From Gammaproteobacteria bacterium (lineage in GTDB: Bacteria > Pseudomonadota > Gammaproteobacteria > Arenicellales > UBA868): a DNA stretch of 64,000 bases. Within the stretch, counting starts at the first letter, position 1, and each line of letters opens with the position of its first letter. Where the stretch lies: contig JAKUQR010000004.1 of the NCBI GenBank assembly GCA_022450155.1, positions 124,001 to 188,000 on the forward strand, written 5' to 3'. The notes beneath the pieces were generated by a model. That model had not been told where the DNA came from and made no database searches. It was given only the letters and a program-made list of their open reading frames with translations. Both the position numbers and the translations under genes were made by a program. Below, in pieces: positions 1 through 64,000 of this stretch.

Positions 1-2
1 AT

Positions 3-185
3 GACGAAGCCAGCAATGAAGTGGTCGGGATGTTTGACCCGGTGTTTACTCGGGCCTGGCGACTTTATCTGTGTGGATCGATTGCCGGCTTTCTCCACGG
101 ATCGTTACAAGTCTTCCAAGTTCTGTTTGCCCGCGGTCAGGACAACACCATCCCCTGGTCAAGACAGCACCAGTATCTCTCCTGA
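3..185 (+). CDS. Cyclopropane-fatty-acyl-phospholipid synthase-like methyltransferase, C-terminal fragment
   Basis: The frame is open from the window edge and ends at TGA 183-185, giving the last 60 residues of a longer protein. The stretch WRLYLCGSIAGFLHG followed by LQVFQVLFARG is the typical C-terminal signature of SAM-dependent cyclopropane-fatty-acyl-phospholipid synthases, which add a methylene bridge to unsaturated phospholipid acyl chains. The SAM-binding core lies outside the window, so true synthase activity cannot be told from a related CFA-family methyltransferase. The next gene begins directly after the stop, so the two are probably co-transcribed. Confidence 0.72.
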   Translation, partial: DEASNEVVGMFDPVFTRAWRLYLCGSIAGFLHGSLQVFQVLFARGQDNTIPWSRQHQYLS

Positions 186-515
186 GTGGCAGTTACAGCA
201 ACGATGCGCCGCGTCTACACTGCTGCAACGCTGCCGGAAGCGCACCTGATCCGGCAACAACTTGAAAGCGCCGGTATCAGTGCTCAGGTATTTAACGAGA
301 ACGCGCAAGGCGCCATCGGAGAACTGCCGGTCACCGATGCCTGGCCGGATGTTTGGATCGTTCAGAATCATCAGTTTCGTGCTGCCCGGGCAGTGATTGA
401 GCGTTACGAAGCCAGCCCGGAAGACGAACAGTTATGTAATTCTTGCGGTGAGATCTCCCCAGGCAGTTTTGAACTGTGCTGGCACTGTCATGCGCTCCTG
501 CCGACACAGGCTTGA
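186..515 (+). CDS. DUF2007-like small protein with C-terminal zinc-ribbon
   Basis: A 109-residue protein starting at GTG 186, immediately after the preceding stop; an in-frame ATG at 204 is an alternative start. The N-terminal half (RRVYTAATLPEAHLIRQQLE, then GISAQVFNE) matches the DUF2007 'putative signal transducing protein' fold. The C-terminus holds two cysteine pairs, CNSC and CWHC, that would form a small zinc ribbon. No signal peptide or membrane segment is visible. The biochemical role of this family is unknown. Confidence 0.65.
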   Translation: MAVTATMRRVYTAATLPEAHLIRQQLESAGISAQVFNENAQGAIGELPVTDAWPDVWIVQNHQFRAARAVIERYEASPEDEQLCNSCGEISPGSFELCWHCHALLPTQA

Positions 516-686
516 GGGCGCGTCAGAAACCGGCTCAAGAACTCGATAAGATCGGGCAGTTCGATTTCGGGGGGGTTAGTCGCCCAATCTGTCAGACTGG
601 GCTGGTGCGGCGAAAACGGTTCAATATAGTAAAATCAGGCCACCCGAGATCGGACTGGCCGGTCTTGGGGTCGGATATCAAGGACA

Positions 687-995
687 ATGGACGCACACGA
701 ACCAACTGAACTTCGGACCGGCGAGACCTGGTTGCGCCTGGCGGTGATGCTCGTTTACTTCTTTATGGTGTTTTACGTGGTGAAGTTCCTGGTTGGAGTG
801 AGTATGCTCTTTCAGTTTGTGTTGGTCGTCTTCAGGGGCTCAGTCAACATCCGACTCAAAAAGTTTACTGCGGATCTCAATCTGTTTGCATACAGCGTGC
901 TGCAATACGTATCTTGGAACACCGATCAACGACCTTTCCCGTTCTGTGACTGGCCCTGCGCGGAGGATCTGTCCGTGCCCGCTAAAGATCGCTGA
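687..995 (+). CDS. DUF4389 family membrane protein
   Basis: A 102-residue protein with a hydrophobic segment at about residues 14-50 and the family signature near its end (QYVSWNTDQRPFPFCDWP). DUF4389 proteins are small inner-membrane proteins of unknown function common in gammaproteobacteria. The tail after the DWP motif (CAEDLSVPAKDR) is extra. An AAGGA motif lies a few bases before the ATG. It precedes leuS by about 40 bases and may be co-transcribed with it. Confidence 0.7.
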   Translation: MDAHEPTELRTGETWLRLAVMLVYFFMVFYVVKFLVGVSMLFQFVLVVFRGSVNIRLKKFTADLNLFAYSVLQYVSWNTDQRPFPFCDWPCAEDLSVPAKDR

Positions 996-1034
996 GCGTG
1001 ACAGGTTCGACTGCTTGATTCCCATACCAGATCG

Positions 1035-3641
1035 ATGAACCGTTCGATAGACGAACGATACGACCCACAGGCCATCGAACAGCAGGTCCAGGACTACTGG
1101 TTGCAGAATCACAGTTTTGAAGTGACTGAGGACCCTACCCGGGAAAAGTTCTACTGCCTTTCGATGTTGCCCTACCCCTCAGGCCACCTCCACATGGGCC
1201 ACGTGCGCAACTACACCATCGGTGATGTCATGAGCCGATATCAGCGCATGTGCGGTCGTAACGTGCTCCAGCCCATGGGCTGGGATGCATTTGGCCTGCC
1301 GGCGGAAAATGCCGCGATCCAACGCAAGGTTCCGCCATCGGAATGGACCTACCAGAACATAGAGCATATGCGAGGGCAGCTGAAACGCATGGGTTTTGCC
1401 TATGACTGGACACGAGAAGTCACCACCTGCCGGCCCGAGTATTACCGGTGGGAGCAGTGGTTTTTTACGCGTCTCCTAAAGAAAGGGCTGGCCTATCGGA
1501 AAAATGCAGTGGTGAACTGGGACCCGGTTGATCAGACCGTGCTGGCGAACGAACAGGTTGTCGATGGCAGAGGCTGGCGTTCCGGTGCAGAGGTAGAGAA
1601 GCGAGAAATACCGCAATGGTTCATACGGATCACAGCCTATGTAGACGAACTTCTGGAAGAACTCGACCAATTAGACGGTTGGCCCGATTCTGTAAAGACC
1701 ATGCAGCGAAATTGGATCGGTCGGTCGGTGGGCCTGGAAGTGGATTTTGCACTCGCTGACGGGGGGGATCCGCTGAGGATTTTCACCACCCGGCCGGACA
1801 CCCTTTTCGGCGCCACCTTCATGGCGGTTGCAGCCGACCACCCACTGGCGCGCGAAGCGGCCGGCGGGAACACAGCAATAGCAGACTTTCTCGAGCAGTG
1901 CCGAACTGGAGGTATCAGTGAGGTTGACCTTGAAGCAATGGAAAAGAACGGCCTGCCACTGGGTGTGAATGCGGTAAATCCTCTCAGCGGAGAACATATT
2001 CCAGTCTGGGTCGCGAACTTCGTGCTGATGGGCTACGGTACCGGTGCGATCATGGCTGTTCCTGGCCACGATGAAAGGGATCATGCGTTCGCGCAACGTT
2101 ACGAGCTTCCTATACAGCAGGTTATTGCTCCAGCAGACGGCAGCGTAATTGACGTAATGACGGCCGCGTGGGTAGACAAACAGAACATAGTGACGGTTAA
2201 TTCAGGGACGTTTAGCGGTCTTGATTATGATGCGGCCTTTGAGCGCATTGCCGATCATGTCGAAGCTTTGGGCATTGGCCGGCGCCAGGTTAATTATCGC
2301 TTGCGGGACTGGGGAGTATCCCGGCAGCGCTACTGGGGTTGCCCAATTCCAGTCGTGCACTGTGAACATTGTGGAGACGTCCCAGTCCCAGATGATCAAC
2401 TCCCGGTTCTTCTGCCGGAAGATGTCACATTTATGGGCGTACAGTCACCCATTAAAGCAGACCCACAATGGCGGCAGACAGCCTGCCCGCAGTGTGAGCG
2501 ACCCGCAGAACGTGAAACCGACACGTTTGACACTTTCGTGGAATCCAGCTGGTACTACGCCCGCTATTGCACACCGGGTGCCGATTCGATGCTGGATGAA
2601 CGCGCCGATTACTGGCTACCTGTAGATCATTACATCGGTGGTATAGAACATGCGGTGATGCACCTGCTGTATTTTCGTTTCTGGCACAAACTGATGCGCG
2701 ATGCGGGTATTGTCAGCAGTGATGAGCCAACCACGAAGCTTCTCTGTCAGGGGATGGTTCTGGCCGAGGCGTACTATCAGGACAGTCCGGAAACCGGTAG
2801 AACCTGGATCCGACCCGACGAGGTACGGGTCGAGCGTGACGAAAAAGGGAAAACGATCAGCGCGGTGTGGTTGCACGATGGCACAACGGTTAACCCCACA
2901 GGCTGGACCACCATGTCGAAGTCCAAAAACAATGGCGTAGATCCGCAAGACATGGTGGATCGTTACGGTGCCGACACGGTGCGTCTATTTACAATGTTCG
3001 CATCACCTCCGGACCAGACCCTGGAGTGGAATGACGATGCTGTTGCGGGCTCATTGCGCTTTCTGCGGCGGTTATGGGCGCTGGCCCATCGTCACCAGTC
3101 GTGTCTTTCAGACGTAAACGACGTAAATCAAGACCTCGAATGGGACGCCGAAACCCGTGAGATCCGTCGACTGGTCTATACAGTGCTCCAGCGAATCAAT
3201 CGGGATATGGCACGGAATCAGTTCAACACAGTGGTCGCCGCCAGTATGGAACTGTTTAATGGACTCGATCGTTTTGAGCCCGGCGAGGATCCTGCCCGTC
3301 AATCTGCGCTGCGTGAGGCGATGGATATTCTGATACGAGTGCTGTCGCCAGTGGTACCCCATATTGCGCACAGTTTGTGGCAGCTCATGAATCCGGGCGC
3401 TGAGCTTCTCGATGCAAGTTGGCCAGAAGTCGATTTCACAGCGCTGCAGGCATCCACCTGTAAGCTGGCTGTTCAGGTTAATGGAAAACTGCGTGGTCAA
3501 ATCGAGGTCGCGATAGATGCTGATGAACTGCAGATCCGAGAACAGGTGTTGGCCGATGAAAAGATTGGTCGCCATATAGGTGAATCAGAGATCAAACGAT
3601 TTATCGTGGTGCCGCAGAAACTCGTCAATGTGGTGATCTGA
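1035..3641 (+). CDS. leuS: Leucyl-tRNA synthetase
   Basis: An 868-residue class I aminoacyl-tRNA synthetase that charges tRNA-Leu in the cytoplasm. The ATP-binding HMGH motif is at residues 53-56 and MSKSK at 627-631. Between them lie the CP1 editing domain and the CEHC/CPQC zinc-type segment. Length fits bacterial LeuRS (about 860). The stop overlaps the ATG of lptE (TGATG), a coupling common in gammaproteobacteria. The frame is intact throughout. Confidence 0.98.
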   Translation: MNRSIDERYDPQAIEQQVQDYWLQNHSFEVTEDPTREKFYCLSMLPYPSGHLHMGHVRNYTIGDVMSRYQRMCGRNVLQPMGWDAFGLPAENAAIQRKVPPSEWTYQNIEHMRGQLKRMGFAYDWTREVTTCRPEYYRWEQWFFTRLLKKGLAYRKNAVVNWDPVDQTVLANEQVVDGRGWRSGAEVEKREIPQWFIRITAYVDELLEELDQLDGWPDSVKTMQRNWIGRSVGLEVDFALADGGDPLRIFTTRPDTLFGATFMAVAADHPLAREAAGGNTAIADFLEQCRTGGISEVDLEAMEKNGLPLGVNAVNPLSGEHIPVWVANFVLMGYGTGAIMAVPGHDERDHAFAQRYELPIQQVIAPADGSVIDVMTAAWVDKQNIVTVNSGTFSGLDYDAAFERIADHVEALGIGRRQVNYRLRDWGVSRQRYWGCPIPVVHCEHCGDVPVPDDQLPVLLPEDVTFMGVQSPIKADPQWRQTACPQCERPAERETDTFDTFVESSWYYARYCTPGADSMLDERADYWLPVDHYIGGIEHAVMHLLYFRFWHKLMRDAGIVSSDEPTTKLLCQGMVLAEAYYQDSPETGRTWIRPDEVRVERDEKGKTISAVWLHDGTTVNPTGWTTMSKSKNNGVDPQDMVDRYGADTVRLFTMFASPPDQTLEWNDDAVAGSLRFLRRLWALAHRHQSCLSDVNDVNQDLEWDAETREIRRLVYTVLQRINRDMARNQFNTVVAASMELFNGLDRFEPGEDPARQSALREAMDILIRVLSPVVPHIAHSLWQLMNPGAELLDASWPEVDFTALQASTCKLAVQVNGKLRGQIEVAIDADELQIREQVLADEKIGRHIGESEIKRFIVVPQKLVNVVI

Positions 3642-4231
3642 TGAACACGCCAATCAAGGGGGCGGGGGGCGGTTTCATCGTTGACAGCGGGGTCGCGCCA
3701 CTGGGCAGATACAAAGTCCAGATCTTGCTTGGGGTCTTATACCTCCTGCTCCTGGCAGGGTGCGGGTTCCACCTGCGCGGTGAGATGGTGTTATCGCCCG
3801 TACTGACCGCACCCTATGTCAATGCGGCTGATGCCGAGTTCAAAGCGGATCTCACGAAAGTCTTAAATCGCAGTGGCATCATGGCAGTCAATGACCCCGA
3901 CAATGCGAGCGCTATTATCGATCTTGTCAGTGTCAAGTATGATCGTCAGGTACTGTCTATAAACAGTCGTGGACAGGCAACTGGTTACATTCTGACCTAT
4001 GAAGTACTCTGCCGCTTTGTGGATCGGGCCGGTCGTGTTCTTACGAGCCCCGCCCGCCTTAAGCTAAGCCGGACGCTGGAGTACCAGAGCACCCAGGTAC
4101 TGCAGAAGAAACAAGAAGAAGATGCCTTACGTGCACGTATGCGTGACGACCTGGTGCAGCAGATCTTGCGTCGCCTCAACAGTGTGTCGCAAGCTCCCCC
4201 TGGAGGTTTGAAAACAGAGCGTTTTTCTTGA
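3641..4231 (+). CDS. lptE: LPS-assembly lipoprotein LptE
   Basis: A 196-residue lipoprotein. A hydrophobic segment leads to the lipobox LLAGC, with Cys41 as the predicted lipidation site, followed by the family's GFHLRG sequence. LptE plugs the LptD barrel and helps insert lipopolysaccharide in the outer membrane. The start overlaps the leuS stop by one base, and holA follows after about 30 bases, the usual leuS-lptE-holA order. The stretch before the hydrophobic core is somewhat long for a lipoprotein signal, so an internal start is possible. Confidence 0.93.
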   Translation: MNTPIKGAGGGFIVDSGVAPLGRYKVQILLGVLYLLLLAGCGFHLRGEMVLSPVLTAPYVNAADAEFKADLTKVLNRSGIMAVNDPDNASAIIDLVSVKYDRQVLSINSRGQATGYILTYEVLCRFVDRAGRVLTSPARLKLSRTLEYQSTQVLQKKQEEDALRARMRDDLVQQILRRLNSVSQAPPGGLKTERFS

Positions 4232-4259
4232 TGCCGGCAGGAATAAGGATGATCAACTT

Positions 4260-5297
4260 GTGCGAGTAAACCCATCTGCACTCGCTGCCCGGCTGGAGAA
4301 GGGACTGGTCGGTGCCTACGTTTTGTTTGGTGCCGAACCGCTAATGCTCGAAGAGGCGGCCGATCAGATTCGTGTGGTAGCACGTCAGGCAGGGGTTGAT
4401 GAAGTACGTTCGTTGACCGCCGGTATCGATTTGGAGTGGTCAGAATTGGATGGCAACGCTCGTTCGCTGTCATTGTTTTCGAGTCGTCGTCTGATCGAAA
4501 TCCGGTTACCGACGGGTAAGCCGGGTGATGCTGGTTCGAAGGCAATGCTGACCTATTTGGATGAGAAAGTTGAAGACACTATCCTGGTCGTTATCGCGGG
4601 GCGGATCGATAAGCGGGGTCAGTCCAGCAAATGGTTCAAGGCCATGGAAAAAGAGGGACTGGTAGTCGAAGCCCGAGCCCTGACACGCGATCAGTTGCCG
4701 CGATGGATCGAGCAGCGTCTTAACACTCAGAAAATTGCCGCGACTCCAGGTGCAGTCCAAAGGCTTGCCTATTACGCTGAGGGTAACCTGATGGCCGCAG
4801 CACAGGAGATCAGTAAACTGGCACTCGTACTCGAGACTGGCGCGACGCTGGACGAGAAACGACTGGATGAACTTACCCAAGATCAGGCCCGTTTCAGTGT
4901 CTACAATCTGGTGGATACCGCACTGTCGGGGGATGAGATCAGGGCCCTGCGCATATTGAGTGTGCTACGGCGGGAAGGCACCGAGTCGGTGCTGTTACTG
5001 TGGGCCTTCGCGCGCGAGGTCCGGACCCTGGAAGCGATCTCAGCTGCGCTTGCCGGCGGAGAATCACAGGCGGCCGTATTCCAGCGCCATCAGGTTTGGC
5101 GCAGCCGTATCACTTGTGTGAAAGCCGCGCTTAGGCGTCATCCCCATGACTACTGGGCGGCGTTGTTGTCTCGACTGTGCCAGCTGGATTATGTGGTTAA
5201 GGGTCGCAAAAGCGCAGCCGGCAATGTCTGGGCTGAGCTCGAACAGGTGCTGTTGTCGGTTTGTGGTATAAATACCGTGTCTGGAAGTTTGACTTAA
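4260..5297 (+). CDS. holA: DNA polymerase III, delta subunit
   Basis: A 345-residue protein with a GTG start. The opening (LVGAYVLFGAEPLMLEEAAD) and length match HolA, the clamp-loader subunit that opens the beta sliding clamp. Position between lptE and proA-nadD agrees with conserved synteny. As expected for delta subunits, there is no functional Walker A motif. Confidence 0.95.
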   Translation: MRVNPSALAARLEKGLVGAYVLFGAEPLMLEEAADQIRVVARQAGVDEVRSLTAGIDLEWSELDGNARSLSLFSSRRLIEIRLPTGKPGDAGSKAMLTYLDEKVEDTILVVIAGRIDKRGQSSKWFKAMEKEGLVVEARALTRDQLPRWIEQRLNTQKIAATPGAVQRLAYYAEGNLMAAAQEISKLALVLETGATLDEKRLDELTQDQARFSVYNLVDTALSGDEIRALRILSVLRREGTESVLLLWAFAREVRTLEAISAALAGGESQAAVFQRHQVWRSRITCVKAALRRHPHDYWAALLSRLCQLDYVVKGRKSAAGNVWAELEQVLLSVCGINTVSGSLT

Positions 5298-5309
5298 CAC
5301 ATTGAAAAT

Positions 5310-6590
5310 ATGAAAGAAGCGCTCGACAGTTGCATCGATCTATCACAGTACGTTCGCAACTGTGGTAGGGCAGCCCGCACGGCCAGTCGGATTGTGGCAC
5401 AAGCGTCGACGCGTCAGAAAAACGAAGCGTTGTTGGCTATGGCGCAGGCTATTGCCGCGGGTCAAAACCAGATTCTGGAGCAAAACCGCCTGGATGTTGC
5501 AGCCGGTACACAGCAGGGGTTGGCTGACGCGCTGCTCGACCGCTTGGAACTGACGCCTGATCGGGTCGCGTCAATGGTACTGAGCCTGCAACAGGTTGCG
5601 TCGCTGCCGGATCCGGTGGGCGAGATCAGTGATATGAATCGCAGGCCTTCTGGCATCGAGGTCGGCCGCATGCGGGTGCCTTTGGGTGTGATCGGCATCA
5701 TCTATGAGTCCCGGCCGAACGTCACAGCTGATGCAGGCGGGTTATGTCTTAAATCGGGGAATGCCGCCATTCTGCGGGGTGGCAGTGAGGCGATTCGATC
5801 TAACCTCGCCATCGCTGGGTACCTGCAAGAAGGCTTGCAGGCGGCAGGCTTGCCTGTGTCGGCCATACAGGTGTTCGACAACACCGACCGCAGTGTGGTG
5901 GGTGAGTTGCTCGGGATGTCTGAATTTGTCGATGTCATTGTGCCACGCGGTGGTCGTGGCCTTATCGAACGGGTGAGCCGTGAATCGACAATACCCGTAA
6001 TCAAACATCTCGATGGAAACTGCCATGTTTACGTTGATAGCGCAGCGGATATCGACCAGGCTGTCGCCATTGCCTTTAATGCCAAGTGCCGGCGTTACGG
6101 TGTATGTGGCGCAATGGAAACCTTGTTGCTGGCAGAATCCGTTGCTGAAAAGGTACTGCAACGTTTGGTTCCCAAGTATCGGGTTGAAGGTGTTGAAATC
6201 CGCGGTTGTGAACACACCAGGCAACTGGTGCCCGACGCGAACGCTGCCACCGAGGAGGACTGGGGCACGGAGTTTCTGGCTCCTGTTCTGGCTGTACGGG
6301 TGGTCGCAAACCTCGATCAGGCAATTGAGCACATCGAACGTTATGGTTCTGGCCACACCGATGCGATTGTGACCCAGGATCTGGAGACCAGTCGACGCTT
6401 TCTGCGGGAAGTCGATTCCAGTTCGGTCATGGTTAATGCATCGACTCAGTTCGCCGATGGTTTTGAATACGGGCTTGGTGCGGAGATCGGAATCAGCACA
6501 GACAAACTGCATGTCCGCGGTCCAGTTGGATTGGAAGGGTTGACCACTCGAAAGTTCATCGTACTTGGCGCTGGTAGTGTGCGATCCTGA
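5310..6590 (+). CDS. proA: Gamma-glutamyl phosphate reductase
   Basis: A 426-residue NADPH-dependent enzyme reducing gamma-glutamyl phosphate to glutamate semialdehyde in proline synthesis. The aldehyde-dehydrogenase-like fold is supported by [20 protein letters not shown], and the catalytic cysteine lies in YGVCGAMET (about Cys266). It sits 12 bases after holA and just before nadD. The partner proC is elsewhere in this window at 54.5 kb; proB is not seen. Confidence 0.97.
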
Positions 6591-6636
6591 AGCCTCGGGA
6601 GCAGCCGTCGTCGACAGAACGGATACGAGTCCCATC

Positions 6637-7263
6637 ATGGGTATTTTTGGGGGTACATTCGATCCCGTACATGACGGTCACTTACAGGTGGCCGATGCGG
6701 TCAGGCGGCAACTGCCGATGGACAAAGTGCTGTTTATCCCGGTTTCGGTACCTTTGCTGAGAGAAGAACCGCTGGCCGACCCTGTCCACCGACTTGAAAT
6801 GGTTCGCCTCGCAGTTGACGGTTGGCCAGGGTTCGAGGCAGACGACCGGGAAATCAGGCGCGCGGGGCCATCTTATACCGTGTTGACGCTTGAAGAACTG
6901 AGACAAGATTGGCCAACGCTGCCGCTTTGCCTGATTCTGGGAATTGACACGGTTTTGCGTCTGACCGAATGGTACCGCTGGACCGAATTGCTGGAACTGG
7001 CCCACATCGCAGTTATGGGCCGGCCGGGCTGGCGTTTACCTGCCGTTCTGCCCGACTGGTGGATACAGGCCAGGGCCGACACGGCCGATGATCTGGTTAA
7101 GCGCACAGCCGGATGGGTCGTCTGTGTCGATGTTCCCCTGTTGGATATCTCATCAACGGGTGTTCGTACTGAGATATTGCAGGGCACAGTGAATACTGAG
7201 ATTTTGCCCGAACCGGTCGCAAACTATATTAAGGATAATGCACTGTATGGCTACCACAGCTGA
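6637..7263 (+). CDS. nadD: Nicotinate-nucleotide adenylyltransferase
   Basis: This enzyme adenylylates nicotinate mononucleotide in NAD synthesis. The nucleotidyltransferase motif GGTFDPVHDGH comes right after the chosen ATG, and the ISSTGVR motif lies near the C-terminus. The frame is open upstream to TTG 6565 and GTG 6577, overlapping the end of proA. ATG 6637 was preferred because the family usually begins just before the GGTFDP motif; no strong ribosome-binding site settles it. Its end overlaps the start region of rsfS. Confidence 0.93.
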   Translation: MGIFGGTFDPVHDGHLQVADAVRRQLPMDKVLFIPVSVPLLREEPLADPVHRLEMVRLAVDGWPGFEADDREIRRAGPSYTVLTLEELRQDWPTLPLCLILGIDTVLRLTEWYRWTELLELAHIAVMGRPGWRLPAVLPDWWIQARADTADDLVKRTAGWVVCVDVPLLDISSTGVRTEILQGTVNTEILPEPVANYIKDNALYGYHS

Positions 7264-7642
7264 TCCCAGCGCTTCAAGCACAGAAGATCTCAAGGCCATG
7301 GTTTTAGCTGCACTGGAGGATGCCAAGGCCAACGATATTCGACAACTCGATGTCCGGGGTCTTACTGACATCACAGACTGGATGGTGGTGGCCAGTGGTA
7401 CTTCCACGCGTCATGTTCTCGCCCTTGCAAATCATGTACGAACCCAGGTGAAGGCGCAAGGCCTGTTGCCCATTGGTACCGAGGGCGAATCCGGCAGTGA
7501 CTGGGTATTGTTAGATTTTGGTGATGTTGTGGTTCACCTGATGCTACCCGATACCCGGGGGTTTTATGACCTGGAAGGATTGTGGGACGATCGTTTGTCG
7601 AGAGTGGTGCAGCTCACACGGGACGGACAGACTGACCTTTGA
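7247..7642 (+). CDS. rsfS: Ribosomal silencing factor RsfS
   Basis: RsfS binds ribosomal protein uL14 and blocks subunit joining under starvation. The sequence DITDWMVVASGTSTRHVLAL and WVLLDFGDVVVHLM are family hallmarks. An AAGGA at 7231-7235 is well placed for ATG 7247 and too close for ATG 7238, so 7247 is preferred. The gene overlaps nadD by 17 bases and precedes rlmH, the conserved order. Confidence 0.95.
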   Translation: MATTADPSASSTEDLKAMVLAALEDAKANDIRQLDVRGLTDITDWMVVASGTSTRHVLALANHVRTQVKAQGLLPIGTEGESGSDWVLLDFGDVVVHLMLPDTRGFYDLEGLWDDRLSRVVQLTRDGQTDL

Positions 7643-7646
7643 ATTG

Positions 7647-8138
7647 ATGCGCCTACTGCTTATTTCTGTGGGCCGGCGTATGCCGACGTGGGTTAATGAA
7701 GGCTTTGCTGACTATGCACAACGGCTTCGGGGTTCGGCCCGTCTGGAACTGGTGGAAGTGGAACCGGGCAAACGCAGCCAGAAAACAGATGTGGAGCGGC
7801 TGGTTCGTGAGGAAGGTGAACGTTTACTGTCGGTGGCTCCACCAGACTGCAGACTGGTTGCACTGGATATCATGGGAAAACAATTGTCCAGCGAAGACCT
7901 TGCACAGAAACTCGGCAACTGGATCGATCAGGCTCAGGATGTCGCACTTCTAGCCGGTGGAGCCGATGGCTTGTCTGCACAGGTGCTCGAACAAGCTGCC
8001 GAATGTTGGTCATTGTCCAGATTCACCCTGGCCCATTCCTTGGTCCGAGTGGTTATTGCTGAACAACTCTATCGGGCCCACAGTATTGTTATGGGGCTGC
8101 CTTATCATCGGACCCGGCGACCGACAAAAAGGACCTGA
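7647..8138 (+). CDS. rlmH: 23S rRNA pseudouridine-1915 N3-methyltransferase RlmH
   Basis: A SPOUT-class SAM-dependent methyltransferase of 163 residues (E. coli 155). It begins MRLLLISVGRRMPTWVNEGF, typical of RlmH, and contains the SAM-binding knot sequence GGADGL and the C-terminal LYRAHSIVMGLPYHR. The frame is open further upstream, but the family start is at ATG 7647, four bases after the rsfS stop. Confidence 0.96.
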   Translation: MRLLLISVGRRMPTWVNEGFADYAQRLRGSARLELVEVEPGKRSQKTDVERLVREEGERLLSVAPPDCRLVALDIMGKQLSSEDLAQKLGNWIDQAQDVALLAGGADGLSAQVLEQAAECWSLSRFTLAHSLVRVVIAEQLYRAHSIVMGLPYHRTRRPTKRT

Positions 8139-8140
8139 CT

Positions 8141-8728
8141 GTGCCTCTGTGCCTTGCATCGGCTTCTCCCCGGCGGCAGGCCTTGTTGAATCAGATTAAG
8201 GTGCCTTTTACGGTTCTGGTTGTCGACCTTGATGAGACACGGTTACCGGATGAACCCGCAAATCAAATGGTGGTACGCCTTGCCAGCGGTAAAGTCAAAG
8301 CCGCAGAATCCTGGTTTGCCGAGCGCGGCAAATCAGTGCCACCCATTCTCGGAGCGGATACCTGTGTCGTGATTGACAAGGAGATATTGGGTAAACCGGG
8401 TTCGCGTCGTGAAGCGGCCTGTATGCTCCACAAGTTGTCAGGCCGGATGCATCAGGTCTACACGGGCATCGCCTTGGCGTCGGGCCCGACCACCCAGACT
8501 CAGACAGTCATGAGCGAGGTGACATTTACACAGCTAACGAGCGTTCAGATCGAGAACTACTGTGCCAGCATGGAGCCTTACGATAAGGCCGGTGCCTACG
8601 CGATACAAGGTGTGGGTGCAACATTAATCAGCCACATCAGCGGAAGCTACTCGAATATTATGGGATTACCTCTCCACGAGACATACGCGCTGTTAACTAA
8701 GGCCCGTCTGGTCCCTGTCATCAAATAG
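8141..8728 (+). CDS. Maf family nucleoside triphosphate pyrophosphatase
   Basis: A 195-residue Maf/HAM1-fold enzyme that hydrolyses non-canonical nucleotides or dTTP/UTP to monophosphates. SASPRR near the N-terminus and GADTCVV mark the nucleotide and metal sites; AGAYAIQG near the C-terminus resembles the YhdE (dTTP/UTP) subgroup. The start is GTG, two bases after the rlmH stop. The subgroup assignment is inferred. Confidence 0.9.
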   Translation: MPLCLASASPRRQALLNQIKVPFTVLVVDLDETRLPDEPANQMVVRLASGKVKAAESWFAERGKSVPPILGADTCVVIDKEILGKPGSRREAACMLHKLSGRMHQVYTGIALASGPTTQTQTVMSEVTFTQLTSVQIENYCASMEPYDKAGAYAIQGVGATLISHISGSYSNIMGLPLHETYALLTKARLVPVIK

Positions 8729-8773
8729 TGCAGTCGGTGACTCGCGTGAACAAAACGTTGACATGGTTGTGAT

Positions 8774-9145
8774 GTGATCACTCGGCAATTAATCGTAATC
8801 TTATTACTGAATCTGGCAGGTGGTGTCCCGAATTTGTTTGCGGGTCAGGGCATCCCCGAGACATTGCTCGAGCAGCCGATATTTGCTGAGGATTGGCCTG
8901 CTCGGCGCACGACTAAAACCGTACTTTCTCTACCGCCGGTCAAACAACTGCTGGCGCTATTTGTTGAAAACCCTCGCCAACAAGTGACCATCCGTTATCC
9001 CGGAGGTGACAAGGGTAACGCCTGGGCACTGGAGTTGCGCGAATGGTTGGTCGCATTGGGTATTCCATCGAGCTACATCGTGCTGGAACCCGGCTCAGGT
9101 GGACAAGACCGGCTGCTATTGTTGCTAGAGGTCGGTGACACGTGA
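8774..9145 (+). CDS. Hypothetical exported protein
   Basis: A 123-residue protein with a GTG start and an N-terminal hydrophobic segment (LIVILLLNLAGGVPNLFAG) that looks like a signal peptide with cleavage near residue 23. The rest contains VTIRYPGGDKGNAWALELRE and a segment ending RLLLLLEV, reminiscent of small OmpA-like or secretin-like periplasmic folds. I recognise no named family. It lies between maf and a nitrilase gene, all on the same strand. Confidence 0.6.
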   Translation: MITRQLIVILLLNLAGGVPNLFAGQGIPETLLEQPIFAEDWPARRTTKTVLSLPPVKQLLALFVENPRQQVTIRYPGGDKGNAWALELREWLVALGIPSSYIVLEPGSGGQDRLLLLLEVGDT

Positions 9146-9201
9146 TTGTCTATGCGATGCTATCAGGTCGACAACTCAAAACTAGGACAGCTTGAACGGC
9201 G

Positions 9202-9999
9202 ATGAAAGTGGCAGCACTGCAGATGAATTCCGGTGAAGTGGTGGACGAAAACCTCACGGTCGCCGACGGTCTGATTGGTCAGGCGGTTGAGTCCGGTGCC
9301 GAGTTTGTTGTGTTGCCGGAAAATTTTTCCCTGATGACCGGAAATCATGAAGTCAGGCTTGCTGCGGCCCAGCGTGGTCTGGAAGCTCAGCGCTTTCTAT
9401 CGGAGTTGGCTAAAAAACACAGCATTTCACTGGTGGGGGGTTCAATTCCACTGGCAAGCACTGAAGGAAAGGTCACGAACAGCTGTTTGATGTATGGCGC
9501 AGGCGGCGAGTTTCTTGCGCGTTACGACAAGATCCATCTTTTCGACGTTGATGTAGGCGGTGGAGAGTCGTATCAGGAGTCAGCTCGAACTGACGCTGGA
9601 TCCCAACCAGTGCTGGTTTCCGTGCCCAACACCCAGGTGGGCCTGACGATTTGTTACGACATGCGTTTCCCAGAACTCTTTCGAACGCTGAGCGAGCGTG
9701 GTGCTGAAGTGTTTACCGTTCCGTCCGCTTTCACTGTACCAACAGGACAAGCGCACTGGCATGTTCTGCTGCGTTGCCGGGCGATTGAGAACCTTGCCTG
9801 GATCATCGCGCCGGCGCAGGTGGGGTGTCATCCGGGTGGGCGAGAGACCTTCGGCCACAGCCTAATTATTGATCCATGGGGTGAGGTTGTCGCTGAGCAG
9901 ACCGAACCCACGCCCCAGGTGGTGTTGGCCGACATCGATCTTCAATCGGTTCGAGACAAACGGCGCCGCTTTCCGGTGTTGACCCACCGCCGGCTATAA
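9202..9999 (+). CDS. Carbon-nitrogen hydrolase (nitrilase/omega-amidase family)
   Basis: A 265-residue nitrilase-superfamily enzyme with the complete triad: Glu40 (VLPEN), Lys110 (YDKIHLFD) and Cys151 (TICYDMRFPELF). The YDKIHLFD and CYDMRFPELFR sequences resemble the Nit1/deaminated-glutathione amidase branch, a metabolite repair function. The substrate is inferred from the family. It is followed by a convergent minus-strand gene pair. Confidence 0.9.
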   Translation: MKVAALQMNSGEVVDENLTVADGLIGQAVESGAEFVVLPENFSLMTGNHEVRLAAAQRGLEAQRFLSELAKKHSISLVGGSIPLASTEGKVTNSCLMYGAGGEFLARYDKIHLFDVDVGGGESYQESARTDAGSQPVLVSVPNTQVGLTICYDMRFPELFRTLSERGAEVFTVPSAFTVPTGQAHWHVLLRCRAIENLAWIIAPAQVGCHPGGRETFGHSLIIDPWGEVVAEQTEPTPQVVLADIDLQSVRDKRRRFPVLTHRRL

Positions 10000-10062
10000 A
10001 CACGTGTAGTGAATCGGGCGGTACGCGTGACGAGGCTGGTTGTGAGATGGCTCCGTGATACT

Positions 10063-10542
10063 CTAAATAAACAGATTGACGTTAGCTTCTCCAGCGTGTT
10101 CGAAGTAGGTCGCAGCCCCGCCGATGTCGATGTTATCGATAAAATCTTCTCGCTTCATGTCAAATAAATCGATGGTCATCTGACAACCGATCAGTTTTGC
10201 ATCAGCTTCGAGACACAAATCCCGAAGCTCTTCAATCGTGGCCACGCCTTTTGACTTGATGGTATTTTTCATCATGGCAGTCATCATTGTTTCCATCCCG
10301 GGCATGGCTGTACCCAGAACCGGGAACCACTTGTTCATAGCCATCGGCATGGGCATGCCGGGATTGCCGAGAGGGCTGACTTTAAGGTCGAGCTTTTTCT
10401 TGAGCAGTTGCAGTCCGTAAAAGGTAAAAAACATGGTCACCTGGTAGCCCAGTGCCGCAGCGGTCGAGGCTAGAATGAAGGGCGGGTAAGCCCAGTCAAG
10501 TGTGCCTTTTGTTGCTATGATGGTCAGTCTTTTGGAATCCAC
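10063..10542 (-). CDS. dsrE2: DsrE2-like sulfur-carrier protein
   Basis: A 159-residue DsrE/DsrF-fold protein, GTG start behind a good AAGGAG. The opening (LTIIATKGTLDWAYPPFILA), the methionine- and proline-rich loop and the conserved cysteine in KLIGCQMTIDLF (Cys120) fit DsrE2. This protein is encoded with TusA and a rhodanese in many sulfur oxidisers and takes part in sulfane-sulfur transfer. tusA lies 58 bases upstream on the same strand. The third partner, a rhodanese, appears only as a remnant at 12.6 kb. Confidence 0.85.
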   Translation of the reverse strand: MDSKRLTIIATKGTLDWAYPPFILASTAAALGYQVTMFFTFYGLQLLKKKLDLKVSPLGNPGMPMPMAMNKWFPVLGTAMPGMETMMTAMMKNTIKSKGVATIEELRDLCLEADAKLIGCQMTIDLFDMKREDFIDNIDIGGAATYFEHAGEANVNLFI

Positions 10543-10600
10543 GGTTTATCTCCTTCGAAGTGGTGTCGGATCCAAGTCAGATATTGTCAGTGGGCTCGGT

Positions 10601-10834
10601 TCAAGCGATTTTTTTCAGCATGAAGTGGAACTCGCCGTCGAGTTCTGAAGAGTCCAGCAGTTCGTTGCCGGTCTGTTTTGCGAATGCCTCAAAGTCTTTT
10701 ACGGATCCGGGGTCGGTCGCCATAATCTTCAGAATCTGACCACCGATCATTGTGTTCAGGGTTTTTTTGGCCCTGAGGATGGGCAGGGGGCAGTTGAGTC
10801 CGCGCGCATCGAGTTCCTGGTCAAAGTTGGACAT
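10601..10834 (-). CDS. tusA: TusA family sulfur carrier
   Basis: A 77-residue TusA/SirA-fold protein with the signature LDARGLNCPLPILRAKK; Cys15 is the persulfide-carrying residue. In sulfur oxidisers TusA passes sulfane sulfur from rhodanese to DsrE2, DsrEFH or DsrC. It heads the minus-strand tusA-dsrE2 unit. The divergent bepA gene begins about 230-290 bases away, so the space between holds both promoters. Confidence 0.93.
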   Translation of the reverse strand: MSNFDQELDARGLNCPLPILRAKKTLNTMIGGQILKIMATDPGSVKDFEAFAKQTGNELLDSSELDGEFHFMLKKIA

Positions 10835-10999
10835 ATCGGTTGCCTTTACACGAGTTGTTTTAGGTTCATGGCTTTAAAACGCCAGGCATTACGAATTCGG
10901 TTGGTTGGTCGGCGCCTGCACCGCCAAATGGCTGGACCAGTCTACCCTTGTCAGACGCGGGATTCACGGTCAATTCGCATCAGTCACTGAAGAATAATC

Positions 11000-11013
11000 T
11001 AATCTTAAGATTA
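11000..11013. promoter_or_regulatory. 14-bp perfect palindrome between tusA and bepA
   Basis: TAATCTTAAGATTA is a perfect 14-base palindrome in the divergent intergenic region, in an AT-rich patch unlike its surroundings. Its position between two divergent transcription units suits an operator for a dimeric regulator. The protein is unknown, and a chance occurrence cannot be excluded. Confidence 0.4.
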
Positions 11014-11128
11014 ATCGGATCGATGACCTGCGAAAAACAGTAAAAAAGACCGTAACGGGGGCGATATGTGTGATCCTAGAATCCACGCTGGAACCAGCGG
11101 TCACCGCTGGCGGGGGTACAATCAGGCC

Positions 11129-12577
11129 GTGAAACCATCTCTTCCCAAGGCGCTATTGCAGACCAGTTGCTGTTTGATTTTCGTCGCTGTGGCGGTGTTG
11201 CGCTGCCCACTGGCTGGCGGCGATGAACTGACCCGACTGGATGGTGATGCGCTGAAGGTGGTGGTCACTGCCGAAGAACAGGCGTTAGGCCGCGAATTCA
11301 TCCGTCTGGCCCGCACGCGCTTGCGCTTGATTGAAGACCCTTTGTTGGTGAACAGTGTGGACCGAATTGGAGCTCGCTTGGGTCAGGGCCTGAACGTTGA
11401 GCCGGGCGTCATCGGGTTCCATCTGGTCGATAACCCCGCGATCAATGGCTTCGCGGGTCCGGGCGGTCAGATCGTTTTGTTTACGGGTCTGATTGCAACC
11501 GCTGAAACCGAGGCAGAATTTGCCTCGGTGATCGCCCATGAACTGGCCCATGTTACCCAGCGCCACTTACCGCGAATGATCGAACGTGCTCGCAAGCGGC
11601 AGATACCTGCGACGGCTGGCCTGATCGCTGGAATTCTTCTTGGGGGTCAGGCCGGTGCGGCCACTATGGCGGCGACCAATGCCGCAGCCCTGTCGGATCA
11701 GTTGAGCTATACCCGCACATTTGAACGTGAAGCAGATGCCATAGGTTTAAGAATACTCAGTACCGCAGGCTACGAACCGCAGGCGATGGCGCGGTTTATC
11801 CAGCGTTTGGCACAAGACACCCGGTTTCAGGTAAACGAGACACCCGAATATTTTCGCACCCACCCGCTGTCACTCAACCGGATCGCAGAAATCGAATCAC
11901 GTGTGGTAGGTCATCCTCAGGAAGCAACATCACAGACGCTAGAGTATCTGCTTTTGCGGGCGAGAGCGTTGGCGAGATACGGCGCGGATGCAGAACATCT
12001 GGCCGCCACTTTTCAAAGCCAGGCGGGAGCGGACATTCCAGAGGTGGCAAGTGCTGGTCGTTATGGCCTGATGCTCAGCGGCCTGCGTACAGGGGCCTAT
12101 AATCAGTCCGTTGAGCTGGCCCTGTCACTGCGGGCGCAGTCACCCAAGAATATTTTTTATGTGGTGGGCTTGGCCGAGTCACTGCAGGCGACGGGTGATC
12201 TTAACAGTGCCTTGAAGCTGCTCGCTGAAGCGACGACGACGGTACCGGATGATCCAGTAGTTGCGAGTTATTATGCCGATATGTTGATCAAGGCCGGCAA
12301 ACCTGATCAGGCCAAACCGGTGATTCGTGCCGGACTTCGGGCCTTACCACACAGCATGCGACTGTTCAAACTGTTGGCACGCGCTGAAGGCGAACTCGGC
12401 CGCACCGCAGAATCGTTTCAGGCACTTGCTGAATACCACTATCTTTCAGGCGAATTGCAGACAGCGCTGGCCAAGTTGACAGCTGCGCTGCAGTACGCGC
12501 AAGCGAGCGCTTATTTGACGGCGAGTATTACTGCTCGGCGATCTGAGATATTGCAAGAAGTCGAGCAGGACGACTGA
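11129..12577 (+). CDS. bepA: M48 family metalloprotease with TPR repeats (BepA-like)
   Basis: A periplasmic zinc protease/chaperone for outer-membrane protein quality control. The HELAH zinc motif is at residues 137-141 and the third ligand is in EREAD (Glu201), followed by a C-terminal TPR region from about residue 290. The frame extends upstream to ATG 11066, but GTG 11129 leaves an ordinary signal peptide (basic start, then LLQTSCCLIFVAVAVL). Related genomes commonly place bepA beside tusA, dsrE2 and a rhodanese, as here. Confidence 0.92.
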   Translation: MKPSLPKALLQTSCCLIFVAVAVLRCPLAGGDELTRLDGDALKVVVTAEEQALGREFIRLARTRLRLIEDPLLVNSVDRIGARLGQGLNVEPGVIGFHLVDNPAINGFAGPGGQIVLFTGLIATAETEAEFASVIAHELAHVTQRHLPRMIERARKRQIPATAGLIAGILLGGQAGAATMAATNAAALSDQLSYTRTFEREADAIGLRILSTAGYEPQAMARFIQRLAQDTRFQVNETPEYFRTHPLSLNRIAEIESRVVGHPQEATSQTLEYLLLRARALARYGADAEHLAATFQSQAGADIPEVASAGRYGLMLSGLRTGAYNQSVELALSLRAQSPKNIFYVVGLAESLQATGDLNSALKLLAEATTTVPDDPVVASYYADMLIKAGKPDQAKPVIRAGLRALPHSMRLFKLLARAEGELGRTAESFQALAEYHYLSGELQTALAKLTAALQYAQASAYLTASITARRSEILQEVEQDD

Positions 12578-12721
12578 CCACTGCACGGTATGTGGTGTGG
12601 TCAATCTCCAAACAATATCAAGAACCTACTCAAAGTCGGTTACCCCGCCCACAAAATCAAGTGGTATCGCGGTGGCATGTAGGACTGGGAGATCCTCGGC
12701 CTGAGCACCGTAAAGCCCTGA
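12578..12721 (+). pseudogene. Remnant of a rhodanese-like sulfurtransferase
   Basis: Directly after the bepA stop, in the same frame, the sequence reads MWCGQSPNN, then LLKVGYPAHKIKWYRGGM, an in-frame TAG (12680-12682), then DWEILGLSTVKP and TGA. The WYRGGM-x-DWE-x-LGL sequence is the C-terminal part of rhodanese domains with a C/W-G-Q-S-P loop. The N-terminal half is absent, and the TAG replaces what is usually Gln. Since tusA-dsrE2-rhodanese form a module next to bepA elsewhere, this is most likely the decayed rhodanese of that module. Confidence 0.72.
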
Positions 12722-12738
12722 GCGGACAGAATTGTGTT

Positions 12739-12768
12739 ATCAAGAAGGGCTTGCTTGCCCTTCTTGAT
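12739..12768 (+). terminator. Perfect 12-bp hairpin upstream of the 71-residue protein gene
   Basis: ATCAAGAAGGGC, a six-base loop TTGCTT, and the exact reverse complement GCCCTTCTTGAT form a strong stem. No T-run follows on the plus strand, so it is not a classical intrinsic terminator. It could act as an attenuator, an mRNA-stabilising element or a leftover terminator. It ends 33 bases before the next ATG. Confidence 0.5.
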
Positions 12769-12801
12769 GCACGAGAACTCCAACATCCCAACAGTTACAA
12801 C

Positions 12802-13017
12802 ATGAACAACGTGTACAACGTGTACAACGTGTACAACGAGACCATAGACCAGCTCGAAAAACTGGGTATCGATAAGGACTATATCCAAGGATGGGCCGGT
12901 GGATACTTGGGTAATCCCCAGCGCGAGGAACAGCGGGTCACCGACGCCTATACGGCCGGTTATGAAGATGGACAGAGTGGTGTTACAGATAAGGCCATGA
13001 ACTGGCAAAGTAGCTGA
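12802..13017 (+). CDS. Small conserved-looking protein with RMF-like GYxxG pattern
   Basis: A 71-residue soluble protein. The frame is open upstream to 12592, but that part overlaps the rhodanese remnant and hairpin and looks non-coding, so ATG 12802 is preferred; no clear ribosome-binding site precedes it. It begins with a 9-base unit repeated three times (NVY NVY NVY) and continues IDKDYIQGWAGGYLGNP and AYTAGYEDGQSG. The last motif recalls ribosome modulation factor, but the basic residues of RMF are missing. Function unknown; it sits between the tusA/bepA genes and the dsr operon. Confidence 0.5.
   Translation: MNNVYNVYNVYNETIDQLEKLGIDKDYIQGWAGGYLGNPQREEQRVTDAYTAGYEDGQSGVTDKAMNWQSS
12811..12837. 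repeat. Three tandem copies of a 9-bp unit
   Basis: GTGTACAAC occurs three times in succession at the 5' end of the 71-residue protein gene. It encodes Val-Tyr-Asn repeats and keeps the frame whatever the copy number. Confidence 0.85.
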
Positions 13018-13067
13018 GTACTGGTCCCATTAGTCTCAACGCCAACTGATCTACGTTGGTTTTGGCT

Positions 13068-13128
13068 GCCTATCGAGTGCAGCGGAAGAACCCAGGATGT
13101 TGTGCATCGACTGCTGCACTTGATAGGC
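13068..13128. repeat. 16-bp inverted repeat (one G:T mismatch) before the dsrB remnant
   Basis: GCCTATCGAGTGCAGC (13068-13083) and GCTGCACTTGATAGGC (13113-13128) are complementary except for one position that would pair as G:U in RNA. The loop is 29 bases. It lies in the non-coding gap just before the surviving part of dsrB. It could be a transcript hairpin, a regulatory element or the scar of a small mobile element; no transposase or flanking target duplication is seen. Confidence 0.55.
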
Positions 13129-13161
13129 CTATAATTTCTCCTTTCCTTCTCGTCCCATCAG

Positions 13162-13607
13162 GTCAACGGTAAGCCAACTCTGGAAGTGGATGAAAAAAAT
13201 GCATCTGTTGCGGTGCCTGCTATCCACCGTGTCCACCCATGCAGATTAACGATCCCGAGCATACAAAACTCGCCATATGGGTGGGCGGTAATCATTCTAA
13301 TGCACGCAGTAAGCCAAGTTTCCAGAAACTCGTCGCCTCTGGCATACCGAATAATCCGCCCCGCTGGCCGGAAGCGACGGCTATCGTCAAGCGAATTCTC
13401 AACACCTACAAGGACGATGCCAGGGACTGGGAGCGCATAAACGACTGGATCGATCGCATTGGTTGGCCGCGCTTTTTTGAGCTGACAGGCCTGCCTTTTA
13501 CGAAGTATCACATCGATCACTGGCGTGGTTCGCGTCAGAGCCTCAATGCATCTACCCATATCCGGTTCCTAGGGAGGTCAGATGAAATTCTCTGTCATGG
13601 TCAATGA
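13162..13607 (+). pseudogene. dsrB: dsrB remnant (dissimilatory sulfite reductase beta subunit, C-terminal part, frameshifted)
   Basis: The frame starting near 13162 reads VNGKPTLEVDEK. A run of seven A (13193-13199, where eight would keep frame) then shifts it, and the next frame reads CICCGACYPPCPPM, then INDPEHTKLAIWVGG and GWPRFFELTGLPFTKYHID, ending ASTHIRF. This is the ferredoxin domain and C-terminus of DsrB; the siroheme half and all of dsrA are absent upstream. After IRF, TTCCTAG would give the expected stop if one C were missing; instead the frame runs into dsrE and ends at 13607. Confidence 0.8.
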
Positions 13608-13974
13608 GGGGCCGTACACCCATCAGGCCGCTGATACGGCGTATCACTTTACTCGGGCAGCGCTCAATGCTGGCCACGAAATTTTCCGAGTGTTTTTCTA
13701 TCACGACGGTGTTTACAATGGCACGCGGATGACGACCCCGCCCCAGGATGATCGTCATATCGTAGACCGGTGGAGCGAACTGGCGCACGATCATGACATC
13801 GACCTGGTGGTCTGTGTCGCCGCGGCCCAGCGCCGTGGTATCCTGGATAAAGACGAAGCCAAACGCAACGGCAAAGATGGCGACAATATCGCACCGGGTT
13901 TCCGCATATCAGGCCTGGGCCAGCTGATCGAGGCCGGCATTGAAGCAGATCGACTGCTGGTCTTCGGCGACTGA
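13582..13974 (+). CDS. dsrE: Sulfurtransferase subunit DsrE
   Basis: A 130-residue subunit of the DsrEFH hexamer, which passes persulfide sulfur to DsrC. It has the reactive cysteine in LVVCVAAAQRRGI at residue 78, the same position as the active cysteine of Allochromatium DsrE. An AGGGAGG ribosome-binding site lies four bases before the ATG, in the tail of the dsrB remnant. The gene is intact and followed by dsrF and dsrH. Confidence 0.95.
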   Translation: MKFSVMVNEGPYTHQAADTAYHFTRAALNAGHEIFRVFFYHDGVYNGTRMTTPPQDDRHIVDRWSELAHDHDIDLVVCVAAAQRRGILDKDEAKRNGKDGDNIAPGFRISGLGQLIEAGIEADRLLVFGD

Positions 13975-13990
13975 CGAATCGGGCAAGGCT

Positions 13991-14389
13991 ATGAAAAAAT
14001 TCATGTACGTCAATCGCCACGCTCCCCACGGGACCATCTATCCGCTTGAAGGTCTTGAAGTGGTGCTCATTGGTGCCGCTTTCGATCAGGACGTCAGCAT
14101 GGCGTTTATTGGTGACGGCGTGTTCCAGCTCAATAAGGGCCAGGACACTGCCGATTCAGGCATGAAGAATGTTGCGCCCACCTACGGTGCATTGGGCGAT
14201 TATGAGGTCACCAAGCTGTACGTGGAGCAGGAATCGCTCGACGAAAGAGGCCTAGAATTAAATGATCTGATGAATCTGACTTGGGAAGATGAAGAAGAGG
14301 ACTGGGCGGAAAAACCGTCGATCCGGGTGGTCAGCCGAGCACAGCTATCAGACCTGCTTGAACAACAGGATGTGATTCTGAATTTCTAG
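13991..14389 (+). CDS. dsrF: Sulfurtransferase subunit DsrF
   Basis: A 132-residue DsrE-fold protein beginning MKKFMYVNRHAPHGTIYPLE and continuing VVLIGAAFDQDVSMAF, as in DsrF of sulfur oxidisers. The ATG at 13991 was chosen over an upstream in-frame start at 13940 that would overlap dsrE. It is part of the DsrEFH complex. A strongly acidic stretch (WEDEEEDWAE) lies near the C-terminus. Confidence 0.93.
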   Translation: MKKFMYVNRHAPHGTIYPLEGLEVVLIGAAFDQDVSMAFIGDGVFQLNKGQDTADSGMKNVAPTYGALGDYEVTKLYVEQESLDERGLELNDLMNLTWEDEEEDWAEKPSIRVVSRAQLSDLLEQQDVILNF

Positions 14390-14391
14390 CA

Positions 14392-14700
14392 ATGACGATG
14401 CTGCACACGGTCAACAAGTCGCCATTCGACAGTCACAGTCTACAGACCTGTCTGGGACTAGCCAAATCAGGCAGCGATATCCTGCTGATAGAAGATGCAG
14501 TGTATGCGGCAATGTCCGGTACAGCTGTGACGTCGATGGTCGAAGCCGCGATGGCCTCCTCCACCATTTACGCGCTGGAGCCGGATCTCAAGGCGCGCGG
14601 AATCGGATCCGAGAAGATGATCAGCGGTATAAATCTCGTTGGCTACGACGGATTTGTGGAACTTGCGGTAACCAACGATAAAGTGCAGAGCTGGTTGTAG
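14392..14700 (+). CDS. dsrH: Sulfurtransferase subunit DsrH (TusB-like)
   Basis: A 102-residue third subunit of the DsrEFH complex, with MLHTVNKSPFDSHSLQTC placing the conserved cysteine at residue 20. It starts two bases after the dsrF stop. A complete DsrEFH distinguishes oxidative Dsr systems from sulfate reducers. dsrC follows after 22 bases. Confidence 0.93.
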   Translation: MTMLHTVNKSPFDSHSLQTCLGLAKSGSDILLIEDAVYAAMSGTAVTSMVEAAMASSTIYALEPDLKARGIGSEKMISGINLVGYDGFVELAVTNDKVQSWL

Positions 14701-14722
14701 ATTAATTAAAGGGAGAGTCGAT

Positions 14723-15055
14723 TTGGCATTTGAAGTCAATGGTAAAACCTACGAGACAGACGAGGAAGGCTATCTCGCTAACTTGAGTGACTGGAACGCT
14801 GACGTTGCCGACCGTATGGCGACTGCGGATGATTGCGATCTCAGTGAATACCACTGGGAAGTCATCAATTTTCTGCGTGATTACTACGAGGAGTATCAGA
14901 TCGCTCCAGCAGTGCGGGTCCTGACCAAAGCTATCGGTAAACGATTGGGCAAAGATAAAGGCAACAGTAAATATCTCTATGAACTGTTCCCCTATGGCCC
15001 GGCCAAACAGGCCTGTAAGTATGCGGGCCTGCCCAAGCCAACCGGCTGCGTCTAA
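14723..15055 (+). CDS. dsrC: Sulfur carrier DsrC
   Basis: A 110-residue DsrC/TusE-family protein with both redox cysteines: Cys98 in KQACKYAGLP and the penultimate Cys109 in the terminal TGCV. DsrC carries sulfane sulfur from DsrEFH and presents it, in the classical pathway, to DsrAB and then DsrMKJOP. The start is TTG behind a good GGGAG, giving MAFEVNGKTYETDEEGYL, the usual DsrC opening. The key cysteines are intact although its usual partner DsrAB is missing. Confidence 0.95.
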   Translation: MAFEVNGKTYETDEEGYLANLSDWNADVADRMATADDCDLSEYHWEVINFLRDYYEEYQIAPAVRVLTKAIGKRLGKDKGNSKYLYELFPYGPAKQACKYAGLPKPTGCV

Positions 15056-15136
15056 ATGTTAACGCGCGTCACGATCGGTTCAGCCTACTAGTTGGACACG
15101 GCAGATGCCGGGTCGAATTTATAGAGAGCGCTGGTT

Positions 15137-15874
15137 TTGATTCTGGGCACTGTCTATGCCTTTCTGTTTCTCGTGGCAGCACTCTGTCTCGTTGTGGGTG
15201 TGGCTTTGCGAGTTATCCGCTACGGCAGGACACCGGCACCACTGGTTATTCCAATCACGCCGGCGCCAACGACGACTGGCGGTGTTGTCGCCCGGATGTT
15301 TCGCGAGGTCGTGTTGTTCGAGAGCCTTTTCAAAGCAAGCAAGTGGACCTGGCTGTTCGGCTGGTTGTTTCATTTCGGGTTGCTGGTTGCTCTGCTGCGC
15401 CATTTACGCTACTTCACGGAACCCGTGTGGCAGTGGGTCGAATTGATCCAATGGGTAGGCCTCTACGGGGGTGGGGTGATGCTGTTTGGTTTGCTGGGGC
15501 TGTCGGCCCGTCGTTTTCTGGTCGATCGGGTTCGCTACATTAGTGCGCCGTCGGATCACCTGATGCTGGTACTGCTGGGAGCCATCGCAGGTTCGGGGTT
15601 TGCCATTAAATACGGCGTTCATTCCGACATCGTCGCACTTAAAGCGTTTACTCTCGGGCTGGTGGCATTCGACTGGCAGCCGTTGCCGGCTGAGCCTTTG
15701 TTGCTGATCCACCTGACACTGGTCATCTTTTTGATGGTCATATTTCCGTTCAGCAAGCTCCTCCATGCACCAGGTGTTTTTTTTAGTCCCACCCTTACGA
15801 TGAAAGATACGCCCCGGGAAAAACGCCACAGCGCGCCGTGGGCAGACGAAATCAACCGGTTAACCCGACGGTAG
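15137..15874 (+). CDS. dsrM: DsrM, cytochrome b subunit of the DsrMKJOP complex
   Basis: A 245-residue inner-membrane protein of the nitrate-reductase-gamma/HdrE family, with five or so hydrophobic segments and heme-ligand histidines in LFHFGLLVALLRHLRYF and later helices. It exchanges electrons between the quinone pool and DsrK. The start is a TTG at 15137. dsrK follows directly. Confidence 0.92.
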   Translation: MILGTVYAFLFLVAALCLVVGVALRVIRYGRTPAPLVIPITPAPTTTGGVVARMFREVVLFESLFKASKWTWLFGWLFHFGLLVALLRHLRYFTEPVWQWVELIQWVGLYGGGVMLFGLLGLSARRFLVDRVRYISAPSDHLMLVLLGAIAGSGFAIKYGVHSDIVALKAFTLGLVAFDWQPLPAEPLLLIHLTLVIFLMVIFPFSKLLHAPGVFFSPTLTMKDTPREKRHSAPWADEINRLTRR

Positions 15875-15883
15875 TTTTTGCTC

Positions 15884-17380
15884 ATGGCGAAACACGAATT
15901 CTCCATCCCTGTTGTCAAGGTGACCCTCGAGACCCCGCCATTACAGCCGGCAGCCATGGCACACAGCAGTCCCTTTGTTGCCAAGGCCGAGCATCAGGAA
16001 CCATTGGGATTCCCCGGCGAGCTGGTTGACAACTGGAAAACGGTCGCCCTTGACAAAATGGAGGAACTGCTCGGCAAGTATCGTGCACTGCCGGTATTTC
16101 TTGATTCGTGCGTGAAGTGTGGTGCCTGCACGGACAAGTGCCACTATTACCTGGGGACCGGTGATCCCAAGAATATGCCCGTCGCCCGGCAAGATCTTTT
16201 ACGCAGCGTCTATCGTCGCTATTTCACAGTTGCCGGCAAGTACTTTCCGAAGCTGGTGGGCGCAGTCGAGTTGACCGAGGAAGTCATTGATGACTGGTAC
16301 CGTTACTACCATCAATGTTCCGAATGTCGACGTTGTGCGGTTTACTGTCCATTCGGTATTGATACGGCAGAGATCACGATGGCCGGTCGCGAAATTCTGG
16401 CCTCGATCGGTGTGGGGCAGAAGTATGCCAACGAAATTATCGGCAAGGTGCACAAAATCGGGAACAACCTGGGGCTGCCGGAACCCGCGCTTGTCGATAC
16501 GCTCGAAGGCCTGGAAGAGGAAGTCGAGGAAGAGATCAATGTGCCCGTCAAATTCCCGTTGAACCAGACGGGTGCGGAGGTGCTGCTGGTGATACCGTCT
16601 GCTGATTTTTTTGCCGAGCCCCATGTGTATGGTCTTATTGGCTATGCCAAGGTCTTTCATCAGGCAGGAATCAGCTGGACCCTGAGTTCTTATGCATCAG
16701 AAGCTGCAAACTTTGGTATTTTTATCGGCAACTACGAAAACATGCAAAAGATCGCCGAACGTATTCGTCAAGCCGCGCTCGATCTCGGTGTAAAACGGAT
16801 TGTGGTGGGTGAATGTGGTCACGCCTGGCGTGTTGCTTACAGTTTCTGGAACACGCTGATCGGACCATTCGATTTTCTAGATCCGGCATATCCCGCTCCC
16901 CAACATGTCTGTGAGCTGACGTATGACCTACTACAACAGGGTCAACTCAAGCTCGATCCGGCGCAGAATGATGACAAGGTGGTGACATTCCATGATTCGT
17001 GCAATGTCTCGCGAGGCTCGCGCATGGGCGACACGCCTGGAGGACAGTTCACTATTCCCAGAGCACTGATCAGGTCGGCCTGCTCGCATTTTGTTGACAT
17101 GGCACCTGAGACCACCCACGAACACACATTTTGTTGCGGCGGCGGCGGCGGGTTGCTCACCGATGATCTTCTCGAACTCAGGATAAAGGGAGCCCTACCT
17201 CGTGTGAGTGCCCTAAAGCGGGTTATCGAGGAAAACGGTGTGACGCACATGGCGGCCATCTGTGCAATCTGCAAGAGCCAGTTCAGCAAAGTATTGCCGG
17301 AATATGGCATGGGTATGGACATGGTGGTGGGTGTTCACCAGTTGATCGGTGATGCGCTCGTGTTTGAACCGGCCCAATAA
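15884..17380 (+). CDS. dsrK: DsrK, HdrD-like iron-sulfur subunit
   Basis: A membrane-associated subunit of DsrMKJOP thought to reduce or oxidise the DsrC trisulfide or disulfide. It has two 4Fe-4S motifs (CVKCGACTDKC, and CSECRRCAVYC followed by PFG) and HdrD-type CCG features, notably FHDSCNVSRGSRMG and TFCCGGGGGLLTDD. The frame opens at TTG 15878, but ATG 15884 gives the better start. Intact, about 498 residues. Confidence 0.95.
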   Translation: MAKHEFSIPVVKVTLETPPLQPAAMAHSSPFVAKAEHQEPLGFPGELVDNWKTVALDKMEELLGKYRALPVFLDSCVKCGACTDKCHYYLGTGDPKNMPVARQDLLRSVYRRYFTVAGKYFPKLVGAVELTEEVIDDWYRYYHQCSECRRCAVYCPFGIDTAEITMAGREILASIGVGQKYANEIIGKVHKIGNNLGLPEPALVDTLEGLEEEVEEEINVPVKFPLNQTGAEVLLVIPSADFFAEPHVYGLIGYAKVFHQAGISWTLSSYASEAANFGIFIGNYENMQKIAERIRQAALDLGVKRIVVGECGHAWRVAYSFWNTLIGPFDFLDPAYPAPQHVCELTYDLLQQGQLKLDPAQNDDKVVTFHDSCNVSRGSRMGDTPGGQFTIPRALIRSACSHFVDMAPETTHEHTFCCGGGGGLLTDDLLELRIKGALPRVSALKRVIEENGVTHMAAICAICKSQFSKVLPEYGMGMDMVVGVHQLIGDALVFEPAQ

Positions 17381-17409
17381 CTGCGAGCGATGTTAGTCAA
17401 GAGAAAACC

Positions 17410-19366
17410 ATGATGGCAGATGCTGACGTACAGATCCAAGCACTGACATTTCGAAAATATGCGGACGGCGAGACGCATACTTACGATGATCTAAAGAAGA
17501 AAATTTTCACTGCCGATCATTCACACAAGTGTCCGACCTATGTTCACCGCCCCCCCGTGCCAAGGCAGTTGTCCGTCGGGAGAAGATGTTCGTGGCTGGC
17601 TGCAGATCGTCCGCGGCATGGAACCCCCGCCCGAAGGTGTTGAATGGCAGGAATATGCTTTTCGTCGCTCAACCGAAGCAAACCCCTTTCCGGCCATGAT
17701 GGGTCGGGTGTGCTCGGCACCCTGCGAGGCGGGTTGCAATCGCAACCAAGTTGATGACTTCGTCGGCATCAATGCTGTGGAACAGTTTATCGGTGACACC
17801 GCATTCCAGCAGCGTTACCGGTTTGAGGAACCCCCGGAACTGTCGGGCAAGCGAGTGGCGATTGTGGGTAGTGGACCCGCCGGTCTTTCGGCAGTCTATC
17901 AGCTGCGGCGTCGCGGCCACGCCTCAACGGTGTTCGAGATGCAGGACCGGCTGGGCGGTATGTTTCGTTACGGTATCCCTGGGTACCGGACGCCTCGAGA
18001 TATACTGGACCGAGAGATAGATCGGATACTGGAACTGGAGGCGATCGATGTTCGAACAGGTGTTCGCGTCGGGCAGGATATCGGCATCGAAGAACTGGAG
18101 GCCGAGTTTGATGCAGTGTTGTGGGCCATTGGCTGTCAGACTGGCCGCGATCTGCCAGTCGACGGCTGGAAGGGCACGGCAAACTGTGTGTCCGGTGTGA
18201 AATTTCTGGAAGCATTCAACACGGGTCGAATGCAGGTGAGCGCTGAACGGGTGGTGTGTATCGGTGGTGGGGACACCTCTGTTGACGTGGTCTCTGTAGC
18301 CCGTCGTTTAGGCCGAATTAAGAACCTAAAAAGCAAGTATCGCCCGGAGGCGGTCATTGGTGGGTACACCGCACACGACTCAGCTATGGCTGCAATGCGT
18401 CAGGGCGCGAGCGTCACGTTGACGGCTTTGTTTGACCAGTCGCAGATGACGGCGGCGTCAGAAGAAATCGATGATGCCCTCACCGAGGGGGTCACTATAT
18501 TAAACGGCGTGATGCCCGTTGGTCTTGTGAAAGGTACAGATGGACGTGCGACCGCGGTTCGAATGAGTAAGTGCGTCGTTGATAAGCAGGGCGTCCCACA
18601 ACCGGTTGAGAACACTGAGTTTGAGATCGAGGCTGATCTGGTGGTATCGGCCATTGGTCAGGGTGGCGACCTGTCCGGTATTGAAGAACTGGGCAATGAA
18701 CGATCCCTGATCGAAGCCGATCAATTTTTTTAAGTTCCCGGGCGTCCTGGCCACTTCGTTGCCGGCGACATCGTTCGCCCACACCTGCTGACAACCGCAA
18801 TCGGACAAGCAGCTGTCGCTGCTGACAGTATCGATCATTATTTGAAAACCCAGGAACTGGTGCGCCGGCCCAAGGTCGATGTCCACCATTTCAATCTGCT
18901 CAATAAACTGACCGAACAGAATCTGGCCCCGACCGAATACGACCACACGCAGAACTGGGGAACAGACACAGCCGATAGTGTGATTCACAATTACGAGGAC
19001 CGTTCAGCCCACGAAATCATCTCGTCGGACAGACTGTACCTGGCCCATTTTTTGCAGCAAGACCGTGATCAGCGGGAAGCATCGGTGCCCGGTGCAGATG
19101 CGGTGCTTAGCCATTTCGAGGAACGCCATCGCGGGCTCAGTACAGAGGCGGCACAAACAGAATCAGAGCGCTGTATGAGCTGTGGTATGTGCTTTGAGTG
19201 CGACAACTGTGTCATTTACTGCCCTCAGGACGCGGTATTCCGGGTCAATAAAGACAAGTCAACCACCGGGCGTTATGTGGATACCGATTACAATCGCTGT
19301 ATTGGGTGTCACATCTGTGCTGATGTGTGTCCTACCGGCTATATTGATATGGGTATGGGAGAGTGA
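17410..19366 (+). pseudogene. dsrL: dsrL, interrupted by a frameshift and an in-frame stop
   Basis: DsrL is the NAD(P)H:acceptor oxidoreductase that binds DsrAB in oxidative Dsr systems. The total span (652 codons) fits a full gene. The N-terminal frame reaches HKCPTYVHR, then a run of seven C (17550-17556) shifts it; the next frame reads PPCQGSCPSGEDVRGWLQIV, the FAD motif VAIVGSGPAGLSA and a second nucleotide site CIGGGDTSVD. At 18731-18733 an in-frame TAA follows ADQFF, after which VPGRPGHFVAGDIVRPH and the C-terminal ferredoxin motifs (CMSCGMC, CIGCHIC) continue in the same frame. As read, no full-length DsrL is made. Confidence 0.9.
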
Positions 19367-19403
19367 TAGACCCTGTTTTTTTTGGTTACGAACCAGCAGT
19401 CGA

Positions 19404-19775
19404 ATGACTCATCGTTTTGTCATTGGGTCATTGATGATCGTCAGTCTTACCGCCTCGAGCATCGCTGACGTGACCATGCCTTCCTATCCGAAAGGCAAGG
19501 GCGAGCGCTGTGTGGAGCCGACCGACATCATGCGTCGAGATCATTTTGAGTACCTGATGCACCATCGGAAGATTTCGGTGCACTTGGGCGTGCGATCTAA
19601 ACGACACAGCCTGGTGGGCTGTGTGGACTGTCATGCATCCCAGGCAGATAATGGTGCCTACATTCCGGTAAATGCACCGGGACAATTCTGCAGCAGCTGT
19701 CATACCTACACGGCGGTTAAGATCGATTGTTTCAGTTGCCATGCTGCGGTGCCTGATGATGTGGAGAAACAGTGA
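19404..19775 (+). CDS. dsrJ: DsrJ, periplasmic triheme cytochrome c
   Basis: A 123-residue protein with an N-terminal signal/anchor segment and three heme-binding motifs: CVDCH (73-77), CSSCH (96-100) and CFSCH (109-113). Cys36 in ERCVEP corresponds to the unusual axial cysteine described for DsrJ of Allochromatium. It is the periplasmic electron-transfer subunit of DsrMKJOP. Its stop overlaps the start of dsrO. Confidence 0.93.
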   Translation: MTHRFVIGSLMIVSLTASSIADVTMPSYPKGKGERCVEPTDIMRRDHFEYLMHHRKISVHLGVRSKRHSLVGCVDCHASQADNGAYIPVNAPGQFCSSCHTYTAVKIDCFSCHAAVPDDVEKQ

Positions 19776-20518
19776 TGACGGACCCTGTAAACAACAAACC
19801 ACGGCGTCGTTTCCTCGGTGGAACTGGTGCGGGCGCTGCCCTCCTGGCGATTGCGCCGGGCGTAAAACTTGTAGACCTCGCGCTGGCGAGAGATGAAGAT
19901 GAACCCGCGTCGGCAGAAACCCGTTGGGGGCTTCTGGTCGATGCCAACCGATGTGCCACCGACTGCCGGGCCTGTGTGTCGGCCTGTGAAGACGAGCACG
20001 CACTGGCTAAGACCGGAAGAAAACCGCTGGATCCGCAATGGATCCGCAAGGTTGAACTGGTCGATGAATCCAGCGATCGGTCAGTATCCCTGCCACTGAT
20101 GTGCCAGCACTGCGAGGACCCACCTTGTGTTGATGTTTGTCCCACCGGTGCGTCTTTCAGGCGAGCAGACGGCATAGTGCTGGTGGATAAACATACCTGT
20201 ATCGGTTGCCGTTACTGCATGATGGCTTGCCCATTCAACGCAAGGTCCTTTGTCCACGAGGATGTGACCGGACAGAAAAGCTATTCTCCGCGCGGTAAGG
20301 GCACGGTTGAGAGTTGTACCCTGTGTGTCCACCGGGTAGACCAGGATCGTACGCCAGCCTGTGTTGAAAGTTGTGCTGTCGATGGGGGGGGTGCACTCGC
20401 TTTTGGCGATCTCTCTGATGCGGAAAGTACCGTGTCAAAAACTGTGCGTTCACAACCCCACCGGGGACTACGGCCGGACCTTGAGCTGAACACCGGTGTG
20501 CGCTACCGCGGGGTTTAG
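19775..20518 (+). CDS. dsrO: DsrO, periplasmic ferredoxin-like iron-sulfur subunit
   Basis: A 247-residue protein with a Tat signal (PRRRFLGG) and several 4Fe-4S motifs, including MCQHCEDPPCVDVCPTG and CIGCRYCMMACPF. It belongs to the DMSO-reductase beta/NrfC family and forms part of DsrMKJOP with the membrane partner DsrP. The ATG overlaps the dsrJ stop; GTG 19772 is an alternative start. It depends on the Tat translocase, whose genes are at 42 kb in this window. Confidence 0.93.
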   Translation: MTDPVNNKPRRRFLGGTGAGAALLAIAPGVKLVDLALARDEDEPASAETRWGLLVDANRCATDCRACVSACEDEHALAKTGRKPLDPQWIRKVELVDESSDRSVSLPLMCQHCEDPPCVDVCPTGASFRRADGIVLVDKHTCIGCRYCMMACPFNARSFVHEDVTGQKSYSPRGKGTVESCTLCVHRVDQDRTPACVESCAVDGGGALAFGDLSDAESTVSKTVRSQPHRGLRPDLELNTGVRYRGV

Positions 20519-20527
20519 AGGCAGCGT

Positions 20528-21727
20528 ATGGAGAACATTCGGTTTCAGGCTCTCGCAGGCTCCCACACCGGCTACCGGCTGTTGTTGTGGCTGTTGATTA
20601 TTCTGATCGGCGCCGGGTTGATTGCAGCGCATCACATTGAATCCCAAGGCCATTGGGTGACGGGGATGGACAACCGGGTGGTCTGGGGATTACCTCATGT
20701 GTTTGCGATATTCCTGATTCTATCCGCTTCAGGTGCGCTTAATACCGCATCGATCAGTTCGGTGTTTAGTGGTTCGGATTACCGGCCATGGGCGCGGCTA
20801 TCCGGTCTGTTGGCGGTTGCATTGCTGACCGGCGGATTGGCGGTGCTTGTTTTGGACTTAGGCCGACCCGACCGACTGGTTGTGGCGATGACGTATTACA
20901 ACTTCAGGTCGGTGTTCGCCTGGAATATATTCCTGTACACCGGTTTTGTGCTGGTGGTGCTGGCTTATCTGTGGGTGATGATGACGCCGGGAATGCACGG
21001 TTATGTCAGATCGGTGGGGGTGTTCGCTTTGATTTGGCGGTTGATCTTAACCTCCGGCACCGGGGCGATATTCGGGTTTCTTGTTGCGCGGGATGCCTAT
21101 GACACGGCGATTTTGGCGCCCCTTTTCATTCTGATGTCCCTGTCACTGGGAATGGCTGTTTTCTGGGTGACAATCCTGACAATGTGTCGCTGGAACGGTT
21201 ACCGGGTTTCATCTGAACTGTCAGAAAAACTCCGTCGGCTCTCTGCGCTGTTTATCCTCGGTGTATTGTATCTGGTGGCGTTGCACCATCTGACCAATCT
21301 TTATATGGCACATCACCTCGGGATAGAACGATTCCTGCTCGTTGATGGTGGTGTCTACCCCTGGCTGTTCTGGCTGGGGTTCGTGCTGTGCGGGGGGATT
21401 GTTCCCGTCTGGTGGTTTTTGGATCGTCGTTTCTGTGCCCCAGCCTGGTCACTGACAGCCGCGCTGATGGTGATTGTGGGCGGTTTGTGCCATCTTTATG
21501 TCATTATTATCGGCGCGCAGGCCTACCCCTTGCGCCTGGTGTCCGGTTATCGCGTCGACAGTGGACATTACGATGGTGAAATTACGCACTACCTACCCAC
21601 CCTGCCGGAACTGGCATTGGGTATTGGCGGGGTGAGCCTCGCCTTGTTGCTGACTGTGTTGGCTGTTCGTGCCCTGCCATTTTTGCCCACGGTAACCGGG
21701 CCACTGCCCGGATCGAACCGGGCTTAA
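20528..21727 (+). CDS. dsrP: DsrP, NrfD/PsrC-like membrane subunit
   Basis: A 399-residue polytopic membrane protein with about ten hydrophobic helices; the family features WGLPHVFAIFLI and LDLGRPDRL are present. It is the quinone-interacting anchor of DsrO in DsrMKJOP. It starts nine bases after dsrO and is intact. dsrN begins 21 bases later but is truncated. Confidence 0.93.
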   Translation: MENIRFQALAGSHTGYRLLLWLLIILIGAGLIAAHHIESQGHWVTGMDNRVVWGLPHVFAIFLILSASGALNTASISSVFSGSDYRPWARLSGLLAVALLTGGLAVLVLDLGRPDRLVVAMTYYNFRSVFAWNIFLYTGFVLVVLAYLWVMMTPGMHGYVRSVGVFALIWRLILTSGTGAIFGFLVARDAYDTAILAPLFILMSLSLGMAVFWVTILTMCRWNGYRVSSELSEKLRRLSALFILGVLYLVALHHLTNLYMAHHLGIERFLLVDGGVYPWLFWLGFVLCGGIVPVWWFLDRRFCAPAWSLTAALMVIVGGLCHLYVIIIGAQAYPLRLVSGYRVDSGHYDGEITHYLPTLPELALGIGGVSLALLLTVLAVRALPFLPTVTGPLPGSNRA

Positions 21728-21748
21728 CCGCACCTCACTGGATCATCT

Positions 21749-21943
21749 GTGGAGAGTGAAACCAACAGCGGAGCAGCCACACCAGTGAATCGATTCCTGA
21801 TCTCTGCGGCCCACAAATCCTCTGGAAAAACTGTCGTCAGTGCCGGCCTGGCTGCAGCGTTGACGCAACGTGGCCACCAGGTCTCAACGTTCAAAAAAGG
21901 CCCGGACTACATTGATCCTATGTGGTTGGGCCTTGCACGTTAA
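21749..21943 (+). pseudogene. dsrN: dsrN 5' fragment (cobyrinate a,c-diamide synthase-like)
   Basis: The first 64 codons read FLISAAHKSSGKTVVSAGLA (the P-loop) and FKKGPDYIDPMWLGLA, the start of a CobB/CbiA-type amidotransferase; DsrN normally runs to several hundred residues and is proposed to amidate siroheme. The frame then meets TAA at 21941-21943, and the DNA after about 21932 encodes another protein in another frame. The GTG start and close spacing to dsrP fit the usual dsr operon end. Confidence 0.82.
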
Positions 21944-22043
21944 GGCGATACTGCGAAAACTGGAACTGCATTCACGGGTTGAGGCCGCTGTTATGGCTGT
22001 CGAACACGGTATCCGGCGCCGTGTCGACGGTCAGCAGGATTGA
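21933..22043 (+). pseudogene. 3' remnant of a NarL/LuxR-type response regulator
   Basis: In a frame offset from the dsrN fragment, 36 codons read LHVKAILRKLELHSRVEAAV, then MAVEHGIRRR and a tail ending at TGA 22041-22043. This is the recognition helix and C-terminus of NarL-type HTH regulators (compare the HVK..L.K..L.SRVEAAV pattern of NarL). There is no receiver domain or start. The junction with dsrN lies within about ten bases. Confidence 0.72.
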
Positions 22044-22086
22044 TGGTGATCTATTGAGACCGTACTACTCGAGAGACTGCATGCAG

Positions 22087-22395
22087 CTACAGGTAGGATC
22101 GTCGATCAACACGGCGGCGGCCCGCGCGTTGAATGACAATACCGCGGATATTTTCTGGGCCGTCTATCTTGAAGCGCGGGTATTTAGGATTGAGAGGTTC
22201 GAGGTGCCATTCGCCAGCTGTGAGACGCAGCTGCCTGAGAATAATCTCACCTTTGTAGTCAGCAATCACATAGCAACCGTCATGTACGGCGCCACCCGGT
22301 TCTGACACCACCACGCAGCCGTCAGGGAACTCAGGTGCCATACTGTCGCCGAGCACCTGCAACGCATAGGGTTCACTGCTGGCACAATTGCTCAT
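22087..22395 (-). CDS. Stand-alone S24/LexA-like peptidase domain
   Basis: A 102-residue protein made only of a LexA/UmuD-fold domain. YALQVLGDSMAPEFPDGCVV holds the catalytic Ser18. Where LexA and UmuD have the catalytic lysine, this protein reads EIILRQLRL, so arginine (about residue 54) replaces it. No helix-turn-helix is present. It overlaps the end of ptsI by four bases, implying translational coupling. Self-cleavage is doubtful; it may be a sensor or binding domain. Confidence 0.72.
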   Translation of the reverse strand: MSNCASSEPYALQVLGDSMAPEFPDGCVVVSEPGGAVHDGCYVIADYKGEIILRQLRLTAGEWHLEPLNPKYPRFKIDGPENIRGIVIQRAGRRRVDRRSYL

Positions 22396-24140
22396 GCTGG
22401 CTTTTCCAGAGTGTGGTTGAGCTGGTCGACCATGCGCCGTAGCGATGCCTTGTCTAGACAGTCCAGGGTCTGGCGGGAGAAGTTTTCAAGCTCATTAATA
22501 CGACTCTCTAAAATTCGTTGTTTGATGCCCGGTAGGCTGGATGCCTCCATACTGAACTCACGCAGACCCAGACCGAGCAGCAGTCGTGTAAAGACGGGGT
22601 CCCCTGCCATTTCACCGCACATCGCCACGGGAATTCCGGCGTGGTTTCCTGCCTCAATGACCTGATGGATGAGGCGTAAGACCGACGGGTGTAGCGGATC
22701 GTACAAATAGTTGACCTCGTCATCTATTCTGTCGACGGCCAGTGTGTACTGGATCAAATCGTTGGTCCCTATAGACAGAAACTTAAGCTTCCGGGCAAAC
22801 AGGTCGGCGGCGATTGCAGCTGCGGGTACTTCGATCATGCCGCCGATGGGAACGTCTGGATTGAACATTTTACTCTCCTTCTCCAACTCCCGACAGGTCT
22901 CGCGGACCAGTTCCAGAGCCTGATCAAGCTCATCAAGACTGGAAATCATAGGGATCATGATTCTAGCGTCACCGCGTGAGGCAGCACGAAAGATTGCGCG
23001 TAACTGGGGTTTGAACAAAGTAGGTTCGTTGAGACACAGGCGTATTGCCCTAAGACCCAGCGCAGGATTAATCGTTTTTTCGCCATCGGCACGGCCGCCA
23101 TCCACCTGCTTGTCAGCACCGAGATCCAGAGTCCGTATGGTGACTGCCCCCGATACTGAATCAAGAACCTGGCAATAAGCTTCGTACTGTTCATCTTCAG
23201 TTGGTGGTTCAGGACGGTTCATGAACAGAAACTCAGTGCGATAAAGGCCAACACCTTCTGCCCCGACCGACGCCAAACCAGGCAGATCTTCAGGGAATTC
23301 GATGTTGGCCAGGAGTTTCACGTTAATGCCGTCCTGCGTGACAGCTGGCCGGTCACTCAGCAGGGCAAGCTTTGCCGTATGTTGGACATGGGCCTTCTGA
23401 CGCTGGTGGAAATTGGCCAGAGTGTCCTCGTCTGGTGCGACGATGACCGTGTCGTTGGCAGCATCAATGATCAGCACGTCATCGTTCCGGATATAACGGA
23501 TCGCGCTGTGCAAGCCGACCACGGCAGGTATATGCAGACTGCGAGCGAGGATGGCAGTGTGTGAAATAGGTCCGCCTAGGCTGGTGATGAAAGCACTGAC
23601 ACCCCGCTGATGCAAGGATACAGTCTCTGCAGGTGTCAGATCGTTTGTGACAATAATCTGGCCATCAAGACGTGAGCTTAATTGCGCGGGTTCGGAAAGC
23701 GCCAGCCCGAGCAACTCGTTCATCACTCGATCTACGATTTGGTGAACGTCGTTTTTCTTGCTTCTCAGGTAAGGGTCTTCGATCCGGTCGAAGAATGCGA
23801 CCAGCGTGTCGGCGTGCGTTTTCAGCGCACTTTCAGCATTTTTCCGGTCTCGGCGTATCGACGCAACCGGTTGTTCCGAAATCACCGGGTCATCGAGCAT
23901 CAGCAGATGGACCTCAATAAACGCGACTGTTTCCGGTGGCGCATCAGGGGGGAGGGTATTTTCCAACCCGCGCAGCTGTGCTTTGACGTTGGCCAGCGCC
24001 GTTCTGAATCGATCAATCTCGGTGTCTACCGACTCCTGGGGAATATTGTAGTCGGGGGTTGTCCGTCTCCAGCGGTCAAGTACGACAGCACGACCGAAGG
24101 TCAGCCCGTTTCCAATACCGGTGCCATTAAGCGATAACAC
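22392..24140 (-). CDS. ptsI: Phosphoenolpyruvate-protein phosphotransferase (PTS enzyme I)
   Basis: A 582-residue enzyme I that moves phosphate from PEP to HPr. The phospho-accepting histidine is His194 in GGPISHTAILAR, and the C-terminal PEP-binding domain has GVGLYRTEFLFM and VAMCGEMAGD. No GAF domain is present, so it is PtsI rather than PtsP. HPr precedes it with a one-base overlap. No sugar permease is seen in the window, so it probably works in regulation with EIIA-Ntr. Confidence 0.94.
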   Translation of the reverse strand: MLSLNGTGIGNGLTFGRAVVLDRWRRTTPDYNIPQESVDTEIDRFRTALANVKAQLRGLENTLPPDAPPETVAFIEVHLLMLDDPVISEQPVASIRRDRKNAESALKTHADTLVAFFDRIEDPYLRSKKNDVHQIVDRVMNELLGLALSEPAQLSSRLDGQIIVTNDLTPAETVSLHQRGVSAFITSLGGPISHTAILARSLHIPAVVGLHSAIRYIRNDDVLIIDAANDTVIVAPDEDTLANFHQRQKAHVQHTAKLALLSDRPAVTQDGINVKLLANIEFPEDLPGLASVGAEGVGLYRTEFLFMNRPEPPTEDEQYEAYCQVLDSVSGAVTIRTLDLGADKQVDGGRADGEKTINPALGLRAIRLCLNEPTLFKPQLRAIFRAASRGDARIMIPMISSLDELDQALELVRETCRELEKESKMFNPDVPIGGMIEVPAAAIAADLFARKLKFLSIGTNDLIQYTLAVDRIDDEVNYLYDPLHPSVLRLIHQVIEAGNHAGIPVAMCGEMAGDPVFTRLLLGLGLREFSMEASSLPGIKQRILESRINELENFSRQTLDCLDKASLRRMVDQLNHTLEKPA

Positions 24141-24412
24141 TACTCATCTTCTCCGAAGCGGTTCGCAAAAAGTTCTTTGATCTGTTTAACCGCAGCCTGG
24201 GCATCGTCACCATCTGCGGTCACACAAATATAAGTGCCCTGGGTCGCTGCCAGCATCATGAGTCCCATAATGCTCTTACCGTCGCACACATGATCTCCCA
24301 CCTGTACTTCAACCCGGGCGTCAAATTTTATTGTGGTCTTGACCAGACTGGCACAGGCGCGGGCATGGAGGCCCAGACGATTGATCACCTCGACGTTCTG
24401 TGAAACTTTCAT
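24140..24412 (-). CDS. ptsH: HPr phosphocarrier protein
   Basis: A 90-residue HPr with His16 in RLGLHARAC and the Ser46-type region GKSIMGLMML. It accepts phosphate from enzyme I and gives it to EIIA-Ntr. It lies between rapZ and ptsI, as npr/ptsO does beside rapZ in other gammaproteobacteria, so it may be the nitrogen-PTS form (NPr). Confidence 0.94.
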   Translation of the reverse strand: MKVSQNVEVINRLGLHARACASLVKTTIKFDARVEVQVGDHVCDGKSIMGLMMLAATQGTYICVTADGDDAQAAVKQIKELFANRFGEDE

Positions 24413-24413
24413 G

Positions 24414-25286
24414 TCAGGTCGGCAGTGAATTCATGTTGAGATCGCGATGAGCGACCTGAACAGGGGCATCGCGGTATTGAAAATGCTCGGCAAGCCGCTG
24501 CGCGACGTAAACGGATCTATGCTGACCGCCGGTGCAACCTAATGCGACTGTCAGGTAACTTCGGGTTTCTTCATCATAATGCGGTAGCCAGTGCTCAAGA
24601 AAACCACTGATCTGGTTGACCAGTTCTCGTGCTGAATCTTCAGTTTCGAGAAAGTCAATCACAGTTTTATCCAGGCCTGTCATGTCACGAAGTTCGGTTT
24701 CCCAGTAGGGGTTAGGCAAACAACGAACGTCAAAAATATAGTCCGCATCTGATGGTGTCCCATGTTTGAACCCGAACGACTTGAACACAAGATTTGTTCC
24801 ATTTTGATGCTGTCCGCTGACAAACTGACGGATCATCGCGCGTAGCTCGTAAGGGCTGGTGGAAGTGGTGTCTATACGGCGATCTGCATCCTGTTCCAGC
24901 GGTGATAGCAGTCGCCTTTCTTCAATGATGCCGTCGATCAAGGTTGTTGTGTCATTGGTCAATGGGTGTCGACGGCGGGTCTCACTGTATCGTCTGACTA
25001 GAGTCTCGTCATCGGAAATTAGAAAGATGATTCGAACGTCGAGTCCGGCATTGCGCAAATGCCCTAGACTCGAAGGGACAGCCTGAAGAAACTGTCGGTT
25101 GCGTGAATCAATGCTGACAGCAGCACGGTCAGAAAGGCCTTCAGTGTTTTGTCCCAGATAATCGGATAGCTGCGGCAACAGCACGGCAGGCAGATTATCG
25201 ATGCAGTAATAGCCTAGATCCTCCAGGGCGTGCAGCGCAATGCTCTTGCCGGATCCGGAGATTCCGCTGACTATAATGAAATCCAT
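24414..25286 (-). CDS. rapZ: RNase adapter protein RapZ
   Basis: A 290-residue P-loop protein with Walker A GISGSGKS at residues 8-15 and the C-terminal GCTGGQHRSVYVA. RapZ guides RNase E to the small RNA GlmZ and so controls glmS in enterics; in other bacteria its RNA target is less certain. It sits between ptsN and the HPr gene, the conserved arrangement. Confidence 0.95.
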   Translation of the reverse strand: MDFIIVSGISGSGKSIALHALEDLGYYCIDNLPAVLLPQLSDYLGQNTEGLSDRAAVSIDSRNRQFLQAVPSSLGHLRNAGLDVRIIFLISDDETLVRRYSETRRRHPLTNDTTTLIDGIIEERRLLSPLEQDADRRIDTTSTSPYELRAMIRQFVSGQHQNGTNLVFKSFGFKHGTPSDADYIFDVRCLPNPYWETELRDMTGLDKTVIDFLETEDSARELVNQISGFLEHWLPHYDEETRSYLTVALGCTGGQHRSVYVAQRLAEHFQYRDAPVQVAHRDLNMNSLPT

Positions 25287-25347
25287 CGTGTTGGCTGCTG
25301 GTCTGCTGTTTTGATCGTTGGAACTCTAACGTGCCCCCCGGGTGATG

Positions 25348-25812
25348 TCAGGTCAGGAGTGCAAACAGAGTCTGGGCATCGCGCGCCCTGAGGATAGCCC
25401 GTCGTTGCTCTCCCTTGCTGAATGTTTCTGCCAGACTGGCCAGTATGTCGAGGTGCTGTTCTGTGGCATTAGCCGGTACCAGCAGCCCTACAATCAGCTT
25501 GACGGGTCCATCATCTACCGCGTCAAAATCAAGCGCTTGCCGCAGCCGGATAACCGCAGCCAATGGTTCGGTCAGGCCGTTCAAGCGACCATGAGGTAAG
25601 GCAATCCCATCGCCTATCCCCGTACTTCCTAGGCGTTCGCGTTCATTCAGCACTTGGAACACAGTGTCTCGATGTAGATCAGATCGATTGTGAGACAGTA
25701 ATCCTGCGAGTTCCTCGAGCATTCTTTTTTTGCTGGAAGCTGCGACGTTCAACCGTATTCTGCTCGTACTCAGTAATCCTGCTAAAAGGCCGCGATGTGC
25801 TGTCGAATTCAT
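25348..25812 (-). CDS. ptsN: PTS IIA-like nitrogen-regulatory protein PtsN
   Basis: A 154-residue EIIA-Ntr with the phosphorylatable histidine in GDGIALPHGRL (His74). It regulates potassium and nitrogen-related processes according to its phosphorylation state. It lies only 72 bases downstream of rpoN; the hpf gene usually found between them is absent. Confidence 0.94.
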   Translation of the reverse strand: MNSTAHRGLLAGLLSTSRIRLNVAASSKKRMLEELAGLLSHNRSDLHRDTVFQVLNERERLGSTGIGDGIALPHGRLNGLTEPLAAVIRLRQALDFDAVDDGPVKLIVGLLVPANATEQHLDILASLAETFSKGEQRRAILRARDAQTLFALLT

Positions 25813-25884
25813 GGGCGCATATTCTTCGGAAGACAGTTTGTAGGTTCCAGAGGCTGGCTCAATGTGAATCGATACGACGGGTTG

Positions 25885-27303
25885 TCAGAGCACCGATTCT
25901 CGCTGGTCTGCTGGAGGAATGTTCATTTGTTCGCGGTACTTCGCAACTGTACGGCGGGCGATAGACACACCTTTATCGGCGAGCATTTTGGAATTTATAC
26001 CGTCGCTGATTGGCTTCGAAGGGGTTTCGAATTCTATCATTTTTCGGATCTGTGCCTGAACAGCACGGGCTGACTGACCCTCGCCCTTGTGCACCCCAAC
26101 TTTGGTGGTGAAAAAGTGTTTGAATTTAAAAATCCCCTTCGGTGTCAGCATATATTTATGGTCAGTTGCCCGCGACACCGTTGATTCGTGCAAATTGAGA
26201 GCCGATGCAATCTCGCGCCTTGTTAGCGGTTTTAATCGACTTTCTCCCTCAGCCATAAATGTTTGCTGCCGCCGAACGATTTCTGTTGCGATGCGCAAGA
26301 TGGTTGCAGCGCGTTGATCCAAGCCGCGAATGAAGTCTGCGGCTTCCGACATTTTTTGTTTAAGGTATTGTCGGGTATCGGAGTCTTGATTCTGTAGATA
26401 TCTTTGATAGTAGGTCGTTACGCACAGTCTGTGGCTGACTGCTGAATTCAGTATGACCTGCCATTTCTCTTGCTGGCGGTAAACGTAAACGTCGGGCACC
26501 ACGTGGTGCGTTTGTTCAGTGCTCAGATGTCTCCCGGGCGCATGATCCAGCTCGCGAATCAGATCGATGACCTGTGACAGCTCTTCGCGGTCTATCTGTA
26601 ACAGACGAATTAACTCAGTGAACTTACGTTTGGTCAGCAGTGGTAGGTGTGCCTTGACTAACCGCAATGCAGCCGTTCGGCCGGGTGTGCTCGCATCGAG
26701 TTGTTCCAGTTGCAGGCGAAGACAATCGGCAAGGTCGTATGCGCCAATCCCTGGAATTGAGAGCATTTGTACCAGGTGCACCATAGCCTCGATCTCCGGT
26801 GCCTGGACGCTGATCTGAGATGCAAGAAGCTCGTGTAACTCGTCAACCTTTGCCGTAAGGTAACCGCGCTCGTCCAGTGATCCAATCACAGCTCGTGCAA
26901 TGGCGGCATCTTTGCTGCTCAACCGGTGATCCGAAAGGCTCTGAAGCAATTCGTCCTGTAGTGTGGTGCCCTGCTTTACAGTGTCATAGGGATTGTTCCT
27001 GTTAGCGCCGGCCATGTGACTTAAGTCAGAATCGGTGTGCCGGGACAACGCCAAGTCATTCGTGTGAGAGTTGTCGGCCTGCCTCTCAAATTCGACCGCG
27101 CGCGATGCTGTTGGGTAATCAACCAGGTTGTTTTCCGAGTGTTCTTCAACCTGCTCTAGACAGGGATTGCACTCGAGTGCCTGCACAATCTCCTGATCAA
27201 CCTCAACGCTGGAGAGTTGCAGAATACGAAGAGATTGTCGCATCTGAGGTGTCAGCTGCAGATGCGACCCCGCTCGAATTTGTAGTGATTGCTTGATGGC
27301 CAC
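25885..27303 (-). CDS. rpoN: RNA polymerase sigma-54 factor
   Basis: A 472-residue sigma factor. The N-terminal activator-interacting region has LTPQMRQSLRILQLSSVEVD, the core-binding and HTH regions follow, and the C-terminal RpoN box reads ARRTVAKYRE. It directs -24/-12 promoters with enhancer-binding proteins. It is downstream of lptB on the same strand. Confidence 0.97.
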   Translation of the reverse strand: MAIKQSLQIRAGSHLQLTPQMRQSLRILQLSSVEVDQEIVQALECNPCLEQVEEHSENNLVDYPTASRAVEFERQADNSHTNDLALSRHTDSDLSHMAGANRNNPYDTVKQGTTLQDELLQSLSDHRLSSKDAAIARAVIGSLDERGYLTAKVDELHELLASQISVQAPEIEAMVHLVQMLSIPGIGAYDLADCLRLQLEQLDASTPGRTAALRLVKAHLPLLTKRKFTELIRLLQIDREELSQVIDLIRELDHAPGRHLSTEQTHHVVPDVYVYRQQEKWQVILNSAVSHRLCVTTYYQRYLQNQDSDTRQYLKQKMSEAADFIRGLDQRAATILRIATEIVRRQQTFMAEGESRLKPLTRREIASALNLHESTVSRATDHKYMLTPKGIFKFKHFFTTKVGVHKGEGQSARAVQAQIRKMIEFETPSKPISDGINSKMLADKGVSIARRTVAKYREQMNIPPADQRESVL

Positions 27304-27377
27304 AGGATTCAGCTCATTGTCGTGAAAGCGGCTTTATTACAGGGTTTAAGTTTGCCAGGGACAACAACCAGCTGCTG

Positions 27378-28103
27378 TCAAAGACTGAATTCATCGCCCA
27401 GAAAAACGGCGCGGACTTCAGGGTGGGCGAGTATATGATCTGCTGTTCCGGACGTCACTATACGGCCTTGTGCAAGAATGTAGGCGCGATCACAGATACC
27501 TAGGGTCTCACGTACATTGTGATCAGTGATCAGGACACCGATTCCGATATCGCGCAGGTGGGTAATGATGCGCCGAATGTCACCCAAGGAAATCGGATCT
27601 ATACCCGCAAAAGGTTCGTCCAGCAGTATAAAAGCAGGCTGCATGGCAACCGCTCGAGCGATTTCGACGCGCCGGCGTTCGCCGCCGGAGAGGCTGTAGC
27701 CTTTAGCATTGCGTTTGTGCGCAATGCCAAACTCAGACAGCATGACGTCAGCTCGCTTCTGCCGCTGTTTTGCACTGAGATCAGGTAAGGCCTCAAGTAC
27801 GGCCAGGATATTCTGTTCTACAGTCAGCCGTCTGAAGATTGAGGGCTCTTGGGGCAGATAGCCAATCCCCAGTCTGGCCCTGGCATGCATAGGAAGATCA
27901 CCGATGTCTGTGTCGTCCAGCTGTACGAGACCATCTCCCCGCCGGGTAAGACCACAGATCATGTAAAAACAGGTTGTTTTGCCTGCGCCATTGGGCCCCA
28001 AAAGCCCTACGATTTCCCCGCTGTTCACGCGCAGGTCAACATGATCGACAACAATCGAACCGCGAAAATGTTTTACCAGTCCGTGTGTCTCCAGTGTGGC
28101 CAA
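27378..28103 (-). CDS. lptB: LPS export ABC transporter ATPase LptB
   Basis: A 241-residue ABC ATPase with Walker [10 protein letters not shown], signature [14 protein letters not shown] and Walker [13 protein letters not shown]. With LptF and LptG it extracts lipopolysaccharide from the inner membrane. It is placed between lptA and rpoN as in E. coli. Confidence 0.97.
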
Positions 28104-28164
28104 AAGAGTATCTCCCGATTAATAGGTAAGAAGTGTAAATCCGGGGTAACACCGCATCTCGACT

Positions 28165-29331
28165 TTACTTCCCATCGTCGCCAAGGCTGTCTTGCCAGGT
28201 GGTGGACCAGACGTCGTTGACGTCCTGCAACAGTCTGAGTCGTAACGAAGGCACCCAGACGCCGAAACCCACTGGCGGTGAGATCTTTTTCCAGTCGTTG
28301 CTGACTTCAAGAATACGAACTCTCGCACCGCTCATGAGCTTCCCGACCACGACCGAGTCCGGTTCGGTCGACGGTGTACTACGCAGGCGTACATTGTCGC
28401 CGGAGACTGTGCCGGTCGGACCCTGTCCGGACACATAACGACCGTAGATCCACACCCTCACTCCGCGGGTAACATTCACCTTGAACCAGCCGCCGCTTGA
28501 AGCGATTACTTTCACGGGTTCACCCACGTTCAGTACCCCAATGGACGGTGAAGCCTGACTGCGGACGCCATACATCATTGCGCCGCCTTCGACAACGTAG
28601 GCGGCACGAAATGTCGGGGCCTGCAGGTTGTTTGAAAGAGTGGCAGCCGACGTGTCTTTCGCACCGGTACTGCCGGTGCTGGCGGCGGTTTGTGCACTAC
28701 TGGTTTCTTTGGATCTCGGTTGTAATACGATGCGTGGGCGATCTGAACCGGTGGCAGCAGGATCTTGTGAGGATTGATCGGAGTCGTCGTTTGTTTGTTC
28801 AGGTGCTTTGGTCGTTCGAGTCCGACCACGGACATTCATCTTATCCCGTGCCATATCGTAGACGATGGTGTCGCCAGAGACCGCATCGCGACCCTGTCTG
28901 ATTGTGGCTTGACCGATAAATGTGACAATATTATTGATTTCATCCAGTTCGATAATCTTACTCTGGCCGATGACGTCTTGCAGTTTCTGATCGGGCCGTT
29001 GTCGAAACACGGCCGGGTTGCCACGTGCTATCGCCTTTTCCAGCTGCTCATCGTGGTAATAAAGTTCGACCTCATCCGCAATGATTCTGATCGTGCCCTG
29101 CTTGATCGAGACATTGCCACGGTAAATCCGCTGTCCGCTGGCAAAGTCGAGTTCAACTTCGTCTGCTTCAATCAGGGCTGGTTGGTCACGGTCACTTTCC
29201 AGCGCGTGTACGGACGTCGGCGGAATCACTGATAAAGCGAGGAGAAGCACAACAAAAACCGGGGGGAACATAAGCTGAATTCTAACAAACCGAGGCCGAC
29301 TACCCCCCGAGAGGCCGGCACTTTTCACCAT
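28165..29331 (-). CDS. lptA: LptA periplasmic LPS-transport protein fused to two SH3-like domains
   Basis: A 388-residue protein, about twice the usual LptA length. Residues 1-43 form a signal sequence (cleavage near VHA), and about 50-168 are the OstA/LptA domain (IEADEVELDFASGQRIYRGN). A Ser/Thr/Asp-rich linker runs to about 238. Two bacterial SH3-like domains follow: about 242-302 (GEPVKVIASSGGWFKVN) and 308-368 (DNVRLRSTPSTEPDSVVVGK). SH3b domains often bind cell-wall peptides, so the tail may tie the LPS bridge to peptidoglycan; that is inference. Confidence 0.88.
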   Translation of the reverse strand: MVKSAGLSGGSRPRFVRIQLMFPPVFVVLLLALSVIPPTSVHALESDRDQPALIEADEVELDFASGQRIYRGNVSIKQGTIRIIADEVELYYHDEQLEKAIARGNPAVFRQRPDQKLQDVIGQSKIIELDEINNIVTFIGQATIRQGRDAVSGDTIVYDMARDKMNVRGRTRTTKAPEQTNDDSDQSSQDPAATGSDRPRIVLQPRSKETSSAQTAASTGSTGAKDTSAATLSNNLQAPTFRAAYVVEGGAMMYGVRSQASPSIGVLNVGEPVKVIASSGGWFKVNVTRGVRVWIYGRYVSGQGPTGTVSGDNVRLRSTPSTEPDSVVVGKLMSGARVRILEVSNDWKKISPPVGFGVWVPSLRLRLLQDVNDVWSTTWQDSLGDDGK

Positions 29332-29384
29332 CGGGCAAGCGATTGCGGCCTGGATAAGCTCGAACGGGGTGATCTGCCGGGTAA

Positions 29385-29819
29385 TTACCGGAGTTTAATG
29401 GTCATTCTATCGGCTGACGTCACGCTGCCCACGGCCGTATCTGTTGCGCCTTGGGTTACCTGAACGTTACCCTGCAGCAGAATCTTGGTGCCGTTTTCGT
29501 AGACCAGGCCGGAGTCGCTGGAGGTCGTGCGTGATGATGTGTCCTGTCCATATTGCACCAGCCGGGGTTCATCCAGCAAAGCGGTATTATCGTCTGGGAA
29601 ATGCGCCAGGCGCTTGGCTTCCAGTACGTAGGCGATGCCATTGGCATCACGTCCCGTGGCCGTGAACTTATGAATGTAGTAGTCCGGTTCGTGGCTGATG
29701 ACAGTCCCATTTTGGGGTAATGTCGGTTTGAGAAAATTCATCTGCAGCCATAGGCTCAGTCCGAACATCACCGCGATCGTGGCGACGAGCACTGCTTGTT
29801 CAAGGTGGCGATCGGCCAT
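29385..29819 (-). CDS. lptC: LPS export protein LptC, shorter than usual
   Basis: A 144-residue bitopic protein with an N-terminal membrane helix (about residues 9-27) and the start of the LptC beta-jellyroll (GIAYVLEAKRLAHFPDDNTA, LQGNVQV). Typical gammaproteobacterial LptC is near 190 residues; this one stops at ADRMTIKLR, so the last strands appear missing. Position between kdsD and lptA supports the identity. Confidence 0.82.
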   Translation of the reverse strand: MADRHLEQAVLVATIAVMFGLSLWLQMNFLKPTLPQNGTVISHEPDYYIHKFTATGRDANGIAYVLEAKRLAHFPDDNTALLDEPRLVQYGQDTSSRTTSSDSGLVYENGTKILLQGNVQVTQGATDTAVGSVTSADRMTIKLR

Positions 29820-29820
29820 T

Positions 29821-30792
29821 TCAGAATATGCCCGCCCGAATCAGGTCGAGTGCATTGAGGGCGCCAATTGGTCGCTGTTCCGGATCTACCGCAAACAATC
29901 CGTTGATCGAGTGTTGACGCATGAGCTGGACGACTTCAGCGGCCAGCGCATCGGCGGCGGTTGAACGCGGGTCCGACACCATCACCTGGTCAATCACGGT
30001 GGTTTTGACATCTATAGACCGATTTATGGAGCGCCGGACATCACCGTCAGTATATATGCCGATCAGGTGGCCTTCAGGATTGACTATGCCAGTCATGCCC
30101 AGGCCTTTGGCCGACATCTCTTCCAACGCCGTGGTGAGTTGACTGCCGGATGCAACCAGCGGCATGTCATGGCCGGTGTGCATGACATCGCGAACGTAAA
30201 TCAATAGACGTCGTCCCAAGGTACCACCAGGGTGAGATCGCGCGAAGTCGTCGCGGCTGAAACCGCGGGATTTGAGTACGGCGATGGCCAGCGCATCTCC
30301 CATGCCCAGAGTGGCTGTCGTGCTGGCTGTGGGTGCCAGGTTGTGTGGGCACGCTTCTTTGTCGACACTGGTGTCGAGACATTCGACCGCAGCATTACCC
30401 AGCGTAGACTTCGCCTGACCGGTCATGGCGATCAGGGGTATGCCCATGCGTTTAATGATGGGCAGTAGGGTCAGGATCTCAGGGGTCTCGCCGGAGTTCG
30501 AAATGGCAATCACCAGGTCACCCGGTGTGATCATCCCCAGGTCCCCGTGACTGGCTTCTCCGGGGTGGACAAAAAATGCCGGAGTACCGGTACTGGCTAG
30601 CGTTGCAGCTATTTTTCCACCGATGTGACCTGATTTCCCCATCCCAACCACTATGACGCGGCCGTCACAGGCCAGCAGCAGCTCGCACGCGCGGCTAAAT
30701 CCGGCATCAAGCCGGTCCGCGAGCTGCCCCAGTGCACGGCTTTCCAGCGACAGGACCTCTCGGCCTTCACGAGTGAAATCGATTTTGTTCAT
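29821..30792 (-). CDS. kdsD: Arabinose-5-phosphate isomerase
   Basis: A 323-residue enzyme that makes D-arabinose 5-phosphate for KDO synthesis. The SIS domain has VVGMGKSGHIGGKIAATLAS and ISNSGETPEI, and two CBS domains fill the C-terminal third. kdsC, which usually follows kdsD, is absent here; lptC comes next after one base. Confidence 0.95.
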   Translation of the reverse strand: MNKIDFTREGREVLSLESRALGQLADRLDAGFSRACELLLACDGRVIVVGMGKSGHIGGKIAATLASTGTPAFFVHPGEASHGDLGMITPGDLVIAISNSGETPEILTLLPIIKRMGIPLIAMTGQAKSTLGNAAVECLDTSVDKEACPHNLAPTASTTATLGMGDALAIAVLKSRGFSRDDFARSHPGGTLGRRLLIYVRDVMHTGHDMPLVASGSQLTTALEEMSAKGLGMTGIVNPEGHLIGIYTDGDVRRSINRSIDVKTTVIDQVMVSDPRSTAADALAAEVVQLMRQHSINGLFAVDPEQRPIGALNALDLIRAGIF

Positions 30793-30983
30793 GACGCCTT
30801 AATTTGTGTTTAGGCAGCCAACAGCCGCGATCTGGACTATTCTACTGGAATCATGCATTGTCAGTGCTCAGCGATACGGATCGTGATTCAGGCCAAACAC
30901 TCCTTCGGCTCCGGGCTGGTCGGACTGTTAAAAGTCCGACCGCAGGCCAGTTCATCGGAGCGTTCATTGCCGAACAGGGGCTT

Positions 30984-33449
30984 ATGATGGACTTCCCGGT
31001 GTTGTATTCCAAAACAGTTCTGGGCCGACCGTTCCTGATGCTGGCGTTGCTGCTTGGTGTGCTCATCTTTTTCTCAGCTAATGTCAGCCAATTCCGTTTG
31101 GACGCGTCTGCTGATTCTCTGTTGCTTGAAGATGACGAAGACCTGCGGATATTTAGGCAGATGTCTGAGCGCTATCAAACACGCAGCTTCATCTTTGTTG
31201 CTTTTATTCCAAACCAGGATCTTTTTGCTAACAACACGCTCAATGTGATCCGTCGGATTAAGGATCAGATCACAGCGCTAAACGGCGTTGAATCGGTAGT
31301 CACCCTGCTCGATGTCCCACTGCTGAAGCAGCATGAGGGCTCTTTATCAGAGTTAGCCAGTAGTTACCGAACCCTGGAGAGCCCACTGGTCGACACAGAC
31401 AAGGCAAGAGACGAGCTGATTATCAGCCCTATCTTCAGTGATCTAGTCATCAGCACGGATGGCAAAACGACTGCACTGCAGGTCAACCTTGCAGAAAACA
31501 CGCCGCTAATTGCGTTACAGGCCGAGCGTGACCAGTTACTGTCGCGAAGCCAGCAAGCCAACTTCACAGTGAGCGAAAAAAAATCACTCGATCGTGTCAC
31601 GCAGGCTTACGTCTTGGCAAAACACCAGGCCGATCAGCATAACCACCGGCTGATCGAGCAACTTCGCGGCATCATGGATCAGTACCGAGATCATGGACAA
31701 CTGGTGCTGGGTGGCGTGCCAATGGTGGCCGACGACATGATTACCTTCATCAGAAACGATCTATTCGTTTTTGGCTGTGGTGTCTTTTTGTTTCTGGTGT
31801 TGATTCTGAGTCTGATCTTTCGCCGGCCACGCTGGGTGTTGTTACCATTGATCAGTTGCGTCTATGCCGGTCTGACGATGGTCGGGCTACTGGGGTTCAT
31901 GGGCTGGCCGGTCACAGTGATTTCGTCAAACTTTGTTGCACTGATGCTGATCATCACCATGTCCATGACAGTCCATCTGATTGTTCGATATCGGCAACTC
32001 GAGCGTGATGAACCTGGCAGGTCGCAGCAGGAGTTGGTGTTTAAAACGACACAGAAGATGTTCTGGCCATGTCTCTATACTGCGTTGACCACAATCATTG
32101 CCTTTGGATCACTGGTTTTCAGTGATATCAAGCCGGTGATTGATTTCGGCTGGATGATGTCTTTGGGTCTCGGCGTTACTTTCCTGACCTGTTTCCTGTT
32201 GTTTCCCGTCATGTTGGTGCTGCTTGGTCACGCGTCACGCACTCAAATTCAGACCATCCGGCCGTTCCATTTTACGCTGGGTTTGGCCCGGCTGACCGTG
32301 CATCATGGCAGGTGGATACTGGTATTGTCTGCTGTGCTGGTTGGGTTGAGTTTTATCGGCATAATGCGCCTTGAAGTGGAAAACAGTTTCGTGAACTACT
32401 TTGGCGAGGACACTGAAATTCATCGTGGCCTGCGGGTCATCGACGACCAACTTGGCGGCACTACGCCGTTGGATATCCTGATCCGGTTTCCAGAAGCCGA
32501 ACGCTCGGTGGCATTAGAAGAGGAAGATGAAGAACTTAAGTTACTGTTGGGTACGACGGATACCGGTGATGATCAAGATTACTGGTTCACCCCGGACAAG
32601 ATAGAACTTGTCAAAAAGGCCCACGACTACATCGAGACAGTCTACGGAATCGGAAAGGTGATGTCGGTGGCGTCGTTCATTCGAGTGGGTGAAGAGATCA
32701 ACAAAGGACCTTTTGATGCGTTTGAACTGGCAATTGTGTACAAGCGAATGCCCCAAAATCTGAAGTCGACACTGATAGATCCCTACATATCGGTTGCAGA
32801 CAACGAGGCCAGAATCAGTGTCAGAGTCAAGGATTCGCTTGCCGATCTTCGTCGCGATGAGCTGCTTAAACAGTTGCGAGCTGGGCTTATTCAGGATGTG
32901 GGACTAGCCGAGGATCGTCTGCAGATTACCGGGCTGCTTGTGCTATACAACAATATGCTGCAGAGCCTGTTTAAGTCACAGATTGAAGCACTGGGTGTCG
33001 TGATGCTGGGCATAGCAATTATGTTGCTCATACTTTTTCGTTCTTGGGCACTGGCCATCATCGGAATCATTCCCAACCTACTGGCCGCTGTGTCTATTCT
33101 GGGTCTAATGGGGTTGATTGGAATTCCACTGGATATGATGACCATCACAATTGCTTCGATTACAATTGGTGTTGCTGTCGACAACAGCATTCATTACCTG
33201 TACCGGTTCAGAGAAGAGTTTCTACAGCACCGTGACTACGTGATAACGTTGCGCAACTGCCACGCCAGTATTGGCAATGCAATCTCGTATACCGCCATAA
33301 CGATCATTGCGGGGTTCTCTATATTGACACTGTCGAATTTTGTGCCGACCATTCACTTTGGCATGCTGACCGCATTGGCGATGCTAATTGCACTGCTGGC
33401 ATCGTTGACGTTGTTGCCTAAACTGCTCCTGATCTTTAAACCATTGTGA
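30984..33449 (+). CDS. RND/MMPL-family membrane transporter
   Basis: An 821-residue protein with two repeats, each a large periplasmic loop followed by a bundle of membrane helices (around residues 255-410 and 675-815). It belongs to the MMPL/sterol-sensing RND group that includes the hopanoid exporter HpnN. ATG 30984 behind AGGGG was chosen; the frame runs upstream to 30804 without family-like sequence. It sits where mlaFED are found in related genomes and is followed after 10 bases by an MlaC-like gene, suggesting a joint role in lipid transport. Confidence 0.85.
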   Translation: MMDFPVLYSKTVLGRPFLMLALLLGVLIFFSANVSQFRLDASADSLLLEDDEDLRIFRQMSERYQTRSFIFVAFIPNQDLFANNTLNVIRRIKDQITALNGVESVVTLLDVPLLKQHEGSLSELASSYRTLESPLVDTDKARDELIISPIFSDLVISTDGKTTALQVNLAENTPLIALQAERDQLLSRSQQANFTVSEKKSLDRVTQAYVLAKHQADQHNHRLIEQLRGIMDQYRDHGQLVLGGVPMVADDMITFIRNDLFVFGCGVFLFLVLILSLIFRRPRWVLLPLISCVYAGLTMVGLLGFMGWPVTVISSNFVALMLIITMSMTVHLIVRYRQLERDEPGRSQQELVFKTTQKMFWPCLYTALTTIIAFGSLVFSDIKPVIDFGWMMSLGLGVTFLTCFLLFPVMLVLLGHASRTQIQTIRPFHFTLGLARLTVHHGRWILVLSAVLVGLSFIGIMRLEVENSFVNYFGEDTEIHRGLRVIDDQLGGTTPLDILIRFPEAERSVALEEEDEELKLLLGTTDTGDDQDYWFTPDKIELVKKAHDYIETVYGIGKVMSVASFIRVGEEINKGPFDAFELAIVYKRMPQNLKSTLIDPYISVADNEARISVRVKDSLADLRRDELLKQLRAGLIQDVGLAEDRLQITGLLVLYNNMLQSLFKSQIEALGVVMLGIAIMLLILFRSWALAIIGIIPNLLAAVSILGLMGLIGIPLDMMTITIASITIGVAVDNSIHYLYRFREEFLQHRDYVITLRNCHASIGNAISYTAITIIAGFSILTLSNFVPTIHFGMLTALAMLIALLASLTLLPKLLLIFKPL

Positions 33450-33459
33450 GTCGACAATC

Positions 33460-34113
33460 GTGACTACTCAGTTGCCACGTTTTAACAACCGCCTTGGAAT
33501 GCGCGTGTCTGGGATCGTGTTGTCAGCTGTTATGATGGTTGTATCTATGGCAGCGCAGCCCGCTCGAGCAGAGCAACGACCTGACACGTTACTGCGTGAA
33601 ACCGTAGAACAGTTGCTGGCTGAGTTGGACAGTAACCGGTCGACACTGGCAGCCGATAAGGGCCAGCTTTATGACCTGGTCAATCGTCTTGTCCGTGCGC
33701 AGTTTGCAGTCGACAAGATCACCCGACTCATCCTGGGCGCGCATTTCAAGACAGCCGATCCCGATCTGCGACATCGTTTTACCCGTGCTTTTATGGACCT
33801 GATGATCAGAACTTATGCCACAGTGATGTTCGAGTACACCGGCCAGGAAGAAATCGAATACCTGCCCCTGGCTTTCGATGAGTCAGCCCGGACTGCCTTG
33901 GTACAGACCCGGGTGCGGGATCCCGGGCAGGCGCCAGTGCCAGTCGATTATGCTTTCCTGCGCAGTGCGGACGGCCGGTGGCAGATTTACGATGTCAGGC
34001 TTGACGGTATCAGTCTGGTGCTGAGTTATCGCCGCAGCTACGACCAGATCATCAGGACCAAAGGGTTTGAGGCCCTCGTCTATGCGCTGGAGACACAGGA
34101 CGCAGACGGCTGA
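33460..34113 (+). CDS. mlaC: MlaC-like periplasmic phospholipid-binding protein
   Basis: A 217-residue exported protein (GTG start, signal ending near ARA at about residue 37). The pattern DLRHRFTRAFMDLMIRTYAT and the C-terminal WQIYDVRLDGISLVLSYRRS is diagnostic of MlaC/Ttg2D. It would shuttle phospholipids across the periplasm. The MlaFED ABC complex is not in the window and an RND/MMPL protein is encoded directly upstream. Confidence 0.87.
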   Translation: MTTQLPRFNNRLGMRVSGIVLSAVMMVVSMAAQPARAEQRPDTLLRETVEQLLAELDSNRSTLAADKGQLYDLVNRLVRAQFAVDKITRLILGAHFKTADPDLRHRFTRAFMDLMIRTYATVMFEYTGQEEIEYLPLAFDESARTALVQTRVRDPGQAPVPVDYAFLRSADGRWQIYDVRLDGISLVLSYRRSYDQIIRTKGFEALVYALETQDADG

Positions 34114-34284
34114 GGGCCTTTGCTGAAGCGGCCTACCCTTCAGTAGTGTGGTCATCAGCCCGATGGGGAGTCGAATCGCTTACATTTTGTAGGTTTCCTT
34201 TTTGCGCCTATCGATATACTCTTGAAGCCGTATCGGGACTCATGGTCTGGTGCGGGGACGATCGTAGGATTAATTTTTCGAATT

Positions 34285-34506
34285 ATGCCGACACCTGAAG
34301 ACATCAAGGACTGGATCGAACAGAATCTGCCAGGGTCGCAGGTCGACATCTCGGGTGACGGTCGACATTTTGAGGCGGTCGTCGTTTACGCCGGCTTTGA
34401 AGGGAAAAACCGTATTCAACAGCAGCAGATGGTGTATGCAGCACTTGGAGATAAGATGGACGAAGAGATTCATGCGCTGTCGATGAGAACGTTGACACCA
34501 CAGTAA
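34285..34506 (+). CDS. ibaG: BolA-family protein (IbaG-like)
   Basis: A 73-residue BolA-fold protein (IKDWIEQNLPGSQVDISGDG, HFEAVVVYAGFEGKNRIQQQ). IbaG proteins pair with monothiol glutaredoxins to handle 2Fe-2S clusters. The neighbour 51 bases downstream is such a glutaredoxin, and murA follows, as in other gammaproteobacteria. ATG 34285 was chosen because the domain starts there. Confidence 0.9.
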   Translation: MPTPEDIKDWIEQNLPGSQVDISGDGRHFEAVVVYAGFEGKNRIQQQQMVYAALGDKMDEEIHALSMRTLTPQ

Positions 34507-34557
34507 CGCTTGAGCCGACAGGTTTTATCAACGAGAAGGTAAGCAAAGGGGACGCTA

Positions 34558-34872
34558 ATGGATGTGCAGGAACAAATCAAAAACATTGTTGAGGAAAACA
34601 GTGTCATGCTGTTTATGAAGGGAAGCCCCGACTTCCCACAGTGTGGTTTTTCCGGCAGGCTTGTGCAGATACTGCAGGAGTGCGGGGCGCAATTCGCCTC
34701 AGCCGACGTGCTTTCAGATGACCAAATTCGCCAGGGGATTAAGGATTTCTCGAACTGGCCGACCATCCCGCAACTCTATATCAACGGAGAATTTGTCGGC
34801 GGCAGTGATATCGTGACAGAAATGTATGAAAGTGGTGAACTCAAGGCCAAACTGGAGACGGTCACAAACTGA
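34558..34872 (+). CDS. grxD: Monothiol glutaredoxin (Grx4/GrxD)
   Basis: A 104-residue glutaredoxin with the CGFS active site (Cys29 in FPQCGFSGR) and the glutathione-contact sequences NWPTIPQLYI and GGSDI. It carries and transfers 2Fe-2S clusters, probably with the BolA-type protein encoded just upstream. A strong terminator follows. Confidence 0.96.
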   Translation: MDVQEQIKNIVEENSVMLFMKGSPDFPQCGFSGRLVQILQECGAQFASADVLSDDQIRQGIKDFSNWPTIPQLYINGEFVGGSDIVTEMYESGELKAKLETVTN

Positions 34873-34900
34873 CAGCTCGGGGTTGAGTCAGTGAGTTAAT

Positions 34901-34924
34901 AAAGGCGCCCGCGGGCGCCTTTTA
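34901..34924 (+). terminator. Intrinsic terminator after grxD
   Basis: AAAGGCGCCCG followed directly by its reverse complement CGGGCGCCTTTT makes a GC-rich hairpin with a T-run. The sequence is symmetric, so it could work in both directions. It separates the transporter/BolA/glutaredoxin unit from murA. Confidence 0.85.
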
Positions 34925-35009
34925 CTTGTCGGTGGTGGGAACAACTGGACAGGCGTAACTACTCGATCCAGAATCGACGGACAGAGTAAACAGTACTTAA
35001 ATGTTTTAG

Positions 35010-36311
<1,302 letters not shown>

Positions 36312-36324
36312 TATTTTCTGCAGC

Positions 36325-37662
36325 ATGAACGCGGTTCACGACAAAATGCCCAGCCTGCTGCGACAGTTGAAGACTGATTCGCCGGATTTTTCTGCCCAAC
36401 TCGACGCGTTACTAGACCGTGATCAGGTGTTCGATACCCATGTCGAGAAAACGGTTCGGGAGATAATTGGCAAGGTTCGGCAATACGGGGACCAGGCGTT
36501 GCTGGATCTGACGGCACAATACGATGGCCTACGATGCAAGGAACCAGCAGACCTTGAAATTGACCCCTCGGAATGTGAAAACGCGTTATCACGAATTGAC
36601 GTCGGTTTGCGTCGGTCTCTGGAGCACGCCGCCGACAGAATCCGGCAGTTTCACACTCGCCAGCGTGAGACATCCTGGCACTACGAGCAAGAGGACGGCA
36701 CACGTCTGGGGCAGCAGATCCGACCACTCGAGCGCGTTGGCATCTATGTGCCAGGCGGTACAGCGTCCTACCCATCGTCAGTACTGATGAACAGCGTACC
36801 GGCCCGGGTCGCGGGTGTTGACGAGATCGTGATGACCGTTCCGGCTTCTGGCGGTCAATGCAGCGATGCTGTGTTGGCAGCGTCTCGTGTCGCCGGGGTT
36901 GATCGTGTGTTTCAGATTGGCGGTGCACAGGCAGTGGCAGCTATGGCTTATGGCACTGGAACAGTACCGCGAGTTGACAAAATCGTAGGGCCAGGGAATC
37001 GCTTTGTTGCCGAAGCCAAAAGGCAGGTCTTTGGTCAAGTGGGTATAGATATGATAGCGGGACCTTCTGAAGTGGTCGTGATCTGCGATGACAGTGCCGA
37101 TCCAGACTGGGTTGCAATCGACCTTATGGCTCAGGCAGAACACGATAAGCAGGCACAATCTATTTTGATCTGTCCCGACAGTAGACAGATTGAACGGGTG
37201 CGGTTGGCAGTCAATCGACTGTTGCCGCAACTCGATCGACATTCTGTTATTACAGCGTCCCTGCAGGCACGCGGTGCAGTTATTCTGGTCGATAGCCTTT
37301 ATGAAGCTATTGCGATTGCCAACCGGATCGCACCCGAGCATCTTCAGCTCATGGTCGATGAACCTGAGGAACTGCTTGCACGGGTACGTCATGCTGGCGC
37401 TGTGTTCTGCGGTCACTACAGCGCCGAATCGCTGGGCGACTACTGTGTAGGCCCGAATCATGTCTTGCCAACAGCCGGTACAGCGCGCTTCAGTTCGCCT
37501 CTGGGCGTGTACGATTTTCAGACTCGGAGCAGTGTGATCCGGTGTTCCGCTCAGGGTGCAGCTGATCTGTCGGAAACCGCCATCACAATCGCGGCATCTG
37601 AAGGTCTGACTGCACATGCTCAGTCGGCAGCGTTTCGAAACCGACCGCCGGCAAAGGACTGA
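36325..37662 (+). CDS. hisD: Histidinol dehydrogenase
   Basis: A 445-residue zinc enzyme that oxidises histidinol to histidine. Diagnostic stretches include YVPGGTASYPSSVLM, GPGNRFVAEAKRQVFG and GPSEVVVICDD. ATG 36325 lies just after murA; the longer upstream frame overlaps murA and was rejected. Confidence 0.96.
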   Translation: MNAVHDKMPSLLRQLKTDSPDFSAQLDALLDRDQVFDTHVEKTVREIIGKVRQYGDQALLDLTAQYDGLRCKEPADLEIDPSECENALSRIDVGLRRSLEHAADRIRQFHTRQRETSWHYEQEDGTRLGQQIRPLERVGIYVPGGTASYPSSVLMNSVPARVAGVDEIVMTVPASGGQCSDAVLAASRVAGVDRVFQIGGAQAVAAMAYGTGTVPRVDKIVGPGNRFVAEAKRQVFGQVGIDMIAGPSEVVVICDDSADPDWVAIDLMAQAEHDKQAQSILICPDSRQIERVRLAVNRLLPQLDRHSVITASLQARGAVILVDSLYEAIAIANRIAPEHLQLMVDEPEELLARVRHAGAVFCGHYSAESLGDYCVGPNHVLPTAGTARFSSPLGVYDFQTRSSVIRCSAQGAADLSETAITIAASEGLTAHAQSAAFRNRPPAKD

Positions 37663-37666
37663 ACCG

Positions 37667-38776
37667 GTGCCCGGCCAAGGTAATCGGATAGCGCGCTGGG
37701 TGCCGTCGCGTATTCTTGAGTTGTCTCCTTATCACGCCGATTCAGCAGACGGCCTGCTGAAATTAGATGCGATGGAAAACCCCTATACCTGGCCGTCAGA
37801 GATCAAAGATCAGTGGCTGCAGATTATTTCCACGGTTCCACTTAACCGGTATCCGGACCCACAGGGCACAGCTTTGCGCCAGGATCTGAAGACTTGGTGC
37901 GGCCTGGATCAGGCGGCTGATCTGATGCTGGGGAACGGATCAGATGAGTTGATTCAGATCATCGCCATGACCCTCGGTGGTCGGGGTCAGGTGATCATGG
38001 CGCCAGAACCGAGTTTTTCGATGTATTCGATGATCGCCTCTGTCACCGGTACCCGGTTTCTAGGTGTGCCCCGGGATACTGAGTTTCGGATCGATCTTCA
38101 GGCCTGTCTAGACGGGATCGCTGAGCATCAGCCCTGTTGTGTGTTTCTGGCCCGACCGAATAACCCTACAGGCAGCTTGTGCAGTAATGAAACCGTTCAC
38201 GCGATCATCGATGCTGCGCCTGGACTGGTCGTTGTGGATGAGGCCTACCACGCTTTCTGCGGTCATACCTTTCTTGATCGGATTACTGACCATGACAATC
38301 TGGTGGTCATGCGAACTTTTTCAAAGTTGGGTCTGGCTGCTCTTCGACTGGGCTTTTTGGCCGGTCCCAAGAACTGGCTTGATCAATTTAATAAAGTCAG
38401 ACTGCCTTACAATGTGAATACACTGACTCAGGTCAGCGTGCGTTTTGCACTGGAGCATATGGAATGGTTTCAACGGTGCGCGGAGCAGATCTGCAATCAC
38501 AGGGAACAGTTGTCAATCGCGCTTCTTGGTCTGCCGGACGTTCAAGTGTATCCCAGCGACGGCAATTTTCTGTTGATGCGTATGCCGCGTGGAAGAGGAA
38601 CGGAAATATTCCAGTGCTTGCGTCAATCAGGCATACTGGTTAAGAATCTCGACGGCTCCCATGAAGCGCTGGCGGACTGTTTGCGGGTCAGTGTATCCAG
38701 TACGGACGACAATCAGGCATTTGTAGCTGCGCTCAGAAACAGTCTTGAAACAGTGGATTTACGTGAATCTTCGTAA
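37667..38776 (+). CDS. hisC: Histidinol-phosphate aminotransferase
   Basis: A 369-residue PLP-dependent class II aminotransferase. The PLP lysine lies in MRTFSKLGLAALRLGF, and substrate-site features include LDAMENPYTWP and NGSDELI. GTG 37667 lies four bases after the hisD stop; an upstream ATG would overlap hisD by 47 bases. Confidence 0.95.
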   Translation: MPGQGNRIARWVPSRILELSPYHADSADGLLKLDAMENPYTWPSEIKDQWLQIISTVPLNRYPDPQGTALRQDLKTWCGLDQAADLMLGNGSDELIQIIAMTLGGRGQVIMAPEPSFSMYSMIASVTGTRFLGVPRDTEFRIDLQACLDGIAEHQPCCVFLARPNNPTGSLCSNETVHAIIDAAPGLVVVDEAYHAFCGHTFLDRITDHDNLVVMRTFSKLGLAALRLGFLAGPKNWLDQFNKVRLPYNVNTLTQVSVRFALEHMEWFQRCAEQICNHREQLSIALLGLPDVQVYPSDGNFLLMRMPRGRGTEIFQCLRQSGILVKNLDGSHEALADCLRVSVSSTDDNQAFVAALRNSLETVDLRESS

Positions 38777-38851
38777 TGTGATCATGATTGGGTAAAATAG
38801 CTGCCCCGTCACAGGACTGGTATTCACTGAATTCCTCCCAAGACTTAATTC

Positions 38852-39445
38852 ATGTCACAACGCAGCGCTCAGATTACGCGTAACACCCGCGAAACCCAGA
38901 TCACTTTGGATATTGATCTGGATGGTCGCGGTACAGCTGAGCTCGATATCGGCATAGGTTTTTTCGAACACATGCTGGACCAAGTGGCGCGACATGGGTT
39001 AATTGATCTCGCGATCAACGCGAGCGGTGATCTTCATATAGATGCACACCACACGGTCGAAGACGTTGGTATCTCATTGGGTCAGGCAGTTAATAAAGCA
39101 CTTGGCGACCGCGGTGGAATCACGCGATACGGGCATGCTTATGTACCGCTGGACGAAGCTTTAAGTCGGGTGGTGGTGGATTTCTCTGGTCGGCCGGGTT
39201 TGCACTATACCGTGAAGTGGCCGCGAGCACGGGTAGGGGATTTCGACCTCGATCTGATCCACGAGTTTTTTCAGGGGTTTTGCGCTCATGCCGCTGTAAC
39301 GATGCACATCGACAATCTGCGCGGTCACAATGCCCATCACATTGCCGAAACTGTTTTCAAGGCTTTCGGCCGTGCTTTTCGCGTTGCAGTCTCGGTTGAT
39401 AGCCGACTGGCTGGTGCAATTCCTTCAACCAAGGGCTCGTTGTAG
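38852..39445 (+). CDS. hisB: Imidazoleglycerol-phosphate dehydratase
   Basis: A 197-residue monofunctional HisB with paired metal-binding motifs ([24 protein letters not shown]; later NAHHIAE). It has no histidinol-phosphatase domain, unlike the fused enteric enzyme. It is separated from hisC by 75 bases. Confidence 0.96.
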
Positions 39446-39453
39446 GCTCGGTT

Positions 39454-40095
39454 GTGTCTTACATTGCCGTTGTCGACCTCGGCACCGGCAACCTCCATTC
39501 TGTCGGCAAAGCGTTGGAGCGGGTTGCATCCGGTACTCGTGTGGAAATCAGTTGCGAGCCGGACGTCATCGGCCAGGCGAGTCATGTCGTATTGCCGGGC
39601 CAGGGTGCAGTAGGTACGTGGTTGGATGCGCTGGCCCGTCAGGGTCTGCAGGAGACGTTGTCCACAGTGCTCCAGTCAAGACCCGTACTTGGCATCTGTC
39701 TGGGACTGCAGGCGCTGTTTGACCACAGTACAGAAGATGGCGGAAGAGTCGGGCTTGGCTTTCTAAAAGGAGAGGTGAAACATTTTACAGAGGGCATCGG
39801 GTTGGATCATGACGTCCAAAAGGTGCCTCACATGGGCTGGAATAACGTTACCCAGACCACTTCTCATCCGCTGTGGGCTGGTATCAATCAGCACAGCCGG
39901 TTCTATTTTGTACACAGCTACTATGCCGATGCGGTGCAGTGTGTAGAGGTGCTGGGCACGACTGAATACGGTGTGCGGTTCACCTCTGCGGCGGGGCGGG
40001 AGAACGTCTTTGCGGTACAATTTCACCCAGAAAAGAGTCATACCCAGGGACTTGCTCTTTTGCACAACTTCGTGCACTGGAATGGTTGTACCTGA
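39454..40095 (+). CDS. hisH: Imidazole glycerol phosphate synthase, glutaminase subunit
   Basis: A 213-residue class I amidotransferase that feeds ammonia to HisF. The nucleophile cysteine lies in GICLGLQALF, and the triad His-Glu lies in VQFHPEKS. GTG start nine bases after hisB. Confidence 0.96.
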   Translation: MSYIAVVDLGTGNLHSVGKALERVASGTRVEISCEPDVIGQASHVVLPGQGAVGTWLDALARQGLQETLSTVLQSRPVLGICLGLQALFDHSTEDGGRVGLGFLKGEVKHFTEGIGLDHDVQKVPHMGWNNVTQTTSHPLWAGINQHSRFYFVHSYYADAVQCVEVLGTTEYGVRFTSAAGRENVFAVQFHPEKSHTQGLALLHNFVHWNGCT

Positions 40096-40133
40096 GGCTA
40101 AAGCAACAAATCAGTTAATCGGCACCCAGACCC

Positions 40134-40877
40134 ATGTTGTTGATTCCAGCAATTGATATTAAGCAAGGCCGTTGTGTTCGCCTGCGGCAGGGCAACATGG
40201 ACGAGGAAACGGTTTTCGACGACGATCCTGTGAAGGCGGCCGAGCGCTGGGTCAGTCAGGGTGCACAGCGGCTCCATATCGTTGATCTCGATGGGGCGAC
40301 AGAAGGCCGTCCGGCCAATGCAAAACTCATTCAGCGTATCAGTGACGCGTATCCCGACATTCGAATTCAGGTGGGTGGGGGGATTCGAGATGAAGAAACA
40401 GTCGAGGCCTATTTGGAAACCGGCATTCGATATGTGATTATCGGCACGCAGGCAGTAAATGAGCCCCATTTTGTTAGCGACCTGTGTACGGAATTTCCGG
40501 GTCATATCATGGTGGGACTGGACGCCCGTGATGGCCAGATCGCAACCGATGGTTGGTCAAAACTCTCCGGTCATGATGTGATTGACACGGCACAGCACTT
40601 TGAACACGATGGTGTTGAGGCGATCATCTACACGGATATCGAACGCGATGGCATGCTCAGTGGTGTCAATGTGGAAGCGACGGTGCGACTCGCTGAGTCT
40701 GTGCGGATCCCGGTCATTGCTTCCGGGGGAATCCGGGATACCGAGGATATCCGGCGTTTGGGTGAGTGTGCGGAGTCCGGCATCCAAGCGGTGATCACGG
40801 GCCGTGCAATTTACGAAGGAACACTCGACTATCGGGAAGGTCAGGCCTTAGCACAGAGCTACGCTGAGGTATTCTGA
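40134..40877 (+). CDS. hisA: ProFAR isomerase HisA
   Basis: A 247-residue beta/alpha barrel that isomerises the ProFAR intermediate of histidine synthesis. [17 protein letters not shown] with its catalytic aspartate and VGGGIRDEE are typical. It lies between hisH and hisF. Confidence 0.96.
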
Positions 40878-40880
40878 ATC

Positions 40881-41642
40881 GTGGGTCTTGCGAAACGGAT
40901 TATTCCCTGTCTTGATGTCGATCAGGGTCGGGTGGTGAAGGGCATCAACTTTGTCGATATTCGTGATGCGGGTGACCCGGTCGAAATTGCACGGCGCTAC
41001 GATGAACAGAAAGCTGATGAAATTACGTTCCTGGATATCACCGCGAGTTCTGATCATCGACATACCATGGTTGACATGGTTCGATCAGTCGCGGGAGAGG
41101 TTTTTATACCGCTGACAGTAGGAGGTGGTATTCGGGAAGTTGCTGATATTCACACAATGCTGCAAGCCGGTGCTGACAAGGTGTCGATCAATACCGCCGC
41201 TGTCAAGCGGCCGGGCGTAGTTAAAGAGGCCAGTAAGTACTTTGGCGCACAGTGTATTGTGGTTGCTATTGATGCCAAGCGTAAAGATGATCGTTGGCAG
41301 GTGTTCACCCATGGCGGCCGCAGCGCAACGGGAATGGACGCTATCGATTGGGCACGGCAGGTCGCGGATATGGGTGCTGGTGAGATATTGCTGACCAGCA
41401 TGGACCGTGACGGGACCCGTGACGGTTTTGATATCGAACTCACTTGTGCGGTATCACGCGCAGTGTCCATACCGGTGATCGCCTCTGGCGGTGTCGGTAC
41501 ACTGGACCACCTGGTCGAGGGCATTGTTGACGGCGGCGCCGATGCCGTACTGGCAGCCAGTATCTTTCACTTTGGCGAGTACACCATTGACCAGGCGAAG
41601 GTGTATATGGCTGAGCGGGGCATAGAGGTAAATCGAGAATAA
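40881..41642 (+). CDS. hisF: Imidazole glycerol phosphate synthase, cyclase subunit
   Basis: A 253-residue beta/alpha barrel with the opening [20 protein letters not shown] and catalytic aspartates in PCLDV and SMDRDGT. With HisH it makes imidazole glycerol phosphate and AICAR. Starts at GTG, three bases after hisA. It is the last his gene in this cluster; no hisI/hisE follows. Confidence 0.97.
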
Positions 41643-41950
41643 TATGATTTAGGCCCAGATCGTCCCGACAGCTAACGCATCGCCAGGTTTTACCAGTACC
41701 TCCAACTGCAGAACAACCGATACAGAATCTGATACAGGTACCCAGGTTGAAGACGACTAGAAAAGGATGAAATCCGGGTCACCGAGTGCTGAATAGGGAG
41801 CTATGGCTGCTTAGTGCAGACGTTTGACGGGTAGTTTTACGTGGATTTTTCGAAAAAGGGTTATTATTCAACTATCAGGGTGCGCTCCATCGGTGGGTTC
41901 GGGCAAGTCGCAACCCTGTCGAGATGGCAGATTAAAAAGAGGAGAATCAC
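41643..41950. other. Intergenic region between hisF and tatA
   Basis: About 308 bases without a supportable gene. In many gammaproteobacteria hisI/hisE occupy this place, but I find no HisI- or HisE-like stretch in any frame. The distal half is AT-richer (around 41824-41870, including TTGACG and TTATTATT) and may hold the tat promoter, though no -35/-10 pair with good spacing stands out. AAAGAGGAG just before 41951 is the tatA ribosome-binding site. Confidence 0.6.
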
Positions 41951-42217
41951 ATGGGTGTTGGAGGCATAAGTATTTGGCAGCTGCTGATCGTACTGGTCAT
42001 TGTGCTGTTGTTGTTTGGTACCAAGAAGCTGCGCAACATGGGTGGTGACCTGGGTGGCGCAATCAAAGGGTTCCGCAGTTCAATGAAAGAGGTCAAGGGT
42101 GGGGACAGTGACAGCGACAGCGAGGATTCCGAGGCGGCGGATCAGCAGGCTGAAGCGTCCCAGGATGACCTTGCCGATGCGCAGGCGACTGAGGACGTGA
42201 AGACGGAAAAAGTCTGA
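41951..42217 (+). CDS. tatA: Sec-independent translocase protein TatA
   Basis: An 88-residue protein with one N-terminal helix ([20 protein letters not shown]), the FGTKKLR hinge, an amphipathic helix ([16 protein letters not shown]) and an acidic tail. It forms the variable pore of the Tat pathway. A likely Tat substrate encoded here is DsrO. Confidence 0.95.
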
Positions 42218-42237
42218 CCGTTTTCTGAGGCAGCATC

Positions 42238-42669
42238 ATGTTTGACGTCGGATTTTCCGAGGTCGTAATCATTGCGATTATCGCCCTCGTGATTTTGGGC
42301 CCCGAGCGGCTGCCCAAAGTCGCACGCACGCTCGGTTTCTGGGTCGGGAAAGCCCGCAGGATGGTTGCTGACGTCAAGTCCGACATTGATCGGGAGATGC
42401 GCGAGAGTGAACTGGCCGACCTTCGCAAGCTAGGCAACGAAATCAGTGACGTGAAAAATGAATTCCAGAGTGTTGCTGGAGAGGTTGCCGATGACAGCGG
42501 TGTGGAGTCGGTCGTCGAGTCCATCAAAAAGTCAGCCGATGATATTCAATCGTCAGTGACCGATGTCACAGCAACCGACGATTCGGCTCAGTCGGCAGAA
42601 AACGAGTCTCCCGTGGATGACACCACAGACACTTCCCAGATCAAAGACAAAAAGACCCCTACGCCCTGA
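42238..42669 (+). CDS. tatB: Sec-independent translocase protein TatB
   Basis: A 143-residue protein with the TatB opening FDVGFSEVVIIAIIALVILG and PERLPKVARTLGFWVGKAR, followed by a charged helix and an acidic, Ser/Asp-rich tail. TatB and TatC form the twin-arginine receptor. Confidence 0.95.
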   Translation: MFDVGFSEVVIIAIIALVILGPERLPKVARTLGFWVGKARRMVADVKSDIDREMRESELADLRKLGNEISDVKNEFQSVAGEVADDSGVESVVESIKKSADDIQSSVTDVTATDDSAQSAENESPVDDTTDTSQIKDKKTPTP

Positions 42670-42680
42670 CCGATTAGACC

Positions 42681-43466
42681 ATGGCTGAACCGAGCAATCG
42701 ACCCGGAGATGAGGCAACGACGTTTATGTCCCACCTGCTGGAGCTGCGGAATCGCATCATGCGCGGTGGGGCCTCTATTCTGATTGTGTTCCTGATCGCG
42801 GCACCGTTCGCAAACGATCTTTATGAGTATCTGGCGGCCCCATTGATGGAGGCGTTGCCGGAAGGGAACAGCATGATCTCGACCGAGCCTCACGGACCGT
42901 TTTTCGTGCCGTTCAAGTTCGCTTTCGCGTTAGCAGCAGCGGTCGCCATGCCCTATCTGCTGTATCAGCTGTGGGCGTTTGTGGCCCCGGGGCTCTATCG
43001 TCACGAAAAACGGTTGGCAATACCCCTGCTGGTGTCCAGCAGTATCCTGTTTTACCTCGGTATATTGTTTGCTTACTACGCAGTTTTTCCGCTTATTTTT
43101 GCTTTTTTTACCAGTACCGCACCCGAAGGGGTGTTGGTGATGACCGACATCAATGCCTACCTCAGTTTTGTGCTGAAGCTATTTTTCGCCTTTGGCCTGG
43201 CGTTCGAGGTGCCGGTTGCAACCGTGTTGATGGTCAAGGTCGGTATGACCACACCGGATAGTTTGGCCAGCAAGCGGCCTTACATCATTGTGGGTGCATT
43301 TTTGGTGGGTATGGTGTTGACGCCGCCCGATATTTTTTCACAAACCATGCTGGCCGTGCCGGTTTGGTTGCTGTTTGAAGTGGGGTTGTACTGTTCACGC
43401 TTGATCAAATCCAAGGAGACCCAAGAAGCTGAGTCTGCACAGGACCTTAATGATCAAGAAGCCTGA
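42681..43466 (+). CDS. tatC: Sec-independent translocase protein TatC
   Basis: A 261-residue protein with six hydrophobic helices. Family marks are FMSHLLELRNRIMR near the N-terminus, FVAPGLYRHEKR, and the glutamate in FGLAFEVPV. It recognises the twin-arginine signal peptide. It ends the tatABC unit. Confidence 0.96.
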   Translation: MAEPSNRPGDEATTFMSHLLELRNRIMRGGASILIVFLIAAPFANDLYEYLAAPLMEALPEGNSMISTEPHGPFFVPFKFAFALAAAVAMPYLLYQLWAFVAPGLYRHEKRLAIPLLVSSSILFYLGILFAYYAVFPLIFAFFTSTAPEGVLVMTDINAYLSFVLKLFFAFGLAFEVPVATVLMVKVGMTTPDSLASKRPYIIVGAFLVGMVLTPPDIFSQTMLAVPVWLLFEVGLYCSRLIKSKETQEAESAQDLNDQEA

Positions 43467-43594
43467 ACCCGGAGCAGGTCGTCGTCTAGCAAAAGACCCC
43501 ACCGCCCGTTAATTTAATCTGTTACCGAGCAGTCTATTGGCACTGAAACTTTGGACGGTGTCACACCACGAAGGATGTTAACGACGTAGCGCTG

Positions 43595-44323
43595 ATGAAA
43601 TCAGAGCCGAGAATCTGGAGTTTTAATCTCCATCGTGGTGACTGTCTGGCCGGAAAATACCAGGTGGTCACCTTGCTGGGTGCGGGATGGGAAGGTGAGG
43701 TCTACCTGGTTTGTGAGCGCGGTACCGGTATTGAGCGCACGGTAAAAATATTTTTTCCACAGCGAAACCCGCATGACCGTGCCTTGCGTTTTTATGCCAG
43801 GAAACTGCACAAATTGCGGCACTGTCCTGTGGTGATCCAGTATCACACCCGAGATACCTTTGTCTACGAGGGCACCAAAGTGTCTTTTTTGTTGTCAGAA
43901 TTTGTCGAAGGCGAATTGCTGCAGGATTTTTTGAAACGGCAACGTGGTCGCAGGCTTTCTCCATTCCAAGGCGTGCACCTGTTACATGCCCTTGCAATCG
44001 GTATTGAGTCTATTCACAACCTAGGTGACTATCATGGCGATCTGCATACCGACAACATCATCGTGCTGAGATATGGTCTGGGATTCGACCTCAAACTGCT
44101 GGACATGTTCCACTGGGGGGCCCCCAATGCAGAGAACATTCAACATGACGTGTACGATCTCATTCGTATTTTCTACGATGCTATCGGTGGGCAGCGCCAC
44201 TATGCGCGGCAACCGCAGGAGGTTAAAGACATCTGCAGAGGGCTTAAGCGCACACTGATTGCACAGAAATTTCGCAGTGCCGGGAAACTGCGCCGTCACC
44301 TGGAAACTATGGAATGGATGTGA
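43595..44323 (+). CDS. Serine/threonine protein kinase-like protein
   Basis: A 242-residue kinase-fold protein. It has a glycine loop (LGAGWEGEVYLV), Lys51 in RTVKIFF, a catalytic-loop equivalent YHGDLHTDN (Asp149, Asn154) and a metal aspartate in LLDMF instead of DFG. HGD rather than HRD and DMF rather than DFG resemble lipopolysaccharide-kinase and aminoglycoside-kinase-like members, but the overall order fits a small Hanks-type kinase. No membrane or sensor domain is attached. A PP2C phosphatase gene follows directly. Confidence 0.75.
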   Translation: MKSEPRIWSFNLHRGDCLAGKYQVVTLLGAGWEGEVYLVCERGTGIERTVKIFFPQRNPHDRALRFYARKLHKLRHCPVVIQYHTRDTFVYEGTKVSFLLSEFVEGELLQDFLKRQRGRRLSPFQGVHLLHALAIGIESIHNLGDYHGDLHTDNIIVLRYGLGFDLKLLDMFHWGAPNAENIQHDVYDLIRIFYDAIGGQRHYARQPQEVKDICRGLKRTLIAQKFRSAGKLRRHLETMEWM

Positions 44324-44360
44324 AAAGGAGGCCTGTCTGACGTCTGCTTCTCTTGCGGGT

Positions 44361-45143
44361 ATGCCGTTCGTGACCTGTGGTACGGATCTTGATGATCCCC
44401 TGACTATCGCGTGCCAGGTTGGCCAGGCGGTGGTGTACTCTCATCGATCGACAACGGGACACAAAGGCAATGAGGACGCGGTCGGGGTGTTTGACTGGGG
44501 GGACGGGAAGCTGTTGCTGGCGGTCGCTGATGGGGTCGGTGGTCTGCCCGGCGGTGCCGCCGCGGCCAGGCGGGTTATAGAAACACTGCGCAACGCACCT
44601 GCTGGCGAGCACGAAGATCCCGTCGGTTACTTGTTAGATAATGCCAACGATTCAATACGTCAGGACCAGTCCATAGGTGCGACAACGCTCTCGGCTGTTC
44701 TGATCCAGAACAAACGGTTCACCAGTTACCACGCCGGAGATTCCACGACACTCGTGGTCGGTCAGCGCGGCCGGATCAAGTTTCAGAGCGTTTGTCATTC
44801 TCCGGTCGGGGTCGCTCAGGCCCGCGGGGAACTCAGCGAACGAGCCGCCTTGTTTCATCCTCAGCGACATTTAGTCAGCAACATGGTCGGTAATGAGGCG
44901 TTCTGGGTTGAACGCTCAGCTTGTTATGAATTGGCCACTTTCGACACGATTGTGATTGCAAGTGACGGGTTGTGGGATAATTTTTTCAGTGATGAAATCA
45001 TTGAGATTGTTCGCCAAGGGCCGTTGGCACAGGTGGGGAGACGACTGGCCCGTTCAACGCGGCAGCGTATGTTCATGGCAGAGGATAATGTGCCGTCCAA
45101 ACCCGATGATCTGAGTTTTGTGCTGTATCGCCGACAAACTTGA
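44361..45143 (+). CDS. PP2C-family protein serine/threonine phosphatase
   Basis: A 260-residue phosphatase with the metal-site motifs GNEDAVG (Asp39), VADGVGG (Asp57), IASDGLWDN and KPDDLSFVLYR. It probably reverses the upstream kinase. The frame extends back into the kinase gene. A strong AAGGAGG (44325-44331) lies 29 bases before ATG 44361 but only five before an in-frame CTG at 44337, so the true start may be the CTG. Confidence 0.85.
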   Translation: MPFVTCGTDLDDPLTIACQVGQAVVYSHRSTTGHKGNEDAVGVFDWGDGKLLLAVADGVGGLPGGAAAARRVIETLRNAPAGEHEDPVGYLLDNANDSIRQDQSIGATTLSAVLIQNKRFTSYHAGDSTTLVVGQRGRIKFQSVCHSPVGVAQARGELSERAALFHPQRHLVSNMVGNEAFWVERSACYELATFDTIVIASDGLWDNFFSDEIIEIVRQGPLAQVGRRLARSTRQRMFMAEDNVPSKPDDLSFVLYRRQT

Positions 45144-45190
45144 GTGATAAATTGACGGCGAGGCCAGTCTTAGAAGTGTCTCATTAAAAG

Positions 45191-45664
45191 TTGAACCTGA
45201 TTGAATTGTGGCGTCGGTGTCATTTAGCCGTCACAAGAGATTATGTGTCTGAATTAACCAGCTGGGAGTACATTGCATTCGGACTGATCTTCCTGTGGAG
45301 TGGATTTGTCCTATCCGAGCTGGGTTTTTTAGGGTGCAGCACTGGCCTTGCCGCTGCGGTTTGCTTGCGCCAGGTGTCGCGCCAGAACTTGCGGGAAACC
45401 TTGATCGTTCTGTGGCGGATTCTGGTGGTGTTCAAGATGAGCGCTTTTGTTTATAGCGGCGTTGACCTGCAACTGCTACACCAAGTTTGGCTATTGCCCT
45501 GCGCCGCAATCGGTCATGTCATGGGTTTGAAGGTCCATCAGAAACTTCTCACCAGCACGGGTAATCTATTCATGCGCCTGCTGGGCAGAGCTACTGGCGG
45601 TAACCTTGGTCGGAGTGTGGCTAAATTTTCTGTGACGGCTTTCATACCGGGTTGCGCGGTATAA
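45191..45664 (+). CDS. Internally shortened TSUP (TauE/SafE) family membrane protein
   Basis: A 157-residue hydrophobic protein from a TTG start. FGLIFLWSGFVLSELGF resembles the first helix of TSUP exporters. The sequence then joins directly to what looks like the C-terminal half (RQVSRQNLRETLIVLWRILV, MSAFVYSGVDLQLLHQVWLL, GHVMGLKVHQKLL). Normal members are about 250 residues, so roughly 100 residues of the middle seem lost in frame. TSUP proteins export sulfite or organosulfonates; this one is probably not a working exporter. Confidence 0.5.
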   Translation: MNLIELWRRCHLAVTRDYVSELTSWEYIAFGLIFLWSGFVLSELGFLGCSTGLAAAVCLRQVSRQNLRETLIVLWRILVVFKMSAFVYSGVDLQLLHQVWLLPCAAIGHVMGLKVHQKLLTSTGNLFMRLLGRATGGNLGRSVAKFSVTAFIPGCAV

Positions 45665-45697
45665 TCTTCGCCCCTTTTAATCATCGTGTGACACTTT

Positions 45698-47143
45698 GTG
45701 ACAGATCCCCTCAAAACGGCAGTCGAGACATTGCTTGAGCCCTCTGGACTTGACCGCACCGATATAGACGGCCTGCTGGCGAGAATGATGTCGCATCAGC
45801 TGGACTACGCGGATCTTTATTTTCAATACAGCCGTCACGAGGCCTGGTCACTGGAAGACGGCGCTGTCAAATCCGGCAGTCGAAGTACCGATCAAGGTGT
45901 CGGTGTGCGGGCAATCAGCGGTGAGAAGACCGGTTTTGCCTATTCGGATGAGATTCAGCTGCCAGTGCTGACGCAGGCTGCGAATGCCGCACGGGCCATC
46001 GCACAGGCAGGCGATGACGCAACCCAGGCGGTCGATCGTCAAAGTAATGCCGGCACTGCGTTATACACTTCGGCCGATCCGCTCGCGACGCTGGAAGAAA
46101 AATCAAAGATAAAGCTGCTGGAAAAAGTTGAAGCCGAAGCGCGACGGCAAGACCCCCGCGTGAATCAGGTGATGGCGAGCCTCGCCGGATCCCACGAAGT
46201 GATGCTGGTGGCCCGCCACGATGGCAGTCTGGTCGCCGATGTGCGGCCCCTGGTCCGGCTCAATGTGACGGTGATCGTCGAGAGTGAGGGCCGTCGTGAA
46301 CAGGGCAGCGCCGGCGGCGGCGGCCGATTTGGCTACAACTGGTTTATGGAAGCCGAACGCGCTGAGGAATTTGCCCGCGACGCGGTACGTCAGGCGCTGA
46401 TCAATCTGGAAGCCACAGATTCTCCCGCTGGCACCATGACCGTGGTTCTGGGGCCAGGCTGGCCCGGTATTCTATTGCACGAAGCAATTGGTCACGGTCT
46501 CGAGGGAGATTTCAACCGAAAACGAACATCGGCGTTTTCCGGACGGGTCGGTGAACAGGTAGCCTCTACACAGTGTACCGTGGTTGACGACGGGACATTG
46601 CCAGACCGCCGGGGATCATTGTCGGTAGATGATGAGGGGACCCCCACGGCCTCTACGGTGCTCATCGAAAATGGCATTCTCAAAGGTTATATGCAGGACA
46701 CACTCAATGCGCGTCTGATGGGGGTGAACACGACTGGCAACGGCCGCCGGGAATCGTACGCCCATTTGCCGATGCCGCGTATGACCAATACCTATATGCT
46801 GGCCGGCGAGCATGATCCTGGAGAAGTCATCGAATCTGTCAGTAATGGGCTGTACGCGGTCAATTTCGGTGGTGGGCAGGTCGATATCACGTCCGGCAAG
46901 TTTGTGTTTTCGGCCAGCGAGGCTTATCTCATTGAAAACGGAAAAGTCACGACACCGGTCAAGGGTGCAACCCTGATCGGGAATGGCCCCGATGTATTGT
47001 CGCGAGTATCGATGGTCGGGAATGATCTTGCCCTGGATTCGGGTGTCGGCACCTGTGGCAAGGAGGGACAGAGCGTACCTGTGGGTGTCGGTCAGCCCAC
47101 CCTAAAGATCGACGGCCTGACGGTTGGTGGCGTTGAAGTTTGA
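45698..47143 (+). CDS. tldD: Metalloprotease TldD
   Basis: A 481-residue protein with the HEAIGH metal motif at 261-266 in the sequence [20 protein letters not shown]. TldD forms the active subunit of the TldD/PmbA (TldE) heterodimer, which processes modified peptides such as microcin B17 and degrades CcdA. Its partner pmbA follows after 25 bases. Confidence 0.96.
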
Positions 47144-47168
47144 TCGGCTGTAGAAAGAAGCAACCTCA

Positions 47169-48530
47169 GTGAATAAAAGCATCGAACCTGCAGCACCTGA
47201 GTCAAGCCGACTCGATCCGTCAGACCTTGGCCATGTGGTCGAGACGACTCTGGCCGAAGCAACGAGACGGGGTGCGAGTGGGGCAGAAGCGGCTGCTGCC
47301 CTGAGCCAGGGATTGTCTGTCAATGTCCGCATGGGCGAGCTTGAAACCGTAGAGCATACCCGCGACCGAAGTCTGATCATCACAGTTTATTTTGAACAAC
47401 GAACCGGAAGTGCCAGCACGTCTGACTATTCGCCAGCGTCGGTTAAAGATACAGTCCAGGCCGCCTGTAGGATCGCTGAATATACTGAGGCTGATCCGTG
47501 CAATGGGCTGGCCGATCCGGATCGTCTGGCGATGGACTTTCCCAATCTGGATCTTTTCCATCCCTGGAATCCATCGGTCGATGATGCTCGCGACATGGCA
47601 CTGGAGTGTGAGCAAACGGCCATCGATCATGATCGGCGAATTGAAAACTCTGAAGGAGCTTCGGTCAGCTCTCATGAAGGACACGAGGTTTATGCCACCA
47701 CCGGTGGCTTCTGGGGAGAGATTCGAAAGACCCGGCACGGGCTGAGTTGTTCGGTAATTGGTCGGGACGACAGCGGGATGCAGCGGGATTACTGGTTCAG
47801 TTCATCACGACAGGCCGCACAACTGGACAAACCGGATGTCGTGGGTCTGGAGGCTGCCAGGCGAACAGTCCGGCGACTCGATGCTCGGAAAATCGACACC
47901 TGCCAGGTACCCGTGATTTTCGAAGCACCGGTTGCCTCTAGTCTGATATCCCATTTCGTCGGGGCGATCAGCGGTGGTGCGCTCTACCGCAAGGCGTCGT
48001 TTCTGCTGGACCAGGTCGGTCAGCGGGTTTTCCCGGATTTTGTACAGATCTACGAACAACCGCTGCTCAAGTGCGCCATGGGCAGTGCCGCTTACGACAG
48101 CGAAGGTGTCACCACCTCGGCTGACAATGTTGTTACCAATGGTGTGCTGCAGCGTTACTTGCTGGGATCCTACTCTGCGCGGCGCCTTGGGCTCGAGACG
48201 ACTGGTAATGCGGGGGGTATTCACAATCTTACCGCCGAGTCAGGAGACCAGGATCTGGCCAATCTGATCGGTGGCCTGGAAAAGGGGTTGCTGGTAACCG
48301 AGCTGATTGGTTTTGGCGTCAATATGGTCACTGGGGACTATTCCCGCGGTGCCGCCGGCTTCTGGATTGAGAACGGTCAGATCCAATATCCGGTTGAGGA
48401 AGTGACAGTTGCCGGCAACCTTAAAGAAATCTTCAGCGGCTTGTGCGCGATTGGCAAGGATGTGGATACGCGGCGCAACATACGCTGCGGTTCGATATTG
48501 ATCGATGGACTGACTGTTGCCGGCGACTGA
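47169..48530 (+). CDS. pmbA: PmbA/TldE, partner of TldD
   Basis: A 453-residue TldD-fold protein lacking the HExxH motif, as expected of the PmbA subunit. Typical features are YFEQRTGSASTSDYSP, YLLGSYSARRLGLETTGNAG and GFGVNMVTGDYSRGAAGFWI. GTG start. Confidence 0.95.
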   Translation: MNKSIEPAAPESSRLDPSDLGHVVETTLAEATRRGASGAEAAAALSQGLSVNVRMGELETVEHTRDRSLIITVYFEQRTGSASTSDYSPASVKDTVQAACRIAEYTEADPCNGLADPDRLAMDFPNLDLFHPWNPSVDDARDMALECEQTAIDHDRRIENSEGASVSSHEGHEVYATTGGFWGEIRKTRHGLSCSVIGRDDSGMQRDYWFSSSRQAAQLDKPDVVGLEAARRTVRRLDARKIDTCQVPVIFEAPVASSLISHFVGAISGGALYRKASFLLDQVGQRVFPDFVQIYEQPLLKCAMGSAAYDSEGVTTSADNVVTNGVLQRYLLGSYSARRLGLETTGNAGGIHNLTAESGDQDLANLIGGLEKGLLVTELIGFGVNMVTGDYSRGAAGFWIENGQIQYPVEEVTVAGNLKEIFSGLCAIGKDVDTRRNIRCGSILIDGLTVAGD

Positions 48531-48566
48531 TCGCCTGAAATAAATCAGAATCGATCCGCAGGTAGG

Positions 48567-48586
48567 CCTGCTGTTACAGGTTTTTT
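48567..48586 (+). terminator. Weak intrinsic terminator after pmbA
   Basis: CCTG, loop CTGTTA, then CAGG followed by six T (48581-48586). The stem is only four pairs, and an overlapping GCAGG/CCTGC stem competes for the left arm, so strength is doubtful. It lies 37 bases after the pmbA stop. Confidence 0.4.
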
Positions 48587-48733
48587 GAGATTTAATGCCG
48601 CTGTGGCACAATACCTTACCTGACTTACCTGACAAGTCACTTAAATTAGTTTTGGCGGTCGTCTACGGTTGCCCACCCATCTGTATACAGACCGTGTCGG
48701 TCAGGCTTTCCGATTGTCTACGGGGAAAGACCT

Positions 48734-50341
48734 ATGGACAACACACTCCAGTTCATCAGTACGCAATGGCATCATCTGGGGGCTTTCTTTGCCTTTGATC
48801 CTGTGCTGTTGTCAGAGCCTGGCATAGTTTTTCGGCTGGTTCTCCTGGTGGTTTTGTTGTGCGGATCGGCTTTTTTTTCGGGTTCGGAAACGGCGCTCTT
48901 TTCACTGTCGCGCCTGGACCTGCAACAACTGCGCCGAGAGCGCAATCCACACGCCGAGACATTGCACGCACTGCTGGATCAGCCGCGCAGGCTGATTATT
49001 TCTATTCTCACTGGCAACGAACTGATCAACATCGCGGCCACTGTGAATGCTGCTGGCATTTTCGTGACCTTGTACGGTCCCGACCGCGCTGGTGTGGTCG
49101 GGATTCTGGTGATGGTTTCACTGGTGCTGCTGTTCGGTGAGGTGACGCCCAAGACCCTTGCTGTTGTTAACCCCGTGCGTTTCACGACTCGCATCGTTGC
49201 GGTACCGATGGACTCATGGGTACGGCTTGTTTCTCCGCTGCGCCGGATCATTCGCTTTGCCTCGGACCGGTTGACAACGTGGATAGTCGGAGAAGACAAA
49301 GGTGCCGAGAACATACTGAATATCGATGAGTTTCTGACGCTGGTTGAGCAGGTCGCACAGGGGGGTGAGCTCGATGCCACAGAACGCGCCCTGATCAATA
49401 ATCTTCTGGAGGCGAACGAAACAGAGATCGTTGAGATCATGACACCACGTACCCGCACCAATTTTCTGAACGTCAAGATGGGTGTCGTCGAGATGGTGGA
49501 GCAGTTCCGGTCTTACCGTCACACCAGGGTGCCGGTCTTTAGTGTTCATCGGGATAACCTGGTTGGATTCTTGCACGCCGAAGACGTGCTGAGCCTATTG
49601 GCAGAAGGTAAATCACTGGCAGACCTGACGCCCATGGAAATTCTGCACCCCCCCGTGGTGGTGCCGCTGACCAAGAAAGTCGACGAGATGTTTGACTTTT
49701 TCCGGGAGAACGGTGTGCGGGCTGCGGTCTGCCTGAACGAGTTTGGGGGTGTCGAGGGGTTCATTACCGTCTATGACGTGTTGTCCTTTATTTTTGGTGA
49801 CATCAGTGGTGAAACCCGAGGCAGCGAGCTCTATCAGGAACAGGACATCAATATCTACGAAGTGCCGGGCGAGATGAAACTGACCGATTTCAATAATCTC
49901 ACCCACTTTGGCCTGGAAGACCCACGGATGACCACGATTGGTGGAGTGGCATTTCGGTATCTCGACCGCCTGCCCAGGATCGGTGACCGGGTGGTGGTGG
50001 AGGATGTTGCTTTGACGGTTCTTGAAATGGATGCTCACCGAGTCTCTCGCGTCCGCGTTGCCAAAGTGTCGGCAGAAGGCGATCTGGGTTCATCAGCGCC
50101 TGCTGAAGCAGAGGACAGTTTGATAAGCCCAGAAGCGACCGATACAACGGGTACGGCCCGGGTATCCGGCCGGACGGTCACATTCAGAGCAACAGCCGAA
50201 GAGGGGTCTTCTGATTCGACAGCAGACACGGTGTCTGAAACAACAGCTGAATCAGTGACTACGGGCGCGACTCAATCGGACCCTGTAGAAAAAGCTGATC
50301 CGAATCCGAAATCCAGGCCAAAGGTACGGATCGTAAGCTGA
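48734..50341 (+). CDS. CNNM/CorC-family (DUF21 + CBS) membrane protein with long disordered tail
   Basis: A 535-residue protein with a DUF21/CNNM membrane domain (helices from about residue 33 to 165, with FFSGSETALFSLSRLDLQQL and ILTGNELINIA), a CBS pair (about 230-360) and a CorC_HlyC domain (about 375-455). The last 80 or so residues are Ser/Thr/Ala/Glu-rich and probably disordered, an addition not usual in the family. Members are linked to magnesium and cobalt efflux. A related gene follows. Confidence 0.88.
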   Translation: MDNTLQFISTQWHHLGAFFAFDPVLLSEPGIVFRLVLLVVLLCGSAFFSGSETALFSLSRLDLQQLRRERNPHAETLHALLDQPRRLIISILTGNELINIAATVNAAGIFVTLYGPDRAGVVGILVMVSLVLLFGEVTPKTLAVVNPVRFTTRIVAVPMDSWVRLVSPLRRIIRFASDRLTTWIVGEDKGAENILNIDEFLTLVEQVAQGGELDATERALINNLLEANETEIVEIMTPRTRTNFLNVKMGVVEMVEQFRSYRHTRVPVFSVHRDNLVGFLHAEDVLSLLAEGKSLADLTPMEILHPPVVVPLTKKVDEMFDFFRENGVRAAVCLNEFGGVEGFITVYDVLSFIFGDISGETRGSELYQEQDINIYEVPGEMKLTDFNNLTHFGLEDPRMTTIGGVAFRYLDRLPRIGDRVVVEDVALTVLEMDAHRVSRVRVAKVSAEGDLGSSAPAEAEDSLISPEATDTTGTARVSGRTVTFRATAEEGSSDSTADTVSETTAESVTTGATQSDPVEKADPNPKSRPKVRIVS

Positions 50342-50351
50342 GGATACTGAA

Positions 50352-51611
50352 GTGGACATCGCATTGACATTGTTATTTCTGCTTGTGCTGTTGATCCTGA
50401 AAGGGTTCTTTTCAGGTGCAGAGATGGCGTTAGTGAATTCGGACAAGGTCAAGCTCAATGCCAAAGCCAATCAGGGCCATCGAGGGTCTCAGTTGGTGTT
50501 GAAGCAGTTTCGGGCGCCGGATACCTTGCTGGGGACTACTCTGGTGGGCACTAATATCTGCACTGTGACGCTGACCACCCTGGGTACCCTGCTCGTGATT
50601 CGACTGGTAGGGGGTCATGGCGACTGGATCGCCTTTCTGATCCTCACACCGCTGCTCCTGATTCTGGGTGAGATCGTACCCAAAAGTATTTATCAGCAGA
50701 AATCCGACACCATTGCACCGATCGCGATCTATCCGTTACGGATCTTTCAGATCTTGCTGTATCCAGTGATCTTTCTTTTCTCCAGAGCAGCGCGACTTTT
50801 TGTCAGGGGTATTGGCGGTCACCGGGCTGACCAGAACGTCTTTATGACCCGCGAACAGATTCGCTCTGTAGTCGAAATGGCTGAGAGAACATCCAGTGTT
50901 GATGCCTTTGATCGGGGTCGTATTCGCAGTGTCATCCGTTTTGCTGAGACGACCGTCGGTGAGGCGATGATCCCGGTTGCCGAAATCACAGCGATTAATC
51001 ACAACAAGTCAACACGCCGTGCGGTGGCCATGGTGCGTAACCGGGGTTATAACCGTTTGCCGGTCTATCGGCGCAACATCAGCAACATTGTCGGTATTGT
51101 GACAATCACGACCTGGGACATGATGGACGCAGACTTGATCGAGCGACCATTGTCTGACCTGGTTCGTCCGGCACTGTATGTATCACCGCGCCAGACGATC
51201 GACCAGTTGCTGCCGCTGTTACGCAAGCGCGACGATCATATGGCCGTAGTGGTTGATGAGTTCGGGTCGGCGGTCGGTATGATCACCATGGAAGATATCA
51301 TCGAAGAAGTGGTCGGTGAGATCGATGTGGGCTACGATTTTGACGAATACACACCCCGCAAGCGTCACCAGTTTGAACAGGTTGACGACAGCATATATGT
51401 CATGGACGCACGGGTGCCGATATCAGAGGCCAACGATGTTCTGGGTGCGGCACTCTCGGATCGGGAAAGCCACACGGTAGGTGGTCTGGTTACTGTGCGT
51501 TTACGGCGAATACCGGTGGTGGGTGACGCTATCGAAGAATCAGGGTGGTTAATTACAGTTGAAGACGCCAACGACCGTTCGGCGCTTCGTCTGCGGCTGG
51601 AACCTGCTTAA
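50352..51611 (+). CDS. CNNM/CorC-family (DUF21 + CBS) membrane protein
   Basis: A 419-residue paralog of the preceding gene, without the long tail. KGFFSGAEMALVNSDKVKLN and LGTTLVGTNI mark the DUF21 domain, and VVVDEFGSAVGMITMEDIIE the CBS region; a CorC_HlyC domain ends the protein. The two genes are ten bases apart and may act as a pair in divalent-cation homeostasis. Confidence 0.9.
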   Translation: MDIALTLLFLLVLLILKGFFSGAEMALVNSDKVKLNAKANQGHRGSQLVLKQFRAPDTLLGTTLVGTNICTVTLTTLGTLLVIRLVGGHGDWIAFLILTPLLLILGEIVPKSIYQQKSDTIAPIAIYPLRIFQILLYPVIFLFSRAARLFVRGIGGHRADQNVFMTREQIRSVVEMAERTSSVDAFDRGRIRSVIRFAETTVGEAMIPVAEITAINHNKSTRRAVAMVRNRGYNRLPVYRRNISNIVGIVTITTWDMMDADLIERPLSDLVRPALYVSPRQTIDQLLPLLRKRDDHMAVVVDEFGSAVGMITMEDIIEEVVGEIDVGYDFDEYTPRKRHQFEQVDDSIYVMDARVPISEANDVLGAALSDRESHTVGGLVTVRLRRIPVVGDAIEESGWLITVEDANDRSALRLRLEPA

Positions 51612-51629
51612 ACCGGCCTGATGTCTGAC

Positions 51630-52469
51630 TTACTTCTCCGCCGAAAGATAGCAGATCCATGCGGCGTCGGCTTCACCGGTTTTGGTGGGCGTATAGACGC
51701 CGTCTCCTTCGCCTGATTTCCGCTCGGTACCTTCCCAATACACCTGTGTTCGGGCGAACCCGGCTTCTGTAAGCAACTCCTGTAGCTCCGGCAGAGTCCA
51801 CAGACGCCAGTCGTACGCAAAAGCTCGATTTATCTTCGACCCGTCCGGGAACGTAAAGTGGATGTAGCAGAGAATATCGCCAGTCACAGGTTGGTATCGA
51901 GCCTGATCCCAAACGTAAGTGAAGTCATCATGTTCGGTCTCTTCCTCCATTTCTCGATAAGTTTCGTAACCGCCGAAAGCATCCAGGAAAAATACTCCAT
52001 CACCGACCAGAGCTGTGTAAACCTGGCCAAAGTAGTTGCGAAGCTGGCTCCTCGTTTTAAAAATCTGATAACTGAAGTTCATCGCCAAAACCATATCCGC
52101 AGGTGGCACGTCGACTGTCAGAACGTCATCGTTGAGTAGGTGTATTCGGCTTGCCGCATCATCATTCAGTTTTGCGATATTATGTTTCTCACCCCACCGT
52201 ATTACCTTTTTGTCCAGGTCCACAGCGTAAGCCTGATTGTCGTCACGGCGCTGCACCCACTCGCAGCTGGTGTTGGCTGTACCGCAAAAATCCTCACGTA
52301 AAATTCGTGCTGTTCGGCTGCGTAAAGACTGAAAGGTTTCGTCGACCATGTCGATTTCTGCTTCCACACACTGCACTGCTTTCTCATACAGCACATAGCG
52401 ATCAGCCTGGTTAGCCAGTGTTGTACCTTTGCCTTTTTGATTTTTTTGGTGTTTGTTTTTACGACTCAT
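51630..52469 (-). CDS. Class I SAM-dependent methyltransferase
   Basis: A 279-residue protein with a lysine-rich start, then YVLYEKAVQCVEAE, the modified SAM loop LREDFCGTANTSCEW and an acidic-residue strand AYAVDLDKKVI. The middle contains FFLDAFGGYETYREME. Similar uncharacterised methyltransferases are widespread; the substrate is unknown. It converges on the CNNM genes. Confidence 0.82.
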   Translation of the reverse strand: MSRKNKHQKNQKGKGTTLANQADRYVLYEKAVQCVEAEIDMVDETFQSLRSRTARILREDFCGTANTSCEWVQRRDDNQAYAVDLDKKVIRWGEKHNIAKLNDDAASRIHLLNDDVLTVDVPPADMVLAMNFSYQIFKTRSQLRNYFGQVYTALVGDGVFFLDAFGGYETYREMEEETEHDDFTYVWDQARYQPVTGDILCYIHFTFPDGSKINRAFAYDWRLWTLPELQELLTEAGFARTQVYWEGTERKSGEGDGVYTPTKTGEADAAWICYLSAEK

Positions 52470-52510
52470 AACGAAGTGATTTCGGGCTCACGTATAAGCC
52501 TATAGTTGCC

Positions 52511-53680
52511 TCAGGATTGGCCTGTCTTCAGGTTGTGGTCCCGCAGGCTGTTGGAAATACTGCGCATAATCATGGCCAAAGCATCGATAAGATTATCGTT
52601 AATAATGATCGAAAGGTTCGCGGTCTTCGCTTCTGCAAGCAGTGATGTTTGAAGCTCCCAGATAGCGTCGAAACTTTCCAGATATCGATCTGCTCTTCGG
52701 TCCTGCGAGCTTTTTGATCGCCCTTGGAACTGACGCTGGAGCTGTTTCTTGTTGGTGACCCCGAGAATGATCTGGATCACAATGGCATTGGTGTCGTGCG
52801 GGATTTTGTTGATCAGACTCGGCCGAACATGCACACCTTCAAGCAAAAGTGAGACGTTTTCCCGTAAAGCCCGCTGCAGAACGGCCTCAGCTGCCACTTC
52901 AACCAGGTCCGCCTGACGATGATAGCCATCGATCACGCGTTTGCTGCCGGAAGCATGTTCCTGATGCTTCGGTAACGCCTTCCAGGCATTAAAACTGGAT
53001 TCATGTAGTTCCGGCATCAACTGTACAGCGACCATCGTCCGCATGACTTCCCGCAGCATATCTGTGGACTGGTAGCGGGTTATATTAAAACGTGTCGCAA
53101 TTTCCGCTGAAAGCGTACTTTTACCGACACCCGCCGTACCGCCAATCATGATGATCAGCGGCTGGTCCGACTTCAAGAAATAGTGCCAGGCTGTGTAGTT
53201 GTCGGCGAACTTGTCGCCGGCCTCCTCGCGCAGAATGTTAACGGTATAGTCACGCAGCACATCCCGATCTATTTTTGTCTGGCGAAGCTCGAGCAAACCA
53301 TCATGGATTTTATGCGTCAGCCGTTCCGCTTCTTCCATGTGCAAGCCGCAGATTTCCAGGCGTCGCTGGTGCAGGTTGCGTGAGAACCATTCCTCATAGC
53401 CAGCTGTGTCGCGAACCAATATCCATGCTGCATCCCGCTGGCCTGTAATGTAACTGTGTGTAGCGTTCGGGCCGAACTGCGCGCTAAGCAAAGTTGAAGT
53501 CTTATCGAGGATCTGTTTTGTTGAAATATTTTCGTCCTGATCAAAAGTATCTCGAACCTCGCACGCGATCTGATAGGCATCACTAAAAGAAAGCCCCGCT
53601 TTTTGCAGCGATCGGGTCAATATCCCTCGTAGAAACGGTTGGGCAGCACCGTCTTGATTGGTGACGTTGATCGTAGACAC
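52511..53680 (-). CDS. 2-phosphoglycerate-kinase-like P-loop protein with ATP-cone domain
   Basis: A 389-residue protein. Residues 1-95 resemble an ATP-cone (FLRGILTRSLQKAGLSFSDA), and a P-loop kinase domain begins near 175 with GGTAGVGKSTLSAEIATRF and DGYHRQADLVE. The layout matches archaeal 2-phosphoglycerate kinases, which act in cyclic 2,3-diphosphoglycerate synthesis, and their bacterial homologs of unclear role. No cyclase gene is seen nearby. Confidence 0.72.
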   Translation of the reverse strand: MSTINVTNQDGAAQPFLRGILTRSLQKAGLSFSDAYQIACEVRDTFDQDENISTKQILDKTSTLLSAQFGPNATHSYITGQRDAAWILVRDTAGYEEWFSRNLHQRRLEICGLHMEEAERLTHKIHDGLLELRQTKIDRDVLRDYTVNILREEAGDKFADNYTAWHYFLKSDQPLIIMIGGTAGVGKSTLSAEIATRFNITRYQSTDMLREVMRTMVAVQLMPELHESSFNAWKALPKHQEHASGSKRVIDGYHRQADLVEVAAEAVLQRALRENVSLLLEGVHVRPSLINKIPHDTNAIVIQIILGVTNKKQLQRQFQGRSKSSQDRRADRYLESFDAIWELQTSLLAEAKTANLSIIINDNLIDALAMIMRSISNSLRDHNLKTGQS

Positions 53681-53725
53681 AAGCGTGTTTCGATTCTTAA
53701 TCCGTAGTGGAGCCAGGGTTCAGGT

Positions 53726-53743
53726 ACAGATTCTACAGATTCT
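53726..53743. repeat. Two tandem copies of a 9-bp unit
   Basis: ACAGATTCT occurs twice in succession in the roughly 200-base gap between the kinase-like gene and yggT. No gene or clear promoter is seen in that gap. Confidence 0.8.
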
Positions 53744-53884
53744 TTACAAACCAGACGCACAGACAGTGCAATACCGTATCTCGGCACTTACCTGTATCGA
53801 GATTGAGTTGCCCTGAAAACGATGAATCAGGCGCGTTAAAACTGATCCTTTGACGACAAACATGAACCACCAACAGACGTTTGT

Positions 53885-54463
53885 CTAGAGCATAACCCGG
53901 CCGAAGTCCAACAGGGGTTGGACTACAATTTTGAGCACAACCATCAATACGATGAAAACCGCGATGGGCGATAGATCCAGACCGCCGGTACCAGGCAGCA
54001 GACGCCGGAAGGTCTTCAGCACGGGCTCAGTAAAGGTGTGAATCAAACGCAATAACGGCGTATATCCGGTACCACTGAACCAGCTCAGAATGGTGCGAAT
54101 AAAAATAGAGAATATAAAGATGTAGATCGCAAGTTTAAGAAGTTCACCCACACTGAGGAGTACAAGCCCGACTATAGCGGGGTACTGACCAGCCAACAGA
54201 TTGATGCCGGTGATTCGACACATCTCCAGAATCAGCAGCAGCACCACCGCAGCAGTATCGATGCCGGGGAGACTGGGTACGATCCGGCGCAGTCGAACCA
54301 GCGGCGGGTTGCTGAGTTTAACGACTGCCTGTGATATGGGGTTATAGTAGTCTGCGCCTGTCAGCTGAAACAGGAACCGCAGCATCACAATGAGGGTATA
54401 CAGGCCAATGACGGTGTCGACCAGGAACATACCTGTATTACTGGCGTAATCGGTCCGCATCAT
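53885..54463 (-). CDS. YggT family membrane protein
   Basis: A 192-residue protein of two YggT repeats, each with paired membrane helices and the NPISQAVVKLSNPPLVRLRR and TEPVLKTFRRLLPGTGGLDL motifs. The family is linked to cell-division and osmotic functions without a settled mechanism. Its start overlaps the proC stop, giving the usual yggS-proC-yggT order. Confidence 0.92.
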   Translation of the reverse strand: MMRTDYASNTGMFLVDTVIGLYTLIVMLRFLFQLTGADYYNPISQAVVKLSNPPLVRLRRIVPSLPGIDTAAVVLLLILEMCRITGINLLAGQYPAIVGLVLLSVGELLKLAIYIFIFSIFIRTILSWFSGTGYTPLLRLIHTFTEPVLKTFRRLLPGTGGLDLSPIAVFIVLMVVLKIVVQPLLDFGRVML

Positions 54464-55287
54464 TATTCTCCCAGCAGTTTGGCGAGTTCTACAGAACGCT
54501 CGCGTGCAGCATGCACCGCACGGATCAGGATCTCTTCACAACCATTTTTGTCCAGCATTTCAACGGCAGCCTGTGTTGTACCGCCAGGAGACGTCACCCG
54601 CCTGCGGAGTTCTGTTAGTGATTCGCCTGATGCGAGCGCCAGCTGCGCAGCGCCCAGGGCAGTCTGGAGCGTCAGTTGTCTGGAAGCGTCCGGGTTCAGC
54701 CCACCTTCCTGAGCAGCCTTGACCATCGCATCCATCAGGTAGAAAAAATAAGCCGGACCACTTCCAGAAACGGCAGTGACGGTGTCGATCAAGGATTCCT
54801 CATCGACCCACACCGCAATACCAATGGCTTCCATGATCTTCTGGGCCTGGACACGCTGGCTCTTGCTGACCCGGTGGTTAGCGTACATCCCCGATGCGCC
54901 GTTGCCGGTCAGTGCCGGGGTGTTGGGCATGACGCGGATCAGCGGTAATGGACTACCCGCCCACGATTCGATACTGGCAATAGGGATTCCTGCAGCAATG
55001 GACACGACCAGTGGTTGTCGTTGAAGCAGGCTCTCAGCGATATCCTCTACGGCACACCGCATGACCTGGGGCTTCACTGCGAGCACCAGGATATCTGCGA
55101 CGCGGGCCGCATCGGTATTGTCGGCACAGGTCTGTATCGAAAAATCCTCGGCAAGCGCCCGTCGGATGCTGTCATCCGGGTCCGAGACAATCATGCTTTC
55201 GGGTGCTATGCCGGATTTGATCAATCCACCGACCAGGCTTCTTGCCATATTGCCGCCACCAATTAAACCCAGCCGTTGATCAGTCAT
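54463..55287 (-). CDS. proC: Pyrroline-5-carboxylate reductase
   Basis: A 274-residue enzyme for the last step of proline synthesis. The Rossmann motif LIGGGNMARSLVGGL and the C-terminal GSGPAYFFYLMDAM and RRRVTSPGGTTQAA are diagnostic. Together with proA at 5.3 kb, two of the three proline genes are in the window. Confidence 0.96.
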   Translation of the reverse strand: MTDQRLGLIGGGNMARSLVGGLIKSGIAPESMIVSDPDDSIRRALAEDFSIQTCADNTDAARVADILVLAVKPQVMRCAVEDIAESLLQRQPLVVSIAAGIPIASIESWAGSPLPLIRVMPNTPALTGNGASGMYANHRVSKSQRVQAQKIMEAIGIAVWVDEESLIDTVTAVSGSGPAYFFYLMDAMVKAAQEGGLNPDASRQLTLQTALGAAQLALASGESLTELRRRVTSPGGTTQAAVEMLDKNGCEEILIRAVHAARERSVELAKLLGE

Positions 55288-55339
55288 GGGCTGTGTGCCA
55301 ATGGTTTCGTGTTGTTGCGCTTATGGCCGTCATTTGGCA

Positions 55340-56056
55340 TCACTGTCGTGGCCCAAAGATGGCAGTGCCAATCCGGACATGGGTTGCCCCTTCTGCAATT
55401 GCGGCATCCATATCGTCGGTCATCCCCATTGACAGGCAGTCCAATGGAAGACCTTTGCTTCGAAGGTGATTTTGCAGATCGAAAAGCATTCGAAACACTC
55501 GGCGCTGGGTGTCGAAGTCGGTGGCGGGTTTTGGGATTGCCATCAGACCACACAGACGAATTTGCGGTAGTGCGAGCACGTTGTTGACAAGATCTTCGAG
55601 GTGGTCGGCCGTGACGCCTGATTTTGTCTGTTCTTCCTGAAGGTTGACCTGCAGAAAGAGGTTCAGCGGTCCGCGACTCTGGGGTCGCATCGCTGAAAGA
55701 CGCCGCGCTATTTTAAGCCGATCGATACTGTGTACCCAGTCAAAATTAGCGGCAATATCACGACATTTGTTGCTCTGGATGGTGCCAATAAAATGCCAGG
55801 ATAGCCCCATGTCCGCCAGTACCTGAATTTTATCAACTGCTTCCTGGACCTGGTTCTCCCCAAAATCTCGTTGTCCCAGGTTCGCCACTGCACGCACCTC
55901 GTCCGCCGACCGGGTTTTGCTGACGGCCACCAGTGTGACACTGCCGTTGGGACGGCTGAATCTTTTTCCAGCTGCACCGATCGCTGAGCACACTTGGCTA
56001 TAACGTGCTGCGAGATCGGTATGACAGTCTATGTTTGTGCGTACAGCAGGTTTCAT
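55340..56056 (-). CDS. yggS: YggS family PLP homeostasis protein
   Basis: A 238-residue single-domain PLP-binding barrel. The PLP lysine is Lys47 in VAVSKTRSADEVR, and FGENQVQEAVDK and LSMGMTDDMDAAIAEGATHV are typical. It buffers pyridoxal phosphate rather than catalysing a known reaction. It is divergent from pilT with about 170 bases between. Confidence 0.95.
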   Translation of the reverse strand: MKPAVRTNIDCHTDLAARYSQVCSAIGAAGKRFSRPNGSVTLVAVSKTRSADEVRAVANLGQRDFGENQVQEAVDKIQVLADMGLSWHFIGTIQSNKCRDIAANFDWVHSIDRLKIARRLSAMRPQSRGPLNLFLQVNLQEEQTKSGVTADHLEDLVNNVLALPQIRLCGLMAIPKPATDFDTQRRVFRMLFDLQNHLRSKGLPLDCLSMGMTDDMDAAIAEGATHVRIGTAIFGPRQ

Positions 56057-56224
56057 GGGGCCATTTCAGTTGGCGTAAGGTGTTGTGACCACGTCTAAAA
56101 TATCTAACTTGGAAGACGCAGTGCCGTAAAATCCGGACTTAAGGGTGTAATGTGGGATTATAGGCGACGCGAAACCGCTTAGGGGTCGGTTCCGCGGCGG
56201 TTCTACGAACTGAGGGGGACACTC

Positions 56225-57280
56225 ATGGATCTGTCTGAACTCTTGGGGTTTGCGGTCAAAAACGGTGCGTCTGATATTCATGTGTCGTCAGGACTGCCGC
56301 CACTGATCCGGATCGACGGAGAAATCCGTCGGATCAAAGTGGATCCGCTAGATGATCATGCGGTGCTCGATATGATCACGGGCATTATGCTGGATCATCA
56401 GCGCAAGGAATTCGAGGAACGCTGGGAGTGTGATTTTGCATTCGAGATTCCGAACGTTGCGCGCTTTCGGGTCAATGCGTTCAATCAAGCGCGAGGGCCC
56501 GCGGCGGCTTTTCGAGTCGTTCCACGCGAAGTACAGACGCTGGATGCGATTAATGCGCCGGCTGTGTTTAAGGAACTGGCTGATCGGCCACGCGGTCTCG
56601 TGCTGGTGACAGGGCCCACCGGGTCCGGGAAATCGACCACGTTGGCCGCGATAATCGACTACATCAATGCCAATCGTCAGGCCCACATCCTGACCCTTGA
56701 GGATCCAATCGAGTTCGTGCATCAGAGCAAGAACTGTCTGATCAACCAACGCGAAGTGGGCCGCCACACGCAGAGTTTCAGTGCAGCGCTAAGATCTGCG
56801 CTGCGTGAAGATCCAGATGTTATCCTGGTGGGTGAGATGCGGGATGTGGAAACGATCGGTCTTGCATTGACTGCTGCGGAAACCGGTCACCTCGTATTTG
56901 GTACGCTTCACACCTCGTCAGCCGCGAAGACGGTCGACAGAATTATCGATGTATTTCCAGCCGATCAGCAGAACATGGTCCGGACGATGCTGTCGGAGTC
57001 ACTCGAGGCAGTGGTGGCACAGCGGTTGCTAAAAAAAACTGAAGGGGGAAGATGTGCTGTCTACGAAATCATGATCGGCACACCGGCAATCCGTAACCTG
57101 ATACGTGAGGCCAAGGTGCCTCAGATCTACGGGATGATACAGGTCGGTCGACAATTCGGAATGGTGACGATGGACCAGTCGCTTGATGCTCTGGTAACGC
57201 AGAATTTGATTTCTGCTGACAGCGCAAAGTCCATTGCGGTTGAGTCAGGAAATTTCGAAACCCAAGGTGGCGCGGGATGA
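56225..57280 (+). CDS. pilT: Type IV pilus retraction ATPase PilT
   Basis: A 351-residue hexameric ATPase for pilus retraction and twitching. Walker A GPTGSGKST is at 130-138; the Asp box, Walker B (REDPDVILVGEMRD), His box (FGTLHTSSA) and the C-terminal AIRNLIREAK motif required for retraction are all present. A GGGGGA lies before the ATG. pilU follows. Confidence 0.97.
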   Translation: MDLSELLGFAVKNGASDIHVSSGLPPLIRIDGEIRRIKVDPLDDHAVLDMITGIMLDHQRKEFEERWECDFAFEIPNVARFRVNAFNQARGPAAAFRVVPREVQTLDAINAPAVFKELADRPRGLVLVTGPTGSGKSTTLAAIIDYINANRQAHILTLEDPIEFVHQSKNCLINQREVGRHTQSFSAALRSALREDPDVILVGEMRDVETIGLALTAAETGHLVFGTLHTSSAAKTVDRIIDVFPADQQNMVRTMLSESLEAVVAQRLLKKTEGGRCAVYEIMIGTPAIRNLIREAKVPQIYGMIQVGRQFGMVTMDQSLDALVTQNLISADSAKSIAVESGNFETQGGAG

Positions 57281-57308
57281 TCACTCTAAAAGATCTGGGT
57301 GTTTGAAG

Positions 57309-58427
57309 ATGACGATGTATGACCTGTTCCGGTTGGTGGTGAAGCAAAACGCCTCGGACTTATTTATTTCGGTGGGCGCACCACCGAGCTTGAAAATAGA
57401 TGGCCAGGTTCTCCCCATCAAGACGGATCCATTAACACCTGATGTAGCGCAGGATCTGGTGTTCTCGATTATGAGCGAAGCGCAACGTGCCGAATTCGAG
57501 TTAGACAACGAACTCAACTTTGCGGTGACACCGGCAGACATAGGCCGGTTCCGAATCAATGTTTTTCGGCAGCGTAATCACGTCGGACTGGTTGCACGTC
57601 GGATCAGCAGTGAGATTCCCAGCCTTGAAGCGCTTGGACTGCCAGTGGCAACACTCGAGAAGATCGCGATGACCAAGATTGGTCTGGTTCTCTTTGTGGG
57701 CGGCACCGGTACCGGCAAGACAACAACCCAGGCGGCGATGGTCGGATACCGCAATCAGCATACACGCGGGCATATCATCACCATAGAAGATCCAATTGAA
57801 TTTGTTCACGATCATATTAAGTGCATCGTGGATCAGCGTGAGGTGGGCGTAGATACAGAATCTTTCGACACCGCGCTCGTCAATGCAATGCGGCAGGCGC
57901 CGGATCTGATTCAGATCGGCGAGATTCGTGACTCAGAGACGCTGCGTTCGGCCCTGGTGTTTGCCGACACGGGTCACCTGTGTTTTGCGACCCTACATGC
58001 TACCAATGCCTATCAGGCGCTCGAAAGAATCATTACCCTATATCCCGGTGGGGAAAGAGACTCGTTGCTGATGGATCTTTCCATGAATCTGTGTGCGGTC
58101 GTTTCGCAGAGACTCGTGCCTAGAAAAGACGGATCAGGGCACGTGGCTGCGGTGGAGATTCTGCGCAATCTGCCCTGGTTTCGGGATCTCATTACCAAGG
58201 GAGAGATCGATCACTTGCAGGAAGCGATGGAGCGCTCCTCGACGGACGGTGTCGTCACTTTCGATCAATCCCTTTATGAACTCCACCAGAATGGTCAGAT
58301 CTCACTGGAGGAAGCATTACGACATGCCACCTCCGAGAACAACCTTCGCCTCAGGATTCAACTCGAAGGCAACGAGGCGAAAGATCGCCAGGAGATCGGC
58401 TCGACACTGCACAAAGTTGAGTTCTGA
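57309..58427 (+). CDS. pilU: Type IV pilus ATPase PilU
   Basis: A 372-residue PilT paralog with Walker A GGTGTGKTT near residue 131 and RQAPDLIQIGEIRD. PilU supports PilT in forceful retraction. The frame runs upstream into pilT, but MTMYDLFRLVVKQNASDLF is the family start, at ATG 57309. Confidence 0.95.
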   Translation: MTMYDLFRLVVKQNASDLFISVGAPPSLKIDGQVLPIKTDPLTPDVAQDLVFSIMSEAQRAEFELDNELNFAVTPADIGRFRINVFRQRNHVGLVARRISSEIPSLEALGLPVATLEKIAMTKIGLVLFVGGTGTGKTTTQAAMVGYRNQHTRGHIITIEDPIEFVHDHIKCIVDQREVGVDTESFDTALVNAMRQAPDLIQIGEIRDSETLRSALVFADTGHLCFATLHATNAYQALERIITLYPGGERDSLLMDLSMNLCAVVSQRLVPRKDGSGHVAAVEILRNLPWFRDLITKGEIDHLQEAMERSSTDGVVTFDQSLYELHQNGQISLEEALRHATSENNLRLRIQLEGNEAKDRQEIGSTLHKVEF

Positions 58428-58510
58428 TCCGGGGTCAGCTGCAATTTCGCGCTGATCCATACACCGACTCGCCTGGCCTGACGAGCGCAGACCAGACCCG
58501 TATACTGCGT

Positions 58511-59791
58511 TCAGCCCGTGGGGATGTCCTCGTAGCGTACTTGACCTGCGACCAGCGTCCACCGGACTTTGCCCGGCAGTGTCCAGCCGTCAAAGGGGGT
58601 GTTGGTGCCGTTGCTACGCAGAAGTTCGGCATCCACTGTCCATGTGGTATCAGGGTCAAAAATGCAAATATCGGCAGGCGCACCTTCAGACAATTGCCCC
58701 AGTTCGGTTCCCAGAATTCGGGCCGGTTCTGACGTGATCGCAGCAATAGCTCTTGGAAGAGACAGCACGTCGTCGTCCACCAACCGCAGCGTCAGCGAAA
58801 GCAAGGTTTCCACACCGGCGATCCCCGCTGCGGATTCGCTGAAAGGCGCGAGCTTGGCGTCTGTACCATGGGGTTGGTGATCAGAACAAATGGCCTGTAT
58901 CACGCCATCTGCAACACCCTGCCGCAGCGCGTCTCGATCAGTGAGGCTGCGTAGCGGTGGCAAGACGTGACAGCGGGTATCAAAATCTCCAATATCGCGT
59001 TCGTTCAAGTGCAGATGATGGGCAGAAACCGCAGCACTGACCGGAAGGCCACGTTGTTGTGCTTCAGAGATTTTTTCGACCGAGCGTCCGGATGAGAGTT
59101 GGCAGATGTGACCCCGCACGCCGGTGGTTTCAATCAGCGCCAGTTCACGGGCCAAGGCAACAGTTTCGGCTGCCTCCGGTATGACCGGCAAGCCCAGCCG
59201 GGTGCTGATTTCCCCTTCATGCACACAGCCGTTTCCTTTTAACCACGGGTCAAGAATGTTCAGGAATACCGTCAGGTCGAATGTGGAGGCATACTGCATT
59301 GCCCGGCGCATGACCAGCGTGCTTTCTACCGCATAATCGGCATTGCTGACACCCACACATCCAGCTTCGTCCAGTGCGGCCATGTCGGTCAGCTGTTCAC
59401 CCTTCAGGCCCCGGGTCAGGGCTCCCTGGGGATGCAGCCGTGCGAGTTCGATTTGCCGTGCACGTTGCCGGACCATGTGAACCATCGCCGGCGTATCGAT
59501 TACAGGATCAGTGTCCGGCGGACAGCAGACACTGGTTACACCAGCCGACACTGCTGCACCCAGTTCACTGTGCATAGTCGCCTTGTGTTCCTGACCCGGT
59601 TCGCGCAATCGGACCTGTAGATCCACCAAACCGGGACATACGATCAGCCCGCTGGCGTCGATCGTACGGTCAAAAGACATGTTTTGATCGCTGCGCTGCG
59701 CGATACGACCCTCTTCGATAAAGACATCTCCAACGGCATCGATGTCATTGCCCGGATCGATAATTCTGCCGTTGCTGATCAGGATCCTCAT
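58511..59791 (-). CDS. pyrC': Dihydroorotase-like protein PyrC' (lacks HxH metal ligands)
   Basis: A 426-residue dihydroorotase-fold protein. Active enzymes have the zinc-binding HxH before LREPG; here the sequence is [14 protein letters not shown], with Gln59 and Arg61 in place of the histidines, although [10 protein letters not shown] is kept. This is the state of the non-catalytic PyrC' of Pseudomonas, which assembles with PyrB. Its start overlaps the pyrB stop. A true dihydroorotase should be elsewhere in the genome. Confidence 0.88.
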
Positions 59792-60777
59792 GGTTCGGAT
59801 TCTAAATTTTGGGATTGAGGGCCCATGAGTTTTGCCATGATAGACATTCGCACAGCGATCCCGTTGGTGACCTGCGGCAGGATCAGGGATCGTTCCCCAT
59901 CGGCGACAGAAGACGTGATTTCCAGTCCCCGATTCATCGGGCCGGGGTGCATCACCACGGCGTCCGGTGCGGCCCGGGCAACACGTTCCGACGTCAGTCC
60001 GTAGAGTCGGAAATATTCCTGTGAACTCGGAATCAGCTGCCCTTCCATTCGCTCGAGTTGTAGGCGCAGCATCATGATGACGTCAATGTCCCTCAGGCCT
60101 TCATCCATATTAGTAAAGGCAGTCACACCCAGACGCTCGATTTCAGTCGGCAGCAGGGTTTTTGGGCCGATGACCCGTATTTCCCGAGCCCCCAGAATGT
60201 TGAGCGCATGAATCTGAGAGCGTGCAACCCGAGAATGGAGAATGTCACCGACGATGGCAAACCGCAACTGCTCAAACGCACCCTTGTGCTGGCGGATGGT
60301 AAACATGTCGAGCATCGCCTGTGTTGGGTGGGCGTGACGCCCATCCCCGGCATTGATAATGTGAACGTGCGCGGGCACATGGCGAGCAATGAGGTGGGCG
60401 GTGCCGCTTGACCCATCCCGGACGACGAACATATCGGTGTGCATGGCCTCCAGTGTTCGGACTGTATCGAGGACAGATTCACCTTTAGACGTCGACATCC
60501 GGCTGGCGTTCAGGTTAATGACATCGGCCGACAGGCGCTTGGCGGCGATCTCAAACGTGGTTCGCGTGCGCGTACTGGGCTCAAAAAAGAGATTGACCAC
60601 GGTACGGCCATGCAGCAGGGGTACTTTTCGAATGTGGCGTTGACCGATGCTGATAAAAGATTCTGCGGTATCCAGGATTTCTATAATCGTCTCGGCGTTG
60701 AGGCCATCGATGGTCAGCAGATGGCGCAGCTGGCCGTCGGCGTCGAACTGAATATTAGGGGTCGAATTGCGGCTCAT
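59788..60777 (-). CDS. pyrB: Aspartate carbamoyltransferase catalytic subunit
   Basis: A 329-residue enzyme for the first committed pyrimidine step. The carbamoyl-phosphate motif [12 protein letters not shown] and the aspartate-site HPGPMNRG are present. No pyrI is seen; like the Pseudomonas type it is encoded with the inactive PyrC', which probably joins the holoenzyme. Overlaps pyrR by four bases. Confidence 0.96.
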
Positions 60778-61268
60778 CGTTCACTGAGGACAAGGGCCAG
60801 GGGTTGGGGTCCTGTCAGTTGAATGTGCTGGTGGGCCGCCAGGGGTAGTTTAAGGCCCACAACATCAGGCTGGATTGGTAGTTCCCGGTCACCTCGTTCG
60901 ACCAGCACAGCCAGCCTGACACTGTCTGGTCGCCCATAGGAGAATATCTCGTTGAGCGCGGCACGGATCGTGCGCCCGGTCTGCAGTACATCGTCCACCA
61001 GTATCAGATGGCGTCCTTCTACATTTTCGGGTATCTCCGATGCACTGACCTGAGGGTGCAGACCGATCCGAGAAAAGTCATCACGGTAGAAATTGATATT
61101 GATGGAGCCCAGGGAGCTGGATAGATTGAGTTCGGTGTATAGCCGTTCGGCCACCCACACCCCACCGGTGTGGATACCGATCATGATTGGGTCTAGAGAT
61201 ACAGTCTGCGCCAGGTCTTTGGCCATGGCCAGGATCAGGGACTCAGGATCAGGTATCTGATTGCTCAT
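60774..61268 (-). CDS. pyrR: PyrR, pyrimidine regulatory protein / uracil phosphoribosyltransferase-like
   Basis: A 164-residue phosphoribosyltransferase-fold protein with the PRPP motif [17 protein letters not shown]. In Gram-positive bacteria PyrR binds pyr mRNA; in gammaproteobacteria with pyrR-pyrB-pyrC' order its role is less certain. I see no attenuator before it. It overlaps ruvX by 20 bases. Confidence 0.94.
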
Positions 61269-61683
61269 GAAGGTAGGTCTGCAGGATCAGCTCAGCAGCA
61301 ATCTGATCTCGGGCTTTCTGACGTCGTCTGGTGATGCGCTTTCCGGCGGGCTGGCTCTCTCTGATCAGCGTATCGGCGGCATCTGAGGTCAGTGTTTCAT
61401 CAATATAGCGCACATCGCGACCAAATCGCGTGTGCAACTGTTTGCCAAATTGACGGGCTAGTCTGGACAGCGTTGTTTCTTCTCGCGCGCCGTTCAGCGC
61501 AAGCCCGATCACAAGAGTGTCGGGTTGCCATTCATCGATCAGAGCGTCGATCTTATCCCATTGCGCGACGGCTGAGGGGGTCGGTATGGTGGCCACGCCT
61601 TGCGCCGACCGAGTGTCGTCCTGTCCAGCTGCGACACCGATTTTGCGTGTGCCGTAGTCAAATGCCAACAGCGTTTGGGTCAT
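61249..61683 (-). CDS. ruvX: RuvX/YqgF family nuclease
   Basis: A 144-residue RNase H-fold protein with FDYGTRKIGVAAGQ near the start and DETLTSDAAD. It acts in 16S rRNA 5'-end processing or as a Holliday-junction resolvase, depending on the organism. It overlaps both yqgE and pyrR, indicating one operon. Confidence 0.95.
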   Translation of the reverse strand: MTQTLLAFDYGTRKIGVAAGQDDTRSAQGVATIPTPSAVAQWDKIDALIDEWQPDTLVIGLALNGAREETTLSRLARQFGKQLHTRFGRDVRYIDETLTSDAADTLIRESQPAGKRITRRRQKARDQIAAELILQTYLHEQSDT

Positions 61684-62258
61684 GCGTGGCCCACGCCCGG
61701 CGCGAGCTGATTCATATCTATACCAATTTTCGTAGCGGCTGCGGTCCAGCGTTGTTGGGCTGGCACCGAGAAGATGATTTCGCAGTCGGCTTCAACACTG
61801 AGCCAGGCGTTCTCCTGCATCTCCTGTTCAAGCTGTCCTTTGCCCCAACCGGCGTAACCCAGTGTCAGCAATGAGTGGCCTGGTCCATCCGAGCGGGACA
61901 AGGACTCCAGAACATCCCGCGATGACGTCAGACCGAGATTGTCACCGATGACCAGCGTTGAGCCCCAGTCACCCACCCCCTCATGCAGCACCAGGCCCAA
62001 TTCTTGTTGGACCGGTCCGCCATAGTAGACCGGAGACTTGGCGGTACTTTCACTGGCGAGGGTCGACAGGTCGAGCTGATCAAACACATCCTTGAGCGTG
62101 AGATGGTCCAGCGGTCGGTTGATCACCACCCCCAGGGCACCGTTCTCATCGTGCTGGCAGATGAGGGTGACCGTCCGGTTGAAGTTCGGATCGCGTAATT
62201 CGGGCATTGCGATTAGAAAGTGGTTGGCAAAGCCAGGATAGGTGTCGCTATTGTCCAT
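61680..62258 (-). CDS. yqgE: YqgE/AlgH family protein
   Basis: A 192-residue protein with FLIAMPELRDPNFNRTVTLI and GALGVVINRPLDHLTLKDV, diagnostic of the UPF0301 family. AlgH affects alginate production in Pseudomonas; the molecular activity is unknown. It heads the yqgE-ruvX-pyrR-pyrB-pyrC' run just downstream of the TonB-like gene. Confidence 0.95.
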   Translation of the reverse strand: MDNSDTYPGFANHFLIAMPELRDPNFNRTVTLICQHDENGALGVVINRPLDHLTLKDVFDQLDLSTLASESTAKSPVYYGGPVQQELGLVLHEGVGDWGSTLVIGDNLGLTSSRDVLESLSRSDGPGHSLLTLGYAGWGKGQLEQEMQENAWLSVEADCEIIFSVPAQQRWTAAATKIGIDMNQLAPGVGHA

Positions 62259-62270
62259 ATAGATAAAGCA

Positions 62271-63179
62271 TCAGCGGCTGATCAGTCGGGCATTCTCCAT
62301 AAACTGCCAGGTGCGACTGATATGCAGGATGTCGGTTTCTTGCATTATTGCCTCAGGTAACGGTTCAAACGGCGCCGCAAGCGCCGTGATCTGGACAGCG
62401 GCATCGTCAAGTACCTTGATTCCTGAAGATCGCGTTACGCGGATAGACCGTACCAGACCGTCACGATCAATAGCAACAGCTAGGATCAGTTCACCGCTCA
62501 AGTTCTGTTGTCGCGCAATGTCCGGGTAGTTGCGGTTACCCACAGCTTCGACCCGTCGCCGCCAGGCTTCGACGTATGCTGCATAGTGACTCTCTCGAGT
62601 ACTGGAGCTTACGAATTTGTGCCGGGAGATATCAGAAGAGCGTTTCTCCAACTGATCAACCTCCCCAGAATAACGTGAAATCAAAGCCAGCACGCGCGAA
62701 TAACTGAGGGCGTGCCGGTCAGGGGTCGATAACGCCTCTGTGGGGGTCTGGACCACGGTGTCTGTCGCCTGATGATCCGTCACCAGGAGAGTCTGCACCG
62801 ATGGGGTCTGCTGTCCGTTATCGTCACTGTCAGCGCGGTCTGTGCCGGGCTGACTCTGCAGCACAATCGCCTGTGTACGCTGACTGTTCTGATCGTTTTC
62901 AGACTCTGTACCACTGCCCGTGTGGCTGCGCGGGGCTAGAAGGTGTGTGTCCGATGGTGCCGTATTGTTGGTGTGGGTGAGGGTCAACTGAAAGATCAGA
63001 GGCTCAGACGGTTGATACGGCTGGGTCGCCGCCGTGAAACCCACACCCAGAATGATCAGTGTATGAATGAACAGTGAAGCGAACAGGCTGAGGCGGGGCC
63101 GTTCACGCGACGGTATGGGCAGCCCCACAAACGGGAGACCCGGGAGGTCTGGACGCACTGTAGAAGACTGGGCAATCAC
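62271..63179 (-). CDS. TonB-like energy-transducing protein
   Basis: A 302-residue protein with a single N-terminal helix (about residues 31-50), a long Ser/Thr/Gln-rich periplasmic region without the usual Pro-Lys/Pro-Glu repeats, and a C-terminal TonB domain (YPDIARQQNLSGELILAVAI, IKVLDDAAV). It lies upstream of yqgE, a common arrangement. No ExbB/ExbD gene is in the window. Confidence 0.85.
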   Translation of the reverse strand: MIAQSSTVRPDLPGLPFVGLPIPSRERPRLSLFASLFIHTLIILGVGFTAATQPYQPSEPLIFQLTLTHTNNTAPSDTHLLAPRSHTGSGTESENDQNSQRTQAIVLQSQPGTDRADSDDNGQQTPSVQTLLVTDHQATDTVVQTPTEALSTPDRHALSYSRVLALISRYSGEVDQLEKRSSDISRHKFVSSSTRESHYAAYVEAWRRRVEAVGNRNYPDIARQQNLSGELILAVAIDRDGLVRSIRVTRSSGIKVLDDAAVQITALAAPFEPLPEAIMQETDILHISRTWQFMENARLISR

Positions 63180-63187
63180 CTCGGATC

Positions 63188-63225
63188 GAACCTTAAGGTT
63201 CAGGTTTTATCATAGCGCTTAAGCG
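63188..63225. promoter_or_regulatory. Two CTTAAG-centred palindromes upstream of the TonB-like gene
   Basis: GAACCTTAAGGTTC (63188-63201) is a perfect 14-base palindrome, and CGCTTAAGCG (63216-63225) a perfect 10-base one. Their centres are about 26 bases apart, in the region just before the minus-strand TonB-like start. They could be operator sites, but the protein is unknown. The remaining roughly 230 bases up to the next gene show no other supportable feature. Confidence 0.4.
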
Positions 63226-63456
63226 ATTCTAGCAGAGATCAACAACCGGCCCGATCGGGTAAAGGTTAGACGGTGAAGCCTCCGAGGTTGCAGGGCGTTT
63301 GGTTTCCTTTGTTTATTGGCCGGAGTAGAATCAAGCACAAAGCTCGCCCCCACATGCAGAACCCACAACGGTATTTCTTTCGGTTGTATTGTCAACGACG
63401 CCTGGAACGTGTTCGTTTGGCTGGAACCTGCCTGCTTAACCCGGTTGACGGGTCAC

Positions 63457-64000
63457 ATGTCACTTCAACTGCCTGAAGTCGAGACTGTCGGGGCGATTGT
63501 CCTCGCTGCGGCCCGGGATGCGGGTCTGGATCAGTTCAGTTGGCATGACCGCTCTGTTAAGGAAGACGGCACCGTCGTCACGCAGACCGACCATCGAGTA
63601 CAGGCTTTTATTGCACGCGAATTACAGGCGAACTGGCCACAGTTCACATTCATGGGCGAAGAAATGGAGCATCGGCAGCAGGCGAGAATTGTCGGTGGGG
63701 ACGACGCCTGTTTCTGGGCCTTGGATCCGCTTGACGGCACCACCAATTTCAGCATGAGCCTACCGTTTTACGGTGTATCACTGGGGCTGGTGGTTGATGG
63801 TACGGTGCAGCTGGGGGTGGTCTATGATCCGGTTCGCGATGAATTGTTCTCGGCAGCAAGGGGCCAGGGCGCTTTTCTCAACGGGGAGAAGCTGACAACC
63901 CCGGATACTGACATACCGATCAGGCGCTGTATCGCCAACGTCGATTACAAGCGCCTGGTTTCACAACTGGCGGAACGGCTGGTTCGTTATCCCCCTTTCG
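63457..64000 (+). CDS. Inositol monophosphatase family protein (5' part, runs off window)
   Basis: The first 181 residues of a Mg-dependent phosphatase. EDGTVVTQTDH, FMGEE and LDPLDGTTNFSMSLPFY are the metal-binding motifs of the IMPase/FBPase/CysQ superfamily. Inositol monophosphatase (SuhB-like), histidinol phosphatase or CysQ-type 3'(2'),5'-bisphosphate nucleotidase are all possible; the visible part does not decide. ATG 63457 opens the domain. Confidence 0.88.
   Translation, partial: MSLQLPEVETVGAIVLAAARDAGLDQFSWHDRSVKEDGTVVTQTDHRVQAFIARELQANWPQFTFMGEEMEHRQQARIVGGDDACFWALDPLDGTTNFSMSLPFYGVSLGLVVDGTVQLGVVYDPVRDELFSAARGQGAFLNGEKLTTPDTDIPIRRCIANVDYKRLVSQLAERLVRYPPF

Follow-up and report, generated by a model that had tools for sequence, protein, structure and literature searches.

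A tandem SH3b tail on the lipopolysaccharide bridge protein LptA and its possible role as a tether to the cell wall

How the Lpt bridge passes through the peptidoglycan layer and is positioned there is, to our knowledge, not settled, and we know of no wall-binding part in standard LptA. An lptA gene in the window (the whole 64,000-nucleotide stretch of DNA analyzed here) brings the question into focus, as it encodes an LptA core followed by a pair of SH3b domains. Is this protein genuine, how widely does it occur, and could its tail hold the bridge to the wall? The gene sits between lptC and lptB, retaining the order lptC-lptA-lptB; genes for LptD and for two LptF/G proteins are also present in this genome. 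In window coordinates, the locus contains the following features:

27378-28103 (-): lptB ATPase (TIGR04406, E 1.3e-108)
28165-29331 (-): lptA-SH3b gene, 388 codons plus stop; probable true start Met21 (29271), from orthologue alignment
28171-28215 (-): C-terminal helix, aa 373-387, with W375 and W379 (AlphaFold2; alignment)
28231-28419 (-): second SH3b domain, aa 305-367 (second PF08239 stretch; AlphaFold2)
28429-28614 (-): first SH3b domain, aa 240-301 (PF08239 at aa 257-301; AlphaFold2 pLDDT about 90)
28615-28809 (-): linker, aa 175-239, predicted disordered (pLDDT < 50 at aa 177-200 and 203-239)
28717-28740 (-): RPRIVLQP motif, aa 198-205, the ancestral LptA C-terminus, conserved in fused orthologues
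28810-29205 (-): LptA (OstA fold) core, aa 43-174 (TIGR03002, E 8.3e-34; PF03968)
29203-29271 (-): signal peptide MFPPVFVVLLLALSVIPPTSVHA, evident from sequence, with a start on which orthologues agree and a putative cleavage site
29385-29819 (-): lptC, 144 aa (PF06835, E 5.5e-21; TIGR04409 aligned over 4-123 of 180)

Two plus-strand ORFs lie nearby. By eye, the 881-aa product of 30804-33449 looks like an RND-type (MMPL/hopanoid-transporter-like) membrane protein, and the 217-aa product of 33460-34113, which follows it, resembles MlaC.

The lptA frame is open throughout, with no internal stop across its 388 codons. Counted from Met21, the precursor would probably be 368 residues long, with a normal signal peptide ending SVHA/LE. 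A first-pass annotation of this DNA had read the gene as LptA joined to tandem SH3b domains and had proposed a domain search for OstA plus SH3_3. That search found both in one open frame and upholds the reading. TIGR03002 scores 116.5 bits, above its curated NCBIfam equivalog cut-off of 71.7, and the Pfam LptD_N/OstA model (PF03968) matches aa 54-162 with an E value of 9.7e-25; the solved structure nearest to the core is P. aeruginosa LptH (4uu4, E 8.8e-15). Pfam SH3_3 (PF08239) matches in two stretches, with E values of 2e-14 for the whole protein and 1.2e-15 for the tail alone, and scores 54 bits for the protein against a gathering cut-off of 27.

Structure prediction agrees with this division. 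The full-length AlphaFold2 model, built with 24 relatives, has a confident OstA core and a confident tail with aa 177-239 disordered between them, bearing out the disordered linker of the first-pass annotation; its pTM of 0.41 means that the arrangement of core against tail is not fixed by the model. Modeled alone with 18 sequences, the tail folds into two SH3 barrels and a C-terminal helix (mean pLDDT 90.1, pTM 0.81). The helix tryptophans W375 and W379 are invariant in a 12-sequence alignment, and the helix is absent in genus g3, where the tails end earlier. Fold comparison matched the tail to SH3b chains at Z scores of about 8-10 over 63-78 residues, and among the best matches are cell-wall hydrolases and enzymes such as the phiSM101 endolysin, NlpC/P60 endopeptidases and B. 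subtilis YrvJ. Eukaryotic peptide-binding SH3 domains also turn up, at a lower Z of about 6-8.

Unfused LptAs indicate where the tail was attached. In the window's order, and in the class, a motif of the RPRIVLQP type forms the very end of the unfused protein; most unfused LptAs of the order stop at or just past a motif such as RPRIVLKP, SRLIINPK or SRIVIQP. In the window's family, f1, about 35 more linker residues and then the tail follow the motif at aa 198-205. Because the motif is retained ahead of the tail, the simplest history is that the SH3b pair was added beyond the old LptA C-terminus. The motif is probably the equivalent of strand β16. In E. coli and P. aeruginosa, the C-terminal strand region of LptA contacts both LptA and LptD (PMC5575297, PMC7347655).

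Two genes merged in error could produce such a protein, a concern that the first-pass annotation had raised. We searched 109 genomes of the order, most of them metagenome-assembled genomes (MAGs), and then read the ORFs. The fusion is present in 29 of the 33 genomes of family f1, across six genera, a few of the loci being cut by contig ends. From the other four genomes (60-82% complete) no lptA was recovered, and all 29 recovered lptA genes carry the tail. The same architecture in 29 independent assemblies, together with the open frame, rules out a merge or frameshift artifact. Named relatives are marine MAGs with labels that include Arenicellales, Acidiferrobacteraceae and Candidatus Thioglobus; the order is taken here as GTDB Arenicellales, with UBA868 as the probable family. 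None of 22 lptA loci from ten further families of the order (f8 is not in this set) encodes an SH3b domain.

Within family f1 the tail is under constraint. In three pairs from the window's genus and four from genera g4/g5, dN/dS ranged from 0.09 to 0.33 for the tail and from 0.03 to 0.37 for the LptA core. The core is under tighter constraint than the tail in g4/g5; in the window's genus, constraint on the tail matches or exceeds that on the core. The tail is thus maintained by purifying selection.

Beyond the order, we searched a class-wide sample of 273 other genomes, in which the window tail had no match at E <= 1e-15. Among the best ~150 LptA matches listed in this class sample, the window's is the only frame longer than 360 aa. 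Reading about 50 class-mate LptA C-termini turned up one further SH3b case, at locus L159 of genome G110. This led into a second order, sampled by 63 genomes of families f14 and f241; 60 of these gave a match, and in 57 the LptA alignment extends through an SH3b domain (SH3b match E 7e-14):

L159, L175-L204, L223, L224: LptA-SH3b loci of the second order

Most of these proteins have one SH3b domain; genome G724 has three SH3_3 stretches, and G666, a 1.1 Mb genome, encodes an LptA without SH3b. The second order is probably Nitrosococcales, with f241 corresponding to Nitrosococcaceae and f14 to Methylophagaceae, a naming that fits the distribution of ammonia monooxygenase (encoded in 6/6 f241 genomes and 0/6 f14 genomes tested). 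The second order excepted, SH3b tails were absent from the other LptAs whose C-terminus was read across the class. Two long frames, of 355 aa in G344 and 330 aa in G260, proved to be upstream read-through. Elsewhere in the phylum, 13 regions with long OstA frames had upstream read-through or low-complexity tails and no SH3b. The literature searched yielded no paper describing an LptA with SH3 domains. The first-pass annotation had called the architecture nonstandard; this holds for LptA at large and fails for family f1, where it is standard, and for the second order, where a one-SH3b version is. Because the window tail and the second-order SH3b domains have almost no BLAST similarity (best E 0.14), we lean toward a separate origin for the second-order fusion.

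A different domain occupies the LptA linker in another family of the window's order, f12, represented by a single genome that is 98% complete:

L227, 264-1145 (+), genome G076: LptA with LysM, 293 aa (PF01476, E 9.3e-11, above cut-off)

Here LysM lies inside the linker and is followed by RARLVIQPGSAD. Across seven further genomes of the order, drawn from five families, LptA carries no LysM. LysM is a classic peptidoglycan binder, and its presence in the f12 LptA is suggestive, not conclusive, for a reading in which the window's tail tethers LptA to the wall.

Where did the f1 tail come from? Its best relatives are SH3-pair modules of Sel1-repeat proteins, in the same genome and across the order. 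One of them is encoded in the window's own genome:

L002, 970-2610 (-), genome G000, contig C23: Sel1-SH3 protein, 547 aa, with 3 Sel1 and 4 SH3_3 stretches

This protein looks periplasmic, with a hydrophobic, signal-like N-terminal segment, and carries at its C-terminus two SH3-SH3-WxxxW modules to which the tail is homologous (E 3e-24, 34% identity). A tree of 60 SH3-pair modules does not separate three candidate donors, namely module 1, module 2 and the Sel1 proteins with a single module. The LptA tails do not form one clade in this tree, genera g2 and g3 sitting on long branches, and there may have been more than one gain of the tail inside family f1. The same genome has a second Sel1-repeat protein (L132, 353-1984 (+), contig C16), a 544-aa frame with a weak, diverged SH3-pair-like region.

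Because different wall-associated domains are found at one site in LptA, we regard peptidoglycan tethering as the best explanation for the tail, and put the probability that it binds peptidoglycan and tethers the LPS bridge to the sacculus at roughly 55%. The protein would be a functional LptA that carries, beyond its natural C-terminus, a flexible linker and then two SH3b domains packed as a compact unit. Its OstA core and retained C-terminal strand would still build the LptC-LptA-LptD bridge, presumably by head-to-tail assembly. The tail need not block this assembly, because the motif that is probably the LptA- and LptD-contacting strand lies ahead of it. From each LptA a tail would hang by about 35 flexible residues and bind a ligand that we expect to be the peptidoglycan sacculus. 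The bridge would thereby be held in, or guided through, the wall, which could affect its position, number and stability. The wall-enzyme fold matches, the Sel1-SH3 homology, the f12 LysM, the second-order SH3b domains, the fixation of the tail throughout the family and its low dN/dS all speak for tethering, as do the conserved gene order, the LptD and LptF/G proteins of the genome and the precedent of H. pylori Csd5. Against it stand the origin of the LysM version in one genome, the eukaryotic peptide-binding SH3 domains among the fold matches and a full-length model that does not fix core against tail.

Moreover, not every SH3_3 domain binds the wall, and proteins too are among the ligands of SH3b domains. 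The main rival is a protein ligand, which we consider unlikely while taking it seriously: the SH3b pair would be a scaffold that, instead of contacting glycan or stem peptide itself, recruits a periplasmic or envelope partner such as LptD/LptE, a wall-synthesis protein or a Sel1-SH3 protein and couples LPS export to other envelope assembly. SH3 folds often bind proteins, peptide-binding SH3 domains are among the fold matches, and the A. baumannii SH3 protein ElsS was treated as a candidate member of the Rod complex for wall synthesis (PMC7481262). However, wall enzymes and endolysins are among the top matches of the tail, and the f12 protein places a glycan binder, LysM, in the same linker. 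It is less probable still that the tail acts without any external ligand and tunes bridge assembly, limiting oligomer length or stabilizing LptA. The tail does follow the presumed strand motif, whose region is the LptA-LptA and LptA-LptD interface in the E. coli and P. aeruginosa proteins (PMC5575297, PMC7347655), but the disordered linker should let it swing away. Its Trp-rich SH3 folds are conserved beyond the needs of a spacer, and a spacer would not account for the use of both SH3b and LysM.

We give hardly any credence to a neutral passenger or an annotation or assembly artifact, a generic possibility set against independent assemblies, an ordered fold and dN/dS well below 1, with relaxed selection not seen. 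Equally improbable is a role in making up for the short LptC of this order. LptCs of the window's order (29385-29819 (-) in the window, L029, L031, L032 and L138-L156) end about 46-55 residues before the 29 class-mate LptCs compared (L033-L062), and the tail might replace a lost LptC-LptA contact, since the C-terminal strand of E. coli LptC docks LptA (PMC4986956). E. coli tolerates a similar truncation, lptC Δ139-191, given sufficient LptB expression (PMC4986956). However, families of the order without the tail share the short LptC, and L159 of the second order combines an SH3b tail with a full-length one; from family to family the short LptC and the tail do not go together, so the short LptC is independent of the tail, and we rejected the compensation idea.

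Returning to peptidoglycan tethering, at least three lineages (f1 with its tandem SH3b, the Nitrosococcales-like order with SH3b and f12 with LysM) may have independently put wall-binding domains on the C-terminal end of LptA, a proposal to which we give slightly less than an even chance. If it is true, evolution has arrived repeatedly at anchoring the LPS bridge to peptidoglycan, and in those lineages there is a physical link between bridge and sacculus. The wall-type fusions are natural constructs for testing whether bridges are tethered, and the second order, if our naming is right, offers the cultivable Methylophaga and Nitrosococcus. They also show that LptA can bear a large folded addition at its C-terminus.

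Several known proteins come close to this one. Like E. coli LptA (YhbN) and P. aeruginosa LptH, it has an apparent signal peptide, an OstA core, a hydrophobic C-terminal strand motif and a place in lptC-lptA-lptB; known LptAs end at or near the motif, whereas this one runs on for about 180 residues, which include the Trp helix and both SH3b domains. The closest NCBIfam model for the tail SH3 domains is TIGR04211 (SH3_and_anchor, the YgiM type), at 42.2 bits (46.1 for the tail alone), below the cut-off of 65, and unlike that type the window protein lacks a membrane anchor after its SH3 domains. Csd5 of H. pylori has a periplasmic SH3 domain reported to bind peptidoglycan, according to a passage in PMC9507126 that cites Blair 2018. 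Csd5 differs in being an inner-membrane cell-shape protein with no relation to LPS transport. The Sel1-SH3 proteins share the homologous SH3-SH3-WxxxW module, but carry one or two copies after Sel1 repeats and occur also in families without the LptA fusion. The second-order LptAs likewise place SH3_3 past the same C-terminal motif by way of a low-complexity linker, although usually as one domain, not close in sequence to the window tail, and with a full-length LptC at L159. The f12 protein, from the window's own order, also has an extra wall-type domain in its LptA linker; there it is LysM instead of SH3b, placed before the C-terminal motif, whereas in the window LptA the SH3b pair comes after it.
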